A stretch of 64,000 bases of DNA, taken from positions 62,001-126,000 of the forward strand of contig NZ_JACVAC010000003.1 in the NCBI RefSeq assembly GCF_014851685.1, given 5' to 3'. The position numbers and the translations under genes are program-made. The stretch comes from Pseudomonas sp. PDM05. Its GTDB lineage: Bacteria; Pseudomonadota; Gammaproteobacteria; Pseudomonadales; Pseudomonadaceae. Of the stretch, positions 1-64,000 are shown piece after piece. The notes under the pieces were generated by a model that was not told where the DNA came from, ran no database searches, and saw only the letters and a list, made by a program, of their open reading frames with translations. The number at the start of each line of letters is the position of its first letter. Position 1 is the first letter of the stretch.

Positions 1-1
1 C

Positions 2-511
2 GACGCCGCGCTGCCGCGTCTGGCCGCATCGGCGGATTCACCCTGGTGGAATGGCCAGCGTGCCGAGACCGTCAAGCGCGCCTGGGACAACAGCCTCGCG
101 CACCTCAAGGCCACCTTGGGCGATGACCCGAGCCAGTGGCAATGGGGCAAGGCCCACACCCTGACCCACGGCCATCCGCTGGGTATGCAGAAGCCGTTGG
201 ACAGCGTGTTCAACGTCGGCCCATTCCCGGCGCCGGGCACCCATGAAGTGCCGAACAACCAGTCCGCCGCTATCGGCCCGGCGCCATGGCCGGTGACCTA
301 TGGCCCATCTACCCGACGCCTGATCGACTTTGCCGACGTGGCTCACGCCCTGACCATCAACCCGGTGGGACAAAGCGGGGTGCCGTTTGATCGGCATTAT
401 GGGGATCAGGCGGAAACGTATATCGAGGGAGGCTACGAGCAGGCGCACTTCAGCGATGAAGAAGTCACGGCAAACACCCGTGGCACGTTGAAACTGCTGC
501 CAGCCCGATAA
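2..511 (+). CDS. Penicillin/AHL acylase family protein, C-terminal part (5' end outside window)
   Basis: The frame is open from the window edge to a TAA at 509-511, giving the last 169 residues of a larger protein. The segment reads like the end of the beta subunit of penicillin-acylase-type Ntn hydrolases: a WQWGKAHTLTHGHP segment, an NVGPFPAPGTHEVPNN segment and a PINPVGQSG-like stretch near the end. Family members are periplasmic, self-cleaving amidases that hydrolyse penicillins or N-acyl-homoserine lactones. In P. aeruginosa, as I recall, the AHL acylase gene hacB lies next to spuH, so the nearness to the spu cluster makes a HacB-type acylase plausible. The catalytic N-terminal serine of the beta subunit is outside the window, so substrate cannot be judged. 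Confidence 0.8.
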   Translation, partial: DAALPRLAASADSPWWNGQRAETVKRAWDNSLAHLKATLGDDPSQWQWGKAHTLTHGHPLGMQKPLDSVFNVGPFPAPGTHEVPNNQSAAIGPAPWPVTYGPSTRRLIDFADVAHALTINPVGQSGVPFDRHYGDQAETYIEGGYEQAHFSDEEVTANTRGTLKLLPAR

Positions 512-532
512 CGGCTTGGAATCCGGTCAAAA

Positions 533-637
533 TGTGGGAGCGGGCTTGCTCGCGAATACGGTGTGTCAGTTACAGATGTTTCTACTGATCCACCGCATTC
601 GCGAGCAAGCCCGCTCCCACAAAAGCCCGCTCCCACA
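533..637. repeat. REP-type inverted repeat, class A, with an extra half unit
   Basis: Left arm TGTGGGAGCGGGCTTGCTCG at 533 continues to CGAA; the reverse complement ends at 621. About 42 nt lie between the arms. A further partial copy, AAGCCCGCTCCCACA, follows at 623-637. The element sits between the acylase stop and the end of the GlxA-type gene, which is convergent. Confidence 0.9.
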
Positions 638-655
638 GTTGGTCCGAGTACAGCT

Positions 656-1621
656 TCAGACCGGCGCGGCAAAGTTGAGCCGGAACTGTTGCGGCGTCAC
701 CCCAAGCCTGCGATTGAACACACTGCGCATATGCTGGGCATCACGAAACCCGCACTGATAGGCCACCGTCTTGAGCGGCGTGTGCGTGCTTTCGAGCATC
801 ACCCGCGCCGCATCCACCCTTGCCCGCTCGACAAACTCCGCCGGGGTGATCCGCGCTTCACGGGCAAACACCCGGGAGAAGTTGCGCGCACTCATATTGG
901 CCGCCTTGGCCAGGTCGACGATGCCCAGGTCACCAGTCAGGTTGGCCAGCACGTAGAGCTGCACCAACGCCACCGCCGAGGTGGTTTCGGCGTGGGGCGT
1001 CAGGAACGGACTGAACTGCGACTGCCCGCCCGCTCGCTGGGTGAATACCACCAATCGCTTGGCCACGCTCAGCGCGACTTCCGGGCCGTGGTCCTGGGCC
1101 AGCAAATACAGCGACAAGTCGATGCCCGCCGTAACCCCGGCCGAGGTGTAGAGATTGCCGTCCTGCACGTAGAGACGGTCGGCTTCGACCCTGGCCGACG
1201 GGCACAGGCGCGCCAGGTCGGCGGCGTCATTCCAGTGGGTGGTAACGGTTTTGCCCTCCAGCAGCCCGGCGCGAGCCAGCATGAACGCGCCGTTGCAGAT
1301 CGAACCGAAGCGCTGGGCACGGGCGGCGGCGGCGCGCAGCCAGGCGTCGAACCCGGCGCCGAAATCTTCGAAAGGCAACCGTGGGCCGCCGGCGACCAGC
1401 AAGAGGTCATAGGGCTCAAGGGCTTCGCTGTAATGCCGATGGGCCTGCAATGACAAGCCATTGGAGGCGGTCATGTTGCCGTGGCCGAGGCCGATGACGT
1501 CCAACTGGTAGTGGTCCTGGGTTGGCAGGAAGCGGTTGGCCTCGCAGAACACGTCCATCGGACCGCTCACGTCCAGTGACTGGACGCCGGGGAAGATCAG
1601 GATGGCGACGGTTTTGCTCAT
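656..1621 (-). CDS. GlxA-family transcriptional regulator (DJ-1/PfpI domain plus AraC-type HTH)
   Basis: This 321-residue protein has an N-terminal DJ-1/PfpI amidotransferase-like domain (about 1-190, starting MSKTVAILIFPGVQSLDVSG) with the usual cysteine in an FGSICNGAF elbow. A C-terminal AraC-type DNA-binding domain (about 215-315) contains two HTH motifs, ending in the usual GVTPQQFR. The family senses small nitrogenous or aldehyde-type ligands and activates neighbouring catabolic genes. I chose the ATG at 1621; a longer frame exists to 1849 but would run across the divergent promoter region. It is divergent from the HD hydrolase gene at 1785, which is the obvious candidate target. The ligand is unknown. 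Confidence 0.88.
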   Translation of the reverse strand: MSKTVAILIFPGVQSLDVSGPMDVFCEANRFLPTQDHYQLDVIGLGHGNMTASNGLSLQAHRHYSEALEPYDLLLVAGGPRLPFEDFGAGFDAWLRAAAARAQRFGSICNGAFMLARAGLLEGKTVTTHWNDAADLARLCPSARVEADRLYVQDGNLYTSAGVTAGIDLSLYLLAQDHGPEVALSVAKRLVVFTQRAGGQSQFSPFLTPHAETTSAVALVQLYVLANLTGDLGIVDLAKAANMSARNFSRVFAREARITPAEFVERARVDAARVMLESTHTPLKTVAYQCGFRDAQHMRSVFNRRLGVTPQQFRLNFAAPV

Positions 1622-1710
1622 GAACAGGCACACCTTCTCTAACTGGATAAACACAGCTCCCACATTGGACTGTGTACACCCTTGGCATGAAGTGGCGGCA
1701 CATTGGCCGG

Positions 1711-1753
1711 GATCGCGCCCTCGCGGCGATGGCTCCGCCAGGGGTGCGCGATC
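1711..1753. promoter_or_regulatory. Imperfect palindrome in the glxA-type/HD divergent intergenic region
   Basis: GATCGCGCCC at 1711 is mirrored by GGGGTGCGCGATC ending at 1753, with an internal GC-rich segment. It lies 32 bp before the HD-protein ATG, where an activator site or a leader hairpin would fit. No function is shown. Confidence 0.35.
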
Positions 1754-1784
1754 AGACTGGAATTCTTCCCACAGGAGAACCACC

Positions 1785-2423
1785 ATGACCACCATCGCCG
1801 GCATCCCGATCCCCGACAGCGCCCTCGCCAAGGCCACCACCGAATACATCCGCGACGTCGAATCCGACCTGCTCTACCACCACTCGCGCCGGGTGTTTTT
1901 GTTCGGCGCCTTGAGCGGTGAGCGCAAGAGACTGGCCTACAACCCGGAGTTGTTGTACGTGGGCGCGATGTTCCACGACCTGGGCCTGGTGGCTGGCCAT
2001 CGCAGTGACAACGAACGTTTTGAAGTGGACGGCGCCAACGCGGCGGCAGCTTTCCTCAAGCCCTATGGCCTGAGCGAGGACGACATCGAACAGGTGTGGC
2101 TGTCCATCGCCCTGCACACCACCCCGGGCGTACCGCAACATCTGCGCCCGACCGTCGCGCTGGTGACTGCCGGCGTCGAGATGGACGTGCTGGGCATGGA
2201 CTACGCCGCCTTCAGCGACACCCAGCGCGAAGCGGTGGTGCATGCGCATCCACGCGGTGAAGGGTTCAAGGAGTGCATCCTCTGCGCGTTCGCCGACGGC
2301 TTGCGCCATCGTCCGCAGACCACGTTTGGCAACGTGAAGACCGATGTGCTGGTGGATCAGGAGCCGGGGTTCAGGCCGATGAATTTTGTCGAGGTGATTC
2401 GCAAATCCCCTTGGGCCGCATAA
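1785..2423 (+). CDS. HD-domain hydrolase, cyanamide-hydratase-like
   Basis: The 212-residue protein carries the metal-binding HD signature: a YHHSRR histidine near residue 27, MFHDLGL about residue 65 and ALHTTPG about residue 110. This arrangement and length resemble the cyanamide hydratase (DDI2/3-like) subgroup, enzymes adding water to nitrile-like or isonitrile-like groups, rather than nucleotide phosphohydrolases. The ATG at 1785 has CAGGAG seven bases upstream. The gene is divergently arranged with a GlxA-type regulator, so induction by its substrate is likely. It has no signal peptide and should be cytoplasmic. The exact substrate is inference; a general HD phosphohydrolase is the alternative. 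Confidence 0.8.
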   Translation: MTTIAGIPIPDSALAKATTEYIRDVESDLLYHHSRRVFLFGALSGERKRLAYNPELLYVGAMFHDLGLVAGHRSDNERFEVDGANAAAAFLKPYGLSEDDIEQVWLSIALHTTPGVPQHLRPTVALVTAGVEMDVLGMDYAAFSDTQREAVVHAHPRGEGFKECILCAFADGLRHRPQTTFGNVKTDVLVDQEPGFRPMNFVEVIRKSPWAA

Positions 2424-2448
2424 TCGCTGCCTTGAAATGCAATCAAAT

Positions 2449-2537
2449 GTGAGAGCGGGCTTGCTCGCGAAGGCGGAGTGTCAGTCACCAGATTGACCGA
2501 CTGATCCACCGCATTCGCGAGCAAGCCCGCTCCCACA
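2449..2537. repeat. REP-type inverted repeat, class A
   Basis: Left arm begins TGTGAGAGCGGGCTTGCTCG at 2449 (one mismatch to the usual TGTGGGAG) and the right arm ends GCCCGCTCCCACA at 2537. It separates the convergent HD-hydrolase and spuH genes. Confidence 0.9.
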
Positions 2538-2557
2538 CTTTGACCCCGTTCCGACCT

Positions 2558-3442
2558 TTAGACCGGTGCGGGTGCTCTACGCTTGTCCGGCTGCTGCCAG
2601 CCATCCGCCGCCGCTTCTTCGATCGCTTGCTGGATGGCCTTCTTGCGCATCTCTTCGGCACGACGGCTGAAGAACCACACCAGGAAGGTCACCAGCGACA
2701 CCGCCAACAGAATCAGGCTGGCCACGGCGTTGATCTCGGGTTTGACCCCAAGGCGCACCGCCGAGAACACTTCCATCGGCAAGGTGGTCGAACCCGGCCC
2801 CGACACGAAGCTGGCAAGTACCAGGTCGTCGAGGGACAGCGCGAACGACATCATGCCGCCCGCCGCCAACGACGGCGCGATCATCGGGATGGTGATCAGG
2901 AAGAACACCTTCCACGGCCGCGCGCCCAGGTCCATCGCCGCTTCTTCGATCGACAGGTCCAGCTCACGCAAGCGTGCCGACACCACCACCGCCACATACG
3001 CCGCACAGAACGTCGTGTGGGCGATCCAGATGGTGACAATGCCGCGCTCCTGGGGCCAGCCGATCATCTGCGCCATCGCCACGAACAGCAGCAACAGCGA
3101 CAGACCGGTGATCACTTCCGGCATCACCAGCGGCGCGGTCACCAGGCCGCCGAACAGCGTGCGGCCCTTGAAGTGGCTGATACGGGTCAGCACGAATGCC
3201 GCCAACGTGCCCAGCGCCACGGCGGCCACCGCCGTGTAGCAGGCGATTTCCAGGGAACGCGCCACCGAGCCCATCAACTGGGTGTTGTCCAAAAGGCCCA
3301 CGTACCACTTGATCGACCAACCGCCCCACACCGTCACCAGTTTGGATTCGTTGAACGAGTAGATCACCAGGATCAGCATCGGCAGGTAGATGAACAACAA
3401 CCCCGCCACCAGCATAAAGCTGGAGAAACTGAAGCGCTTCAT
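2558..3442 (-). CDS. spuH: Polyamine ABC transporter permease SpuH (PotI-like)
   Basis: A 294-residue inner-membrane permease with about six hydrophobic spans and the binding-protein-dependent transport loop EEAAMDLGARPWKVFFLITIP near residue 190, which couples to the ATPase. The N-terminal MKRFSFSSFMLVAGLLFIYLP and the FSLDDLVLASF-type segment are typical of PotI/SpuH. It is the last gene of the spuF-G-H group; its ATG at 3442 overlaps the spuG stop by four bases. With SpuG it forms the membrane channel for putrescine and spermidine delivered by SpuD or SpuE. A charged, KK-rich C-terminal tail after the last span is normal for the family. Confidence 0.95.
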   Translation of the reverse strand: MKRFSFSSFMLVAGLLFIYLPMLILVIYSFNESKLVTVWGGWSIKWYVGLLDNTQLMGSVARSLEIACYTAVAAVALGTLAAFVLTRISHFKGRTLFGGLVTAPLVMPEVITGLSLLLLFVAMAQMIGWPQERGIVTIWIAHTTFCAAYVAVVVSARLRELDLSIEEAAMDLGARPWKVFFLITIPMIAPSLAAGGMMSFALSLDDLVLASFVSGPGSTTLPMEVFSAVRLGVKPEINAVASLILLAVSLVTFLVWFFSRRAEEMRKKAIQQAIEEAAADGWQQPDKRRAPAPV

Positions 3443-4359
3443 ATCTTGCCCTCCATCTCTTTGGCTTGGCTGCGGTTGAACAGGATGATCGGTACGATCA
3501 GGATCGCCAGCATCACCACCGCCAGAGCAGAGGCCACCGGCCAGTCACGGTTGTTGAAGAATTCTTGCCACAGCACTTTACCGATCATCAGGGTTTCCGG
3601 GCCACCGAGCAGTTCCGGGATCACGAACTCGCCCACTACCGGGATAAACACCAGCATGCAGCCGGCGATGATGCCGTTCTTGGACAGCGGCACGGTGATC
3701 TTCCAGAAACTGTTGAAGGTACTCGAACCCAGGTCGGATGCGGCTTCCAGCAGGCTCTGGTCGTGTTTCACCAGGTTGGCGTACAGCGGCAGGATCATGA
3801 ACGGCAGGTACGAATAGACCACGCCGATATACACCGCGATGTTGGTGTTGAGGATCTGCAGCGGTTCGTTGATCAGCCCGATGGACATCAAAAAACCATT
3901 GAGCAAGCCGTTGTTGCTGAGGATGCCCATCCACGCATACACGCGGATCAGGATCGCGGTCCAGGTCGGCATCATGATCAGCAGCACCAGCACGGTCTGC
4001 ATCTCTTTGCGCGCACTGGCAATGGCGTAGGCCATCGGGTAGCCGATCAGCAGACACAGCAGCGTGCTGAAGAACGCCATTTTCAGCGAACCCAGGTACG
4101 CGGCGATGTAGAGCTCGTCGTCGCCGAGCATCGCGTAGTTGGCCAGGTTCAGCACCAACTGCAGTTTCTGCTCAACAAAGGTGTAGATCTCGGTGTAAGG
4201 CGGGATCGCCACGTCGGCTTCGGCAAAGCTGATCTTCAGGACGATGAAGAACGGCAGCATGAAGAACAGGAACAGCCACAGGAAGGGAATACCAATGACC
4301 GCATGCCGGCCACTGGGGGTTATTCGTTGCAGGCGGCGCTTGAGCTTCTTCATGTTCAT
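3439..4359 (-). CDS. spuG: Polyamine ABC transporter permease SpuG (PotH-like)
   Basis: A 306-residue permease. Residues from about 20 onward (IGIPFLWLFLFFMLPFFIVL) form the first membrane span, and the coupling loop LLEAASDLGSSTFNSFWKIT is clear. I chose the ATG at 4359 because it overlaps the spuF stop (ATGA), showing translational coupling; an ATG two codons later is also possible, and the longer open frame to 4395 would run into spuF. It pairs with SpuH as the heterodimeric channel of the polyamine importer. Confidence 0.94.
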   Translation of the reverse strand: MNMKKLKRRLQRITPSGRHAVIGIPFLWLFLFFMLPFFIVLKISFAEADVAIPPYTEIYTFVEQKLQLVLNLANYAMLGDDELYIAAYLGSLKMAFFSTLLCLLIGYPMAYAIASARKEMQTVLVLLIMMPTWTAILIRVYAWMGILSNNGLLNGFLMSIGLINEPLQILNTNIAVYIGVVYSYLPFMILPLYANLVKHDQSLLEAASDLGSSTFNSFWKITVPLSKNGIIAGCMLVFIPVVGEFVIPELLGGPETLMIGKVLWQEFFNNRDWPVASALAVVMLAILIVPIILFNRSQAKEMEGKI

Positions 4360-5498
4360 GAGCGCAGTACCACGCCGCTGTCGTCTTCCCACCACACGTA
4401 GACCTGGTCACCCCAGGTCGGACGCTGCCCACGGCGCTCGGCGTTGGCGACGAACGACTGCACCAGCTTGCCGCTCGGCAGTTCCACGTAGAACACCGAG
4501 TGGCCGCCGAGGTAGGCGATGTCGTGCACCTTGCCGCTGGACCAGTTGTGCTCGCAGGTCGGCATTTCGGAGGTGACCAGCAGCTTTTCCGGACGGATGG
4601 CGTAGGTCACCGACTTGTCTTCCACCGCCGTGGCGATGCCGTAGCCCACGTAGATGTCGCGGTCCAGGTCCGGGCACTTGAGCACCGCGTGGCCTTCGGC
4701 GTCATCGACCACCTGGGTTTCGAAGATGTTGACGTTGCCGATGAACTCGCACACCAGGCGGCTGGTTGGCGTCTCGTAGATGTCGATCGGGCTGCCGATC
4801 TGGGCGATCCAGCCCAGGTGCATGATCGCGATGCGCTCGGCCATGGTCATGGCTTCTTCCTGGTCGTGGGTCACCATCACGCAGGTCACGCCAACGCGTT
4901 CGATGATTTCAACCAGTTCGAGTTGCATCTGCGAGCGCAGCTTCTTGTCGAGGGCGCCCATGGGCTCGTCGAGCAGCAGCAGTTTCGGGCGCTTGGCCAG
5001 GGAACGGGCCAGGGCCACACGCTGGCGCTGGCCACCGGACAGCTGGTGCGGCTTGCGCTTGGCGTACTGGCTCATCTGCACCAGCTTGAGCATCTCGGCC
5101 ACGCGGGCGTCGATCTCGGCCTTGGGGATCTTGTCCTGTTGCAGGCCGAACGCGATGTTCTGCGCCACGGTCATGTGCGGGAACAAGGCGTAGGACTGGA
5201 ACATCATGTTGATCGGCCGCTCGTAGGGCGGCATGTCGGTGATGTCCACACCGTCGAGGTAGATGCGACCTTCAGTCGGGCGCTCGAAACCTGCGAGCAT
5301 GCGCAGCAGGGTGGACTTGCCCGAACCCGAACCGCCGAGCAGGGCGAAGATCTCGCCTTTCTTGATTTCCAGGGACACATCGTCCACGGCAATCGTCTCG
5401 TCGAACTTCTTCGTGACCCGGTCGATTTTGACCAGCACCTTCTTCGGTGTCTGGTCCCCTTCGAGGGCTTTCTTATAGGCGCCGGAGGCAACTGCCAT
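4356..5498 (-). CDS. spuF: Polyamine ABC transporter ATP-binding protein SpuF (PotG-like)
   Basis: A 380-residue ATPase: Walker A GGSGSGKST (about 55-63), Q-loop, signature LSGGQ (153-157), Walker B LLLLDEP (173-179) and the switch histidine in VTHDQEEAMT. The region after about 250 is the TOBE-type regulatory domain usual for PotA/PotG. It energises uptake through SpuG/SpuH at the inner face of the membrane. The gene lies 67 bp after spuE, and its stop overlaps the spuG start, so it is co-transcribed with the permeases. Length fits PotG. Confidence 0.95.
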   Translation of the reverse strand: MAVASGAYKKALEGDQTPKKVLVKIDRVTKKFDETIAVDDVSLEIKKGEIFALLGGSGSGKSTLLRMLAGFERPTEGRIYLDGVDITDMPPYERPINMMFQSYALFPHMTVAQNIAFGLQQDKIPKAEIDARVAEMLKLVQMSQYAKRKPHQLSGGQRQRVALARSLAKRPKLLLLDEPMGALDKKLRSQMQLELVEIIERVGVTCVMVTHDQEEAMTMAERIAIMHLGWIAQIGSPIDIYETPTSRLVCEFIGNVNIFETQVVDDAEGHAVLKCPDLDRDIYVGYGIATAVEDKSVTYAIRPEKLLVTSEMPTCEHNWSSGKVHDIAYLGGHSVFYVELPSGKLVQSFVANAERRGQRPTWGDQVYVWWEDDSGVVLRS

Positions 5499-5565
5499 TT
5501 ACGAAACTCCCAAAAAAAAACGGTGCTGTTCGCTCTGTGCAAGCGAACCCTGGATAGTTTGAGCC

Positions 5566-6672
<1,107 letters not shown>

Positions 6673-6768
6673 TTAAATAGTTGGGCCTTGAAGTTGTTGC
6701 CCGGCAACAAAACCGGCGCGCAACTTACCCTCGATAAACCGATCCGGCAAAACTTTCTGTCATTTAAT

Positions 6769-6805
6769 TTGTGGGAGGGGGCTCACTGCTTGGCCTCCTC
6801 CCACA
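6769..6805 (-). promoter_or_regulatory. Hairpin between spuD and spuE, REP-like, possible attenuator
   Basis: TGTGGGAGGGGG on one side is mirrored by CCTCCTCCCACA (11 of 12 positions pair). It lies 12 bases after the spuD stop in the direction of transcription. The outer TGTGGGAG is the same end used by the REP elements of this window. No long T-run follows, so it is more likely an mRNA-stabilising or partially terminating stem than a full terminator. Confidence 0.6.
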
Positions 6806-6816
6806 GGTTTCAAGGC

Positions 6817-7926
6817 TTACTTGCCGGACTTGATCTTGGTCCAGCTGCGTGTCATTTCACGCTGAGTAGCGGCTGGCAGGTCGGCAATGGCGTAGAGCTT
6901 GGCTTGCACGTCCGCCGGCGGGTAGATGCCCGGGTCGCTGGTGATGTCTTTATCCACCAGGGCGGTGGCTTTCTCGTTGCCGTTCGGGAAACGCACGCTG
7001 TTGGTGATCGCCGCCATGACTTCCGGCTTGAGCAGGTAGTTCATGAACTTGTAGGCGGCGTCGACGTTTTCGGCATCTTTAGGGATGGCGACCATGTCGA
7101 AGAAGCTGCCAGCGCCTTCTTTCGGAATGTCGTAGGCCACCTTGACCTTGCCACCGGCTTCAGCCGCGCGGGACTTGGCCTGTTGGATGTCACCCGAGTA
7201 GCCCACGGCCACGCAGATGTTGCCGTTGGCCAGGTCGGAAATGTACTTGGACGAGTGGAAGTAGCCGATCGAAGGACGGATCTTGAGGAACAGGTCTTCG
7301 GCTTGCTTGAGGTCTGGCTTCTTCTGGCTGTCGGTCGGCAGACCGAGGTAATGCAGGGCGATTGGCAACATTTCGGTTGGCGAATCGAGGAAGCTCACGC
7401 CGCAGCTCTTGAGCTTGGCGATGTTTTCAGGCTTGAGCAGCACGTCCCACGAATCGATCTTGTCCACGCCCAGCGCAGCCTTGACCTTCTCCGGGTTGTA
7501 GCCGATGCCGATGGAGCCCCACATGTACGGGAAGGCATGCTTGTTGTCCGGGTCGCTGACCGACACGGCTTTAAGCAGGGATTTGTTCAGGTTGTCGTAG
7601 TTCACCAGTTTGGACTTGTCCAGTTCCTGGTAGACACCGGCCTTGATCTGCTTGGCGAGGAAGTTGTTCGACGGTACGACGATGTCATAACCGGACTTGC
7701 CTGCCAGCAACTTGGCTTCCAGGGTTTCGTTACTGTCGAAAACGTCATACACCACTTTGATGCCCGACTCTTTCTCAAAGTTGGCGATGGTGTCCGGTGC
7801 AATGTAGTCGGACCAGTTGTAGACGTGCAGGACTTTATCGTCCGCCTGGGCCGCGCCCGCCATTGCGCCCATCAGGGACAAGGCGAGGAGGGTCTTGCCA
7901 GCGTTCTTCAAACCTAATGCCTTCAT
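6817..7926 (-). CDS. spuD: Periplasmic polyamine-binding protein SpuD (putrescine-type)
   Basis: A 369-residue binding protein with signal peptide (about 1-28, ending AGAAQA), followed by [12 protein letters not shown]. It is a clear paralogue of the neighbouring SpuE. At the specificity position it has phenylalanine (F275, in [12 protein letters not shown]) where SpuE has tryptophan, matching the known putrescine-preferring SpuD. The ATG at 7926 has TTGGAG upstream; the longer open frame to 7989 lacks support. A 178-bp gap with a 13-bp hairpin separates it from spuC, so spuD may have its own promoter. Confidence 0.93.
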
Positions 7927-8060
7927 TTGGTGATGCTCCAATTTTTCTTTTTTGGGCCACGTTCTTACAAGGTTTTGCGACCCTTCCAAAGGGCGACAAA
8001 ACAGGGCGACAGTCTGGCAAGTTCAGAGGCCGGCTTTCAACCAAAGCCTCATCTATAACT

Positions 8061-8096
8061 GCTCAGCACGCAGCGCTCGAAAGCCTGCGTGCTGAG
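8061..8096 (-). promoter_or_regulatory. 13-bp perfect hairpin between spuC and spuD
   Basis: GCTCAGCACGCAG (8061-8073) is perfectly mirrored by CTGCGTGCTGAGC (8084-8096) with a 10-nt loop. It begins nine bases past the spuC stop on the minus strand. There is no T-run after it, so it is either a Rho-independent-like pause site or a stem protecting the upstream mRNA end. Confidence 0.65.
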
Positions 8097-8104
8097 CCTA
8101 GCAC

Positions 8105-9469
8105 TTAGCCCTGCAATGCCGCCAAAGTCAGGTCCAGGCAATGGCGAGCCTTGGTCACCAGCTCGTCGATCTCTGCCTTGCTGATCACCAGCGGCGGCGA
8201 AATGATCATGGTGTCGCCCACGGCGCGCATGATCAGGCCATTCTCGAAGCAGAACGTGCGGCAGATCATGCCCACACCCTTGCCTTCATAGCGTTTGCGC
8301 GTGGCCTTGTCTTGCACCAGCTCAATCGCACCGAGCATGCCCACACCGCGAACTTCACCCACCAACGGGTGATCAGCCAGTTCCCTCAGACGTTTCTGCA
8401 AATACGGTGCCGTTTCCTCGTGCACGCGGCTGACGATTTTTTCATCGCGCATGATACGGATGTTTTCCAGGGCCACTGCCGCTGCCACCGGGTGGCCGGA
8501 GTAGGTGAAACCGTGGTTGAAATCGCCGCCTTCGTTGAGCACGTCCACCACTTCATCGCGCACAATCAAGCCGCCCATGGGGATGTAACCCGAGGTCAGG
8601 CCCTTGGCGATGGTCATCATGTGTGGTTTCAGGCCATAGAAATCGCTACCGAACCACTCACCGGTACGGCCGAAACCGCAGATCACTTCGTCGGCCACAA
8701 ACAGGATGTCGTACTTGGCGAGGATTTCCTTGATGCGCGGCCAGTAGGTCTCAGGCGGCACGATCACGCCGCCGGCGCCCTGGATTGGCTCGGCAATAAA
8801 GGCGCCCACGTTGTCCACGCCCAGTTCCAGGATCTTCTCTTCCAACTGGTTGGCGGCCCACACACCGAATTCTTCCGGGCTCATGTCGCCGCCTTCGCCA
8901 AACCAGTACGGCTGGGCGATATGGACGATACCCGGGATCGGCAAGTCGCCCTGTTCATGCATATAGGTCATGCCGCCCAGGCTGGCGCCGGCTACGGTGG
9001 AACCGTGGTAGCCATTCTTGCGGCTGATGATGGTTTTTTTGTTCGGCTGGCCCTTGATCGCCCAGTAGTGGCGGACCATGCGCAACATGGTGTCGTTGCC
9101 TTCGGAGCCGGAACCCGTGAAGAACACGTGGTTCATGCCGGCGGGCGCGATGTCGGAAATGGCCTTCGCCAGTTCCAGCACCGGCGGGTGAGCGGTCTGG
9201 AAGAACAGGTTGTAGTACGGCAGTTCTTTCATCTGCTTGGCGGCGGCGTCAGCCAGTTCATCGCGACCGTATCCGATCGCCACGCACCACAGGCCGGCCA
9301 TGCCGTCGAGGATCTTGTTGCCTTCGCTGTCCCACAGGTAAACGCCGTGGGCTTTGGTGATGATCCGTGGGCCTTTCTCTTTCAATTGCTTGAAGTCACT
9401 GAACGGCGCCAAGTGATGCTCACTGCTCAAGGCTTGCCATTCACGGGTTTGCGGGTTGTTGCTGGACAT
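8105..9469 (-). CDS. spuC: Putrescine-pyruvate aminotransferase SpuC
   Basis: A 454-residue class III (omega) aminotransferase. The PLP lysine is K289 in TIAKGLTSGYIPMGG; DEVICGFGRTG (about 260-270) holds the cofactor-binding aspartate, and GSGSEGNDTMLR (119-130) binds the phosphate. SpuC transaminates putrescine with pyruvate to give 4-aminobutanal and alanine, the first step of the transaminase route to GABA. The ATG at 9469 has AGGAG seven bases upstream. The gene lies between spuB and the transporter genes, as in P. aeruginosa and P. putida. Substrate choice among related diamines and beta-alanine rests on this context. Confidence 0.92.
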   Translation of the reverse strand: MSSNNPQTREWQALSSEHHLAPFSDFKQLKEKGPRIITKAHGVYLWDSEGNKILDGMAGLWCVAIGYGRDELADAAAKQMKELPYYNLFFQTAHPPVLELAKAISDIAPAGMNHVFFTGSGSEGNDTMLRMVRHYWAIKGQPNKKTIISRKNGYHGSTVAGASLGGMTYMHEQGDLPIPGIVHIAQPYWFGEGGDMSPEEFGVWAANQLEEKILELGVDNVGAFIAEPIQGAGGVIVPPETYWPRIKEILAKYDILFVADEVICGFGRTGEWFGSDFYGLKPHMMTIAKGLTSGYIPMGGLIVRDEVVDVLNEGGDFNHGFTYSGHPVAAAVALENIRIMRDEKIVSRVHEETAPYLQKRLRELADHPLVGEVRGVGMLGAIELVQDKATRKRYEGKGVGMICRTFCFENGLIMRAVGDTMIISPPLVISKAEIDELVTKARHCLDLTLAALQG

Positions 9470-9527
9470 ACCAATCTCCTAGACTTTTCAGTGAAGGGCG
9501 CGCGGGTTACCCCGTGCGCCCGGCGCA

Positions 9528-10886
9528 TCAGACGGCGAAGAGCAGGAATTCCCGCTCCCACGAACTGATCACGCGCTTGAAGTTTTCATGCTCGGCCCGC
9601 TTGACCGCGACGTAGCCTGTGATGAATTTCTGACCCAGGTATTTCTCGATGGTCTTGCTGTTTTCCATGCGCTCCAGGGCATCTTCGATGGTCAACGGCA
9701 GGCGCAGGTTGCGTCGCTCGTAACCACGGCCGACCACAGGTGCGCTCGGGTTATGGCCTTCGACCATGCCGATGTAGCCGCACAGCAGGCTGGCGGCAAT
9801 CGCCAGGTACGGGTTGGCGTCGGCGCCCGGCAGGCGGTTTTCCACACGACGGTTCTGCGGGCCGGCATCCGGTACGCGCAGGCCGACGGTGCGGTTTTCT
9901 TCACCCCATTCCACGTTGACCGGCGCCGACGTGTCGGGCAGGAAGCGGCGGAACGAGTTCACGTTGGGGGCGAACAGCGGCAGCAATTCAGGGATGAATT
10001 TCTGCAGGCCGCCAATGTGGTTGAGGAACAGCTGGCTCATGGTCCCGTCTTCATTGGAGAAGACGTTCTTGCCGGTGGCGATGTCGATGATGCTCTGGTG
10101 CAGGTGCATCGCGCTGCCGGGCTCGCCGGTCATGGGCTTGGCCATGAAGGTGGCGGCCACGTCGTGCTTGAGCGCGGCTTCACGCATGGTGCGCTTGAAT
10201 ACCAGGATCTGGTCGGCCAGGGACAGCGCGTCGCCGTGACGGAAGTTGATTTCCATCTGCGCGGTGCCGTCTTCGTGGATCAGGGTGTCGAGGTCCAGCT
10301 CCTGCAGTTCGCACCAGTCGTAGACGTCTTCGAACAACGGGTCGAATTCGTTGGCCGCTTCTATAGAGAAGGACTGGCGACCGGTCTCCGGGCGACCGGA
10401 ACGGCCGATCGGCGGTTGCAGCGGGAAGTCGGGGTCTTCACAGCGTTTGGTCAGGTAGAACTCCATTTCCGGTGCCACGATGGGCTGCCAGCCTTTGTCG
10501 GCGTAGAGCTGGAGAACTTTCTTGAGCACGTTGCGCGGCGACAGCTCGATCGGGTTGCCTTGCTTGTCGTAGGTATCGTGGATCACCTGCGCGGTCGGCT
10601 CGACGGCCCAGGGCACCAGGTAGACGGCGTTCTGGTCGGGGCGGCAGATCATGTCGATGTCGGCCGGGTCGAGCAATTCGTAATAGATGTCGTCTTCGAC
10701 ATAGTCGCCGGTCACGGTCTGCAACAAAACACTCTCGGGCAGGCGCATGCCTTTTTCGGCGATGAACTTGTTGGTCGGCGAGATCTTGCCCCGGGTGATG
10801 CCGGTCAGGTCGCCAATCATGCATTCGACTTCTGTGATCTTGTGGTCTTTCAACCAATCGGTGAGCTGGTCGAGGTTGTTACTCAT
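9528..10886 (-). CDS. spuB: Gamma-glutamylpolyamine synthetase, glutamine-synthetase fold (SpuB)
   Basis: A 452-residue member of the glutamine synthetase family (PuuA/SpuB branch): an N-terminal beta-grasp domain with VECMIGDLTGITRGK, then the catalytic domain with MEFYL, a GSAMHLHQS metal-binding segment and NRRVENRLPGADANPYL. The enzyme uses ATP to join glutamate to a polyamine amine group. I chose the ATG at 10886 (AGAGG upstream); the open frame extends to 11006 without a ribosome site. It is divergent from its paralogue spuI. P. aeruginosa has the hydrolase gene spuA next to it, but none is present here. Confidence 0.92.
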   Translation of the reverse strand: MSNNLDQLTDWLKDHKITEVECMIGDLTGITRGKISPTNKFIAEKGMRLPESVLLQTVTGDYVEDDIYYELLDPADIDMICRPDQNAVYLVPWAVEPTAQVIHDTYDKQGNPIELSPRNVLKKVLQLYADKGWQPIVAPEMEFYLTKRCEDPDFPLQPPIGRSGRPETGRQSFSIEAANEFDPLFEDVYDWCELQELDLDTLIHEDGTAQMEINFRHGDALSLADQILVFKRTMREAALKHDVAATFMAKPMTGEPGSAMHLHQSIIDIATGKNVFSNEDGTMSQLFLNHIGGLQKFIPELLPLFAPNVNSFRRFLPDTSAPVNVEWGEENRTVGLRVPDAGPQNRRVENRLPGADANPYLAIAASLLCGYIGMVEGHNPSAPVVGRGYERRNLRLPLTIEDALERMENSKTIEKYLGQKFITGYVAVKRAEHENFKRVISSWEREFLLFAV

Positions 10887-11494
10887 AAATGCCTCTGGGC
10901 TGGGTTTCCTGGCATCCATTAAAGGCCAGGCGTTGGTTGACGCAGCATCCGCGTCGTCTTTTCGTTCCGGATAGGAGCTTACCTGCCATTTGTGGTGGTG
11001 TTGCATTCCTAAAGCAAAAGCCGTGCAGAATCATGAGCGGCACCTTGGCAGGCGCGCTTCTTGAGACAGGCATAGGAGTCGCGAGGCGGTAAAGACGCAG
11101 GCGGTTGAACCGTCAAGAATATTGACCGGAACACCCACACGGGCAAAGGAAGAATGAGCGATGGAACTGGCCTGCCTGAAGCAGGCAGAGACGCCGGATG
11201 GAGACAGGCGACGCATGAAACACCCCGGTATTATTGCTGTTATGGGTTTGAATCGAGCTTAGCCTTGTTCATTTTTTTACACAACTCCCCCGTAAAAAAT
11301 ACAACACGGCCCGCTCAAGCCCGCGAGTCCTACACCATTCAAAGCGGAAAAATCGCCCCAAAAAGCCCCAAAAAAGCCATTGCAGCGCTTTTTTAGGGCA
11401 AAAAAGGCCTCGCTTGACTTCGGCATGCCGTTCGGGTTGACTGAAACCAGAAAAGATCAATGATTGATATTTTTAACAACAAAGGTGTTGCATC
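10887..11494. other. 608-bp divergent control region between spuB and spuI
   Basis: There is no convincing gene. The part near spuI (11270-11480) is AT-rich with A- and T-runs and must hold the promoter for spuI; the left part should hold the spuB promoter. A nested inverted repeat lies at 11365-11399. The one short open frame on minus (11269-11460) has no homology-like features and no ribosome site. Confidence 0.7.
11365..11399. promoter_or_regulatory. Nested inverted repeat upstream of spuI
   Basis: AAAAAAGC (11370-11377) is mirrored by GCTTTTTT (11387-11394), and an outer GCCC/GGGC pair (11365-11368, 11396-11399) extends it. It lies about 95 bp before the spuI ATG. On either strand it could be a terminator-like leader stem or the operator of a polyamine-responsive regulator. 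Confidence 0.45.
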
Positions 11495-12871
11495 ATGTCG
11501 GTACCCCCGCGTGCCGTTCAGCTTAACGAAGCGAACGCGTTCCTTAAGGATCATCCTGAGGTTCTGTACGTAGACCTTCTAATTGCGGATATGAATGGTG
11601 TGGTGCGCGGCAAGCGCATCGAACGCACCAGCCTCCACAAGGTTTACGAGAAGGGCATTAACCTGCCTGCCTCTTTATTTGCCCTGGATATCAACGGCTC
11701 GACGGTGGAAAGCACCGGCCTGGGCCTGGACATCGGTGATGCTGACCGAATCTGTTATCCGATCCCCGACACCCTGTGCAATGAGCCCTGGCAAAAGCGT
11801 CCAACCGCGCAACTGCTGATGACCATGCACGAACTCGAAGGTGAACCTTTCTTCGCCGACCCGCGCGAAGTGCTCCGCCAAGTTGTAAGCAAATTCGACG
11901 ACCTCGGTCTGACCATCTGCGCCGCCTTCGAGCTTGAGTTCTACCTGATCGACCAGGAGAACGTGAACGGCCGCCCACAACCGCCCCGCTCGCCGATCTC
12001 CGGCAAACGCCCGCACTCGACACAGGTCTACCTGATCGACGACCTCGACGAATACGTCGACTGCCTCCAGGACATCCTGGAAGGTGCCAAGGAGCAAGGC
12101 ATCCCGGCCGACGCCATCGTCAAGGAAAGTGCCCCGGCGCAGTTCGAAGTGAACCTGCACCACGTCGCCGACCCGATCAAGGCGTGCGACTACGCGGTAC
12201 TGCTCAAGCGCCTGATCAAGAACATCGCCTACGACCATGAAATGGACACCACCTTCATGGCCAAGCCTTACCCAGGCCAGGCAGGCAACGGGCTGCACGT
12301 GCACATCTCCATTCTGGACAAGGACGGCAAGAACATCTTTGCCAGCGAGGATCCCGAGCAGAACGCCGCATTGCGTCACGCAATCGGCGGTGTGCTGGAG
12401 ACCCTGCCCGCCCAAATGGCGTTCCTGTGCCCCAACGTCAACTCCTACCGTCGTTTCGGCGCACAGTTCTATGTGCCGAACTCGCCGTGCTGGGGCCTGG
12501 ACAACCGCACCGTGGCGATTCGCGTACCGACCGGCTCGTCCGACGCCGTACGTATCGAACACCGCGTGGCCGGCGCCGACGCCAACCCGTACCTGCTGAT
12601 GGCCTCGGTCCTGGCAGGCGTGCACCACGGTCTGACCAACAAGATCGAACCGGGCGCACCAGTGGAAGGCAACAGCTACGAGCAAAACGAGCAGAGCCTG
12701 CCGAACAACCTGCGTGATGCCCTGCGCGAGCTGGACGACAGCGAGGTGATGGCCAAGTACATCGATCCTAAATACATCGATATCTTCGTCGCCTGTAAGG
12801 AAAGTGAGCTGGAGGAGTTTGAGCACTCCATCTCCGACCTTGAGTACAACTGGTACCTGCATACCGTCTAA
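11495..12871 (+). CDS. spuI: Gamma-glutamylpolyamine synthetase, second copy (SpuI)
   Basis: A 458-residue glutamine-synthetase-fold enzyme, paralogous to SpuB across the window's divergent promoter. It shows DLLIADMNGVVRGKRIER near the start, ELEFYLID, ESAPAQFEVNLHH, GNGLHVHIS and RIEHRVAGADANPYLLMASV, all hallmarks of the catalytic core. It should glutamylate putrescine or another diamine as a first step of the gamma-glutamyl route. The ATG at 11495 has AAAGGTG upstream. A strong terminator follows at 12891. The name spuI rests on position and similarity; which amine each copy prefers cannot be read from sequence. Confidence 0.9.
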   Translation: MSVPPRAVQLNEANAFLKDHPEVLYVDLLIADMNGVVRGKRIERTSLHKVYEKGINLPASLFALDINGSTVESTGLGLDIGDADRICYPIPDTLCNEPWQKRPTAQLLMTMHELEGEPFFADPREVLRQVVSKFDDLGLTICAAFELEFYLIDQENVNGRPQPPRSPISGKRPHSTQVYLIDDLDEYVDCLQDILEGAKEQGIPADAIVKESAPAQFEVNLHHVADPIKACDYAVLLKRLIKNIAYDHEMDTTFMAKPYPGQAGNGLHVHISILDKDGKNIFASEDPEQNAALRHAIGGVLETLPAQMAFLCPNVNSYRRFGAQFYVPNSPCWGLDNRTVAIRVPTGSSDAVRIEHRVAGADANPYLLMASVLAGVHHGLTNKIEPGAPVEGNSYEQNEQSLPNNLRDALRELDDSEVMAKYIDPKYIDIFVACKESELEEFEHSISDLEYNWYLHTV

Positions 12872-12890
12872 CCGGCGGCTGCATAAAAAG

Positions 12891-12925
12891 AACGCCACAG
12901 GCTTTTGGTCTGTGGCGTTTTTTTA
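12891..12925 (+). terminator. Rho-independent terminator of spuI
   Basis: AACGCCACAG (12891-12900), nine-base loop, CTGTGGCGTT (12910-12919), then a T-run. It lies 20 bases after the spuI stop. Confidence 0.92.
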
Positions 12926-12949
12926 TGGGTTTAATTCGGGAGACCGAGG

Positions 12950-13045
12950 TGGCCTCATCGCAGGCAAGCCAGCTCCCACAGTTGACTGCATTCCAAAGCT
13001 GGAACTCGGGCAACTGTGGGAGCCGGCTTGCATGCGATGGCGGCC
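12950..13045. repeat. REP-type inverted repeat, class B
   Basis: TCGCAGGCAAGCCAGCTCCC on the left (ending CACA at 12980) is mirrored, with two changes, by TGTGGGAGCCGGCTTGCATG from 13015. The outer GGTGGCC/GGCGGCC ends also partly pair. It fills most of the gap between the spuI terminator and the TetR gene. Confidence 0.85.
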
Positions 13046-13102
13046 TTGAAGACAACACAGTTTCCTGCTCATACAATGCCCGCTGCCTTGTAGGAGACTT
13101 CC

Positions 13103-13732
13103 ATGCCCCCCCGCCCCGCCGCCCCTCGCAAACCCCGCGCCCGCAGCCAGGCCCGGATCGACGCGATCCTCGACGCCGCCCGCACCTTGCTGGCCGCCGA
13201 AGGGGTGGCCGGTTTGTCGATCTATAGCGTGGCCGAGCGCGCGCAGATCCCGCCATCGTCGGTGTACCACTTTTTCGCCAGCGTACCGGCGCTGCTGGAA
13301 GCGTTGACGGCGGATGTGCACGCGGCCTTCCGTGCAGCAATCCAGGCGCCCATCGAGCATGAATCACTCAAGCACTGGCGGGACCTGTCCTACATCGTTG
13401 AACAGCGCATGCTGACCATCTATGAGCACGACGCCGCCGCACGCCAGTTGATCCTGGCGCAGCACGGGCTGACCGAAGTGACCCAGGCCGACCGTCAGCA
13501 TGACTTGGAATTGGGCGACTTGATGCTCACGGTGTTCAACCGCCACTTCGAAGTGCCGACCTTGCCCAAAGACGTGGATGTGTTTGCGCTGGCACTGGAA
13601 CTGAGCGACCGCGTGTATGCACGCTCGATGCATCAGCATGGGCTGATCACGCCGCGCATGGCGGAGGAAGGGATGCGGGTGTTTGATGCGTATGTGGGGC
13701 TGTATTTGCCGGCCTACCTGCCCAAGCGTTGA
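13103..13732 (+). CDS. TetR/AcrR-family transcriptional regulator
   Basis: A 209-residue regulator with an arginine- and proline-rich N-terminus (MPPRPAAPRKPRARSQ), a TetR HTH at about 18-70 (GLSIYSVAERAQIPPSSVYH) and a helical ligand domain to the end. It lies at the end of the ssu block, convergent with ssuF. I recall a TetR gene at the same place next to the ssu cluster in P. putida, but no direct link to sulfonate control is known to me. AGGAG lies upstream of the ATG (GTAGGAGACTTCC). Ligand and targets are unknown. Confidence 0.85.
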   Translation: MPPRPAAPRKPRARSQARIDAILDAARTLLAAEGVAGLSIYSVAERAQIPPSSVYHFFASVPALLEALTADVHAAFRAAIQAPIEHESLKHWRDLSYIVEQRMLTIYEHDAAARQLILAQHGLTEVTQADRQHDLELGDLMLTVFNRHFEVPTLPKDVDVFALALELSDRVYARSMHQHGLITPRMAEEGMRVFDAYVGLYLPAYLPKR

Positions 13733-13751
13733 ACCTTGTGGTGGCGGGGTG

Positions 13752-13836
13752 GGCCCCTTCGCAGGCAAGCCAGCTCCCACATTTGACGGTGTTCACAAAT
13801 CAAAATGGGGGAGCTGGCTTGCCTGCGATGGCGACC
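13752..13836. repeat. REP-type inverted repeat, class B
   Basis: CTTCGCAGGCAAGCCAGCTC then CCACA on the left, and GGGGAGCTGGCTTGCCTGCG on the right from 13807. It sits between the convergent TetR and ssuF genes. Confidence 0.88.
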
Positions 13837-13852
13837 TCAGGAACGCTGCCAA

Positions 13853-14068
13853 TCACAACTTGGCAATCGACACCTCAGTCGACTTAACAAAGGCAATCAC
13901 CTCACTGCCAATCACCAGTTCCAGCTCCTTGACCGAGCGGGTGGTGATCACGGAAGTGACAATGCCGGACGCGGTCTGCACGTCGATTTCCGACAGCACG
14001 TCGCCTACGACGATTTCCTTGATGGTGCCTTTGAACTGGTTGCGCACGTTGATGGCTTTAATAGTCAT
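13853..14068 (-). CDS. ssuF: Small molybdopterin-binding (TOBE/Mop) protein SsuF
   Basis: This 71-residue protein is a single TOBE/Mop domain: it starts MTIKAINVRNQFKGTIKEIV and contains GIVTSVITTRSVKELEL, as in molbindins that hold molybdate or other oxyanions. In P. putida the equivalent gene ends the ssu operon and is called ssuF; it is needed for full growth on sulfonates though its role is unclear. The ATG at 14068 has AGAGA upstream; the longer frame to 14176 would overlap ssuB. It begins 28 bp after ssuB and is the last gene of the operon. Confidence 0.88.
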   Translation of the reverse strand: MTIKAINVRNQFKGTIKEIVVGDVLSEIDVQTASGIVTSVITTRSVKELELVIGSEVIAFVKSTEVSIAKL

Positions 14069-14096
14069 GGAGTTCTCTCTTCGTGGGACGCGTGAG

Positions 14097-14903
14097 TTAT
14101 TGAGCCCAACGCAATTGCGTAGGCAGCGGTGAAACAGGTTCGGGTTCCGGCGGCGTGCCGGGCAGCGACAGCACACGGTTGAGCACTTCGGCTTCCAGCG
14201 CCGCCAGGCGATGGGAACCCCGGGCGCGCGGGCGTGGCAGGTCGACGATCAGGTCCAGGCCGATTTCGCCGTCTTCGATCAAAATCACCCGGTCGGCAAT
14301 CGCCACGGCTTCGCTCACGTCGTGGGTCACCAACAACACGGTAAAGCCGTGCTTGCGCCAGAGGTTTTCGATCAGTTGCTGCATCTCGATACGGGTCAGT
14401 GCATCCAGTGCGCCCAGCGGTTCGTCGAGCAGCAACAGGCGCGGTTGGTGGATCAAGGCGCGCGCCAGGGCCACCCGTTGTTTCTGGCCGCCGGACAGGG
14501 CCGCCGGCCATTCATTCGCACGCTCGGCCAGGCCGACCGCTTCCAGGGCTTCCAAGGCTTTGGGGCGCCAGTTGCCCTTGAGGCCCAGGCCCACGTTGTC
14601 GATGATCTTTTTCCACGGCAGCAGGCGTGCTTCCTGGAACATCAGCCGCGTGTCTTCAATCGCCTCGCTCAACGGCGCGGAACCAGCCAACAACTCACCG
14701 CTGCTGGCCTTGTCCAGGCCGGCGAGCAGGCGCAGCAGGGTACTTTTGCCGCAACCGCTGCGACCGACCACCGCTACGAATTGACCGGCCGGAATATGCA
14801 GGTCGATGTCCTTGAGCACTTCCCGCGCACCAAAGGCCTTGCGCAGCTTGCGCACAGCCAGCGGGATCCCCTTGAGCAGGCGCGGAGGTTGTTGAGCAGT
14901 CAT
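14097..14903 (-). CDS. ssuB: Aliphatic sulfonate ABC transporter ATPase SsuB
   Basis: A 268-residue ATPase with Walker [10 protein letters not shown] (47-55), signature LSGGQ (136-140), Walker [13 protein letters not shown] (156-167) and the switch [10 protein letters not shown]. The [11 protein letters not shown]-loop is typical of nitrate/sulfonate/taurine importers. It drives uptake of alkanesulfonates through SsuC. The ATG at 14903 overlaps the ssuC stop (ATGA). A proline-rich C-terminal tail of about 20 residues is slightly longer than in E. coli SsuB. Confidence 0.94.
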
Positions 14904-15688
14904 GCCGCACCTCCTTTATTTACTTGATACGCCGGATGCCAGCGCAGCCACACACGCTCCAGGCCGCGCGCCGCGAGGTCGGCGAGCTTGCCGAGGATCG
15001 CGTACATCACGATGGCCAGCACCACCACGTCGGTTTGCAGGAACTCCCGGGCGTTCATTGCCAGATAACCGATGCCCGAGCTGGCGGAGATAGTTTCCGC
15101 CACGATCAGCGTCAGCCACATAAAGCCCAGGGCAAAGCGCACCCCCACCAGGATCGAAGGCAGCGCACCCGGCAGGATCACCTGACGGAACAGGCTGAAC
15201 CCGGACAAGCCATAGCTGCGCGACATTTCCACCAGCGCCGGGTCGACGTTGCGGATGCCGTGGTAGGTGTTCAGGTAGATCGGGAACAGCGTGCCGAGGG
15301 CGACCAGGAAAATCTTCGCGGTCTCGTCGATGCCGAACCACAGGATCACCAGTGGGATCAGCGCCAGGTGCGGCACGTTGCGGATCATTTGCACCGAGCT
15401 GTCCAGCAGGCGCTCGCCCCATTGCGACAGGCCGGTGATAAAGCCCAGGGCCAGACCGATGCCGCCACCGATCACAAACCCCAGGCCCGCACGCCAGCCA
15501 CTGATGGCCAGGTGCGTCCAGATTTCGCCGCTGGCCACCAAGTGGACTCCAGCTGCGATCACCGCGCTCGGCGCCGGCAGAATGCGCGTCGACAACCAAC
15601 CGGCCGACACCGACAGCTGCCATATCGCCAGCAACAGGATCGGCAGCACCCAGGGCGCGACGCGATGGCTCAATTTTTCATAGTTCAT
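14900..15688 (-). CDS. ssuC: Aliphatic sulfonate ABC transporter permease SsuC
   Basis: A 262-residue inner-membrane permease with about six spans. It begins [20 protein letters not shown], and the coupling loop [20 protein letters not shown] is of the SsuC/TauC type. The true start is the ATG at 15688; the open frame continues upstream to 15976, but that part is arginine-rich shadow of ssuD. It lies between ssuD and ssuB in one operon, nine bases from the ssuD stop. Confidence 0.94.
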
Positions 15689-15696
15689 GGGCCGCC

Positions 15697-16845
15697 TCAG
15701 CTCGCCGACGCAGCTTTGGGAAGGATGTCGTTGGCGACCATCTCGCCGAACGGGCTGACGTACCCGGCGCCTTTGGGCAGTTCGGGACGTTCGACATCCA
15801 GATGTGGGAACAGCAGTTCGGCGACGCGATACGACTCTTCCAGGTGTGGGTAACCGGAGAAGATAAAGGTGTCGATACCCAGGTCCGCGTATTCCTTGAC
15901 CCGCGCCGCGACGGTCGGGCCGTCGCCCACCAGCGCCGTGCCCGCACCGCCGCGCACCAGGCCGACGCCGGCCCACAGGTTGGGGCTGACTTCGAGGTTA
16001 TCGCGGCTGCCGCCGTGCAATGCGGCCATGCGTTGCTGGCCCACCGAGTCAAACCGCGACAGCGAGGCCTGGGCGCGGGCGATGGTGTCGTCGTCGACGT
16101 GAGAGATCAGCTTGTCGGCGGCTTTCCATGCCTCTTCGTTGGTTTCGCGCACGATCACATGCAAGCGGATGCCGAAGCGCAGGGTGCGCCCAAGGTTCTC
16201 GGCCTTGGCCCGCACCTGGGCGATTTTTTCCGCGACGGCGGCAGGCGGCTCACCCCAGGTCAGCACCATGTCCACCTGTTCGGCCGCCAAGTCCTGGGCC
16301 GCGTCGGAGGAACCGCCGAAGTACAGCGGCGGACGCGGCTGCTGGATCGGCGGGTAGAGCAATTTGGCGCCTTTGACGCTGATGTGCTCGCCGTCATAGT
16401 CCACGGTTTCGCCTTCCAGCACGCGCCGCCAGATGCGGGTGAACTCCACCGAGGCCTGGTAACGCTCCTCATGGCTCAGGAACAAACCATCACCGGCCAA
16501 CTCTTCCGGGTCCCCGCCCGTCACCAGGTTGAACAACGCGCGGCCGCCGGACAGACGGTCCAGAGTCGCGGCCTGACGCGCCGCCACCGTCGGGGAGATG
16601 ATCCCGGGGCGCAGGGCGACAAGGAATTTCAACCGCTGGGTCACCGGGATCAGCGACGCGGCCACCAGCCACGAGTCTTCGCACGAACGCCCGGTGGGGA
16701 TCAGCACCCCGCCGAAGCCCAGGCGATCAGCGGCCTGGGCCACTTGCTGCAAATAACCGTGGTCAACGGCGCGAGCGCCTTCGGCGGTGCCAAGGTAATG
16801 GCCGTCGCCGTGGGTGGGCAGGAACCAGAAAATATTGAGGCTCAT
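15697..16845 (-). CDS. ssuD: FMNH2-dependent alkanesulfonate monooxygenase SsuD
   Basis: A 382-residue flavin-dependent monooxygenase of the bacterial luciferase-like family, starting [20 protein letters not shown]. It carries the [11 protein letters not shown] and [16 protein letters not shown] segments of SsuD. With reduced FMN from SsuE it cleaves alkanesulfonates to an aldehyde and sulfite, releasing sulfur during sulfate limitation. The ATG at 16845 has GGAG nearby; the extended frame to 16887 is not supported. Length matches the E. coli enzyme (381). A 25-bp gap separates it from ssuA. Confidence 0.96.
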
Positions 16846-16870
16846 GGAGTTGTCTCCTGAAGTAGTCGGA

Positions 16871-17839
16871 TTACGGCGCTTTGGCAACGGCTGCGGGTGG
16901 CGTCCAGATCACGTCCTTGATGCTCAAGGGTTTGGGGATCAATTTGAGTTGGTAGAAGCTGTCGGCGATTTTTTGCTGGGCGGCGACCACTTCCGGCGTC
17001 AGGAACAGCGCGCCGTAGCCCTGGCGTTTCACCGAGGTCAGGGTGATGTCGGCCGGCAGGCCGAGCAGCGGTGCGACTTGTTCAGTGACTTCCTGCGGGT
17101 TGGCCTTGGACCACTCGCCCACGGCGCGCACTTCTTCGATCAGCGCCTTGACCACTTCCGGGTGTTTTTCGGCGTAAGGCTTGGTGGCCAGGTAGAACTG
17201 ATGGTTGTCGGCGATGCCGGTGCCGTCACGCAGGGTGCGCGCTTGCAGTTGTTTCTCGGCGGCGGCCTGGTACGGGTCCCAGATCACCCAGGCGTCCACG
17301 CTGCCGCGCTCGAACGCGGCGCGGGCATCGGCGGGCGGCAGGAATACGGTCTGCACGTCGGTGTATTTGAGGCCGGCGTCTTCCAGCGCACGTACCAGCA
17401 GGTAGTGCACGTTGGAGCCTTTGTTGAGCACGATTTTCTTGCCCTTGAGCTCGGCCACGGATTTGATCGGCGAGTCTTTCGGCACCAGGATCGCTTCGCT
17501 GGTCGGCGCTGGCGGCTCGTAGGCGACATAAAGCAGGTCGGCACCGGCGGCCTGGGCGAACACCGGAGGGGTTTCGCCGGTGACGCCAAAGTCGATGGAG
17601 CCGACGTTGAGGCCTTCGAGCAATTGCGGGCCGCCTGGGAACTCGGTCCACTGCACGTTGACGCCTTGGGCGGCGAGGCGTTTTTCCAACGTGCCCTTGG
17701 CCTTGAGCAGCACCAGCGTGCCGTATTTCTGATAACCGATCCGCAGGGTCTCGGCGGCTTGGGCTTGAACAATGGCGCCGAAGGACACAGCCGCAGCAAA
17801 CAGTGCGACCAGGCCACGACGCAAGATGGCAGTGCGCAT
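16871..17839 (-). CDS. ssuA: Periplasmic aliphatic sulfonate-binding protein SsuA
   Basis: A 322-residue secreted protein with signal peptide (1 to about 29, ending AIVQAQA), then [20 protein letters not shown], the start of SsuA/TauA-type binding proteins. [19 protein letters not shown] is the usual ligand-pocket region. It delivers sulfonates to SsuC/SsuB. The ATG at 17839 follows GAGAG; the frame to 17956 overlaps ssuE only in reading. The gene lies 97 bp after ssuE and directly before ssuD. Confidence 0.94.
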
Positions 17840-17936
17840 GGCGCTCTCTCCAAATAATGCGTTTAGGGGGTTGGCTGCACCTGCTTGGCCGTTGGCGGCT
17901 GAGTAAGGTGAGTAAATCTTTTTAGTGCGGTGAGGC

Positions 17937-18530
17937 TCAAATGCTCCAGCGAGCACTCAACAAACGTTCATTCAACACATGGGGGTCCAGCGGTTTCGGG
18001 CGACGGGCCATGGCGCCGTAGAGCGTTTCCAGCGCTTCGTGCAAACGCTGTTCGAGTACCGGCACCAACTGCGCCTGGGCACTGCCTTCGGCGTATGCAA
18101 TCTGGCTGTCTTCGGCAAAGATGCCGTGGAGCAATTCCTGGGCCTTGAGCGCCGACAGCACCGGCTTCAAGGCGTAGTCCACCGCCAGCATGTGGGCGAT
18201 GCTGCCGCCGGTGGCCATTGGCAAGACGATCTTGTGGGCCAGGGCGCGTTCGGGCAGCAGGTCCAGCACGGTTTTCAGCGCACCGGAGAACGAGGCCTTG
18301 TACACCGGCGTGGCGATCACCAGACCGTCTGCGTTGGCGACCTGTTGCAGCAGGTCGATGACCTTGGGGCTATCGAAACGGGCGTGCAACAAGTCTTCAG
18401 CCGGGAAGTCCCGAATCTGGTAACTCACCACCTCCACACCTTTGTCTTGCAACCACTGACGGGTTTTTTCCAGCAACACCCCGGAGCGGGAACGCTGGCT
18501 GGGACTGCCTCCAAGTGTTACGACCAACAT
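17937..18530 (-). CDS. ssuE: NAD(P)H-dependent FMN reductase SsuE
   Basis: A 197-residue flavodoxin-fold reductase. The N-terminal [14 protein letters not shown] loop binds the FMN phosphate, and the [21 protein letters not shown] segment is the classic SsuE motif. It supplies FMNH2 to SsuD. It is the first gene of the ssuE-A-D-C-B-F operon, read leftward. An AT-rich palindrome at 18606-18625 lies about 80 bp upstream, where the sulfate-starvation promoter is expected. The transcript start is separated from lsfA by a terminator and a REP element. Confidence 0.95.
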
Positions 18531-18605
18531 GCAGTAATTCCTTGAGCAAGTGCCGGCGGTTCGCTGTGTGGCGATGGCGCCAAGATGGAACAGACCTTAT
18601 CAGCA

Positions 18606-18625
18606 GATTTATATATCTATAAATC
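18606..18625 (-). promoter_or_regulatory. AT-rich palindrome upstream of ssuE
   Basis: GATTTATA (18606-18613), four-base centre, TATAAATC (18618-18625): perfect 8-bp arms. It lies 76-95 bp before the ssuE start. A regulator of sulfur starvation such as CysB is the natural candidate, but the match to a defined site was not computed. Confidence 0.5.
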
Positions 18626-18682
18626 TTATTTTTTCATTTGTTTATTCTTTAAATGCATATGCGGATGATGAAACGCCGGGCG

Positions 18683-18707
18683 AAAAAAAAGGCCGTGAAA
18701 ACGGCCT
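18683..18707 (-). terminator. Rho-independent terminator of lsfA
   Basis: Read on the minus strand: AGGCCGT, loop TTTC, ACGGCCT, then eight Ts. It lies about 175 bp beyond the lsfA stop, on the far side of the REP element. Confidence 0.88.
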
Positions 18708-18765
18708 GAAAACCCCTGCATTGTGAGCCTTGAAATGAGATCTGGAACATGTGGAAGGCGCGCTG

Positions 18766-18872
18766 TGTGGGAGCGGGCTTGCTCGCGAACGCGGTGTATC
18801 AGCCACCGAATGTATTGGCTGACACTCCGCGTTCGCGAGCAAGCCCGCTCCCACACAAGCCCGCTCCCACAG
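18766..18872. repeat. REP-type inverted repeat, class A, with an extra half unit
   Basis: TGTGGGAGCGGGCTTGCTCG at 18766 and its mirror ending at 18855, followed by a second partial arm AAGCCCGCTCCCACA (18857-18871). The inner part also pairs (GCGGTGT...ACTCCGC), making a long stem. It lies just after the lsfA stop. Confidence 0.9.
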
Positions 18873-18882
18873 GGTTGCTGTG

Positions 18883-19521
18883 TTAACGATTGGGCTGAGG
18901 GGTCAGGCGCAGGTACGGCTTCACGGCACGGTATCCCTTGGGAAAGCGCTTCTTGATCTCGTCCTCATCCTTGAGCGACGGCACGATCACCACTTCATCA
19001 CCGTCCTGCCAGTTGGCCGGCGTGGCGACTTTGTAGTTGTCGGTCAGCTGCAACGAGTCGATCACCCGCAAGATCTCGTGGAAGTTACGCCCGGTGCTGG
19101 CCGGATAGGTGATGGTCAGGCGAATCTTCTTGTTCGGGTCGATCACGAACAGCGAACGCACGGTGAGGGTGTCACTGGCATTCGGGTGGATCAGGTCGTA
19201 CAGGTCCGAGACCTTGCGGTCGGCGTCCGCCAGGATCGGAAAGTTGACGATGGTGTTCTGGGTTTCGTTGATGTCTTCGATCCACTTGTGGTGCGAATCC
19301 ACCGGGTCGACCGACAGGGCGATGGCCTTGACGCCGCGCTTGGCGAATTCATCCTTGAGCTTGGCGGTGAAGCCCAGCTCGGTGGTGCACACCGGAGTGA
19401 AGTCCGCCGGATGGGAAAACAACACCCCCCAGCTGTCGCCCAGCCATTCGTGGAAACGAATCTTGCCGGCGCTGGAATCCTGTTCGAAGTCGGGGGCGAT
19501 GTCGCCCAGTCTTAGGCTCAT
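18883..19521 (-). CDS. lsfA: 1-Cys peroxiredoxin LsfA (Prx6 family)
   Basis: A 212-residue peroxiredoxin of the Prx6 type: peroxidatic cysteine C45 in SHPADFTPVCTTE, with the long C-terminal Prx6 extension (PANWQDGDEVVIVPS) and no conserved resolving cysteine position. LsfA reduces hydrogen peroxide and organic peroxides and was first seen in P. putida as a low-sulfur-induced protein. It lies upstream of the ssu operon, on the same strand, consistent with joint sulfur-starvation control. AGGAG lies nine bases before the ATG. Another AT-rich palindrome is found upstream (19586-19601). Confidence 0.95.
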   Translation of the reverse strand: MSLRLGDIAPDFEQDSSAGKIRFHEWLGDSWGVLFSHPADFTPVCTTELGFTAKLKDEFAKRGVKAIALSVDPVDSHHKWIEDINETQNTIVNFPILADADRKVSDLYDLIHPNASDTLTVRSLFVIDPNKKIRLTITYPASTGRNFHEILRVIDSLQLTDNYKVATPANWQDGDEVVIVPSLKDEDEIKKRFPKGYRAVKPYLRLTPQPNR

Positions 19522-19585
19522 GATATGGCTCCTGGTGAGTGCTTATGGAGCCTACTGTGCATGGGTTGCAGATTATTTAAAAAGA

Positions 19586-19601
19586 ATAAATATCGATTTA
19601 T
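19586..19601 (-). promoter_or_regulatory. AT-rich palindrome upstream of lsfA
   Basis: ATAAAT, ATCG, ATTTAT: perfect 6-bp arms, 65-80 bp before the lsfA start. It shares the ATTTAT half with the palindrome before ssuE, which suggests one regulator for both promoters. Confidence 0.45.
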
Positions 19602-19757
19602 CTAGACGATAAAGGAATATTAAAAATGTGTTCATTGGACGCGGCAATGCGCGAGGCGCACCATCGTTTCCAAGGTTCGAGAAGGCCTTGAGACGCTGTA
19701 CAAAGAGGGGTTCAGGAAGGGCTTGCGGGGGTTTGGCCCGACTTGAAAGGCAAGACA

Positions 19758-19784
19758 CCTTGCCCGGCGTTGCGCCGGGCAAGG
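19758..19784 (-). terminator. Probable terminator downstream of the porin gene
   Basis: CCTTGCCCGGCG is perfectly mirrored by CGCCGGGCAAGG around a three-base loop. It begins 14 bases beyond the porin stop. The minus-strand tail (TGTCTTGCC) is a weak T-run, so termination may be partial. Confidence 0.7.
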
Positions 19785-19798
19785 TTTTACAAACAGTC

Positions 19799-21133
19799 TT
19801 ACAGGATCGGCAGGGTGTAGCTGACGATCAGACGGTTTTCGTCCTGGTTACGCTGAGTAGCCACTTCGGAACGCAGCGAAGCGTTTTTCCAGGCAACGCC
19901 CAGGCCTTTGAAAGTACCTTCAGGTACTACGTAGCCCAGGTTGAAGTCGCGTTCCCACTCGCTTTTCTCGCCAGTGGCAGCAGCGATGTTGTCGCCCTTG
20001 AGGTACATGACGGAAGTAGTCAGACCTGGCAGGCCGACAGCAGCGAAGTCATAGGCGTACTGGGCCAACCAGGTGCGCTCGCCGGCGCGTTGGAACTTGC
20101 CGATCTGCACGTCGGTGATCAGGTACGAAGAAGCACCGTCACCCTGGTTGAGGAACGGGAAGTCGCTCGTGCCGTTCACGCGCTGGTAGCCGGCGCTGAT
20201 CGCGTGGCCTTGCAGGGCGTAGGTGAACTTGGCGCTCCAGGTGCGGTTGTCGACTTCACCGTTGTTCTGGTAGCCAGAAGCGCGGTAGCCGGCAATACGA
20301 CCTTCCTGACTGGCGTTTTTGCCATCGGAGTCACTGTTGAAGTAACGCAGGTCGGTCTTGAACACGCCCACTGGCAATGCCCAGTTGTGGGACAGGCCCA
20401 GGAAGTGCTGCTTGTAGAAGTCGGACAGGTTGCCGTAGTAGTACTGGGCAGTCAGGTCCTTGGTGATCTTGTAGTCACCACCGGCGTAGTAGAACTCGTT
20501 GCTGCGGGCGTTGGCAGTCGCGGTGCGGGTAGCGCCGTTGGAGCCAGCGATGGTCAGCGAGTCGTTGTTCGACGAGTTACGGCCTTTGGCGTGTTCCAAC
20601 TTACCGCCAACCAGGGTCAGGTTGTCGATGTCATTGGAGGTGATCTGGCCACCTTCAAAGGTTTGTGGCAGCAGACGACCGTCGTTGGAGGTCACAACCG
20701 GCAGTTTTGGCTGCAGGGTACCCAGCTTCAGTTCAGTCTTGGAGATCTTGACCTTGCCGGTCAGACCGATGCTGCCGAAATCGTTCACCGCACGACCGTC
20801 GCTGTCGCTTGGGAACACAATGCCGCCCTTGTTGGCGCTATTGTTGTTGTAGGCAGTGCCTTTACCCGAATCCAGGCGCACGCCGTACAGGCCAATTGCG
20901 TCAAGACCAAAACCTACGGTGCCTTGGGTGTAGCCGGAAGCAAAGTTGAAGATGAAGCCTTGGCCCCATTCTTCTTGCTTGTTCGGCTTGGCAGTGCCGT
21001 CACGGTTGTCTTGGTTGATGTAGAAGTTGCGGGCAGTAACGCTCGCCTTGCTGTCTTCGATGAAACCGGCAGCGCCTGCTTGCTGGGCGATTGCGCCCAA
21101 AGCTACAGCCAAAGCCAAGGTGGACTTCTTCAT
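19799..21133 (-). CDS. OprD-family outer membrane porin (OprE-like)
   Basis: A 444-residue porin with signal peptide (1 to about 21, ending AIAQQAGA) and the start of the OprD family, GFIEDSKASVTARNFYINQD. The repeated alternating beta-strand pattern runs to a final aromatic/hydrophobic strand (RLIVSYTLPIL). The family forms 18-stranded channels for small carboxylates, amino acids or aromatics. The gene is upstream of lsfA; in P. putida, as I recall, an oprE gene precedes lsfA-ssu in the same order. Whether this channel admits sulfonates is inference. GAGAGGAG precedes the ATG. Confidence 0.9.
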   Translation of the reverse strand: MKKSTLALAVALGAIAQQAGAAGFIEDSKASVTARNFYINQDNRDGTAKPNKQEEWGQGFIFNFASGYTQGTVGFGLDAIGLYGVRLDSGKGTAYNNNSANKGGIVFPSDSDGRAVNDFGSIGLTGKVKISKTELKLGTLQPKLPVVTSNDGRLLPQTFEGGQITSNDIDNLTLVGGKLEHAKGRNSSNNDSLTIAGSNGATRTATANARSNEFYYAGGDYKITKDLTAQYYYGNLSDFYKQHFLGLSHNWALPVGVFKTDLRYFNSDSDGKNASQEGRIAGYRASGYQNNGEVDNRTWSAKFTYALQGHAISAGYQRVNGTSDFPFLNQGDGASSYLITDVQIGKFQRAGERTWLAQYAYDFAAVGLPGLTTSVMYLKGDNIAAATGEKSEWERDFNLGYVVPEGTFKGLGVAWKNASLRSEVATQRNQDENRLIVSYTLPIL

Positions 21134-21303
21134 GTACCGCTCCTCTCATTTCTAATTTTTGTATTTCTTTGGTCTCGGGTCTGACGCCCTTGATCCACAG
21201 ATGCGCGATTAGCACCGGATAGTGACTGGCAAGTCAATCGTAACCTTGTGTGTCTACTACCTTCGTCTAACAGCAGTTGATTTGGTCCCTGCAGGGTAAT
21301 GAG

Positions 21304-21346
21304 TTTTTCATACACCCAAAAAGAATTGTTTCATTCTTTTTCATAC
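21304..21346 (-). promoter_or_regulatory. Palindrome and direct repeats upstream of the porin gene
   Basis: AAAAAGAAT (21318-21326), six bases, ATTCTTTTT (21333-21341) is a perfect inverted repeat. TTTTTCATAC occurs twice, at 21304-21313 and 21337-21346, exactly 33 bp apart. The site lies 185 bp upstream of the porin start. Confidence 0.5.
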
Positions 21347-21748
21347 GATTTGGGAATAAGCATTTGTGCGACATGGACTGGTCAGCGTAGACGACCCGCT
21401 CCACAAGCTAATTCCTAAAGGGTATTTTTCGACGCTTTTTTAGACCGATTAGTGTGGCCGTATCGTTTCTTACGTCACCCACGATCAAAAAGGCGACGCC
21501 ATCATGGCCAAACGCATATCCTCCCGTCAATTTGTTACAGTTTTAGTGTCACTAATAATTTCTTCTGCTGTCTAAGCCAGCCGATTTGCCCATCGGCAAC
21601 CTCGGTTCAAATCTTCTCGGTCGCCCCTTCGCGCAATCTATCCATCGTCGCGCTCATCGTATAGGCGCAAATCAAGCTTTCTGAAGCATGGATAGCCCGC
21701 AACGGCAGTCACGTTGTCGCAGGGGGCATGGGCACCCAGCCAGGCAAA

Positions 21749-21836
21749 TGCAAAAGGGGGCTTGCCCCCGATGGCGGAGTATCAATATCAGATGGACTGA
21801 CTGACATTCCGCTATCGGGGGCAAGCCCCCTCTGCA
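21749..21836. repeat. Inverted repeat, class C (GGGGGCTTGCCCCCGAT type)
   Basis: TGCAAAAGGGGGCTTGCCCC then CGATGGCGGA on the left; TCCGCTATCGGGGGCAAGCC then CCCTCTGCA on the right. Each arm contains its own small palindrome (GGGGGCTTGCCCCC). It separates the porin control region from the end of argA. Confidence 0.88.
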
Positions 21837-21854
21837 TTGGCTTGAAAGCCGGGT

Positions 21855-23156
21855 TTACAGCGCCTTTTCGAAGATCTTCGAATTGCGCTGATAGTTGTAC
21901 AGCGACGCCCGCGCCGATGGCAGGCGATCCACGCTGCTCGGCACGAACCCACGCTCGCGGAACCAGTGGGCGGTGCGGGTCGTCAGCACGAACAAGGTCT
22001 TCAAACCCTGCGCCCGCGCACGGGTCTGGATGCGCTCCAGCAATACGTCGCCGCGCGCGCCGTGGCGGTACTCCGGGTTCACCGCCAGGCAGGCCAGCTC
22101 GCCCGCGTCCGAATCAGCGATCTGATACAGCGCCGCACACGCGATGATCATGCCCTCGCGCTCGACCACGCTGAACTGCTCGATCTCACGCTCCAGCACC
22201 TCCCGCGAGCGGCGTACCAGAATGCCCTGCTCTTCCAGCGGGCTGATCAAATCCAGCAAGCCGCCCACGTCTTCAATCGCCGCTTCGCGCACCAGCTCGA
22301 ATTGCTCCTGGGCCACCAGCGTGCCGCCGCCGTCGCGGGTGAAAAGTTCGGTGAGCAACGCGCCATCTTCGGCGTAGCTGACGATATGGCTGCGCCCTAC
22401 CCCGCCACGGCAGGCTTCGGCGGCGGCATCGAGCAATTCGGCTTGATAGTTGCTGCTGCCCAGGCGTTGCAGGTGCGCCGGTACTTGCTGCGGGCGCAGT
22501 TCACGCACCAGGCGACCGTTTTCATCGAGCAGGCCCATGTCGGCGCCAAACAGCAGCAGCTTATCGGCGCCCAGGTCGATGGCGGCGCGGGTGGCGACGT
22601 CTTCGCAGGCCAGGTTGAAGATCTCGCCGGTGGGCGAATAACCCAGCGGTGACAGCAACACGATGGAGCGCTCGTCGAGCAGGCGGTTGATGCCCTTGCG
22701 GTCGACCCGGCGCACTTCGCCGGTGTGGTGGTAGTCCACGCCTTCGAGCACGCCGATCGGCCGTGCGGTTACCAGGTTGCCGCTGGCCACCCGCAGGCGC
22801 GAGCCCTGCATTGGCGAAGAGGCCATGTCCATCGACAGGCGCGCTTCGATGGCGATACGCAGGTGGCCGACCGCGTCGATCACACACTCCAGCGTGGCGG
22901 CATCGGTGATGCGCAAGCCTTCGTGGTAAGCCGGAGTGAGGCCGCGGGCTTCAAGGCGGGTTTCAATCTGCGGGCGCGAACCGTGCACCAGCACCAGCCG
23001 CACGCCCAGGCTATGGAGCAGCACCAGGTCGTGGACGATATTGCCGAAGTTGGGGTGTTCCACACCGTCGCCGGGCAGCATGACCACAAAGGTGCAGTCG
23101 CGGTGGGCGTTGATGTAAGGGGACGCGTGACGAAGCCAATTAACGTAGTCGGGCAT
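21855..23156 (-). CDS. argA: N-acetylglutamate synthase ArgA
   Basis: A 433-residue enzyme with an N-terminal amino-acid-kinase-like domain (about 1-285; LVLLHSLGVRLVLVHGSRPQ) that binds arginine, and a C-terminal GNAT acetyltransferase domain (about 290-433; ELACLAVNPEYRHGARGDVL). It makes N-acetylglutamate from glutamate and acetyl-CoA, the first step of arginine synthesis, and is feedback-inhibited by arginine. The ATG at 23156 gives the usual start MPDYVNWLRHASPYI; the longer frame to 23198 is not supported. It follows argE by 135 bp on the same strand. Confidence 0.95.
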   Translation of the reverse strand: MPDYVNWLRHASPYINAHRDCTFVVMLPGDGVEHPNFGNIVHDLVLLHSLGVRLVLVHGSRPQIETRLEARGLTPAYHEGLRITDAATLECVIDAVGHLRIAIEARLSMDMASSPMQGSRLRVASGNLVTARPIGVLEGVDYHHTGEVRRVDRKGINRLLDERSIVLLSPLGYSPTGEIFNLACEDVATRAAIDLGADKLLLFGADMGLLDENGRLVRELRPQQVPAHLQRLGSSNYQAELLDAAAEACRGGVGRSHIVSYAEDGALLTELFTRDGGGTLVAQEQFELVREAAIEDVGGLLDLISPLEEQGILVRRSREVLEREIEQFSVVEREGMIIACAALYQIADSDAGELACLAVNPEYRHGARGDVLLERIQTRARAQGLKTLFVLTTRTAHWFRERGFVPSSVDRLPSARASLYNYQRNSKIFEKAL

Positions 23157-23291
23157 AACACCTGGGCCTGTAATAAAAAGCAGCCGAAAAAGGATCAATC
23201 GTGAAAGCGCACAGCAGGCTGATGGTTATCGTCGGAACAGGCTTGGCGACACGCTCGCTCTCCTTCTATGTACGAACAGACAGGGGTTAAT

Positions 23292-24440
23292 TTATGCAGG
23301 TTTCAGGCAGTAATGTTCGATCAGTTCCCGCAATAGACGCACTGTAGGCGTCAAGCGTGACATTTCGAGGTACTCGCCCGGCTGATGGGCGCAGGCGATG
23401 TCGCCAGGGCCGAGCACCAGGGTTTCACAGCCAAGGCGCTGAAGATAAGGTGCTTCGGTGCCGAACGCTACTGCTTCGGCACGATGACCGGTCAATCGTT
23501 CCGCCACGCGCACCAGCTCGGCGTCTTCGGGCTGCTCGAACGGCGGCACTTCGGGGAACAGCGGCGCGTAGTCGATCTTCACCTGATGGCGCTCGGCCAG
23601 GGGCTCGAGCTTCTGGCGGATGGCATCGCGCAGCACCTGCGGGTCCATGCCCGGCAGCGGGCGCAGGTCGAACTCCAGGGAACATTGGCCGCAGATGCGG
23701 TTGGGGTTGTCGCCACCGTGGATGCAGCCGAAGTTCATCGTCGGCTGCGGCACACTGAATTGCGCGTTGCGGTACTCGCGCTGCCAGGTCTGGCGCAGGC
23801 CGCGCAGTTCGCCGATGGCGTCGTGCATGGCCTCAAGGGCGCTGTGGCCCAGGCTCGGGTCCGACGAATGGCCGCTGCGGCCCAGGATGTCGATGCGTTC
23901 CATCATCACGCCTTTGTGCAGACGGATCGGCTTGAGGCCCGTCGGCTCGCCGATCACCGCCGCACGGCCCAACAGGCGCCCGGCTGCGGCCAGCGCGCGG
24001 GCGCCGGACATGGAGCTTTCTTCATCGCAGGTGGCGAGGATCAGCAGCGGTTGCTTGAACGGTTGCTCCAGCAGCGGCAGCACCGCTTCAATGGCCAGGG
24101 CGAAAAAGCCCTTCATGTCGCAACTGCCCAATCCTACCCAGCGGCCGTCGACTTCCGTCAGCTTCAGCGGATCGGTCTTCCACAACGCCGCGTCGTACGG
24201 CACGGTATCGCTATGCCCCGCCAGCACCAGGCCACCGGGGCCGCTGCCGAAGCTGGCGAGCAGGTTGAACTTGCCGGGGCTGACTTGCTGGATGTCGATG
24301 GCAAAACCCAAATCCCCCAGCCAGCTGGCGAGCAAATCGATCACCGGGCGGTTGCTCTGGTCCAGAGACGCTTGGGTGCAACTGACCGACGGCGCGGCAA
24401 TCAGCGCAGCGAACTGTTCTTTCATGGACGGTAACGGCAT
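23292..24440 (-). CDS. argE: Acetylornithine deacetylase ArgE
   Basis: A 382-residue M20-family metallohydrolase. Metal ligands appear in VLAGHSDTVP (histidine and aspartate) and ATCDEESSMSGA (paired glutamates); the FDLRPLPGMD segment is typical of the lid domain. It removes acetate from N-acetylornithine to give ornithine. I chose the ATG at 24440, which has GAGAGG upstream; an internal ATG at 24425 is possible. It shares a short divergent promoter region with the CYTH/CHAD gene and precedes argA. Confidence 0.92.
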   Translation of the reverse strand: MPLPSMKEQFAALIAAPSVSCTQASLDQSNRPVIDLLASWLGDLGFAIDIQQVSPGKFNLLASFGSGPGGLVLAGHSDTVPYDAALWKTDPLKLTEVDGRWVGLGSCDMKGFFALAIEAVLPLLEQPFKQPLLILATCDEESSMSGARALAAAGRLLGRAAVIGEPTGLKPIRLHKGVMMERIDILGRSGHSSDPSLGHSALEAMHDAIGELRGLRQTWQREYRNAQFSVPQPTMNFGCIHGGDNPNRICGQCSLEFDLRPLPGMDPQVLRDAIRQKLEPLAERHQVKIDYAPLFPEVPPFEQPEDAELVRVAERLTGHRAEAVAFGTEAPYLQRLGCETLVLGPGDIACAHQPGEYLEMSRLTPTVRLLRELIEHYCLKPA

Positions 24441-24598
24441 GCGCGGCCTCTCAACTTCCCGGATGAGTCCCACTATAGAGCCATCTGTACGACACAATAA
24501 ACCGTTGCGGCGCGTTGCCGGGCTCAGTCCTGTACACTGCACGACCTTGGCAGCCACTCTTTTCCCCGGCTGCGCTCCCGATCCTGGATTTTCCGGCC

Positions 24599-25966
24599 AT
24601 GCAGAAAGAAACCGAAATCAAGCTCCGCGTCAGCCGCGAAACACTCGCCGCGCTGCGTGAGCACCCGCTACTGAAAAAACGCAACAAAAGTGGCTGGGAA
24701 CGCCGTGAGTTGATGAACCAGTATTTCGACACCCCCGAGCGCGACCTGGCCCAGGCCAAAGTCGCCCTGCGCCTGCGCAAGGACGGTGACGAGATCATCC
24801 AGACCCTCAAGACCCGCGGTCAGAGCATCGCCGGCTTGTCGGAACGCAACGAGTACAACTGGGACCTGCCCAAAGCCAAGCTCGACGTGAAAAAGCTCGA
24901 CGGTGAATGCTGGCCCGAGCAACTGGCCGAACTGGACAAAAAGACCCTCAAGCCGATCTTCACCACCGACTTCGTGCGTGAACGCGCCGAAATCGCCTGG
25001 GGCCGTGGCAAGGCCAAAGTAGTCATCGAAGCCGCACTCGACCTGGGCCACGTGGTGGTCGGCAAGCAGAAAGAAGAAATCTGCGAGCTGGAACTGGAAC
25101 TGCGCGAAGGTGAACCGGCCGCCCTGCTGGAACTGGCCGCCGAACTGGCCGCGACCCTGGCGTTGATGCCGTGTGACATCAGCAAGGCCGAACGCGGCTA
25201 CCGTCTGTATGACGCCAGCAGCTACTCCCTGAGCCTGCCCGCGCCGCAGATCCACGCCGAAATGCCTCTGGACGATGCCTTCGCCGCGATCATGTGGCAC
25301 CTGCTCGGCAGCAGCCAGCGCCTGGCCGAGCAATACCGTTTCAATGGCCACTGGCGCCTGCTGCAAGACTGGGTCGACAACCTCGGCGAAATGCGCGCCC
25401 TGGTCGGCAGCCTGGGCCAGGCCGCACCGCGTCAATCCACCAGCGAACTGCGCAGTGCACTGGACGCCCTGCTGGAAGACTGGCGCCCACTGGTGCAAGC
25501 CGGTGATGACGACGAAGACATCCGTAAGGCCGCGCCGGAGCAATTCGCCGAGGAACTGGAGGACGTGCGCTGGGGCCTGTTCTCACTCAACGCCTCCCGC
25601 TGGCTGCTGGCCCGCACCTGGACCGCCGACCGCAACGTGCGCGGCAACCGCCAGGGCGCGGCGCAAATCACCAACTGGCTGCCGCGCCTGCTGGCCGACG
25701 ACGCCGTCGCCCTGCAACTGCCGCGCTACCAGCAACAGCCGGAAGACCTGGCCGAGCAACTGCCGCGCATCGAACGCATCCAGGCCTGGCTGCACCATGC
25801 GCGCCAGGTGGTGGACATCCCGGAACTGGACCGCCTGTACGGCGAGCTGAACAAGTTGGCGCAACTGGCCAACCAGCCGATCACCGATGAGTCGCTGGAT
25901 GCGCGGATGCATCAGGCGATTGCGGTGTATCAGAACCGGGCTTGGAAGACTCTGCTGCGTCTGTAA
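24599..25966 (+). CDS. Inorganic triphosphatase, CYTH plus CHAD domains (YgiF-like)
   Basis: A 455-residue protein. The N-terminal CYTH domain (about 1-205) opens with the diagnostic ETEIKLR (ExExK) and hydrolyses triphosphate in a tunnel of acidic and basic residues. The C-terminal helical CHAD domain (about 240-455), rich in conserved histidines and arginines, is known to bind polyphosphate. YgiF of E. coli has the same architecture and cleaves inorganic triphosphate. The ATG at 24599 begins MQKETEIKLR; the open frame to 24515 is untranslated leader. It is divergent from argE and monocistronic. Confidence 0.92.
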   Translation: MQKETEIKLRVSRETLAALREHPLLKKRNKSGWERRELMNQYFDTPERDLAQAKVALRLRKDGDEIIQTLKTRGQSIAGLSERNEYNWDLPKAKLDVKKLDGECWPEQLAELDKKTLKPIFTTDFVRERAEIAWGRGKAKVVIEAALDLGHVVVGKQKEEICELELELREGEPAALLELAAELAATLALMPCDISKAERGYRLYDASSYSLSLPAPQIHAEMPLDDAFAAIMWHLLGSSQRLAEQYRFNGHWRLLQDWVDNLGEMRALVGSLGQAAPRQSTSELRSALDALLEDWRPLVQAGDDDEDIRKAAPEQFAEELEDVRWGLFSLNASRWLLARTWTADRNVRGNRQGAAQITNWLPRLLADDAVALQLPRYQQQPEDLAEQLPRIERIQAWLHHARQVVDIPELDRLYGELNKLAQLANQPITDESLDARMHQAIAVYQNRAWKTLLRL

Positions 25967-25972
25967 TCCAAA

Positions 25973-26078
25973 TGTGAGAGCGGGCTTGTGTGGGAGCGGG
26001 CTTGCTCGCGAAAGCGGTGGGTCAGTTAGCTGATTTCTGACTGGCACACCGCATTCGCGAGCAAGCCCGCTCCCACAG
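25973..26078. repeat. REP-type inverted repeat, class A, with an extra half unit
   Basis: A partial arm TGTGAGAGCGGGCTTG (25973-25988) is followed at once by the full arm TGTGGGAGCGGGCTTGCTCG; the mirror ends at 26078. It lies between the convergent CYTH/CHAD and Lrp-type genes. Confidence 0.9.
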
Positions 26079-26080
26079 GG

Positions 26081-26551
26081 TCAGCGCAACACTGGCAGGC
26101 TGGTAGTGGACTTGATCTGCGAAAGCGCCACAATCGAATTGACCTCCTGAATCCCCGGCACCATCGACAGCTTCTCAAAGAAAAACCGCTCGTACGCCTC
26201 AATATCCGCCGTCACGATGCGCAACAGAAAATCCACCGCCCCCATCAGCACATAACACTCCAGCACTTCCGGAAACCCGCGAATCGCGTCGGTAAATTCG
26301 GTGAAGTTGGAGCGACCGTGGGCGTTGAGTTTGACCTCGGCGAAAATCTGCGTGTTGAGGCCGATTTTCTTGCGGTCCAGCAAGGTCACCTGGGCGCGGA
26401 TCACGCCCTCTTCCTTGAGTCGCTGGATACGCCGCCAACACGGCGACTGGGACAGGCCGACCTGCTCGGCAATCTGCGCGCTGGAAAGCGAGGCGTCCTC
26501 TTGAAGCAGGGCTAGGATGCGGCGGTCGTAGGCGTCCAGCTCGCTGTGCAT
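26081..26551 (-). CDS. Lrp/AsnC-family transcriptional regulator
   Basis: A 156-residue regulator with an N-terminal winged HTH (about 4-63; AQIAEQVGLSQSPCWRRIQR) and a C-terminal RAM/ACT-like ligand and oligomer domain (about 70-150; GAVDFLLRIVTADIEAYERF). It ends right after a REP element. It is divergent from a small ACT-like gene at 26679, a likely target together with itself. The ligand is probably an amino acid, but its identity cannot be read from sequence. AGAAGG lies before the ATG. Confidence 0.9.
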   Translation of the reverse strand: MHSELDAYDRRILALLQEDASLSSAQIAEQVGLSQSPCWRRIQRLKEEGVIRAQVTLLDRKKIGLNTQIFAEVKLNAHGRSNFTEFTDAIRGFPEVLECYVLMGAVDFLLRIVTADIEAYERFFFEKLSMVPGIQEVNSIVALSQIKSTTSLPVLR

Positions 26552-26678
26552 ATAAATACCTTCTATGGCGCTTATCTTGAATTGTATGATTCGATTATTC
26601 GCAAATCATGCCCATTTTAGATAAGAAATCTCCGCTGCCGAATGTAAAAATTTCTCCCATCACTTGTGGAGATGTCCC

Positions 26679-27017
26679 ATGCACGCCGTCGAAACCACCC
26701 AACCTGTCACCCGCGTCGATGCGTGGGCCGTCAACAGCAGCCATTGCCAGGCGCATTACCAGATCGTCGCCGAAGCGGAGCCGGACGTGCTGTGCCGGGT
26801 ACTCAACTATTTCGCGCTGCAATTTTTGACGCCGCAACAGGTGACGATGAGCCGCGAGCAGGACCTGCTGACCCTCGACATCTTGATGGATGGCCTGAGC
26901 TGGCACCGCGCCCAGGTGATCGGTGAAAAGATTCGAAACCTGATCAGCGTGTGTTCACTGGAACTGTGGCCGGCCGATTCCGCGCGGCCTGGCGCGGTAA
27001 TGGCGAGTGCTCAGTAA
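26679..27017 (+). CDS. Small ACT-domain-like protein, function unknown
   Basis: A 112-residue protein. Residues about 20-92 fit the beta-alpha-beta-beta-alpha-beta pattern of ACT domains such as the small regulatory subunit of acetolactate synthase (HYQIVAEAEPDVLCRVLNYF at the first strand and helix, later LLTLDILMDGLSWHRAQVIG). There is no signal peptide or membrane span. The ATG at 26679 has TGGAGA upstream and gives a leaderless cytoplasmic protein. It is divergent from the Lrp-type regulator with 127 bp between them. The ACT call is by pattern only; I do not know a characterised homologue. Confidence 0.72.
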   Translation: MHAVETTQPVTRVDAWAVNSSHCQAHYQIVAEAEPDVLCRVLNYFALQFLTPQQVTMSREQDLLTLDILMDGLSWHRAQVIGEKIRNLISVCSLELWPADSARPGAVMASAQ

Positions 27018-27100
27018 AAACCTGCAATACACCTCGCCACTGAGCGGTTCAGGGGCTGACTAGCCTGGGATGACACCCCAAGCCACCCAGGAACACCTTG

Positions 27101-28780
27101 ATGTCCGTTGATCAGCGATTGGAATTGCAGCAGTTATTGCCGGCCTTGATCACAGCCGGGTTGGTGACCGCCGAGGTGGCGAAACGCCTGCTGGCACTGC
27201 CGGTCTGCCCTACCCAACATCCCCTCGAATGCATCGCCGCCCAGGGCGTCCCTCTGGAAACCCTCACTCAGTGGCTCGCCGAACAGGCCGGGCAAGCGTA
27301 TTGGCGCATCGATCCGCTGAGCATCGACGTGGCGAAGGTAGTGCCCTTGATGTCCCACGCCTTCGCCCAGCGCCACACCATTCTCGCGGTGGCCGTGGAC
27401 GCGCAGACCGTTACCATCGCCAGCGCCCAGCCCTACGTGACCCGCTGGGAGGCCGGCCTGGCGCAGGTGCTCAAACGCACGATCAAGCGCGTGGTCGCCA
27501 ACCCCGAGGACATCCGCCGCTGTATCGGTGAGTTTTATCGCCTGGCCACGTCCGTCAGCGGCGCCGACCAAAAGCTCGCTGCGCCAGGCAACGCCGATCT
27601 GCTCAACCTCGGCGCCAGCGACCAGGAGCCGGACGCCAATGACGCGCATATCGTCAATATCGTCGATTGGCTGTTGCAGTACGCCTTCGGCCAGCGCGCC
27701 AGTGACATCCATATCGAACCCTGCCGTGAGCAAGGCCGCGTGCGCTTTCGCATCGACGGCCTGCTGCACGACGTGTATCAGTTTCCACCCCAGGTCACGA
27801 TGGCGGTGGTCAGCCGCCTCAAAAGCCTGGGGCGAATGAACGTGGCGGAAAAACGCAAACCCCAGGACGGCCGGGTCAAGACCAAAAGCCCGGCGGGGGC
27901 CGAGGTCGAGCTGCGCCTCTCGACCTTGCCGACGGCGTTTGGCGAGAAACTGGTACTGCGGATTTTCGACCCGCAGGTGCTGCTCAAGAGCTTTGATCAA
28001 CTGGGCTTGTCAGGTGACGACCAGCAGCGCTGGCACGCCATGACACGCCAGACCAACGGCATCATCCTCGTCACCGGCCCGACCGGATCAGGCAAGACCA
28101 GCACGCTGTACACCACGCTCAGGCAACTGGCGACACGGGAGATCAACCTGTGCACGGTGGAAGACCCCATCGAGATGGTCGAACCGGCCTTCAACCAGAT
28201 GCAGGTACAACACAACATCGACCTGAGCTTCGCCAGCGGCATCCGCGCGCTGCTGCGCCAGGACCCGGACATCATCATGATCGGCGAGATCCGCGACCAG
28301 GAAACCGCCGAAATGGCGATCCAGGCCGCATTGACCGGGCACCTCGTGCTGTCGACCCTGCATACCAACGACGCGCCCAGCGCGGTCAGTCGTTTGCAGG
28401 AGTTGGGCATTGCTCATTATTTGATCAAGGCTACCCTTATAGGAGTGATGGCCCAGCGCTTGGTGCGACTGTTATGCCCGCACTGCAAGCGTGCGATGGG
28501 TGATGCCTACGAGGCCATTGGGTGTGCGCAATGCCGAAACAGTGGTTACCGGGGGCGTGCCGGGGTCTACGAAATCATGGTGCTCAATGATGACCTCAGG
28601 GCGCTGATCACGCCCGGTGCCGACGTACAGGCCTTGCGTCAACGTGCAATTGCCCAAGGCATGAGTAGCTTGCGCAAGGCCGCCACGGACAAGGTCGCCG
28701 CCGGCCTGACAACGATGGCCGAAGCGTTGCGGCTGACGCCTGGGGATTCAGAAACAAATCCGTTGATTGTTGCCGTGTGA
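27101..28780 (+). CDS. Orphan GspE/PilB-type secretion ATPase
   Basis: A 559-residue ATPase of the type II secretion/type IV pilus family. An N-terminal GspE_N-like domain (about 5-150) precedes the SDIHIEP segment (201-207), Walker A GPTGSGKT (326-333), Asp box, Walker B IIMIGEIRD (391-399) and His box LSTLHTNDA. The tetracysteine zinc module is C459-C462/C475-C478, with only 12 residues between the pairs. No pseudopilin, GspF or GspD gene lies nearby, so the partner apparatus must be elsewhere or lost. The ATG at 27101 has AGGA upstream; an adjacent TTG at 27098 is less likely. Confidence 0.88.
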   Translation: MSVDQRLELQQLLPALITAGLVTAEVAKRLLALPVCPTQHPLECIAAQGVPLETLTQWLAEQAGQAYWRIDPLSIDVAKVVPLMSHAFAQRHTILAVAVDAQTVTIASAQPYVTRWEAGLAQVLKRTIKRVVANPEDIRRCIGEFYRLATSVSGADQKLAAPGNADLLNLGASDQEPDANDAHIVNIVDWLLQYAFGQRASDIHIEPCREQGRVRFRIDGLLHDVYQFPPQVTMAVVSRLKSLGRMNVAEKRKPQDGRVKTKSPAGAEVELRLSTLPTAFGEKLVLRIFDPQVLLKSFDQLGLSGDDQQRWHAMTRQTNGIILVTGPTGSGKTSTLYTTLRQLATREINLCTVEDPIEMVEPAFNQMQVQHNIDLSFASGIRALLRQDPDIIMIGEIRDQETAEMAIQAALTGHLVLSTLHTNDAPSAVSRLQELGIAHYLIKATLIGVMAQRLVRLLCPHCKRAMGDAYEAIGCAQCRNSGYRGRAGVYEIMVLNDDLRALITPGADVQALRQRAIAQGMSSLRKAATDKVAAGLTTMAEALRLTPGDSETNPLIVAV

Positions 28781-28846
28781 AACCGTTCTTAACGGTGACA
28801 ACACCGTTACAATCCGCTCACTGAAAACATCGGATAGGGAATCGCT

Positions 28847-29767
28847 ATGCAGATCGGAACCGTACTGCTTCTTTTCGTGGGATTGGCCATCGCCATCCTG
28901 TTCATGGGCTTCAAGGTCGTCCCCCAGGGCTACCAATGGACGGTCGAGCGTTTCGGCCGTTACACCAACACCCTCAAGCCCGGCCTGAACATCATCATCC
29001 CGGTCATGGACCGCATCGGTCGCAAGATCAACGTGATGGAAAGTGTGCTGGACATCCCGCCCCAGGAAGTCATCACCGCCGACAACGCCACCGTGCAGAT
29101 CGACGCCGTGTGCTTCTTCCAGGTGGTCAACACCGCGCAGGCGGCCTATGAGGTGAACAACCTCGAACACGCCATCCGCAACCTGCTGCAGACCAACATC
29201 CGTACCGTGCTCGGCTCCATGGAGCTGGATGCCATGCTCAGCCAGCGTGACGGCATCAACGAAAAACTGCTGAAAACCGTGGACGAAGCCACCGCGCCGT
29301 GGGGCATCAAGATCACCCGGATCGAGATCAAGGACATCAGCCCGCCCGCCGACCTGATGGCTGCCATGTCGGGCCAGATGAAAGCCGAGCGGATCAAGCG
29401 CGCACAAATCCTCGAAGCCGAAGGCCTGCGGGCGTCGGCGATCCTGACCGCCGAGGGCAAGAAGCAGGCGCAGATCCTGGAGGCCGAAGGTAGCCGCCAG
29501 GCCGCGTTCCTGGAGTCCGAGGCCCGTGAACGTCAGGCCGAAGCCGAAGCCCGCGCTACCCAGGTGGTGTCGGAAGCGATCGCGTCGGGCAACGTGCAGG
29601 CGGTCAACTACTTCGTCGCGCAAAAATACATCGACGCACTGGGCAAGCTGGCCTCCGCCAACAACAGCAAGGTCATCCTGATGCCGCTGGAAGCCAGCCA
29701 GGTGATCGGAGCGGTCGGCGGTATCGGCGAGATCGTCAAGGCTACATTCGACAACAAGAAAGGCTGA
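28847..29767 (+). CDS. SPFH/stomatin-like membrane protein (QmcA-like)
   Basis: A 306-residue protein with one N-terminal membrane span (about 3-22, [17 protein letters not shown]), an SPFH/band-7 domain (about 23-180, with [17 protein letters not shown]) and an alanine/glutamate-rich coiled coil (about 190-250). Such proteins form oligomeric cages or microdomains in the inner membrane and associate with proteases such as FtsH. The partner NfeD-like gene starts ten bases later, the usual stomatin operon pair. Its exact role in Pseudomonas is not established. Confidence 0.92.
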
Positions 29768-29777
29768 GGCCAGCGCC

Positions 29778-30224
29778 ATGTGGGATTTCCTGCAGCATCT
29801 GTCGTTCTGGGATTGGCTGGCACTGGGTACGGTGCTGCTGATTCTCGAGGTTTTCGGCGCTGGCGGTTACCTGTTGTGGATGGGTATCGCCGCGGCTGCC
29901 GTGGGCGTGATCAAGTTCCTGGTGCCGCCCCTGGGGCTGGAGTGGCAGCTCCTGTTGTTTGCGCTGCTGTCCATACTGACAGCGGTGTATTGGTGGAAGC
30001 GCCAGCGCAGCAGTGCCAAGGTGAGCGACCAACCCGGGCTCAACGAGCGCGGCTCGGAGCTGATCGGTCACACCTTCATGGTGCACCAGGCGATTGTGGA
30101 TGGACGAGGCAAGGTAAAAGTCGGCGATGGCGTGTGGATGGTGACCGGCCCGGACAGCCCTGTGGGCGCTCAAGTCCGGGTGGTTGGTCAGGACGGCGTG
30201 GTGTTGAGGGTTGAAACTGTTTAG
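29778..30224 (+). CDS. NfeD-family membrane protein
   Basis: A 148-residue protein with two or three N-terminal membrane spans (about 8-70; LALGTVLLILEVFGAGGYLL) and a C-terminal OB-fold domain (about 85-148; GHTFMVHQAIVDGRGKVKVG) as in short NfeD (NfeD1b) proteins. It lies ten bases after the stomatin-like gene, and the two proteins are expected to form one membrane complex. There is no protease domain, unlike long NfeD forms. Confidence 0.9.
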   Translation: MWDFLQHLSFWDWLALGTVLLILEVFGAGGYLLWMGIAAAAVGVIKFLVPPLGLEWQLLLFALLSILTAVYWWKRQRSSAKVSDQPGLNERGSELIGHTFMVHQAIVDGRGKVKVGDGVWMVTGPDSPVGAQVRVVGQDGVVLRVETV

Positions 30225-30293
30225 TCAGTGAGGGAACTCGGTTGGACTAACTACAATCATAAAGAACAGATAACCCACCCGGAGTCACCCATC

Positions 30294-30608
30294 ATGCGTC
30301 TCAAATATGCTGTCGCAACCCTTGCTGTGCTTTCCCTCCCTGTCGGTTCAGCCATGGCCGACAGTTTCTGGCGCAATGTCATCTCGTCGGGCGCCACTAC
30401 CGGCTCGACGTACCTGACATTCAAAGACCACAAACTGGTGGTCGCTGCACAAGACGATGCAGGCAGCTTTGTCGCCAGCGACGGTGGCATCCGTGGCCCA
30501 TACCTGGAAGCCGCGATGCAGAAAGTCCGCGCCGACAACCCTGGCCTACAGGCCACGGACATGGAGTTGGCCAACGCCATCCTTGCGAAAAACGCAGTTA
30601 CCGAGTGA
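30294..30608 (+). CDS. DUF2388 family secreted protein
   Basis: A 104-residue protein with a clear signal peptide (1 to about 22, VLSLPVGSAMA) and the family core SFWRNVISSGATTGSTYLTF, then GPYLEAAMQKVRADNP. DUF2388 proteins are small periplasmic proteins found mostly in Pseudomonas, often in several copies; no function is known. I chose the ATG at 30294 after CCGGAG; the upstream frame to 30228 would add a leader that is not signal-like. A strong terminator follows. Confidence 0.85.
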   Translation: MRLKYAVATLAVLSLPVGSAMADSFWRNVISSGATTGSTYLTFKDHKLVVAAQDDAGSFVASDGGIRGPYLEAAMQKVRADNPGLQATDMELANAILAKNAVTE

Positions 30609-30623
30609 TTCGTGCTCGATAAA

Positions 30624-30654
30624 AAATGCCGCTGTTAACCAGCGGCATTTTTTT
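30624..30654 (+). terminator. Rho-independent terminator after the DUF2388 gene
   Basis: AAATGCCGCT (30624-30633), loop, AGCGGCATTT (30641-30650), then Ts. The stem core AATGCCGCT recurs in the terminator at 31476. Confidence 0.92.
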
Positions 30655-30798
30655 GTCTTCCATTCCTACAGTCAATCTCGCCGGGGCACTACACAAGCAC
30701 TCCTGCTTTCACAGCCCAATACAGCAAAGTCCTGTCGAGCCTCATCCGGGTGGGGAACAAGCTAAGGATTCCTTTTTAGATAAAGCGAATCACTGCCC

Positions 30799-31464
30799 AT
30801 GCACAAGATTGCCTATGCACTGCTACTGTCTGCATTTTCCACCAGCTACGCCCAGGCAGAAAGCTGGTACGGATCAGTCAAATTCAACAGCGCTCGCCAG
30901 AACCTCGCCAGTTCGCTGCTCACCAGCCCTCGCGTGACAGAACGGGTGGACGCCCCGGACAGCAGCAAGTCTGTCGTGGCCTCGTTCGCCGCGGGCTATG
31001 CCTTCGACAGTGGCTGGCGTCTGGAAGGGGAATACACGATGCCGAACAACTCGACATTCAAGTCCTACTGGGCCCCCTTTAATGCCAACGTCAACAGCCT
31101 GCATGTCCAGAGCCAACGCTTGATGCTCAATGGCTACAAAGACATCTCGATCAACCCATGGTTGTCGTTCTACGGGATGGCCGGGGTGGGCGTCGCACGC
31201 GTTGAAGCCGAAGGCTATCAAACCAATGTGACCCGTCGTTTCGCCAATAACCGCCAGCATAACTTCGCCTACAGCCTAGGCATGGGGCTGGAAGCCAAGG
31301 TCACTGACCAGATCACACTGGGCACTGGTTACCGTTACATCGCAATGGGCGATGTTGAAACCGGCTACAACACCTTTGCGAACCGTGTGAACGCCCGGGA
31401 TGAACAACTCAAAGGCAAGCTCAAGGAGCAGAATGTGTTTCTGGAAGCCCGCTACTCTTTTTGA
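30799..31464 (+). CDS. Outer membrane beta-barrel protein (opacity/Omp25-like)
   Basis: A 221-residue protein with signal peptide (1 to about 20, AFSTSYAQA), followed by eight or so amphipathic strands (SWYGSVKFNSARQ; GWRLEGEYTMPNN; LSFYGMAGVGVARVEAEGYQ) and a final strand FLEARYSF ending in phenylalanine, the Bam recognition signal. Length and pattern match small eight-stranded barrels of the OmpA/opacity type. It has its own terminator at 31476 and is probably monocistronic. Function is unknown; an adhesion or stress role is common in the family but is not shown here. Confidence 0.82.
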   Translation: MHKIAYALLLSAFSTSYAQAESWYGSVKFNSARQNLASSLLTSPRVTERVDAPDSSKSVVASFAAGYAFDSGWRLEGEYTMPNNSTFKSYWAPFNANVNSLHVQSQRLMLNGYKDISINPWLSFYGMAGVGVARVEAEGYQTNVTRRFANNRQHNFAYSLGMGLEAKVTDQITLGTGYRYIAMGDVETGYNTFANRVNARDEQLKGKLKEQNVFLEARYSF

Positions 31465-31475
31465 AGCCTGCACAG

Positions 31476-31501
31476 AATGCCGCTTTTGAAGCGGCATTTT
31501 T
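31476..31501 (+). terminator. Rho-independent terminator after the beta-barrel gene
   Basis: AATGCCGCTT (31476-31485), three-base loop, AAGCGGCATT (31489-31498), then Ts. It lies 11 bases after the stop. Confidence 0.92.
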
Positions 31502-31620
31502 AACCCGACGGTGACGATTCATTCACGCAGGACAGGCTATATTCAGTCGGACCGTGCAACTATGCCGGCACTGACCGATTCTTTACTCATCACCCCTTTG
31601 AAACGGATGCCTTCGTCGTC

Positions 31621-32760
31621 ATGAGCCAACAGCCCTTTCTGCCGTTCTCCAAACCCATCATCGATGAAGCCACCATCTCGGCGGTTGGCGATGTACTGCG
31701 CTCGGGCTGGATCACCAGCGGGCCGAAAGTGCAGGCGTTCGAAGCACAGCTGTCGGAATATTTTGGCGGCCGGCCGGTGCGCACATTCAACTCGGGCACC
31801 TGCACCATGGAGATCGCGCTGCGCATCGCCGGGATCGGCGCGGGCGATGAAGTCATCACCACGCCAATCTCATGGGTCGCCACCGCCAACGTAATTCTGG
31901 AAGTGGGCGCCACGCCGGTATTTGCCGACATCGACCCGGTTACCCGCAACCTCGACCTGGCCCAGGTAGAAGCCGCGATCACGCCACGTACCAAGGCAAT
32001 CATCCCGGTGTACCTGGCCGGCCTGCCCCTGGACATGCCGATGCTTTACGCACTGGCCAACAAGTACAACCTGCGCGTCATCGAAGATGCCGCCCAGGCC
32101 CTGGGCTCCAGCTGGGATGGCGAGCGCATCGGCGCCACTGGTGACTTCGTATCGTTCAGCTTCCAGGCGAATAAGAATGTCACCTGTTCCGAAGGTGGCT
32201 GCCTGGTATTGAACAATGCCGACGAAGCCCGCCTGGCAGAGAAGTATCGCCTGCAAGGCGTAACACGCACCGGTTTCGACGGCCTGGACGTGGACGTACT
32301 CGGCGGCAAGTTCAACATGACCGACATCGCCGCTACCATCGGCCTGGGCCAGTTTGCCCACATCGAAGAGATCACTGCCCACCGCCAGAACCTGGCGCGG
32401 CACTACTTCAAATGCTTCGGCAGCGACTTCGAAGAGAAATACGGTGCACAGCTGCCGCCGGCGGATTTTGAGAACAGCAACTGGCACCTGTTCCAACTGG
32501 TGCTGCCGGAACGCCAGGACGGCCTGCCCGCTCGCGCCACCTTCATGGAGCAGATGCAGGCCCGCGGCGTCGGCATCGGCTATCACTACCCGCCTATCCA
32601 CCTGTTGAGCCTTTATCGGGCACAGGGGTTCAAGGAAGGCATGTTCCCGGTCGCGGAAAAGGTGGGGCGTTTGATCGTGTCGTTGCCGATGTTCACGGCG
32701 ATGACGCAAGCGGATGTGGAGCGGTCGGTGGAGGCGGTAAAAGCCGTACTCAAACCCTGA
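31621..32760 (+). CDS. DegT/DnrJ/EryC1/StrS-family sugar aminotransferase
   Basis: A 379-residue PLP enzyme. The cofactor lysine is K185 in FSFQANKNVTCSEGG, and the cofactor-binding aspartate lies in RVIEDAAQALG (152-162). It resembles ArnB/WecE-type enzymes that aminate keto-sugar nucleotides. Unusually, no glycosyltransferase, epimerase or other sugar-nucleotide gene is beside it. The N-terminus MSQQPFLPFSKPIIDEATI is typical of the family. No strong ribosome site is seen at the ATG. The substrate is unknown; a lipid A, O-antigen or antibiotic-like sugar are all possible. Confidence 0.85.
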   Translation: MSQQPFLPFSKPIIDEATISAVGDVLRSGWITSGPKVQAFEAQLSEYFGGRPVRTFNSGTCTMEIALRIAGIGAGDEVITTPISWVATANVILEVGATPVFADIDPVTRNLDLAQVEAAITPRTKAIIPVYLAGLPLDMPMLYALANKYNLRVIEDAAQALGSSWDGERIGATGDFVSFSFQANKNVTCSEGGCLVLNNADEARLAEKYRLQGVTRTGFDGLDVDVLGGKFNMTDIAATIGLGQFAHIEEITAHRQNLARHYFKCFGSDFEEKYGAQLPPADFENSNWHLFQLVLPERQDGLPARATFMEQMQARGVGIGYHYPPIHLLSLYRAQGFKEGMFPVAEKVGRLIVSLPMFTAMTQADVERSVEAVKAVLKP

Positions 32761-32772
32761 GTAAACGCCAAT

Positions 32773-32797
32773 CTGGGAGGGGCTTGCCCCCTCCCAG
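32773..32797. terminator. Bidirectional hairpin between the DegT-type gene and gcvH
   Basis: CTGGGAGGGG, CTTGC, CCCCTCCCAG: a near-perfect stem between two convergent genes. It looks like a shortened REP-like unit and could end both transcripts; it has no long T-run on either side. Confidence 0.6.
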
Positions 32798-32811
32798 CTC
32801 TTTACCCGTGC

Positions 32812-33195
32812 TTACTCGCCGATGGCGGCTTTGTAGCCGGCAGCATCCAGCAGTTTTTCCAGGTCAGCCGGGTTGCTTGGCTTGAGCTTGAAAATCCAGG
32901 CGCCGTACGGGTCGGAGTTCAACAGCTCAGGGCTCCCACTCAACTCTTCGTTGACGGCAATCACTTCGCCAGCAACGGGCGCATAAATATCCGAAGCCGC
33001 CTTCACCGACTCAACCACACCGGCCTGGCCTTCAGCCTCGAACTGCGCGCCGACTTCCGCCAGCTCAACAAACACCACATCACCCAACGCTTCCTGGGCA
33101 TGGTCGGAGATACCGACGGTCACAGTGCCGTCAGCTTCCAGACGGGCCCATTCATGACTCTCGGCAAAACGCAGGTCGGCCGGGATATTGCTCAT
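32812..33195 (-). CDS. gcvH: Glycine cleavage system H protein
   Basis: A 127-residue lipoyl carrier protein. The lipoylated lysine is K65 in [17 protein letters not shown], exactly the family site. GcvH shuttles the aminomethyl group from GcvP to GcvT and the reduced lipoyl to dihydrolipoamide dehydrogenase. The ATG at 33195 has GAGGA upstream and is preferred over the ATG at 33210. It follows gcvT by 53 bp. The P-protein gene, often next in this operon, is absent; the next gene is a convergent aminotransferase. Confidence 0.95.
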
Positions 33196-33248
33196 AGTCT
33201 GTGTCCTCAAGAAGTAGTGTCAGCGGCCTTTGGCCTGCCGGAAATAGG

Positions 33249-34331
33249 TTAGATCAAGGTTTTACCATGGCGCACGAAGGTCGGCTTGACCACTCGAACC
33301 GGATACCACTTGCCGCGGATTTCCACTTCGGCACGATCAGCTGTCGCCGTCGGTACACGTGCCAGGGCAATGGATTTGCTCAGCGTAGGAGAGAAACTAC
33401 CACTGGTGATCTCCCCTTCGCCAACATTGGCGATACGAACTACTTGGTGAGCGCGTAAAACACCTCGTTCTTCCAGCACCAACCCGACCAATTTGAATTG
33501 CACACCGGCCGCCAACTCGGCTTCCAGCGCGGTACGGCCGATGAAATTGCGCTCGGCCGGTTCCCAGGCAATGCTCCAGGCCATGTTGGCCGCAAGCGGC
33601 GAAACATCCTGGTGAATATCCTGGCCATACAGGTTCATGCCCGCTTCAAGGCGCAAGGTATCGCGGGCGCCGAGGCCAATGGGAGAAATGCCCGCGCCCA
33701 CCAGGTCGTTGAAAAAGCCCGGGGCCTGTTCGGCGGGCAGCACGATTTCCAAACCGTCCTCGCCGGTATAACCGGTGCGTGCGATAAACCAGTCGCCATC
33801 GGCCAGGCCTTCAAACGGCTTGAGCTGATGAATCAGGGCGCCGCGGGACTGGGTGACCAACTCGGCGATCTTCTGCCGGGCATGGGGGCCCTGAATGGCG
33901 AGCATGGCCAACTCGGACCGCTCGTGCAGTTGCACCCCATAGTCACCCCGTTGCGCCTGCATCCAGGCGATGTCCTGGTCGCGGGTTGCGGCGTTGACCA
34001 CCAGCCGGTAGCCGCTCTCGGTGCGGTAGACGATCATGTCGTCCACCACGCCGCCCTTTTCGTTGAGCATGGCGCTGTACAACGCACGGCCGCAGCCATG
34101 CAAGCGCTCGACATCATTGGCCAGCAGGTGCTGCAGCCATTCCTTGGCCTGGGGGCCGGTGACATCGATCACGGTCATATGAGATACATCGAACACCCCG
34201 CAGTCGCGTCGCACCTGATGGTGTTCTTCGACTTGCGAACCATAGTGCAGAGGCATATCCCAACCGCCAAAATCGACCATTTTCGCGCCGAGGGCGAGAT
34301 GCAGGTCATACAGAGGCGTACGCTGTCCCAT
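33249..34331 (-). CDS. gcvT: Glycine cleavage system aminomethyltransferase (T protein)
   Basis: A 360-residue folate-dependent aminomethyltransferase, starting MGQRTPLYDLHLALGAKMVDFGGW. GVFDVSHMTVIDVTGP (about 46-61) and the GYTGEDGLEIVLP segment (about 188-200) are the family motifs. It transfers the methylene group from the H protein to tetrahydrofolate, releasing ammonia. A strong AAGGAG lies before the ATG. I looked for a glycine riboswitch in the 155-bp leader and saw no convincing match. Confidence 0.94.
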   Translation of the reverse strand: MGQRTPLYDLHLALGAKMVDFGGWDMPLHYGSQVEEHHQVRRDCGVFDVSHMTVIDVTGPQAKEWLQHLLANDVERLHGCGRALYSAMLNEKGGVVDDMIVYRTESGYRLVVNAATRDQDIAWMQAQRGDYGVQLHERSELAMLAIQGPHARQKIAELVTQSRGALIHQLKPFEGLADGDWFIARTGYTGEDGLEIVLPAEQAPGFFNDLVGAGISPIGLGARDTLRLEAGMNLYGQDIHQDVSPLAANMAWSIAWEPAERNFIGRTALEAELAAGVQFKLVGLVLEERGVLRAHQVVRIANVGEGEITSGSFSPTLSKSIALARVPTATADRAEVEIRGKWYPVRVVKPTFVRHGKTLI

Positions 34332-34487
34332 GGGTTTCTCCTTCCGGGCTTGGCGAAGGTGCGCAGCGTTGCCGTACGTGCTGAACGCCTTGATTTACAA
34401 GGCCGGCAACCACCTACAGCAACCCGGCCAGAAAGGCGGAGCGCACCGAATGCCGCGCATTGTAGCTGCAAGCCGTAGGACTGGCAC

Positions 34488-36104
34488 CTAGCCGATTTGC
34501 CGAGCAGAGCGCCGGATCAGCCCGATCACCGGCAACAGGCCGACCAACACCAGCGTCAGGGCCGGCAACGACGCCCGCGCCCACTCGCCTTCGCTGGTCA
34601 TTTCAAAGATCCGAACGGCCAGAGTGTCCCAGCCGAACGGACGCATCAGCAGGGTCGCGGGCATTTCCTTGAGCACATCGACGAACACCAGCAACGCCGC
34701 ACTCAACGTCCCCGGTAGCAGCAACGGCAGATACACTTTGCAAAACAGTCGTGGCCCGCTCACGCCAAGACTGCGCGCCGCTTCCGGCAACGAGGGTCGG
34801 ATTCGCGCCAGGCTGTTTTCCAGCGGCCCGTAGGCGACCGCCAAAAAGCGCACCAGATACGCCAGCACCAGCGCCGACAGGCTGCCCAGCAGCAACGGCT
34901 TGCCCGCACCGCCCAGCCAGCCCGACAACGGCACCACCAGCTCACGGTCCAGGTAGCTGAACGCCAACATGATCGACACCGCCAGCACCGAGCCCGGCAA
35001 GGCGTAGCCGACGTTGGCCAGGCTGATGCCGGAGCGAATCGCCCGGGTAGGCGCCAGCCGGTTGGCGAACGCCAGCACCAGCGCCACACTGACGGTCATC
35101 AGCGCAGCGATACCGCCCAGGTAGAGCGTATGCACGATCAGGCCCGAATAACGCTCATCCCAGTCGAAGCGACCGCGCTGCCAGAACCAGGCGACCAGTT
35201 GCAGCATCGGGATGACAAACGCGCAGGCAAACACCAACCCACACCAACTGCTGGCTGCCGCCGCCTTGAGCCCACGCAGGTGATACAGCGCCTTGCCCCG
35301 TGGCCGCTCGTTGCTCGGCCGGCTGGCGCCCCGGGCACGGCGCTCGCCGTACAGCACCAGCATCACCACCAACAGCAACAGGCTGGCCAGTTGCGCCGCA
35401 CTCGACAGGCTGAAAAAACCGTACCAGGTCTTGTAGATGGCGGTGGTAAAGGTATCGAAGTTGAACACCGAGACCGCGCCGAAATCCGCCAGCGTTTCCA
35501 TCAGCGCCAACGCCACGCCGGCACCAATCGCCGGCCGCGCCATGGGCAACGCCACGCGCCAGAACGCTTGCCACGGTGACTGCCCCAACACCCGCGCCGC
35601 TTCCATCAGGCCCTTGCCCTGGGCGAGGAACGCGGTGCGCGCCAGTAGATAGACATAGGGATAGAACACCAGCACCAATACGGTGATCACGCCGCTGGTG
35701 GAACGCACGCGTGGAAGGCGCAGGCCGGTGCCGAACCACTCGCGCAGCAGGGTTTGCACCGGCCCGGAAAAATCCAGCAGGCCGACAAACACAAACGCCA
35801 GTACATAGGCCGGAATGGCGAAGGGCAGCATCAGCGCCCAATCCAGCCAGCGCCGCCCGGGGAATTCGCACAGGCTGGTCAGCCAGGCCAGGCTGACCCC
35901 AAGCAGGGTCACACCGACGCCGACGCCCAGCACCAGAGTCAGGGTGTTGCCCAGCAGGCGCGGCATCTGGGTTTCCCAGAGGTGGGACCAGATCTGCACA
36001 TCGATACTCTGCCACGACAGCAACAGCACGCTCAGCGGCAGCAGCACCAGGGCGGCGACGGTGAAAACCGGCAGGTACCAGCGGCGTTGGGCGGGGTGGG
36101 CCAA
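34488..36104 (-). CDS. Ferric iron ABC transporter permease (FbpB-like)
   Basis: A 538-residue double-length permease with about 12 spans and two coupling loops: LMEAARVLGQSPWQAFWRVA (about residue 180) and LPEAARSLGVSGPRLFCKVY (about 450). This fused architecture is that of FbpB/HitB/SfuB ferric transporters. The start codon is TTG at 36104 (MAHPAQRRWY); no ATG is available in frame upstream. The binding protein gene lies upstream, separated by a long hairpin repeat. No ATPase gene is next to it, so it must use an ATPase encoded elsewhere. Confidence 0.9.
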   Translation of the reverse strand: MAHPAQRRWYLPVFTVAALVLLPLSVLLLSWQSIDVQIWSHLWETQMPRLLGNTLTLVLGVGVGVTLLGVSLAWLTSLCEFPGRRWLDWALMLPFAIPAYVLAFVFVGLLDFSGPVQTLLREWFGTGLRLPRVRSTSGVITVLVLVFYPYVYLLARTAFLAQGKGLMEAARVLGQSPWQAFWRVALPMARPAIGAGVALALMETLADFGAVSVFNFDTFTTAIYKTWYGFFSLSSAAQLASLLLLVVMLVLYGERRARGASRPSNERPRGKALYHLRGLKAAAASSWCGLVFACAFVIPMLQLVAWFWQRGRFDWDERYSGLIVHTLYLGGIAALMTVSVALVLAFANRLAPTRAIRSGISLANVGYALPGSVLAVSIMLAFSYLDRELVVPLSGWLGGAGKPLLLGSLSALVLAYLVRFLAVAYGPLENSLARIRPSLPEAARSLGVSGPRLFCKVYLPLLLPGTLSAALLVFVDVLKEMPATLLMRPFGWDTLAVRIFEMTSEGEWARASLPALTLVLVGLLPVIGLIRRSARQIG

Positions 36105-36151
36105 GGAAAAGCTCTCGGAATAATGAAGAATTTGAAGTCGCCGCTAACCAA

Positions 36152-36255
36152 TGTGGGAGCTGGCTTGCCTGCGATAGCATCACCTCGGTATCACTGATAC
36201 ACCGAGGTGATGCTATCGCAGGCAAGCCAGCTCCCACACAAACCAGCTCTCACAT
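36152..36255. repeat. REP-type inverted repeat, class B, with a 38-bp perfect stem
   Basis: Positions 36152-36189 are perfectly complementary to 36201-36238 with an 11-base loop. The outer part is the class B arm (TGTGGGAGCTGGCTTGCCTG...), and the inner part adds GCGATAGCATCACCTCGGT. A partial, degenerate arm (AACCAGCTCTCACA) follows to 36255. It lies between the iron-binding protein and permease genes, inside the likely operon. Confidence 0.95.
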
Positions 36256-36284
36256 TCAGGACTGCGGTGCCTGGCAGATTGTAC

Positions 36285-37289
36285 TTAGTTCCAGCCAGCG
36301 CGATCCATCAGGCGGATCGCCTCGGCCTGACGCTTGCCCGCCACTTCCACCGGCAAGGTGTCCGCCACGAACTTGCCCCAGGTCGCCACTTCCGCCGACG
36401 GCGGCACTGCCGGGTTGGCCGGGAATTCCTGGTTCACGTCGGCGAAGATCTTCTGCGCCTCAGGCGTGGTCATCCACTCGACCAAGGCCTTGGCGGCTTC
36501 CGGGTGCGGCGCGTGCTTGGTCAGGCCGATGCCCGACAGGTTCACATGCACGCCGCGGTCGCCCTGGTTCGGCCAGAACAGCTTCACCGCCAGCTTCGGG
36601 TTCTGCTTGTGCAGGCGCCCGTAGTAATAGGTGTTGACGATGCCCACGTCGCATTGCCCGGCGTTGATCGCTTCGAGTACGGCGATGTCATCGGAGAACA
36701 CGTCGGTGGACAGGTTGTTGACCCAACCCTTGACGATTTCTTCGGTCTTGGCCGCGCCATGGGTTTCGATCAGGGTGGCGGTCAGCGACTGGTTGTAGAC
36801 CTTCTTCGCGGTGCGCAGGCACAGGCGGCCTTCCCACTGCTTGTCGGCCAGGGCTTCGTAGGTAGTCAGGTCACCCGGTTTCACCCGGTCAGTGGAATAG
36901 GCGATGGTACGGGCACGCAGGCTCAGGCCAGTCCAGGCGTGGGTGGAGGAGCGATACTGCAGGGGGATGTTCTTGTCGATCACCGGCGAGGTGAACGGTT
37001 GCAGGATGCCCATTTGCTCGGCCTGCCAGAGGTTGCCGGCATCGACGGTCAGCAGCAGGTCGGCGGTGGCGTTTTCGCCCTCGGCCTTGATGCGCTGCAT
37101 CAGCGGGGCTTCCTTGTCGGTGATGAACTTCACCTGCACACCGGTCTTCTGGGTGTAGGCGTCGAACACCGGCTTGATCAGTTCGTCGATGCGCGAGGAG
37201 TAGACCACCACTTCGTCGGCTGCCTGCACGATGGTGCTGCCGATCAGGGTGAGTGCCAGGGCAGTCAGGAGGCGCTTGGGTGCCAACAT
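36285..37289 (-). CDS. Periplasmic ferric iron-binding protein (FbpA-like)
   Basis: A 334-residue binding protein with signal peptide (1 to about 23, STIVQAADE) and [20 protein letters not shown] at the start, as in FbpA/FutA. The iron-binding tyrosines are likely those in [15 protein letters not shown] (about 208-222), the usual YY pair. It captures Fe3+ and passes it to the downstream permease. Upstream lies a palindrome (37319-37343) resembling a Fur site, consistent with iron repression. The gene is 180 bp from the permease gene, with the long hairpin between them. Confidence 0.92.
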
Positions 37290-37318
37290 GGGTGCGGTCT
37301 CTCATTTGCAAAAAGAGC

Positions 37319-37343
37319 GCAAATGATAAGGACTCACATTTGC
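37319..37343 (-). promoter_or_regulatory. Candidate Fur box upstream of the iron-binding protein gene
   Basis: GCAAATGATAAGG (37319-37331) then ACTCACATTTGC: the outer GCAAATG/CATTTGC pair is perfect and the inner ATGATAA...TCACAT follows the known Fur pattern. It lies 30-54 bp before the start codon. A third CATTTGC at 37303-37309 also pairs with the left half. Confidence 0.68.
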
Positions 37344-37409
37344 CGGCGCTTGCTGGAGGCGTTACCAGATGTTGCATGAGTAGGATTTATAGTGGGGCTG
37401 ACGGCCTCT

Positions 37410-37432
37410 TCGCAGGCAAGCCAGCTCCCACA
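37410..37432. repeat. Single class B REP arm
   Basis: TCGCAGGCAAGCCAGCTCCC then ACA, with no matching second arm nearby. It lies 19 bp past the end of the ubiI gene, where most full elements of this window also sit. Confidence 0.8.
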
Positions 37433-37450
37433 GGGGACCGCGTTTCAAGC

Positions 37451-38674
37451 TCAGGGCTTTGCCAAATCAGGCAGATCGCCAGTCAGGCCCAAGGCTTGGC
37501 GCACGAACACCGCCTTGGCTTCGGGCATCTGGTCGACCATCTTCAGCCCGGCATTGCGCAACCAGCGCAGCGGCAGTTGGTCGGCCTGGAACAACCGCTC
37601 GAAGCCCTCCATCGCGGCCATCAACGCCAGGTTGTGCGGCATGCGTCGGCGCTCGTAGCGGCTCAGCACTTTTACATCCGCCAGGCGTTCGCCGCGCTCG
37701 GTGGCGGACAACAGCACTTCGGCCAGCGTCGCCGCATCGAGAAAGCCCAGGTTCACGCCCTGCCCCGCCAACGGGTGAATCACGTGGGCTGCGTCGCCGA
37801 TCAACGCCAGGCCTTCGGCCACGTAGCGTTTGGCGTGGCGCTGGCGCAGCGGCACGCAGACACGCGGGTCGGCGCTGATCACCGTGCCCAGGCGGCCTTC
37901 AAAGGCGCGCTCCAATTCACGGCAGAAGCCTTCATCGTCCAGCGCCATCAGGCGCTCGGACTCCGTCGGCGTGGTCGACCAGACGATCGAACACCAGTCC
38001 TCCTGCCCATCGCGTACCAGGGGCAAAAACGCCAGCGGCCCGGTGTCGGTGAAACGTTGCCACGCCGTGCGCTGGTGCGGTTGGCTGCTGCGCACGCTGG
38101 TGACGATGGCGTTATGCAGGTAATCCCATTCGCGGGTCGCGGTGCCGGTCAGGCGGCGCACGGCGGAGTTGGCGCCGTCGGCCGCCACCACCAGCGGCGC
38201 GCGCAACTTGCGACCATCGGCCAGGGTCAGCAGCCAGTCATCGCCGGAGCGGCGCATCTGTTCCAGGCGCGCATTGGCCAGCAGGCCCAGGTCGCAGTCG
38301 TGCAGGCGCTCAAGCAAGGCATCCTGGACCACACGGTTTTCGACGATATGCCCAAGCACCTCGGCATGCACGCTGGCCGCCGAGAAGTGGATCTGCCCGG
38401 TGCCGCTGCCGTCCCACACCTGCATCTCGCCGTAAGGGCTGGCGCGGCGCTCGACGATGCCGTCCCACACGCCCAGGCGCTCGAGGATGCGTTGGCTGGC
38501 GGCCGACAAGGCGCTCACGCGGGGTTCGAACGCCGCGTCGTGAGCGAACGGCTTGACGCTCAGCGGGCTGCCGTCGAGCAGCAACACCTGCAAGCCACTG
38601 CCCTGCAACGCCAGCGCCAGGGCGCTTCCGACCATTCCGGCCCCGACAATCAGCACATCTGCGCGCATGTCCAT
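37451..38674 (-). CDS. ubiI: Ubiquinone-biosynthesis FAD monooxygenase (UbiI/VisC type)
   Basis: A 407-residue flavoprotein hydroxylase: GxGxxG at the N-terminus (DVLIVGAGMVGSALALAL), the central DG motif (VVAADGANSAVRRL) and the C-terminal GDAAHVIHPLAGQGVNLGF that binds the FAD ribityl. It is one of two paralogous ubiquinone-ring hydroxylases in this operon. By order in other pseudomonads this is the C5-hydroxylase UbiI (formerly VisC). UbiF-type specificity cannot be excluded. Its ATG is three bases past the stop of the thioesterase-like gene. Confidence 0.85.
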   Translation of the reverse strand: MDMRADVLIVGAGMVGSALALALQGSGLQVLLLDGSPLSVKPFAHDAAFEPRVSALSAASQRILERLGVWDGIVERRASPYGEMQVWDGSGTGQIHFSAASVHAEVLGHIVENRVVQDALLERLHDCDLGLLANARLEQMRRSGDDWLLTLADGRKLRAPLVVAADGANSAVRRLTGTATREWDYLHNAIVTSVRSSQPHQRTAWQRFTDTGPLAFLPLVRDGQEDWCSIVWSTTPTESERLMALDDEGFCRELERAFEGRLGTVISADPRVCVPLRQRHAKRYVAEGLALIGDAAHVIHPLAGQGVNLGFLDAATLAEVLLSATERGERLADVKVLSRYERRRMPHNLALMAAMEGFERLFQADQLPLRWLRNAGLKMVDQMPEAKAVFVRQALGLTGDLPDLAKP

Positions 38675-38677
38675 GGT

Positions 38678-39163
38678 TTAAGCCTGTCTCGCTGGCGGCT
38701 TGCGCCGCACGTAAAGGGTTTTGTCGACGCGCGCCACCAGGGTGCCGGCGCCGTCATGAATCTGTACCTTGAGGTGAGGCAAGTACTTCTCGCCACCCTC
38801 GGTCTGCCGGCGGATTTCATCGAGCAACGTATCGTCGATGGAAAACTCGGCAAACACCGGGCCTTTGCCCGGCGAGATGAAATCGATACTCGCGGCCTTG
38901 TCCCAGACGATGTAGTCGCGGCCCAGGTTCTCCATGAGCATCAACATGTAGAAGGGATCGACCATCGAATACAGGCTGCCGCCGAACTGCGTGCCGACAT
39001 AGTTGCGGTTGTACCAGCCCAGGCCCATGCGCACTTTGACGTGGCGAAAGTCGGCGCTCATCTGCTGCACGCTGACGCCCGCCCCCAGGTACGGCGGGTA
39101 CAGGGTCATGATCCAGCGCAACAAGCGCGCCTTGCCCAGGAGCTCAATCAACCACTTACGCAT
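38678..39163 (-). CDS. DUF4442 hotdog-fold thioesterase-like protein
   Basis: A 161-residue protein with the hotdog pattern of DUF4442: VKVRMGLGWYNRNYVGTQFG (about 48-67) then SMVDPFYMLMLMENLGRDYI. These proteins resemble PaaI-type acyl-CoA thioesterases but their substrates are unknown. The ATG at 39163 overlaps the ubiH stop by eight bases, so it is translated as part of the pepP-ubiH-ubiI operon. A link to ubiquinone synthesis is suggested only by position. The longer open frame to 39454 is shadow of ubiH. Confidence 0.82.
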   Translation of the reverse strand: MRKWLIELLGKARLLRWIMTLYPPYLGAGVSVQQMSADFRHVKVRMGLGWYNRNYVGTQFGGSLYSMVDPFYMLMLMENLGRDYIVWDKAASIDFISPGKGPVFAEFSIDDTLLDEIRRQTEGGEKYLPHLKVQIHDGAGTLVARVDKTLYVRRKPPARQA

Positions 39164-40343
39164 CGGGACGCGTGCCCAGGCCCATGGCCTGACGGGCGAA
39201 CCAGCGTTTGGCCGGCGGTAGCAGGTCGAGACCGAGCAGGCCCATGTTGCGGCCCAGGGCGACCAGCGGCTGGGCGCTGCCAAACAGGCGCGTGACCTGG
39301 TCGGAGAAGCCCACAGTAAGTTTCTGGTCCAGGCGCTGGCGCTCGCGGTAGCCTTGCAACGTCGCCAGGTCGCCCGGCACCTCAGGCCCGGCCAGCAAGG
39401 CTTCGGCCAAGGCATGGGCATCCCGCAGGGACAGGTTGAAGCCCTGGCCGGCAATCGGGTGCAGGCTGTGGGCGGCGTTGCCGAGGATCGCCAGGTGGGA
39501 GCGCACTTGTTCCTCGGCTTCCACCAGGGTCAACGGATACAGGTGACGTGCGCCAACTTGCTTGAGGGTGCCCAGGCGGTAGCCGAACACGCCCTGCAAT
39601 TCACTGAGGAAGCTGCGCTCATCGAGGTTCGCCAGGCGCTGGGCGTCCATGCCGATGCGCGTCCACACCAGCGCGCAACGGTTGTCCGGCAGCGGCAGCA
39701 AGGCCATCGGGCCTTCATCGGTGAAACGCTCGAAGGCTTCGCCGTTGTGGGCTTCGCTCGGGGTGATGTTGGCGATCAGCGCGCTCTGGTTGTACGGCCG
39801 GGTTTTCACGCCGATGCCCAGTTGCTCGCGCAGGCCGGAACGGCCGCCGTCGGCCAGCACGGCGAGGTCGCATTCCAGCACGGTTTCATCGTTGAGGGTC
39901 AGGCGATAGCCGTCGGGCAGTGGTTCCATGCGCGTGACTTCAGCCGGGCAGCGCCAGCTGACCACGTCTTTATCCAAACCTTGCCACAGGCATTGGCCGA
40001 GCCAGGCGTTTTCGACGACGTAACCCAGGGCTGGCACGCCCTCTTCCATGGCAGACAGGCGCGCCGTGGAAAAACGCCCCCGGTCCGACACGTGAATCTG
40101 CTTGATCGGCTCGGCGCGACGGGAAATGTCCTGCCACAGGCCCAGGCGCTGATAAATCTGCCGGGCGCCGTAGGACAACGCCGACGAGCGCGCATCGTAG
40201 CTCGGCTGGTAGCTGTCGCCCGGTGCGAACGGCTCGATCATCACGATCTTCCAGCCACGCGCCTTGGCCCCGGCCTGCAACGCCAGGGCCAGACTGGCGC
40301 CCACCAGGCCACCGCCGATGATCGCGAGGTTGACCCGGCTCAT
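39156..40343 (-). CDS. ubiH: 2-octaprenyl-6-methoxyphenyl hydroxylase UbiH
   Basis: A 395-residue FAD monooxygenase: LAIIGGGLVGASLALALQ binds the ADP part of FAD, DLAVLADGGRSGLREQLG is the DG motif and GNAAHSLHPIAGQGFNLSLR the second FAD motif. It is the first ubiquinone hydroxylase of the operon, with an ATG at 40343 overlapping the pepP stop (ATGA). This pepP-ubiH-...-ubiI arrangement matches E. coli and other pseudomonads, which supports the assignment as the C1-hydroxylase. Confidence 0.92.
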   Translation of the reverse strand: MSRVNLAIIGGGLVGASLALALQAGAKARGWKIVMIEPFAPGDSYQPSYDARSSALSYGARQIYQRLGLWQDISRRAEPIKQIHVSDRGRFSTARLSAMEEGVPALGYVVENAWLGQCLWQGLDKDVVSWRCPAEVTRMEPLPDGYRLTLNDETVLECDLAVLADGGRSGLREQLGIGVKTRPYNQSALIANITPSEAHNGEAFERFTDEGPMALLPLPDNRCALVWTRIGMDAQRLANLDERSFLSELQGVFGYRLGTLKQVGARHLYPLTLVEAEEQVRSHLAILGNAAHSLHPIAGQGFNLSLRDAHALAEALLAGPEVPGDLATLQGYRERQRLDQKLTVGFSDQVTRLFGSAQPLVALGRNMGLLGLDLLPPAKRWFARQAMGLGTRPDA

Positions 40344-41662
40344 CGGGCAGCCGCCATCAGCGCTTCGATCTCGGCGACGGTCTTGGGCACGCCGCCGGTC
40401 AGGATTTCACAGCCTTGCTTGGTCACTACCACGTCGTCCTCGATGCGCACGCCAATGCCACGCCATTTCTTTGCCACATTCTGGTTGTCCGGCGAGATGT
40501 AGATCCCCGGCTCCACGGTCAATGCCATGCCCACCTCCAGCACGCGCCATTCACCGCCCACCTTGTACTCGCCCACATCATGCACATCCATGCCCAGCCA
40601 GTGGCCGGCGCGGTGCATGTAGAAGGCTTTGTAGGCTTCGCTGGCGATCAACTCGTCGACGTCGCCCTGCAACAAGCCCAGCTTGACCAGCCCGGCGGTG
40701 ATGACTTGCACCGTCGCCTCGTGGGCCTGGTTCCAATGTTTGTTGGGGGCGATCTGGGCAAAGGCGGCTTCCTGGGAGGCCAGCACAATCTCGTAGACCG
40801 CCTTTTGCTCGGGCGAAAACCTGCCGTTGACCGGCCAGGTGCGGGTGATGTCGCTGGCGTAGCAGTCGATCTCGCAACCGGCGTCGATCAGCACCAGATC
40901 GCCGTCCTTGAGCACGGCGTCATTCTGCTGGTAATGCAGGATGCAGCTGTTGCGCCCGGCGGCGACGATGGAGCCATAGGCCGGCATCTTTGCGCCGCCC
41001 TTGCGGAATTCGTAGTCCAGTTCGGCTTCCAGGCTGAACTCGTGCAAACCGGCGCGGCTGGCCTGCATCGCCCGTACGTGGGCCGCGCAGGAAATCCGTG
41101 CCGCCTCGCGCATCACCTTCACTTCCGCCGCCGATTTATACAGGCGCATGTCGTGGAGCAGATGATCCAGCGCAACAAATTCGTTCGGCGGCTGGGCGCC
41201 GAGGTGCGCTTTAGAGCGGATCACGTTGATCCACTCCATCAGGTGGCGGTCGAATTCGGCATTGCTGCCCATGGCCGAATACACCCGGTCGCGGCCTTCG
41301 ATCAGGCCGGGCAGGATGTCGTCGATGTCGGTGATGGGGAACGCGTCGTCGGCGCCAAAGTCGCGGATCGCGCCTTCGGTGCCGGCGCGCAGGCCGTCCC
41401 ACAATTCGCGTTCGGCGTTGCGTTCGCGGCAGAACAGCACGTACTCGCCATGCAGGCGACCGGGCATCAGCACGATCACCGCCTGGGGTTCGGGGAAACC
41501 GCTCAGGTACTGGAAGTCGCTGTCCTGGCGGTAGACATGCTCGACATCACGGTTGCGGATCGCCACGGCGGCGGCCGGCAGGATCGCGATGCTGTTGGGT
41601 TCCATCTGCGCCATGAGCGCCTTGCGACGCCGGGTGTATTCCGCTCTGGGGATATGAATCAT
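40340..41662 (-). CDS. pepP: Xaa-Pro aminopeptidase PepP
   Basis: A 440-residue M24 metallopeptidase (E. coli PepP 441). Metal ligands are in LVLIDAGCEIDCYASDITRT (two aspartates), HRAGHWLGMDVHD (histidine), LTVEPGIY and VRIEDDVVV (glutamates). It removes N-terminal residues preceding proline, in the cytoplasm. I chose the ATG at 41662; the open frame extends to 41929 but overlaps the yecA-like gene and is arginine-rich. It lies 20 bp after that gene. Confidence 0.95.
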   Translation of the reverse strand: MIHIPRAEYTRRRKALMAQMEPNSIAILPAAAVAIRNRDVEHVYRQDSDFQYLSGFPEPQAVIVLMPGRLHGEYVLFCRERNAERELWDGLRAGTEGAIRDFGADDAFPITDIDDILPGLIEGRDRVYSAMGSNAEFDRHLMEWINVIRSKAHLGAQPPNEFVALDHLLHDMRLYKSAAEVKVMREAARISCAAHVRAMQASRAGLHEFSLEAELDYEFRKGGAKMPAYGSIVAAGRNSCILHYQQNDAVLKDGDLVLIDAGCEIDCYASDITRTWPVNGRFSPEQKAVYEIVLASQEAAFAQIAPNKHWNQAHEATVQVITAGLVKLGLLQGDVDELIASEAYKAFYMHRAGHWLGMDVHDVGEYKVGGEWRVLEVGMALTVEPGIYISPDNQNVAKKWRGIGVRIEDDVVVTKQGCEILTGGVPKTVAEIEALMAAAR

Positions 41663-41682
41663 GGGCAGATGGGCTTCCTTGC

Positions 41683-42240
41683 TTAGTGCAGCGACGGCTT
41701 GGGTGCGGCAGGTTCTGCGGACTTCTTGGTCTCGGTGAACAGCAGCAGCGGCGCGACGCGCAGGTACTCCATGACTTCCATGTAGTCGCCTTCGCCGTCT
41801 TCGGACTCTTCCAGGGCGTCTTGTACCTGGGAGATGGCCGCAAGGTCCTGCAACACTTCCTTGGCGTCGGTGCTCAGTTCCAGGCCGCCGGCGTTCACGC
41901 CGAAACCGTGGAGGAAGCCCTGGCACCATTGGCCCAGTGCGGCGGCGCGTTCGGTGAGCGGTGCGTCGTCGGTCGGCAGCAGCAGGACCACGGTGACGTC
42001 GTCACCGGTCAGCTCGCCCTTGACCATTTCCTGCAGGCCGATCAGCGCGTTGCGCACGTTGTCGGTCGGCTCGGTCTCCAGCAGTTCGGCCACATCGGCC
42101 AGCCAGTTGTCGGCATCAAAGCCTACGCCGGTGCAGCTGCGGCCCAGCAACACGCCGTGCAATTCGGCAGGCGAGCATGGGTGACCGCTGGCGCTCAGCA
42201 GTTTGGAAAAAGCATCGTACGGGGAGTTCTGAATGGGCAT
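41683..42240 (-). CDS. YecA/YgfB-family (UPF0149) protein
   Basis: A 185-residue acidic helical protein of the UPF0149 family: [20 protein letters not shown] near the N-terminus and [20 protein letters not shown] (about 105-124) are family blocks. In P. aeruginosa the relative YgfB affects AmpDh3/beta-lactam response, but general function is unclear. It heads the operon with pepP and ubi genes and is divergent from the zapA group, as in E. coli ygfB-pepP. A lysine/proline-rich tail follows residue 165. Confidence 0.88.
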
Positions 42241-42378
42241 GGTGAGCTAGGCGCCAGACGGCGCAATGTCTAGAATGAAGCGCTGTATCCTAGCACCGGC
42301 AGACGTACCAAGACTATCAAGGGCGTCAGATCGTTTATCCTGCAGTTGCCATTCATCAGACAAATCCAGTGGAACCCA

Positions 42379-42588
42379 ATGGAAGACACCGACCTGCAAG
42401 CGCTGATGGCCAGACTCGAGTTGCTAATTGATCGGGTTGAGCAACTTAAGAGTCAAAACGGACTCCTACTAGCTCAGGAAAAAACCTGGCGCGAGGAACG
42501 CGCTCACCTCATTGAAAAAAACGAAATCGCCCGGCGTAAGGTCGAATCGATGATTTCGCGCCTGAAGGCCCTGGAGCAAGACTCATGA
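42379..42588 (+). CDS. TIGR02449 family coiled-coil protein
   Basis: A 69-residue, fully helical, charged protein (MEDTDLQALMARLELLIDRV...) with heptad spacing through most of its length, similar in design to ZapB. The family is found before zapA in gammaproteobacteria. The stop overlaps the zapA start (ATGA), so the two are translationally coupled and probably act together at the division site; this role is inference. I chose the ATG at 42379; an in-frame ATG at 42346 would add 11 residues not seen in the family. Confidence 0.85.
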   Translation: MEDTDLQALMARLELLIDRVEQLKSQNGLLLAQEKTWREERAHLIEKNEIARRKVESMISRLKALEQDS

Positions 42589-42902
42589 GTTCAAGCAATA
42601 GCGTCACCGTGCAGATCCTGGATAAAGAATATTCGATCATCTGTCCCCAGGAAGAGCGCAACAACCTGGTGAGCGCCGCCCGCTACCTGGATGGCAAGAT
42701 GCGTGAAATCCGCAGCAGCGGCAAAGTCATCGGCGCCGACCGTATCGCCGTGATGGCCGCGCTGAACATCACTCACGATCTGCTGCACAAGCAGGAGCGC
42801 CCTGACGTGCAGGCCAGCGGCTCGACGCGCGAGCAGGTGCGCGACCTGCTGGAACGTGTGGATCTGGTGCTGTCCAGCGATTCAGACACACCCAAGGGCT
42901 GA
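42585..42902 (+). CDS. zapA: Cell division protein ZapA
   Basis: A 105-residue protein: an N-terminal beta-hairpin domain (SVTVQILDKEYSIICPQEER) and a C-terminal helix forming the coiled coil (IAVMAALNITHDLLHKQERP). ZapA crosslinks FtsZ filaments at the Z-ring. It overlaps the preceding coiled-coil gene, and the 6S RNA begins 32 bases after its stop, the same order as in many gammaproteobacteria. Confidence 0.94.
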   Translation: MSSSNSVTVQILDKEYSIICPQEERNNLVSAARYLDGKMREIRSSGKVIGADRIAVMAALNITHDLLHKQERPDVQASGSTREQVRDLLERVDLVLSSDSDTPKG

Positions 42903-42921
42903 TTGCCGCGACTGTTTAAGG

Positions 42922-42927
42922 TATACT
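42922..42927 (+). promoter_or_regulatory. Probable -10 element of the 6S RNA gene
   Basis: TATACT lies seven bases before the predicted 6S RNA start. The -35 is not clear: TTGCCG at 42903 is only 13 bases away. Confidence 0.5.
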
Positions 42928-42934
42928 CGCCCCA

Positions 42935-43111
42935 CTCCCTGGCGTGTTTGCCAGTCGGCGATGTCCCTGAGCCGATTCGCACTACCCTGGAAGTTGCACG
43001 TTGGGCTGGTGTGCATGTCCGCTAGACGGAAAGCCTTAAAGCCTACTGCTTCTTCCACCTTGAACTTTCGGGTTCAAGGGCTAAGTCGACAGCGGCTCTG
43101 TCGGGGAGCCT
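42935..43111 (+). ncRNA. ssrS: 6S RNA
   Basis: The sequence starts CTCCCTGGCGTGTTTGCCAG and contains GTGTGCATGTCCGC, GACGGAAAGCCTTAA and CCTTGAACTTTCGGGTTCAA, all of which I recognise from Pseudomonas 6S RNA. The two ends pair to form the closing stem around the large central bulge that mimics an open promoter. 6S RNA binds the housekeeping RNA polymerase holoenzyme and lowers its activity in stationary phase. The position between zapA and the 5-formyl-THF cyclo-ligase gene is the conserved one. Exact ends are estimated to within a few bases. Confidence 0.95.
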
Positions 43112-43124
43112 GAATTCCCAAACT

Positions 43125-43155
43125 CAATGCCAGTCTTCGGACTGGCATTGTTTTA
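43125..43155 (+). terminator. Terminator after 6S RNA
   Basis: CAATGCCAGTC, TTCG tetraloop, GACTGGCATTG, then TTTTAT. It lies only 14 bases before the fthC start codon, so fthC mRNA must read through or start within. Confidence 0.9.
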
Positions 43156-43168
43156 TGAGCCGAAAACC

Positions 43169-43783
43169 ATGACCGAACCTGCGCCGCTTTCCCGTCCGCA
43201 ACTTCGACGCATGTTGCGCAAGGCCCGCCGCGAGCTCAGCCCGAGCCAGCAGCGCAAGGCCGCCCACGGCCTCTATCGGCAACTGGCACAGCAGCCGCTG
43301 TTTCGCCGGGCCAAACACATTTCCCTGTATCTACCGACGGACGGCGAAATCGACCCGCGCCTGTTGCTGCGTGCCGCCCAGCGCCGGGGCAAGGCCACTT
43401 ACCTGCCGGTGCTCAGCGCGTGGCCACGCACCAAGATGGTGTTCCAGCGCGTGCGGCCTGGGGAAAAGCTAAAGCCCAATCGCTTCCGTATCCTCGAACC
43501 ACGGGTCAACATCGGCCAACAGCGCAAGGTCTGGGCGCTGGACCTGGTGTTGTTGCCGTTGGTCGGTTTCGATGAGGCGGGTGGCCGCCTGGGCATGGGC
43601 GGCGGCTTCTACGACCGCAGCCTCGCTTACCTCGCGCGCCGCCAGAGCTGGCGCAAGCCGACGTTGCTGGGCCTGGCCCATGAATGCCAGAAGGTCGAGA
43701 AGTTGACGCAGGCGAGCTGGGATGTGCCATTGGCTGGCACCGTCACGGATAGGCAGTGGTATATCGCGCAGACGCCGCAGTAA
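43169..43783 (+). CDS. 5-formyltetrahydrofolate cyclo-ligase
   Basis: A 204-residue enzyme: SRPQLRRMLRKARRELSPSQ at the N-terminus is the usual basic helix, YLPTDGEIDPRLLLRAAQRR the middle, and LVGFDEAGGRLGMGGGFYDR (about 145-164) the ATP/folate-binding signature. It converts 5-formyl-THF to 5,10-methenyl-THF with ATP. The ATG at 43169 is preferred; the frame to 43127 overlaps the 6S terminator. Linkage to 6S RNA is conserved across gammaproteobacteria (ygfA/fau in E. coli). Confidence 0.93.
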   Translation: MTEPAPLSRPQLRRMLRKARRELSPSQQRKAAHGLYRQLAQQPLFRRAKHISLYLPTDGEIDPRLLLRAAQRRGKATYLPVLSAWPRTKMVFQRVRPGEKLKPNRFRILEPRVNIGQQRKVWALDLVLLPLVGFDEAGGRLGMGGGFYDRSLAYLARRQSWRKPTLLGLAHECQKVEKLTQASWDVPLAGTVTDRQWYIAQTPQ

Positions 43784-43807
43784 AAAAAGCGGCGTCTGGA
43801 AGAAGGG

Positions 43808-43957
43808 TCAACGCTTGAAAGGTTGCGGCTGTTGCTGAGTCAATTCAACGGGAGCATCGGTCTTGTTCGACCACAAGCTTTGGGCATACCCGGTGGTCAC
43901 GACGCCCAGACCAAACAAAATAACCAAAATCCATAGTAAATCCGGCTTACGTTGCAT
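43808..43957 (-). CDS. Small single-span membrane protein, 49 residues
   Basis: An uninterrupted reading frame encodes MQRKPDLLWILVILFGLGVV followed by TTGYAQSLWSNKTDAPVELT and QQQPQPFKR. There is a basic N-terminus, one hydrophobic span (about 7-24) and a glutamine- and proline-rich tail. The ATG is preceded by a strong AAGGGGGG five bases upstream. It lies alone between convergent neighbours' spaces, antisense to the fthC-EVE gap. The ribosome site and membrane-protein composition make it convincing as a real gene, but I know no characterised homologue. The YAQS end of the span may be a signal-peptidase site, giving a tiny secreted peptide instead. Confidence 0.72.
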   Translation of the reverse strand: MQRKPDLLWILVILFGLGVVTTGYAQSLWSNKTDAPVELTQQQPQPFKR

Positions 43958-44151
43958 CGATTGCCCCCCTTCAGGCACCTCGTACACGATGACAACAACG
44001 TTCCTCAGGAGTCCGTTGCGGCGCTGTCAAGCTTAAAAGCGGGCATTCTGCGGTAACGTGAACCAACACGCAAACCTTGACGCCAACCGACTGTCGGTTT
44101 GTCATGCAATTGCCCGACAACTTGCCCAATCCCATTTTGAGGAGCGCAAAA

Positions 44152-44601
44152 ATGGCCTACTGGCTGATGAAATCCGAGCCCGATGAACTCTCCATCAAGG
44201 GCCTGGAAAAGCTCGGCGAAGCTCGCTGGGATGGGGTCCGCAACTACCAGGCGCGCAATTTTCTGCGCGCCATGGCCGAGGGCGACGAGTTTTTCTTCTA
44301 CCATTCCAGTTGCCCGGAGCCAGGGATTGCCGGCATCGGAAAAATCATCAAGGCAGCCTACCCGGACCCCACAGCCCTGGAGCCGCAAAGCCACTACTTC
44401 GACGCCAAGGCCACCCCGGACAAAAATCCGTGGAGCGCGATCGACGTCGCCCACGTCAAGACATTCCCCAAGGTGCTGGGCCTGGGCTACCTGAAGCAGC
44501 AAACCGCCCTCGCCGAGTTGCCGCTGGTGCAAAAAGGCAGCCGACTGTCGGTGATGCCGGTGACCGCCGAACAATGGGCGGCGGTGCTCGCCCTGGGTTA
44601 A
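44152..44601 (+). CDS. EVE-domain protein
   Basis: A 149-residue protein made of a single EVE domain: MAYWLMKSEPDELSIKGLEK at the start, RWDGVRNYQARNFLRAM and FFYHSSCPEPGIAGIGKI in the middle, as in the PUA-like/YTH-related fold that binds modified bases. The ATG at 44152 has GAGGAG upstream. E. coli lacks it, but most proteobacteria have a copy like this (thymocyte nuclear protein 1-like). The physiological ligand is unknown. Restriction genes, which sometimes accompany EVE domains, are absent here. Confidence 0.9.
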   Translation: MAYWLMKSEPDELSIKGLEKLGEARWDGVRNYQARNFLRAMAEGDEFFFYHSSCPEPGIAGIGKIIKAAYPDPTALEPQSHYFDAKATPDKNPWSAIDVAHVKTFPKVLGLGYLKQQTALAELPLVQKGSRLSVMPVTAEQWAAVLALG

Positions 44602-44742
44602 ACACCCAGAACCCGGCAGTCACGCGCCAGACGCATGCATCTGCACGCCGGGCGGGTTAGGCTTGTGCTTCATTTGACCGGAATCAACCGCCCCTGGGCG
44701 CCATCCGGTCAAACTAGGATGCTAATGCCGCAGGAAGCCGCC

Positions 44743-45708
44743 ATGTCGACGAATCACCACACCTCCCGTCTTTTCGCCATCGCACTCATCGCCCTGTTGC
44801 TGGGTGCCGGCGGCTTCGGCTATTGGCGCTCCCTCCAGGACCGCCTTCCCGAAGGCCTGAGCATGGGCAACGGGCGCCTGGAATCCACCGAAGTGCAGAT
44901 CGCCGCCAAGATCCCCGGGCGCCTGGCCGAGGTGCGCGTGGACGAAGGCGACAAGGTGCTCAAAGGCCAACTGCTCGCACGCATGGACACCCGCACCCTC
45001 GAGGCCCAACGCGCCCAGGCCGAGGCCGAAGTGCTGCGCGCCAAGGAAAACTTCGCCGCCGCCGAGGCCAATGTGCAACTGCGCCAAAGCGAGCAGTTGC
45101 TGGCCAACCAGGAACTCAAGCGTACCCAGGAGCTGTACAAGCGCGGCTTCGCCAGCAGCCAACTGATCGACCAGCAGCAAGCCCGGCAGAACACCGGCAA
45201 CGCGGCGGTGATCGCCGCGCAAGCCCAGGTCAACTCGGTGAAGGCCGCCATCGGTGCGGCCCAGGCCCAAGTCGCCCAGCTCAACAGCGAGATCGACGAC
45301 AGCAGCCTGCGCGCGCCCATCGACGGGATCATCCAACTGCGCCTGGCCGAGCCCGGCGAAGTGCTTGGCGCGGGCGGACGTGTGCTGCTGTTGATCGATC
45401 CGAATGACCAGTACATGAACCTCTACCTGCCCGCCTCCGTCACCGGTCGCCTGACCGTCGGCAGCGACGCGCGCATCCTGCTCGATGCCCTGCCCCAGCA
45501 ACCGCTGCCGGCCAAGATCAGCTTTGTCGCCGCCAAATCCCAGTTCACGCCCAAAGAAGTGGAAACCCGCGACGAGCGCCAGAAACTGGTGTTCCGCGTC
45601 AAACTGCGCCTGACCCAACCCGACGCCGTGCCCCAAGCCAAACCGGGCATGCCCGGCGCCGGTTACGTGCGCACGGCAGACATCGCCTGGCCGGCCAACC
45701 TGCAATGA
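44743..45708 (+). CDS. HlyD-family membrane fusion protein (YhiI-like)
   Basis: A 321-residue periplasmic adaptor with one N-terminal membrane span (about 8-28, LFAIALIALLLGAGGFGYW), a barrel-sandwich domain split by a long coiled coil (about 75-190) and a beta-barrel domain. It links to the RbbA-type transporter next door, as yhiI does in E. coli. The stop overlaps the next start (ATGA). AGGA lies nine bases before the chosen ATG; an ATG six codons earlier is possible. Confidence 0.9.
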   Translation: MSTNHHTSRLFAIALIALLLGAGGFGYWRSLQDRLPEGLSMGNGRLESTEVQIAAKIPGRLAEVRVDEGDKVLKGQLLARMDTRTLEAQRAQAEAEVLRAKENFAAAEANVQLRQSEQLLANQELKRTQELYKRGFASSQLIDQQQARQNTGNAAVIAAQAQVNSVKAAIGAAQAQVAQLNSEIDDSSLRAPIDGIIQLRLAEPGEVLGAGGRVLLLIDPNDQYMNLYLPASVTGRLTVGSDARILLDALPQQPLPAKISFVAAKSQFTPKEVETRDERQKLVFRVKLRLTQPDAVPQAKPGMPGAGYVRTADIAWPANLQ

Positions 45709-48422
45709 CCGGCCTGGCGCTGCACGCCAGCGGGATCAGCCATCGCTACGGCAAACAACAGGCTTTGCTCGACATCGCCTTCAGCCTGCCCGCCGGAACG
45801 CGCTGCGGCTTGATCGGCCCGGACGGCGCAGGCAAGTCGAGCCTGCTGGGGTTGATCGCCGGGGTCAAAAAGCTCCAGGCAGGCCAACTGGAGGTGCTTG
45901 GCGGCTCGATCCAGGACCGGCGCCACCGCAACAGCCTCTACCCGCGCATCGCCTTCATGCCCCAAGGGCTGGGCGGCAACCTGTACCCCGAGCTGTCGAT
46001 CAGCGAAAACATCCGTTTCTTCGCCACGCTGTTCGGCCTGTCCAGAGCCGACTGCGACCAGCGCATGCACAACCTGCTGCTGGCCACCGACCTCGCACGC
46101 TTCGCCGAACGCCCGGCGGGCAAGCTGTCCGGCGGGATGAAGCAGAAGCTCGGCCTGTGCTGCGCGCTGATCCACGACCCGGACCTGCTGATCCTCGACG
46201 AACCCACCACCGGCGTCGATCCGCTGTCGCGCCGACGCTTCTGGGAGCTGGTAGAAACCGTACGCAGCGAGCGCCCGCAGCTGACGTTGCTGGTGGCGAC
46301 GGCCTACATGGAAGAAGCCGAACAATTCGAACATTGCCTGATGCTCGATCGCGGCAAACTGATCGCCGACGGCCTGAGCAGCGAACTGGCCGCCGCCACA
46401 CCCAGTGGCAAACTGGATGAGGCCTTCACCCACTTCCAGGGCGACAGCGCCCACGACAACCAACCGCTGCTGATCCCACCCCGGGAAAGCGCCAACACCG
46501 ACATCGCCATCGAAGCCCACGACTTGACCCTGCGTTTCGGTGATTTCACCGCAGTGAACAAGGTCAGCTTCGCCATCGGCCGTGGCGAGATTTTCGGCTT
46601 CCTCGGTTCCAACGGTTGCGGCAAGACCACCACCATGAAGGTGCTGACCGGGCTGATGCCGGCCACCGAAGGCAGCGCGAAGTTGCTGGGCAACCCGGTG
46701 AATGCCAAGGACCTGGCCACCCGCAAGCGCGTGGGGTTCATGTCGCAGAGTTTCTCGCTGTATGGCGAACTCAGCGTGCGCCAGAACCTGGTACTGCACG
46801 CGCAGTTGTTCGACCTGAACCCGGCCGAGAGCGGGCCGCGGATCGACGAGTTGATCCAGCGTTTCGACCTCGGTGATGTCGCCGAGCAACCCTCCGGCGA
46901 ATTGCCCCTGGGCCTGCGCCAGCGCCTGTCATTGGCGGTGGCGGTGCTGCATCGCCCGGAAGTGCTGATCCTCGACGAGCCGACCTCGGGCGTCGATCCG
47001 GCGGCGCGGGATGACTTCTGGCGGCTGCTGATCGAGTTGTCCCGCGAACAGGGCGTGACCATCTTTCTGTCCACCCACTTTATGAACGAAGCCCAGCGCT
47101 GCGACCGCATTTCCTTGATGCACGCGGGTAAGGTGCTGGCCTGCGACACGCCGCACGCGCTGCAACAGCAGTTCCACGGCGACACCCTCGAAGCCGCCTT
47201 CGTCACCTGCCTGGAACAGGCCCAGGGCGAACCCGAACCGACTGCGCCCACCGCCACGGTCAGCGAAACCGCGGCGCCGCCGGTGAGCAAGCGCGGTTTC
47301 AGCCTGGCGCGCCTGTTGGCCGTGGCCAGCCGCGAAGGCAAGGAACTGCTGCGCGACAAGGTGCGCATGGCCTTCGCCCTGCTCGGCGCGATGTTCATGA
47401 TGGTGATCTTCGGCTACGGCATTTCCCTGGATGTGGAAAACCTCGCCTTCGCCGTCTATGACCAAGACCAGACCCCGCAGAGTCGCGCCTACCTGGAGGC
47501 GTTCCGCAGCTCGCGGTACTTCGAGGAGCAGCCGGCGATTCAGGATTCGGGCGAACTGCACCGACGCCTGCAACGCTCGGAAATCAAACTGGCCCTGGAG
47601 ATCCCCCCCGGTTTTGGCCGCGACCTCTACGCCGGTCGCCAACCCACCGTGGCCGCCTGGCTCGACGGCGGCATGCCGTTTCGTGCGGAAACCAGCCGCA
47701 ACTATGTAGAAGCCGTGCACCAGGCCAACCTCCAGCAACTGGGCGAACTGAGCAGCCGGCCACAAAACACCTCGGCAGCGGCCAAACTGGAAACGCGCTT
47801 TCGCTATAACCAGGACGTGGTCAGCGTAAACGCCATCGGCCCCGGCGTAATGGCGCTGATCCTGGCGTTTATTCCGGCGATGCTCACCGCCCTCGGCATC
47901 GTGCGTGAAAAGGAGCTGGGCTCGATCACCAACTTCTACGCCACGCCGCTCACACGCCTGGAGTTCCTGCTGGGCAAACAGGCGCCGTACCTGGCCGTCA
48001 GCCTGATCAACCTGGCGCTGCTGGTGGCGATGAACCGCTGGCTGTTCGGCGTGCCATTCAAGGGCAGCGGCCTGACGTTGGCGTTCGGCGGCCTGCTGTA
48101 TGTGCTGGCCACCACCGGCATGGGCCTGCTGATTTCCGCGTTCACCCGCACCCAGATCGCCGCGATCCTCGGCACCATGATCATCACCAGCCTGCCGACC
48201 ATCCAGTTTTCCGGGCTGATCGTGCCGCGTTCGTCCCTGGAAGGCGCCGCCGCGCTGATGGGCATGCTGTTTCCGGCGGGGCACTTCCTCGACATTGCGG
48301 TAGGCACCTTTACCAAGGCCCTGGACCTGCGCCAGCTGTGGCCGCAGTGCCTGGCGCTGTTCGGGTTTTTCGTCGGGTTCACCGGGTTGAGCCTGATCAT
48401 GCTCAAGAAGCAGGAGGCCTGA
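45705..48422 (+). CDS. rbbA: RbbA-type protein: two ABC ATPase domains fused to an ABC-2 permease domain
   Basis: A 905-residue protein (E. coli RbbA 911). ATPase domain 1 (about 1-230): Walker A GPDGAGKSS, LSGGMKQKLGLC, LLILDEPTTGVDP. Domain 2 (about 270-500): Walker A GSNGCGKTT, LPLGLRQRLSLA, LILDEPTSGVDP. The C-terminal part (about 530-905) has a large extracytoplasmic loop and about five spans of the ABC-2 type. RbbA is ribosome-associated in E. coli, but the adaptor and permease partners also suggest export. Its second signature motif, LPLGLRQ, deviates from LSGGQ as expected for this family. Confidence 0.9.
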   Translation: MTGLALHASGISHRYGKQQALLDIAFSLPAGTRCGLIGPDGAGKSSLLGLIAGVKKLQAGQLEVLGGSIQDRRHRNSLYPRIAFMPQGLGGNLYPELSISENIRFFATLFGLSRADCDQRMHNLLLATDLARFAERPAGKLSGGMKQKLGLCCALIHDPDLLILDEPTTGVDPLSRRRFWELVETVRSERPQLTLLVATAYMEEAEQFEHCLMLDRGKLIADGLSSELAAATPSGKLDEAFTHFQGDSAHDNQPLLIPPRESANTDIAIEAHDLTLRFGDFTAVNKVSFAIGRGEIFGFLGSNGCGKTTTMKVLTGLMPATEGSAKLLGNPVNAKDLATRKRVGFMSQSFSLYGELSVRQNLVLHAQLFDLNPAESGPRIDELIQRFDLGDVAEQPSGELPLGLRQRLSLAVAVLHRPEVLILDEPTSGVDPAARDDFWRLLIELSREQGVTIFLSTHFMNEAQRCDRISLMHAGKVLACDTPHALQQQFHGDTLEAAFVTCLEQAQGEPEPTAPTATVSETAAPPVSKRGFSLARLLAVASREGKELLRDKVRMAFALLGAMFMMVIFGYGISLDVENLAFAVYDQDQTPQSRAYLEAFRSSRYFEEQPAIQDSGELHRRLQRSEIKLALEIPPGFGRDLYAGRQPTVAAWLDGGMPFRAETSRNYVEAVHQANLQQLGELSSRPQNTSAAAKLETRFRYNQDVVSVNAIGPGVMALILAFIPAMLTALGIVREKELGSITNFYATPLTRLEFLLGKQAPYLAVSLINLALLVAMNRWLFGVPFKGSGLTLAFGGLLYVLATTGMGLLISAFTRTQIAAILGTMIITSLPTIQFSGLIVPRSSLEGAAALMGMLFPAGHFLDIAVGTFTKALDLRQLWPQCLALFGFFVGFTGLSLIMLKKQEA

Positions 48423-49540
48423 TGCACAAGTTCGCGCACATCCTGCGCCTGGGTCTGAAGGAACTCACCAGCCTGCGCCACGACAGCGTCTTGCTGCTGT
48501 TCCTGTTCTACGCCTTCACCGTAGCCATCTATATGCCCGCCGCCGGTTCGGTGATTGGCGTACACAACGCCAGTGTGGCGTTTGTCGATGAAGACCACAG
48601 CACGCTCTCGCGGCAGATGGCCGAAGCGCTGCAGCCACCCGAGTTTCAAGCGCCTGTGCCATTAGCCTATGACCAGTTGGACAAGGTCATGGACAGCGGC
48701 GCGTATACCTTCGTCATCAATGTGCCGGCGAATTTCCAGGCCGACCTGCTGGCCGGTCGCCAACCCGACGTGCAGGTGAATGTGGACGCCACGGCAATGA
48801 GCCAGGCGTTTATGGGCGCAGGCTACATCGGGCGGATTTTCCAGCGTGAGCTGCTGGCCTATAGCGGGCAGACCGCCGCCGCGAGCAACACGCCGGCCCT
48901 GCTGACCACCCGCGCGCTGTTCAACACCAACCTGGAAGGCGGCTGGTTTCTGGCGGTGATCCAGATCGTCAACAACATCACCATCCTCGCCGTCGTGCTC
49001 ACCGGCACTGCGCTGCTGCGGGAACGCGAGCACGGCACCCTCGACCATTTGCTGGTGCTGCCACTGACCGCGCTGGAAATCATGCTGGCAAAAATCTGGA
49101 GCAACATGCTGGTGGTGGTGTTGTGCACCTGGGTGTCGCTGGAGGTGGTGGTCAAGGGTTTGCTCGGCGTACCGCTGGCGGGGTCGCTGGGGTTGTTCCT
49201 GTTTGTCACGGCGCTGTATCTGTTTGCCAGCACCGCACTGGGGATCTTTCTCGCCACACTGGCCCGTTCGACGCCGCAATTTGGCTTGCTGGCGATTCCG
49301 GTGATTATCCCGATGCTGTTGTTGTCCGGCGGCAGTACGCCGTTGGACAGCATGCCCGAGTGGTTGCAGTGGGTGATGCAGGCGTCGCCCTCGACGCATT
49401 TTGTGAGCCTGAGCGCGGCGATTCTGTTTCGGGATGCGGGGGTGGCTGTGGTGTGGCCGGATTTGCTGGCGCTGGCGGGGATCGGGTTGGTGTTTTTTGC
49501 GGTGGCGTTGGGGCGGTTCAGGAAGAGTTTGGCGTCCTGA
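48422..49540 (+). CDS. ABC-2 type permease (YhhJ-like)
   Basis: A 372-residue membrane protein with an N-terminal span, a large periplasmic loop (about 50-170; NASVAFVDEDHSTLSRQMAE) and five C-terminal spans. The start (TGATG) overlaps the rbbA stop, showing tight coupling. It completes the yhiI-rbbA-yhhJ-type set of adaptor, ATPase/permease and permease. The substrate is unknown. A rapid drop in GC-rich codon quality in the last 30 codons (many GGN) appears but the frame stays open. Confidence 0.9.
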   Translation: MHKFAHILRLGLKELTSLRHDSVLLLFLFYAFTVAIYMPAAGSVIGVHNASVAFVDEDHSTLSRQMAEALQPPEFQAPVPLAYDQLDKVMDSGAYTFVINVPANFQADLLAGRQPDVQVNVDATAMSQAFMGAGYIGRIFQRELLAYSGQTAAASNTPALLTTRALFNTNLEGGWFLAVIQIVNNITILAVVLTGTALLREREHGTLDHLLVLPLTALEIMLAKIWSNMLVVVLCTWVSLEVVVKGLLGVPLAGSLGLFLFVTALYLFASTALGIFLATLARSTPQFGLLAIPVIIPMLLLSGGSTPLDSMPEWLQWVMQASPSTHFVSLSAAILFRDAGVAVVWPDLLALAGIGLVFFAVALGRFRKSLAS

Positions 49541-49558
49541 GGTGACTGTCAGGGCCTC

Positions 49559-49640
49559 TTCGCGAGCAAGCCCGCTCCCACATCCGACCGCATTCTCATG
49601 TTGAAACGCGGTCAACTGTGGGAGCGGGCTTGCTCGCGAA
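49559..49640. repeat. REP-type inverted repeat, class A
   Basis: TTCGCGAGCAAGCCCGCTCC then CACA at the left (49559-49582), and TGTGGGAGCGGGCTTGCTCG at 49617, ending CGAA at 49640. A short inner GACCGC/GCGGTC pair extends the stem. It lies between the convergent permease and FliL-like genes. Confidence 0.92.
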
Positions 49641-49658
49641 TGGCGCGAAGCGCCCGGG

Positions 49659-50066
49659 TTACTGAATGATCAGGTTGTTGAACAACAGATCTTCCACCAC
49701 TGGCTTGCCCGTCTCATCGTTCATCACTTGCTGAGTCTGCTTCAACGCTTCCTGGCGCAGTTTCTCTTTGCCTTCGACGGTGCTCATGGTCTCGTTGGTC
49801 TGCTGGGTGAACAGCGCCACCAGTTGGTTACGGATCAACGCATCGTTGGCTTTGACCGCCGCGGCCGCCTCGGTGCCGGTCACGCGCAGGGCGATGTCGG
49901 CCTTGTACACCTTCAGCTTGGCGGTGCCGTCCAGGCCATAGTTGCCGACGAACGGTGGCGTCAGGCTGATATAGCTGACTTTCGGCGCCTCGCCTTCTTT
50001 CGCTTCCTGGGCCTGGGCTGCCATCGGCAAGGTCAGGGCCAGCATCAACAGGATCCACGCTTTCAC
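49659..50066 (-). CDS. FliL-like secreted or membrane-anchored protein
   Basis: A 135-residue protein with a signal-like N-terminus (MKAWILLMLALTLPMAAQAQ) and a FliL-type domain: YISLTPPFVGNYGLDGTAKL then DALIRNQLVALFTQQTNETM. FliL proteins sit around the flagellar stator, but this copy is not in a flagellar cluster, so it may act elsewhere in the envelope. The start is GTG at 50066, with GAGGA eight bases upstream. The N-terminal span probably anchors or exports it. Confidence 0.82.
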   Translation of the reverse strand: MKAWILLMLALTLPMAAQAQEAKEGEAPKVSYISLTPPFVGNYGLDGTAKLKVYKADIALRVTGTEAAAAVKANDALIRNQLVALFTQQTNETMSTVEGKEKLRQEALKQTQQVMNDETGKPVVEDLLFNNLIIQ

Positions 50067-50216
50067 AGTTCATTCCTCACATTCGGTTGCGCGCTAGCAT
50101 AACGCTAGCAACGCTCAGCACAAGCTTATGGCGACGTATCAGGCACGAGCATGCTCGTTGACCCCCAGACGCACCCTTCTACACTTATCGGCCACGACGC
50201 CCAAAGGAATAGTCCG

Positions 50217-51194
50217 ATGAAAGCTGTGCTGTGCAAAGCCTTCGGCCCTGCCGAAACCCTGGTGCTGGAAGATGTCGCAAGCCCAGCGATCAAGAACAAC
50301 GAGATCCTGCTGGACGTGCATGCTGCCGGGGTCAACTTCCCGGACACCTTGATCATCGAGGGCAAGTACCAGTTCAAGCCGCCCTTTCCGTTCTCGCCGG
50401 GTGGCGAAGCGGCAGGTGTGGTCAGTGAAGTCGGCGAGAAGGTCAACCACCTGAAGGTCGGCGACCGGGTCATGGCCCTGACCGGCTGGGGCAGCTTTGC
50501 CGAGCAGGTCGCGGTGCCGGGCTACAACGTGCTGCCGATCCCGCCGAGCATGGACTTCAACACCGCCGCCGCCTTCAGCATGACCTACGGCACCTCGATG
50601 CACGCGCTCAAACAGCGCGGTCACCTGCAACCCGGGGAAACCCTGCTGGTACTCGGCGCCTCCGGTGGCGTGGGCCTGGCGGCGGTGGAAATCGGCAAGG
50701 CCATGGGCGCCCGTGTGATCGCGGCGGCCAGCAGCGCCGACAAACTCGCGGTGGCAAAAGCCGCCGGTGCCGATGAGTTGATCAACTACAGCGAAACCAG
50801 CCTGAAGGATGAGATCAAGCGCCTCACCGACGGCAACGGCGCGGATGTGATCTACGACCCGGTGGGTGGCGACCTGTTTGACCAGGCCATCCGCAGCATC
50901 GCCTGGAACGGCCGCTTGCTGGTGGTGGGGTTTGCCAGCGGGCGCATCCCGGAGCTGCCGGTGAACCTGGCGCTGCTCAAGGGCGCGGCGGTGGTCGGGG
51001 TGTTCTGGGGCTCGTTCGCCCAGCGCCAGCCGCAAGACAATGCCGCGAATTTCCAGCAGCTGTTCACTTGGTATGGCGAGGGCAAGTTGAAGCCGTTGGT
51101 GTCGCAGGTGTATCCGCTGGAACAGGCGGCACAGGCGATCAATGACCTGGGGCAGCGTCGGGCTGTCGGGAAAGTCGTCGTCCAAACCCGCTAA
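50217..51194 (+). CDS. Zinc-independent NADPH:quinone oxidoreductase family protein
   Basis: A 325-residue MDR-superfamily enzyme of the quinone oxidoreductase type: it lacks the zinc ligands of alcohol dehydrogenases and has VLGASGGVGLAAVEIGKAMG (about 144-163) for NADPH binding. The GVNFPDTLIIEGKYQFKPPF segment is typical of this subgroup. The ATG at 50217 follows AAAGGAA; the frame to 50151 is leader. The physiological substrate (quinone, enone) is unknown. Confidence 0.9.
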   Translation: MKAVLCKAFGPAETLVLEDVASPAIKNNEILLDVHAAGVNFPDTLIIEGKYQFKPPFPFSPGGEAAGVVSEVGEKVNHLKVGDRVMALTGWGSFAEQVAVPGYNVLPIPPSMDFNTAAAFSMTYGTSMHALKQRGHLQPGETLLVLGASGGVGLAAVEIGKAMGARVIAAASSADKLAVAKAAGADELINYSETSLKDEIKRLTDGNGADVIYDPVGGDLFDQAIRSIAWNGRLLVVGFASGRIPELPVNLALLKGAAVVGVFWGSFAQRQPQDNAANFQQLFTWYGEGKLKPLVSQVYPLEQAAQAINDLGQRRAVGKVVVQTR

Positions 51195-51215
51195 CCCACT
51201 TGAAATGCAGTTGAA

Positions 51216-51239
51216 TGTGGGAGCGGGCTTGCTCCCACA
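51216..51239. repeat. Short REP-derived hairpin
   Basis: TGTGGGAGC, GGGCTT, GCTCCCACA: a perfect 9-bp stem. It looks like a class A element in which the inner region is deleted, and lies 21 bp after the oxidoreductase stop, where it could act as its terminator. Confidence 0.8.
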
Positions 51240-51297
51240 TTTGGATCTCCAGTGTCCTGCGAGACCCCATCCCGACCCACACTTATCCATTCGCGAC

Positions 51298-51315
51298 ATG
51301 TTCGTAAGAGAACAT
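51298..51315 (+). promoter_or_regulatory. GlpR-type operator 1 upstream of glpT
   Basis: ATGTTC, GTAAGA, GAACAT: a perfect palindrome that closely follows the known GlpR half-site ATGTTCG. It lies 109-126 bp before the glpT start. Confidence 0.72.
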
Positions 51316-51360
51316 CCACTGACGCTCATTTCCTGTGTTTGCAGATAAGAGGCGATGCTA

Positions 51361-51376
51361 TTTTCGGTAACGAAAC
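51361..51376 (+). promoter_or_regulatory. GlpR-type operator 2 upstream of glpT
   Basis: TTTTCG, GTAA, CGAAAC: near-palindromic, sharing TTCG/CGAA with operator 1. It is 48-63 bp before the glpT ATG, over or just after the likely promoter. Confidence 0.6.
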
Positions 51377-51423
51377 TGTAACATTCGCATCCGCAGTCAA
51401 AACAAGAAATTTGGAGCTCTTGA

Positions 51424-52761
51424 ATGTTTGCTTTCTTTCGTCCTGCCGCACACCAGGCGCCCCTGCCTGAAGAAAAAATAGACAGCACCTACCGACGCCT
51501 GCGCTGGCAGATCTTCGCCGGTATTTTCTTTGGTTACGCCGGCTACTACCTGCTGCGTAAAAACTTCTCCCTGGCCATGCCGTACTTGATCGACGAGGGT
51601 TACACCCGCGGCGAACTGGGCCTGGCGATGTCTGCCATCGCGATTGCCTACGGCCTGTCCAAGTTCCTCATGGGCCTGGTGTCCGACCGCTCCAACCCGC
51701 GTTACTTCCTGCCCTTCGGCCTGCTGGTTTCAGCGGGTGTGATGTTCATTTTCGGTTTCGCACCTTGGGCGACGTCCAGCGTGACCATGATGTTCATTTT
51801 GCTGTTCATCAACGGCTGGGCCCAGGGCATGGGCTGGCCGCCAAGTGGCCGGACCATGGTGCACTGGTGGTCGCAGAAGGAGCGCGGCGGCGTGGTTTCC
51901 GTGTGGAACGTGGCGCATAACGTCGGCGGCGGCCTGATCGGCCCGCTGTTCCTGCTTGGCATGGCCTGGTTCAACGACTGGCACGCGGCGTTCTACGTAC
52001 CGGCCACCGTGGCCCTGCTGGTGGCGGCGTTTGCCTTCATCACCATGCGCGATACCCCGCAATCGGTCGGCCTGCCGCCAATCGAGAAGTACAAGAACGA
52101 CTACCCGGAAGGCTACGACGCCAGCCACGAAGACGAATTCAGCGCCAAGGAAATCTTCGTCAAGTACGTGCTGCGCAACAAAATGCTCTGGTACATCGCC
52201 TTCGCCAACGTGTTCGTCTACCTGCTGCGCTACGGCGTGCTGGACTGGGCGCCGACGTACCTCAAGGAAGCCAAGCATTTCACCGTCGACAAGTCGTCGT
52301 GGGCGTACTTCTTCTACGAGTGGGCCGGTATTCCGGGCACGCTGCTGTGCGGCTGGATGTCGGACAAGATCTTCCGTGGCAACCGTGGCCTGACCGGCAT
52401 CGTGTTCATGGCGCTGGTGACGGTGGCGACCCTGGTTTACTGGCTCAACCCGCCGGGCAACCCGATGATCGACATGATCGCGCTGTTCTCCATCGGCTTC
52501 CTGATCTACGGCCCGGTGATGCTGATCGGCCTGCAGGCGCTGGAACTGGCACCGAAGAAAGCTGCCGGTACAGCGGCGGGTTTCACCGGCCTGTTCGGTT
52601 ACCTGGGCGGTTCGGTGGCGGCGAGCGCGGCCATGGGCTACACCGTGGACCACTTCGGCTGGGACGGTGGTTTCGTGCTGCTGATCGGCGCGTGCGTGTT
52701 GGCGATTGCGTTCCTGATCCCCACGCTGTGGCACACCAACAGCGTCAGTTCGGCGCGTTAA
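51424..52761 (+). CDS. glpT: Glycerol-3-phosphate transporter GlpT
   Basis: A 445-residue major facilitator protein with 12 spans. The two phosphate-binding arginines of GlpT/UhpT are present: R in [13 protein letters not shown] (about 43) and R in [33 protein letters not shown] and GAFLFIYGPVM-like stretches fit GlpT. It exchanges glycerol-3-phosphate for inorganic phosphate across the inner membrane and is the usual entry route of fosfomycin. Two GlpR-like operators precede it, so it should be induced by glycerol-3-phosphate. It stands alone, away from other glp genes. Confidence 0.93.
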
Positions 52762-53411
52762 CCGCCTGAACACCCCTTCGCACAACGCTTGAGCCGCGCC
52801 TCCAGGTTTTTATCTGGCATGGCGTGGCTACGCAGGGCGTGGACGGTCTGCTCGACATAATCGCGCGTAGTGCCGTAACGCCCGCAAGCGCTTTCCAACA
52901 CGTGGTTCAGGATGGCGTCGGGAAGATTGCCCGCGTAGCTGGGCAAGTGCCGCTCCAACACAAACCCCAAAGCCTGCACCCGACTGCCATCTTCAAGACG
53001 GCAACTGAGCCAGTGTGGCCGATACGAGGGGTAAGGCATTTCGCGGCACCACAGCGCGTAGAGCGAGGCTTCCAGCTGGTCTTCCGGCAAGCGGTAGGCA
53101 AACCCGCTGCATGAGCCGCCACGATCCAGGCCAAAGACCAACCCCGGCAATTCCGGTGTCCCCCGGTGTTCGTGGGACCACAGGTACAGGCCACGGTGAT
53201 AACCGTGGACCCGCGCCCGCACGCGTTGGGTGGATGAGCATTCAGGACGCCAGATCAACGAGCCGTAAGCGAACAGCCAGACCGGCCCACCCTTGTGCCG
53301 GCCCATGGTCGCCTGCATCGAACTCATCAACTGCTCGTGAGTGAGTTGCGGCCCCAGATCGAGCCGCGGAGGGTAAGCCAATTGCATAAGATCGGATTCA
53401 ATAACGGTCAT
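52758..53411 (-). CDS. Gamma-glutamylcyclotransferase, ChaC-like
   Basis: A 217-residue protein of the ChaC family with the signature [14 protein letters not shown] (about 44-57) that forms the substrate cavity, and [16 protein letters not shown]. Family members degrade glutathione to 5-oxoproline and Cys-Gly. The catalytic glutamate is probably E in the [14 protein letters not shown] region. Ribosome-site spacing at the ATG (53411) is poor: AGGAG is 16 bases away, so a start at the inner ATG (53387) is possible. It overlaps the glpT stop by four bases on the opposite strand. Confidence 0.88.
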
Positions 53412-53437
53412 GGCAGATCGCTTAGGTCTCCTGTGTG

Positions 53438-55825
53438 TTACCAGTTGTAAGCAACTTTACCGTAATAAAACGCGCCGCTGTAACCGTACGGCGAAAATGT
53501 GCTGTAGGCCAGGTTGCCGCCGCTGCTGGCGAATGCATTGACCTTTTCCGGGTATTTATCGGTGACGTTGTCGCCGCCCAGGGTGAAGGTCCAGTTCTGC
53601 AACTTGTAGTCCGCCGACAGGTCCAGCACCCACGCCGCCTTGAAGGTCTGGTCGTTGACCTTGTCCGCCTGATAGCTGGTGAACTCACCATAGCGCACCA
53701 GGTTGCTGTGCAACGCCCAATTGCCGAAGGTGAAGTCGTTGCCCAGGCTCAGCTTGTGCTCTGGCGTGGTATCGCCGAGCAGGCCGCTTTTCTCGCGGCG
53801 GTCGACCCGCACCAGGTTGGCCCCCAGGCTGTCGAGGATCGCCGGGTTGGCCTTCACGTCCGTGACCTTGGTGTGGTTGTAGTTGTAGCCGACGGTGCTG
53901 TTCCAGCGGATGCCGTTGTCGAACTGGTAGCGATAGTTGGCCACCAGGTCGACGCCGTCGGTGCTGGTGTCGGTGGCATTGGTGAAGTAGCGCGCCGTGG
54001 TGTAGTTGATGTTGCCGACGCCGTTGGCTTGCAGGTAGGCCTGGGTCGCGGGGCTCAGGTTGAGGTTGGACGATAGGCTGATGCGGTCGCGAATATCGAT
54101 GCGGTACACATCCAGCGTCACGGTCAGGTCATCGGCGGGCTCCAGTACCAGGCCGAGGCTGTAGTTGCGCGATTTCTCGGCCTTCAGGTCCTCTGCGCCA
54201 AGCAGGCGGGCAACCTGGCTGGAGGCCGGGAACGTGCCGGCCTCGCGGATTTCACTGCCGATCAGTTGGGACGAGGTAAACGCAAAGTTCTGCTGGGCCA
54301 GGGACGGTGCGCGGAAACCGTTGGAAATACTGCCGCGCAAGGCCACCTGCGGGGTGAAATCGTAGCGCGCCGACAGCGAGCCGCTGACATTGGAGCCGAA
54401 GTCGCTGTAATCCTCATGCCGCACGGCGGCCGAGGCGCTGAGTTTTTCGGTGAAGTTGGTTTCCAGGTCCAGGTACTGGGCCCAGTTGTGGCGTGAGCTG
54501 CTGCCGGCGTCAGCCTCACGGAAGCCGCCGAGGCCCGAACTGCCGCTCTGGTAGTAGGATGCCGGCTCGCCCGCTTCGATTTCATAGCCCTGGCGCAGGT
54601 ATTCACCGCCAAACGCGACGGACACCGGATACGGCAGCAAGCCCACGTCGAACTCACGGGACAGGTCCAGGCTGACTTGCTTCTGGTCGTTGCTCAGGGT
54701 GCCGTTGTCGAACTTGCGCGGCGTGGCCAGGCCCAGGGAGGTGTTGATGGTTTCGGTGCTGAGCTCGTATTGGTTCTTGCCGTAGTTGGCCGACAGGTCG
54801 TAATGCCAGTCGTAGGCCAGCAAGCCGCGCAGGCCCACCACCAGCGAGGTGTCTTCCAGGCTGCCCTTGATCAGCGGCAGGTAGCCATTGGGGTTGAGCG
54901 CCGCGATGTTGTTGGACGCATTGCTTGCACGGTAGAACGCCGCCGTCTCGCCACGCCGCTTGCTGTAACCGCCAAAGCTGTAGAACTCGGCCGCATCGTT
55001 GAAGGAATATTCGGAGTTGAACGCCAGCTTGCCTTCATTGGTCGCCGGTTCGCCCTGGCGGAACACGCGCTGGCCGTAGGTGGTGGAGCCAATGCTGGCA
55101 GTGCGGTAATCCTTGCCGGCACGGTTGGTGTAATCGTTGTCGGCGCCTTCGCCGGAGAGGCTGATAAAGCCGTTGTCGCCCAAGGCCAGGCCGGTGTTGC
55201 CGCTGATATTGCGCTGGATGCCGTCGCCCTTCTTGTACTGGCCGAACTTGCTGGAGATCGAGCCGCCATGGTCGGCATGCTTGAGGATTACGTTGATCAC
55301 CCCGGCAATCGCGTCCGAACCGTAGCGCGCGGACGCGCCGTCGCGCAGCACTTCGATATGGTCCACCGCCGACAGCGGGATCGCGTTCAGGTCCGCTGGG
55401 GCCGAGCCACGCCCCACCGCCCCGCCGAGGTTGACGAAGGCACTGGTGTGGCGGCGCTTGCCGTTGACCAGCACCAACACTTGGTCCGGCGACAACCCGC
55501 GCAGTTGCGCAGGGCGTACCAGTTCGGCGCCATCCACCAGGCTTGGGCGTGGAAAGTTGATCGACGGAATCAGCCGCGCCAACACTGCGCCCAGCTCATC
55601 GGAACCGGTGCTGCGCAGGGTGTCGCCGGAAATCACATCCACCGGCGACAGCGAGGCACTGGCAGTGCGCTCCTGGGCGCGGGTGCCGGTGACGATCACG
55701 GTGTCGAGCTTAGGCACATCGGTGGCGGACGTTTCGGCCGCAAAGACAGGATTGAAGCCTGCGGCGGTCAGCAAATTGGCTGACAAAATCGCCGAGTACA
55801 GCGCGTGTTTCTTGTAGCTCCCCAT
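53438..55825 (-). CDS. TonB-dependent outer membrane receptor
   Basis: A 795-residue receptor: signal peptide (1 to about 29, ending NPVFA), TonB box-like LDTVIVTGTR (about 40-49), plug domain (about 50-170; PAQLRGLSPDQVLVLVNGKR, VEVLRDGASARYGSDAIAGV) and a 22-strand barrel ending KVAYNW with the aromatic C-terminus. No N-terminal signalling (FecA-type) domain is present. The ligand is unknown; no Fur box is evident. A 7-bp palindrome (55942-55961) lies upstream. It is divergent from a small barrel protein and may be co-regulated with it. Confidence 0.93.
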   Translation of the reverse strand: MGSYKKHALYSAILSANLLTAAGFNPVFAAETSATDVPKLDTVIVTGTRAQERTASASLSPVDVISGDTLRSTGSDELGAVLARLIPSINFPRPSLVDGAELVRPAQLRGLSPDQVLVLVNGKRRHTSAFVNLGGAVGRGSAPADLNAIPLSAVDHIEVLRDGASARYGSDAIAGVINVILKHADHGGSISSKFGQYKKGDGIQRNISGNTGLALGDNGFISLSGEGADNDYTNRAGKDYRTASIGSTTYGQRVFRQGEPATNEGKLAFNSEYSFNDAAEFYSFGGYSKRRGETAAFYRASNASNNIAALNPNGYLPLIKGSLEDTSLVVGLRGLLAYDWHYDLSANYGKNQYELSTETINTSLGLATPRKFDNGTLSNDQKQVSLDLSREFDVGLLPYPVSVAFGGEYLRQGYEIEAGEPASYYQSGSSGLGGFREADAGSSSRHNWAQYLDLETNFTEKLSASAAVRHEDYSDFGSNVSGSLSARYDFTPQVALRGSISNGFRAPSLAQQNFAFTSSQLIGSEIREAGTFPASSQVARLLGAEDLKAEKSRNYSLGLVLEPADDLTVTLDVYRIDIRDRISLSSNLNLSPATQAYLQANGVGNINYTTARYFTNATDTSTDGVDLVANYRYQFDNGIRWNSTVGYNYNHTKVTDVKANPAILDSLGANLVRVDRREKSGLLGDTTPEHKLSLGNDFTFGNWALHSNLVRYGEFTSYQADKVNDQTFKAAWVLDLSADYKLQNWTFTLGGDNVTDKYPEKVNAFASSGGNLAYSTFSPYGYSGAFYYGKVAYNW

Positions 55826-55941
55826 ACCGCTCCCCTTGGAATCATCTATCAGAACGTCATGCTCTGAATGCGTACGATCGATCCGGCTGGCGGGCGGTGG
55901 CGGTCAGTTGTTGGTGTTTGGCAGAACGTCGGTAGTCCGTT

Positions 55942-55961
55942 GTCTTATATCTTAATAAGAC
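55942..55961. promoter_or_regulatory. Palindrome between the TonB receptor and small barrel genes
   Basis: GTCTTAT, ATCTTA, ATAAGAC: perfect 7-bp arms, 117-136 bp before the receptor start. It resembles the AT-rich TTAT/ATAA palindromes before ssuE and lsfA. Confidence 0.45.
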
Positions 55962-56110
55962 TTTTCCTACATTTAAAAGACCTTAAATGCATAAGCATAG
56001 GCGGTCATACTTTCAGCCCACGTTCAGGCCAGGTCGGGCGCTAGCCGTCAAACTACAGGGATTAAGCGACCCCACTAGCCGCCCATCCAAACGACTACCG
56101 AGGTCGGATC

Positions 56111-56587
56111 ATGAAACAGCTTTTCCTCGGCTTGCTGCTTCTGGCACAAGCCACCGCCGCCCTGGCCAACGAAACCGCTGCGCCAGACGACAAGGGCTTC
56201 TGGTACGCGCAGACCAGCATCTACACCCGGCATTTCTCACCGGACCCCAAGCACAACAACAACCAGGACCTGATCGGCCTGGAGCGCAATGACGCATCTG
56301 GTTGGGTATATGGCGGGGCGACATTTCGCAACTCGTTCAGCCAGCGCTCGTACTACGCCTATGCGGGCAAGCGCTATGACATGAGCGACTATCCGGTGTA
56401 CCTCAAGCTGACCGGCGGGGTGATCCAAGGCTATCGCGGCGAATACCGCGACAAGATTCCGTTGAACCGTTTCGGCGTGGCGCCGGTGATCATTCCGTCA
56501 GTGGGCACCCATTACGGGCCGGTGGCGGCGGAACTGGTGTTGCTGGGGTTCAATGCGGCGATGGTGACAACCGGCGTACGCTTCTGA
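56111..56587 (+). CDS. Small outer membrane beta-barrel protein, PagP-like pattern
   Basis: A 158-residue protein with signal peptide (1 to about 19, QATAALANE) and several amphipathic strands: GFWYAQTSIYTRHFSPDPKH, GWVYGGATFRNSFSQRSYYA, YPVYLKLTGGVIQGYRGEYR, ending GVRF. The H near the first strand and the small barrel size recall PagP-type lipid A acyltransferases, and relatives in Pseudomonas are listed under misleading names such as glycerol-3-phosphate transporter. The acyltransferase role is not demonstrated by the residues I can see. It is divergent from the TonB receptor gene. Confidence 0.7.
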   Translation: MKQLFLGLLLLAQATAALANETAAPDDKGFWYAQTSIYTRHFSPDPKHNNNQDLIGLERNDASGWVYGGATFRNSFSQRSYYAYAGKRYDMSDYPVYLKLTGGVIQGYRGEYRDKIPLNRFGVAPVIIPSVGTHYGPVAAELVLLGFNAAMVTTGVRF

Positions 56588-56608
56588 CCCTGACACGACA
56601 CAACCCAA

Positions 56609-56713
56609 TGTGGGACCGGGCTTGTGTGGGAGCGGGCTTGCTCGCGAAAGCGGTGGATCAGTCAAAACACCTTTGGCTGACACACCGCTTTCGCGAGCAA
56701 GCCCGCTCCCACA
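56609..56713. repeat. REP-type inverted repeat, class A, with an extra half unit
   Basis: A partial arm TGTGGGACCGGGCTTG (56609-56624) abuts the full arm TGTGGGAGCGGGCTTGCTCG; the mirror ends at 56713. The middle also pairs (CGAAAGCGGTG...CACCGCTTTCG). It lies between the convergent small barrel and reductase genes. Confidence 0.92.
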
Positions 56714-56737
56714 TTTTGATCGGTGTAGGCCAGTTAT

Positions 56738-57706
56738 TTATGGACGGGGAGCGTAGGCAAACACGTCGGCGCGCATCTGGTGCGCGTCCATCCCGGCTTC
56801 GACCAGGGCATCCAATGTGCCGTATATCATCGCCGGCGAACCACTGGCATACACGTGCACGGCCTTGAGGTCGGCGATGTCCTCACACACTGCTTCATGC
56901 AACAACCCGCAACGCCCGTCCCAGCCGCACAGGTCGCTGACAACTTTGTGCAGGAACAGGTTGGGCAGTTGCAGCCACTGGTCCCAGTGCTCGATGGCGT
57001 AGAAATCTTCCGGGCGACGTACGCCCCAATACAGATGCACCGGGTGCTTGAAGCCCGAGGCGCGGCAGTGTTCGATCAAGCTGTGCATCTGTGCCATGCC
57101 GGTGCCGGCGGCGATCAGCACCAGCGGCCCGTCCGGCAGTTCGGCCAAGTGGGTGTCGCCAAATGGCAGCTCGACGCGCGCCATCTGGTTGCGCTGCAAC
57201 TGCGCCAGCAAGCTGCGGGCGCTGTCTTCACGGGCCAGCACGTGCAGCTCCAAGTCACGCCCGGCGTGGGGCGCCGAGGCCAGGGAGAACGCCGACTTGT
57301 CGCCATTGTCCCGCTCGATCATCAGGTATTGCCCGGCGTGGTAACGCACCGCCTTGCCGGCCGGTGCACGCAGGCGCACGCGCCACACGTCGCCGCCGAC
57401 GTCCACGCACTCACTCAACTGGCACGACAACTTGCGCAACGGCAACTCTCCCGGCGCCAGCACGCCATCCCACAACACAATGCAATCTTCCAGCGGCTCG
57501 GCGATACAAGTGTAGAACTCACCGTGGTCGCGCACCTCACCGGCTTGCTGCACCCGGCCTTCCACCAGCAACGCCGCGCATATGTGGCACACGCCGTTGC
57601 GACAGGCCTGGGGGCACTCGTAGCCCAGGCGACGGGCGCCTTCGAGGATTCGCTCGCCAGGGACCAACTCCAGCACGGCGCCGGACGGTTGCAGGGTTAC
57701 ACGCAT
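56738..57706 (-). CDS. Ferredoxin-type NAD(P)H reductase (2Fe-2S plus FAD/NAD domains)
   Basis: A 322-residue oxidoreductase. The N-terminal 2Fe-2S domain has CPQACRNGVCHIC (cysteines about 31, 35, 40, 43) with a fourth cysteine in FYTCIAEP. The FAD domain contains YHAGQYLMIER and SLASAPH, and the NAD domain LIAAGTGMAQMHSLI. This architecture matches CDP-6-deoxy-3,4-glucoseen reductase-like and oxygenase reductase components. It follows ubiD with a one-base overlap (stop at 57706-57708), so it may supply reduced flavin or electrons to a UbiD/UbiX step; that role is inference. Confidence 0.88.
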   Translation of the reverse strand: MRVTLQPSGAVLELVPGERILEGARRLGYECPQACRNGVCHICAALLVEGRVQQAGEVRDHGEFYTCIAEPLEDCIVLWDGVLAPGELPLRKLSCQLSECVDVGGDVWRVRLRAPAGKAVRYHAGQYLMIERDNGDKSAFSLASAPHAGRDLELHVLAREDSARSLLAQLQRNQMARVELPFGDTHLAELPDGPLVLIAAGTGMAQMHSLIEHCRASGFKHPVHLYWGVRRPEDFYAIEHWDQWLQLPNLFLHKVVSDLCGWDGRCGLLHEAVCEDIADLKAVHVYASGSPAMIYGTLDALVEAGMDAHQMRADVFAYAPRP

Positions 57707-59172
57707 CAATCTATTCCCAATTCTTTCCACATTGCATCGACACGGGCTGTGACAGCTTCGTCCTTGACGATCACCCGGCCCCACTCGCGCGTGGTTTCAC
57801 CCGGCCATTTGTGGGTGGCGTCCAGGCCCATCTTCGAGCCCAGGCCCGACACCGGCGAAGCGAAGTCGAGGTAGTCGATCGGCGTGTTGTCGATCATCAC
57901 CGTGTCGCGCTTGGGGTCCATGCGCGTGGTGATGGCCCAGATCACGTCGTTCCAGTCGCGGGCGTTGATGTCGTCGTCGGTGACGATAACGAACTTGGTG
58001 TACATGAACTGTCGCAAAAACGACCACACACCGAGCATTACCCGCTTGGCGTGGCCTGGGTACGACTTCTTCATGGTCACGATGGCCATGCGGTACGAAC
58101 AGCCTTCCGGCGGCAGGTAGAAGTCGGTGATTTCCGGGAATTGCTTTTGCAGGATCGGCACGAACACTTCGTTGAGCGCCACGCCCAGAATGGCCGGCTC
58201 ATCCGGCGGCCGGCCAGTGTAGGTGCTGTGGTAGATCGGCTTGATCCGGTGGGTGATGCGCTCGACGGTGAACACCGGGAAGCTGTCGACTTCGTTGTAG
58301 TAGCCAGTGTGATCGCCGTACGGGCCTTCGTCGGCCATTTCCCCCGGGTGGATCACGCCTTCGAGGATGATTTCGGCGGTGGCCGGCACTTGCAGGTCGT
58401 TGCCACGGCACTTCACCAGCTCGGTGCGGTTACCGCGCAGCAGGCCGGCGAAGGCGTATTCGGACAGACTGTCAGGCACCGGCGTCACGGCGCCAAGGAT
58501 GGTGGCCGGGTCGGCGCCCAGGGCCACGGAGACCGGAAATGGCTGGCCTGGGTGTTTTTCGCACCATTCACGGTAATCCAGCGCGCCGCCACGGTGGCTC
58601 AGCCAACGCATGATCACCTTGTTGCGGCCGATCACTTGTTGGCGGTAGATGCCGAGGTTCTGGCGGTCCTTGTTCGGGCCTTTGGTGACGGTCAGGCCCC
58701 AGGTGATCAGCGGGCCGACGTCGCCGGGCCAGCAGGTCTGCACCGGCAGCATGGCGAGGTCGACGTCATCGCCTTCGATGACCACTTCCTGGCACACCGC
58801 GTCCTTGACCACCTTGGGGGCCATGGCAATGATCTTGCGGAAGATCGGCAGCTTCGACCAGGCGTCCTTCAACCCCTTGGGCGGCTCAGGCTCCTTGAGG
58901 AAAGCCAGCAGCTTGCCGATTTCGCGCAGCTCGCTGACCGACTCGGCGCCCATGCCAAACGCCACGCGCTCGGGGGTGCCAAACAGGTTGCCGAGCACCG
59001 GAATGTCAAAGCCGGTCGGGTTTTCGAAGAGCAGCGCCGGGCCCTTGTTGCGCAGGGTACGGTCGCAAATCTCAGTCATTTCCAGCACCGGGGAAACCGG
59101 TATCTGGATACGTTTCAACTCTCCGCGCTGCTCAAGCTGCTGCACGAAATCCCGAAGATCCTTGAATTTCAT
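57706..59172 (-). CDS. ubiD: 3-octaprenyl-4-hydroxybenzoate decarboxylase UbiD
   Basis: A 488-residue prenylated-FMN-dependent decarboxylase beginning [40 protein letters not shown] (about 180-199) and [20 protein letters not shown] are UbiD active-site blocks with the conserved arginine, glutamates and aspartate. It removes the ring carboxyl in ubiquinone synthesis. I chose the ATG at 59172; a GTG four codons earlier is the alternative. The gene lies just downstream of rho, after the rho terminator. Confidence 0.95.
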
Positions 59173-59255
59173 TAACCATGCCACCCGTAAAATAGGCGTA
59201 CATCCTACCTGCTCCGAGGGGCATTTGGCTGCCGGAGCACTTAAAAAGCGGGCGC

Positions 59256-59285
59256 AAAAAAAATGGCGCCCCTGGGGGCGCCATT
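59256..59285 (-). terminator. Rho-independent terminator of rho
   Basis: On minus: AATGGCGCCCC, GGGGCGCCATT and a run of Ts. It lies 23 bases past the rho stop. Confidence 0.92.
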
Positions 59286-59307
59286 CTTTCGGACCGCAAG
59301 CGTCGTA

Positions 59308-60567
<1,260 letters not shown>

Positions 60568-60763
60568 ATAGGAATGACGTAATCATTTATGGAGGGGGGA
60601 AATTAAGCTTTTGGCTTAATGAGGCCGCGCCGCAGAGAAGGCGACAGGATCGCGTACTAATCGAAAAGGAGTGCGTCGGCGACGGCATGCAGGGGGCAGT
60701 GGAGAAACCAGTGCGGGGCCGAATGTACCACCTGAGTTTCGGAGCGTCTAGCCCTGTTTCACG

Positions 60764-60787
60764 AAAAAGCCCCGCAATTTGCGGGGC
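60764..60787 (-). terminator. Rho-independent terminator of trxA
   Basis: On minus: GCCCCGCA, loop, TGCGGGGC, then TTTTT. It is 15 bases past the trxA stop and upstream of the rho leader. Confidence 0.93.
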
Positions 60788-60801
60788 CTTTCTGACGACG
60801 T

Positions 60802-61131
60802 TTAGATGTTCGCGTCGAGGAAAGCTTGCAACTGGGACTTCGACAGCGCGCCCACTTTAGTGGCTTCGACGTTACCGTTCTTGAACAGCATCAGCGTCGG
60901 GATACCACGCACGCCGTGCTTGGCCGGGGTTTCCTGGTTGTCGTCGATGTTCAGCTTGGCAATGGTCAATTTGCCTTCGTAGGTGGTTGCAATGTCGTCC
61001 AGAACAGGAGCGATCATTTTGCAAGGGCCGCACCATTCAGCCCAGTAGTCAACCAGCACCGGGCCTTGAGCCTTGAGTACTTCGGCCTCAAAGGTCGCGT
61101 CGGTGACGTGCTTGATAAGATCGTTGCTCAT
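60802..61131 (-). CDS. trxA: Thioredoxin 1
   Basis: A 109-residue thioredoxin with the active site WCGPC (33-37) in [16 protein letters not shown] and the cis-proline in GIPTLMLF. It is the general disulfide reductant reduced by thioredoxin reductase. The ATG at 61131 follows GGAGACATCC; the open frame to 61173 adds unsupported residues. The trxA-rho order is conserved in gammaproteobacteria. Confidence 0.97.
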
Positions 61132-61253
61132 GGATGTCTCCGGATTGTAAGCAAAAAAAACGTGGCCCATCATAGCTGCCCTTCCCCCGTTCAGGAAGCC
61201 GCCTCTGATTGAGTCTTGCTATGGTGGTGCATGAGTTTGGGTATAAGCCCAAC

Positions 61254-61949
61254 TCAAGGCGCTACGGGAGTCACAAAGGCAATGCCGGTGCGCAGCGCCG
61301 CATTGCGCACGTGTTCCTGCATGGTTTTCTGCGCCGCCGCACTGGCGCGCCGGGCCAGGGCGCGCAGGATCTTGCGGTGTTCCTGCCAGGTTTCCATGGC
61401 CCGCTCCGGCCGGATGAACGGTAGTTTCTGACTTTCCAGGAACACCTCGGCGCTGGCGCTCAGGATGCTCACCATCGCCTGATTGCCACTGGCCAGCAGG
61501 ATGCGCTGGTGGAATTCGAAGTCCAGCCGTGCCGCCGCTTCAAAGTCACCGGCCTTGAGCACCTTGCGCATCGCCTCGACGTTATCGTCCAGGCTGTCCA
61601 GCTCATCGATGGTCAACGTCACCGCCGCCAGACCCGCCGCAAAGCCTTCAAGGGCATAGCGCAACTGGAAAATATCCAACGGCGTGGCCTGCGCCGCAAA
61701 CGGCCAGGCAAATCCCGGCGCCTCGTCGACTGCTTGCACAAACACACCTTTGCCCGGCTGCACGCTGACCACGCCCAAGGCGCTCAAAGACGACAGCGCC
61801 TCGCGCAACGACGCCCGGCTCACCCCCAACTGCAGCGCCAGGTCGCGCTGGGACGGCAATGCATCGCCCGGCCCGAAGCCTTGCTCCTTGATCAGTTTGC
61901 GGATGGCCTGCAGGGCCGCTTCCGGTACGGCTTGGGCGATGGAATTCAT
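61254..61949 (-). CDS. FadR-subfamily GntR transcriptional regulator
   Basis: A 231-residue regulator: winged HTH at about 12-75 (LPSQRDLALQLGVSRASLRE) and a C-terminal helical FCD domain (about 85-215; FQLRYALEGFAAGLAAVTLT, FHQRILLASGNQAMVSIL) with the histidines that bind metal and ligand. I chose the ATG at 61949 (TTGAG upstream). It is divergent from an amino acid ABC transporter, its likely target; a candidate site, CAACT-N8-AGTTG, lies at 61970-61987. The ligand is unknown but should be an amino or carboxylic acid linked to the transporter. Confidence 0.88.
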   Translation of the reverse strand: MNSIAQAVPEAALQAIRKLIKEQGFGPGDALPSQRDLALQLGVSRASLREALSSLSALGVVSVQPGKGVFVQAVDEAPGFAWPFAAQATPLDIFQLRYALEGFAAGLAAVTLTIDELDSLDDNVEAMRKVLKAGDFEAAARLDFEFHQRILLASGNQAMVSILSASAEVFLESQKLPFIRPERAMETWQEHRKILRALARRASAAAQKTMQEHVRNAALRTGIAFVTPVAP

Positions 61950-61969
61950 AAAAAACTCAAGGTTCCAGT

Positions 61970-61987
61970 CAACTGAGCGGCTAGTTG
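61970..61987. promoter_or_regulatory. Possible FadR-type operator between the regulator and the amino acid transporter
   Basis: CAACT (61970-61974), eight bases, AGTTG (61983-61987): a short perfect palindrome 21 bp from the regulator start. Arms are short, so chance is possible. Confidence 0.3.
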
Positions 61988-62213
61988 TAAAGCTATTCGC
62001 GGCCGGCGGCAAGCCACGCCCCAAAGGGGCTCGCGCGGTTTTAACGGCGCTCGAAAAGGGTGCGAAAAGCCCCGCCACTGTTCAGACCAGTAAGACCAGC
62101 GCAGCGCAGCAAAACCCTGCCTTGCAGACGATCCCGCGCAGGCTGGCATGGGCTGTGCAATCACCCCATCAGCCCAATCCAGAAACCCCCTTCGCCCTTC
62201 TCGGAGAGTTGCC

Positions 62214-62999
62214 ATGACCAAGCGCTACAGCGCCCTGCTCACTGCCCTGTTTGCCAGTCTGATGCTGAGCCAGGCACCCGCCCAGGCCAACGGTCTGGAC
62301 GACATCGTCGCCCGTGGCACCCTCAAGGTCGCCGTGCCCCAGGACTTCCCGCCCTTCGGCTCGGTCGGCCCGGATATGAAACCGCGCGGCCTGGACATCG
62401 ACACCGCCAAGCTGCTGGCCGACCAGCTCAAGGTCAAGCTGGAGCTGACCCCGGTCAACAGCACCAACCGCATTCCGTTCCTGACCACCGGCAAGGTCGA
62501 CCTGGTGATCTCCAGCCTGGGCAAGAACCCCGAGCGGGAAAAGGTCATCGACTTCTCCAAGGCCTACGCGCCGTTCTACCTGGCCGTATTCGGCCCGCCT
62601 GACGCGGCGATCACTGGCCTCGACGACCTCAAGGGCAAGACCATCAGCGTGACCCGTGGCGCCATCGAAGACATCGAGCTGACCGCCGTTGCGCCCAAGG
62701 AAGCCACGATCAAGCGCTTCGAAGACAACAATTCGACCATCGCCGCCTACCTGGCCGGCCAGGTCGACCTGATCGCCAGCGGCAACGTGGTGATGGTCGC
62801 GATCAGCGAGCGCAGCCCCAAACGCGTGCCGGCGCTGAAGGTGAAGCTCAAGGATTCGCCGGTGTACGTGGGCGTGAACAAGAACGAGCCGGCGCTGCTG
62901 GAAAAGGTCAACCAGATCCTGGTGTCCGCCAAGGCCGATGGCAGCCTGGAAAAGAACGCCCTGCAATGGCTGAAAGAGCCTTTGCCGGCCGATCTTTGA
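62214..62999 (+). CDS. Amino acid ABC transporter periplasmic binding protein
   Basis: A 261-residue binding protein of the polar amino acid (SBP_bac_3) family with signal peptide (1 to about 24, SQAPAQA), then GTLKVAVPQDFPPFGSVGPD, the usual lobe-1 start. DLKGKTISVTRGAIEDIELT (about 140-160) forms the hinge region. The ATG at 62214 has GGAGAG upstream. Two permease genes follow, with 15 bp and then a four-base overlap. The amino acid transported is not identifiable from sequence. Confidence 0.93.
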   Translation: MTKRYSALLTALFASLMLSQAPAQANGLDDIVARGTLKVAVPQDFPPFGSVGPDMKPRGLDIDTAKLLADQLKVKLELTPVNSTNRIPFLTTGKVDLVISSLGKNPEREKVIDFSKAYAPFYLAVFGPPDAAITGLDDLKGKTISVTRGAIEDIELTAVAPKEATIKRFEDNNSTIAAYLAGQVDLIASGNVVMVAISERSPKRVPALKVKLKDSPVYVGVNKNEPALLEKVNQILVSAKADGSLEKNALQWLKEPLPADL

Positions 63000-63014
63000 A
63001 GGCGGAGTTGACCC

Positions 63015-63683
63015 ATGGCCTATCAGTTCGACTTTGTGCCCGTGCTGGCCAACACCGACCTGCTGCTGCGTGGCGCGCTGTTCACCTTGGAGTTGACCGC
63101 CATTGGCGCGATTCTCGGGGTGGCCCTGGGCACTGCCGGCGCCGTGGTGCGGGCGTGGAAGATCCAGCCGTTCGCCTGGTTCTTCGGCGTGTACGTCGAG
63201 TTGATCCGCAACACGCCGTTCCTGGTGCAGCTGTTCTTCATCTTCTTCGGCCTGCCGTCCCTGGGGCTGAAGATCACCGAATGGCAAGCCGCCGTGCTGG
63301 CGATGGTGATCAACCTGGGCGCCTACTCCACCGAAATCATCCGCGCCGGCATCCAGGCCGTCCCCCGTGGGCAACTGGAAGCCGCAGCGGCGCTGGCGAT
63401 GACGCGTTTCGAAGCGTTTCGCCACGTGGTGCTGCTACCGGCACTGGGCAAGGTGTGGCCGGCCCTGAGCAGCCAGATCATCATCGTAATGCTCGGTTCG
63501 GCAGTGTGTTCGCAGATCGCCACCGAAGAGTTGAGCTTTGCCGCCAACTTTATCCAATCGCGCAATTTCCGCGCCTTTGAAACCTATGCCCTGACCACCC
63601 TGGTGTACCTGTGCATGGCCTTGATGATTCGCCAGTTGCTCAACTGGATCGGCCGCCGGTTTGTGATGAGGAATAGCCGATGA
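63015..63683 (+). CDS. Amino acid ABC transporter permease (HisM/GltK-like)
   Basis: A 222-residue permease of the HisMQ type with about five spans and the coupling loop QLEAAAALAMTRFEAFRHVV (about 119-138). YVELIRNTPFLVQLFFIFFG (about 61-80) is a strong family signature. Its stop overlaps the start of the next permease (ATGA). Confidence 0.93.
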   Translation: MAYQFDFVPVLANTDLLLRGALFTLELTAIGAILGVALGTAGAVVRAWKIQPFAWFFGVYVELIRNTPFLVQLFFIFFGLPSLGLKITEWQAAVLAMVINLGAYSTEIIRAGIQAVPRGQLEAAAALAMTRFEAFRHVVLLPALGKVWPALSSQIIIVMLGSAVCSQIATEELSFAANFIQSRNFRAFETYALTTLVYLCMALMIRQLLNWIGRRFVMRNSR

Positions 63684-64000
63684 GTGATTTTTCGTTCTGG
63701 GACATCGTGCGCAACCTGCTCACCGGCCTGCAATGGACCCTGCTGCTGTCGCTGGTGGCGTTCATCGGCGGCGGCTTGATCGGCTTGCTGGTGATGACCC
63801 TGCGCATCAGCAGCAAGGCGTTCCCGCGGAACGTGGCACGCACCTATATCGAATTGTTCCAGGGCACACCGTTGCTGATGCAACTGTTCCTGGTGTTTTT
63901 CGGTATCGCCCTGCTCGGTGTGGATATTTCGCCCTGGCTTGCCGCAGCGATTGCCCTGACCCTGTTCACCAGTGCCTACCTCGCCGAAATCTGGCGCGGC
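63680..64000 (+). CDS. Amino acid ABC transporter permease, second subunit (3' end outside window)
   Basis: The first 107 residues are present: MSDFSFWDIVRNLLTGLQWT, then several spans and TYIELFQGTPLLMQLFLVFF (about 56-75), again the HisMQ signature. It overlaps the preceding gene by four bases and forms the heterodimeric channel with it. The coupling loop and C-terminus lie outside the window; an ATPase gene is expected next. Confidence 0.92.
   Translation, partial: MSDFSFWDIVRNLLTGLQWTLLLSLVAFIGGGLIGLLVMTLRISSKAFPRNVARTYIELFQGTPLLMQLFLVFFGIALLGVDISPWLAAAIALTLFTSAYLAEIWRG

Follow-up and report, generated by a model that had tools for sequence, protein, structure and literature searches.

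Within the window, i.e., the whole analyzed 64-kb stretch of DNA from Pseudomonas sp. PDM05, a long hairpin lies between two transport genes that are read in minus direction. The gene of a ferric-iron ABC transporter substrate-binding protein (36285-37289, minus strand) is upstream of the hairpin in the transcript, and the gene of an ABC transporter permease (34488-36104, minus strand, with a TTG start in the list of open reading frames) follows downstream. The transporter is labeled 'iron' because the binding protein matches the solved relatives 7li0 (E-value 1.2e-112), 2pt1 and 1q35 (FbpA); no NCBIfam model scored above its cut-off for either the binding protein or the permease. An inverted-repeat search reports two arms of 38 nt each (36152-36189 and 36201-36238) that are 100% complementary and enclose 11 nt, with 46 nt between the stop codon and the arms. 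Arm identity, loop length and the placement between binding-protein and permease genes thus agree with what a preliminary description of this DNA had stated. Folded as RNA, the 180-nt intergenic gap reaches -102.5 kcal/mol compared to a mean of -55.7 kcal/mol for shuffled sequences (z -10.5), none of which (0/200) folds equally well or better. Since a few extra bases pair inside and outside of the 38-bp arms, the predicted stem comprises 41 pairs. The length of the perfect arms together with these fold statistics rules out a chance inverted repeat.

An intrinsic terminator can be dismissed, i.e., a scan of positions 36000-36400 (limited in loop and stem size) yields 0 terminator-like sites, and no T run follows either arm. 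Promoter-like sites were not found in the same range. Nor does the hairpin represent a known RNA family: all 10 Rfam matches up to an E-value of 1 stay under the gathering scores, and 8 of them are microRNA models, which any long hairpin can fit.

With regard to its composition, the hairpin consists of two inverted REPs with a short spacer that fold onto each other. Such pairs of inverted REPs forming hairpins in extragenic space are known as REPINs from Pseudomonas fluorescens (Bertels and Rainey 2011, PMC3116915). The outer part of both arms shows 0 mismatches to GTGGGAGCTGGCTTGCCTGCGAT, the PF12 consensus (PMC3686654, Table 1). As a REPIN, the hairpin belongs to PF12, an already described REP class. 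A PF12/PF13-type REPIN pattern finds 62 elements in the genome; extragenic placement was examined for the window copy, which sits between two ORFs. Two ORFs score above the cut-off of NF047646 (REP_Tyr_transpos) and are the two RAYT genes that we recognize with this one Pfam model. One of them (L020) is surrounded by PF9 REPs; near the other (L019), none of the three REP classes looked for was found at up to 6 mismatches. A PF12-flanked RAYT was thus not seen at the two RAYT loci of the genome. PF9, PF12 and PF13 elements have been reported together in one genome that holds a RAYT of only one class (Nunvar 2013, PMC3686654). PF12 elements without a RAYT of their own fit this published pattern, such that the missing PF12-flanked RAYT bears on the activity of the elements and not on their class.

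Members of the subfamily are asymmetric. That is, one arm (A) reads GATAGCATCACC while the other (B) reads GATGCAGACACC or GATGCAGGCACC; the A arm can be recognized by the marker GATAGCAT, the B arm by GATGCAG, and the usual element has one of each. The window copy is A-type on both sides. Its permease-side arm (36152-36189, plus strand) joins an outer PF12 REP (36152-36175) to an inner A-type segment (36173-36189). The binding-protein-side arm (36201-36238, minus strand) has its inner A-type segment at 36201-36217 and its outer PF12 REP at 36215-36238. Within the permease-side arm, the five-base block AGCAT (36176-36180, plus strand) stands where A/B relatives at this site show a B-arm reading (GCAGA/GCAGG type).

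To quantify the asymmetry, we used strict A/B, A/A and B/B patterns that leave out variant elements. In 42 Pseudomonas genomes they match 86 A/B elements (forward and reverse columns summed), 6 A/A and 1 B/B. The 42 genomes are the 41 best locus matches, own genome included, plus G302, which was added for its A/A elements; they include all five genomes in which the strict A/A pattern, run on 398 genomes, has its 6 matches. The counts support the view that perfect arms are not the default of the subfamily and point to a discrete event. The A/A to B/B relation of 6 to 1 in the 42 genomes also makes the A arm seem favored when arms are equalized, given small numbers.

The preliminary description had considered the inner sequence GATAGCATCACCTCGGT to be shared by no other copy. 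This holds within the 64-kb window, where no other copy exists at up to 4 substitutions, but not genome-wide: 18 places match within one mismatch, 7 of them exactly, two of which are the arms of the hairpin itself. A private inner sequence is dismissed by these 18 places; the same inner sequence in many elements is also what the description itself had named, on the sequence side, as speaking against its claim. It had further proposed a genome search for copies with mirrored inner arms, and here the window hairpin does stand out. Among the 50 REPIN cores listed out of 62, GATAGCATCACCTCGGT on both sides is peculiar to it. Its mirrored run inward from the REP core spans 28 nt, the next longest among the 50 listed cores 22 nt; 18 of the listed cores are 67 nt long, and in the 17 besides the window copy the run does not exceed 15 nt.

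We also studied the hairpin gap (36105-36284) in related genomes, where it could be excised in 78 of 80 named loci. A recognized REP is held by 49/78, with PF1/2, PF4, PF7, PF9, PF12, PF13, PF18, PF20 and PF22 as best classes; here and below, the class test allows up to 4 mismatches to ten consensus REPs and misses REPs with indels. For the 41 best-ranked loci, a REP is found in 33 of the 40 resolved gaps. A fold of at most -45 kcal/mol per 100 nt is reached by 55 of the 78 resolved named relatives; some have hairpins of further families, and a few gaps are almost hairpin-free (L084 -6.1, L078 -10.5 kcal/mol). The nearest sampled relative (L051, 96.0% identity in the gene) shows a PF9 REPIN at the site. 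In the gap of Pseudomonas sp. JAI120 (L054), long G and C runs with Ns are found where relatives have a REPIN, which makes an assembly problem at the hairpin probable.

Besides the window, 15 distinct gap sequences hold an element of the subfamily (at least 26/39 consensus matches). Read in operon direction, 14 of the 15 distinct elements have the A arm on the left (A-loop-B'), and a single one (L122, P. proteolytica) is inverted. Compared with L115, L041 and L044 at the same gap, the interior of the L122 element is fully inverted between conserved outer arms, apparently by an inversion in place. The loop ATCACTGATAC occurs exactly in four of the 15, i.e., in L025 (gap identical to L061, P. 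lactis), L027 (gap identical to L064, P. paracarnis), L075 (P. simiae) and L087 (P. cedrina). The window loop (36190-36200, plus strand) is, in operon direction, the reverse complement of the loop of these four distinct orthologous elements: it matches ATCACTGATAC at 4/11 positions as read and at 11/11 when inverted. Among the 86 A/B elements of the 42 genomes, only 6 carry the window loop.

The binding-protein-side arm is abutted by a truncated REP remnant of 16 nt (36239-36254, minus strand; 2 substitutions from TGTGGGAGCTGGCTTG), which is missing from the aligned gaps of L022, L075, L087 and L061. Such 16-nt fragments (TGTGGGAGCNGGCTTG), cut just after CTTG and abutting a complete REPIN, are found in the window at 36239-36254, 622-637, 18856-18871, 25973-25988 and 56609-56624. 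A search of six genomes (G000, G302, G048, G261, G059, G219) with up to 2 mismatches reports the arrangement at 98 places in the own genome, 126 in G302 and 12-30 in the four others, while a reversed-pattern control yields 0 places. L041 and L115 have fragments of another class on both sides, which looks as though the inner part of an older REPIN had given way to a new one. Furthermore, there are collapsed REPINs with the interior gone, whose outer arms meet as one short hairpin (L196, L213, L214, L222, L223, L229-L232, L240, L261, L268); REPINs may thus decay by deletion across the hairpin.

Three A/A elements from other loci have A/B orthologues with the flanks in place. First, G263 (A/A) and G238 (A/B) share 92.7% identity over 3.2 kb; within the element, the differences are the five-base block, a single base in the loop and two in the left outer arm, at which the A/B copy G238 is decayed. 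Behind the element lies a 15-nt indel. Second, G302 (A/A) and G000 (A/B) are 92.3% identical over 3.2 kb, and their elements differ in the five-base block and at a single position of that outer arm, each time toward complementarity. Third, the A/A element of G059 was compared with its A/B orthologues in G261, G179 (both aligned) and G140 (read outside of the alignment). The same block is changed and the outer arm is still B-type; 6 of the 11 loop positions differ from the A/B orthologues, although the loop is no clean copy, and so do single outer bases. In the A/A elements L143, L144 and L145, an A inner part is enclosed by B-type outer sequence, and the arms concerned are therefore to be read as overwritten B arms. 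Comparing orthologues of A/A elements other than the window copy thus shows a change from imperfect to perfect arms by multi-base complementary replacement, with loop inversion absent from all three; for the window copy, the related elements at its site would agree with such a change. The polarity of the change leans on the A/B norm, since the comparison was made without a tree and a single partner is available in two of the three cases; for G059, it is also backed by the three orthologues.

We consider it probable that the window hairpin got its perfect 38-bp arms and its flipped loop when the A arm was copied over the B arm at this site, i.e., by an inter-strand template switch during replication. 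While replicating, the new strand would copy the A arm, switch to the complementary strand at the common CACCTCGGT/ACCGAGGTG part, copy loop and A arm backwards and switch back within the identical outer arm. A single such event would yield both the perfect arms and the flipped loop. We thus infer that the permease-side arm (36152-36189) was once a B arm with AGCAT (36176-36180) as its overwritten sequence, and that the binding-protein-side arm (36201-36238) was the donor. The template switch is favored by the A/B norm, the A/B-A/A orthologues, the inverted window loop in four of the 15 site elements and the inversion of L122. Homogenization of arms along with spacer inversion by template switching has been described for yeast genes (PMC8604942) and RNA genes (PMC8794818), and for E. 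coli, the correction of quasipalindromes is an established process (PMC7202029). Recent formation or active maintenance of the hairpin, for example by a REP-type transposase, had been suggested in the preliminary description. A discrete event is in line with the counts of 86 A/B, 6 A/A and 1 B/B, but a need for the transposase is not supported, as each of the three A/A elements is matched by an A/B orthologue in an unchanged position between retained flanks. Read this way, the locus offers a sequence-level account, with orthologues from before and after the change, of how members of a very common family of bacterial repeats may acquire long perfect hairpins with neither transposase nor selection.

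Against the template switch speak the PF9 REPIN in L051, the class turnover at the gap, the remnant missing in four relatives, the lack of loop inversion in the orthologous pairs and the 6 to 1 excess of A/A over B/B. Given the remnant, the turnover and the PF9 element, a fresh insertion in opposite orientation is possible, i.e., a PF12 REPIN newly placed into an older REP remnant, whose B arm was then corrected to A within the hairpin while the loop was kept as it was. The remnant at 36239-36254 directly abuts the element and is missing in the four aligned relatives, abutting remnants are common (98 genomic places at up to 2 mismatches), REP classes do change at the gap, and the orthologous pairs show just such a correction without loop inversion. 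The newcomer would, however, need to carry by chance the loop of four elements at the very same site; since only 6/86 A/B elements have this loop, a random newcomer would seldom match. Moreover, no PF12-flanked RAYT was seen in the genome. We regard the insertion as the less likely of the two.

The template switch takes the partner arm as the source of the copied sequence. The A arm may instead stem from another REPIN copy via ectopic recombination or gene conversion. A arms are all alike in the block, many of them exist elsewhere in the genome, and the title of a 1988 review (cited in PMC12306157) already asks whether REPs evolve by gene conversion. Yet, an ectopic exchange requires an inverted partner and a short tract that ends inside the same element, whereas the partner arm is the nearer template with the same sequence, which renders the ectopic source improbable.

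To judge what the persistence of the hairpin means, other gaps were compared in the same way. In a control REPIN gap between same-strand genes (C1), a REP is present in 23 of 30 genomes, and in one between convergent genes (C2) in 21 of 25 resolved loci (30 tried), with varying class in both. Where G048 and G059 carry their A/A elements, a REP is present in 24/28 and 18/29 loci, with the L143 and L144 sites resolved in 28/29 and 29/30. For two REP-free gaps of the window (19522-19798 and 55826-56110), the numbers are 0/30 and 0/9 resolved (9 of 30 loci resolved for the latter), summing to 0/39; both are no matched controls since they are upstream of genes and probably bear promoters. The gap upstream of the binding-protein gene (37290-37450), which has a single PF12 REP in the window, shows a REP in 29 of 77 resolved loci (80 tried) and is thereby clearly below the REPIN sites. 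All these counts were taken without a tree from relatives that are not independent, and loci with poor anchors or contig ends were left out. They indicate that REPIN sites tend to retain a REP hairpin while the class shifts, be it within the operon or outside.

These comparisons bear on a further alternative to the template switch, i.e., that selection at the mRNA level keeps the hairpin perfect because the two genes depend on it for their expression ratio. The location between binding protein and permease, the strong fold without a terminator-like site, and the REP or strong hairpin in most resolved named relatives (49/78 and 55/78) would fit. But the gap between convergent genes retains REP hairpins as strongly (21/25), several relatives have no strong hairpin at the gap (L084, L078), and the site mostly holds imperfect hairpins of A/B type, all of which makes such selection very improbable. 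Since REP hairpins are as persistent between convergent genes, persistence is no evidence for a ratio-setting role, and the persistence of this hairpin in its operon should not be taken as evidence of regulation. Operon-specific maintenance as the cause of persistence is not supported by the controls C1 (23/30) and C2 (21/25). Finally, ordinary family variation with simply common symmetric inner arms can be set aside almost entirely: the inner segment is indeed common family sequence and listed cores of other lengths mirror up to 22 nt, but 86/93 strict subfamily elements are A/B and 17/18 listed 67-nt cores have a mirrored run of at most 15 nt.

A change of class with the REP hairpin retained is observed at the window gaps 36105-36284, 18728-18887 and 56588-56734 with their orthologous gaps, and at the L143 and L144 sites. 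For one site, the PF12 REPIN of G048 and the PF9 REPIN of G261 are each next to the same abutting remnant, and the adjoining flank is 97% identical. We tentatively propose, as a doubtful generalization, that REPIN sites persist as fixed addresses while what they hold is rewritten in place. Switching of the template within and between hairpin arms would homogenize arms, flip loops and perhaps swap the REP class, such that hairpins stay for long without cognate transposase or selection on their sequence, and would provide a route for the 'orthoswitch'. Behind the in-place overwriting are the A/B-A/A orthologues, the G048/G261 class swap and five REPIN sites at which a REP is retained but its class varies, versus 0/39 resolved at the REP-free, promoter-type gaps. 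Should REP classes generally change at fixed positions, this would have a bearing on how one class comes to replace another. Class change at fixed sites among relatives is also more novel than the hairpin, whose type and proposed mechanism are known.

Within an mRNA, the 41-pair stem could slow 3'-to-5' decay, to the benefit of the binding-protein message upstream relative to that of the permease. We consider this a possible role, if somewhat short of a probable one; what is known of it comes from position and predicted fold, and by analogy. In the malE-REP-malF arrangement of E. coli, a REP hairpin between binding-protein and permease genes reportedly favors the upstream message. There as here, the REP hairpin separates the genes of a binding protein and a permease, but REP family and transporter are different. 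The preliminary description had the hairpin probably set the ratio of the two genes, which is plausible by this analogy. As part of an mRNA, REP hairpins shield it from exonucleases, and many E. coli REPs are able to stall ribosomes just before the stop codon (PMC12306157).

Both the type of hairpin and the proposed mechanism are already known from elsewhere. The searched literature, with most subscription journals outside of it, holds no work that joins REPINs and template switching, which is weak evidence that homogenization of REPIN arms is not yet in print. PMC3161906 reportedly treats REP sequences and template switching in rearrangements of E. coli. In the text of PMC3116915, template switching has 0 occurrences.

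Compared to the PF12 class, orthogroup IV, of Nunvar 2013 (PMC3686654), the outer arm GTGGGAGCTGGCTTGCCTGCGAT is identical, and the coexistence of PF9, PF12 and PF13 with a RAYT of one class is likewise found. In that study, new classes spread and old ones decay ('orthoswitch', mechanism unknown), while its available part does not mention class change at one orthologous position. With quasipalindrome template switching (PMC7202029, PMC8604942, PMC8794818), our case has in common that one arm would template its partner to give a perfect inverted repeat and that an inter-strand switch would invert the loop. Those cases concern reporters, yeast genes and RNA genes, whereas here a mobile repeat is affected and the event is deduced from orthologues. 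Finally, the REPINs of Pseudomonas fluorescens (PMC3116915) are alike in being inverted REP pairs, and compensatory changes on both sides are common there. In contrast, the REP of the window is PF12, its subfamily is asymmetric by default, and the window copy is fully symmetric with a flipped loop.
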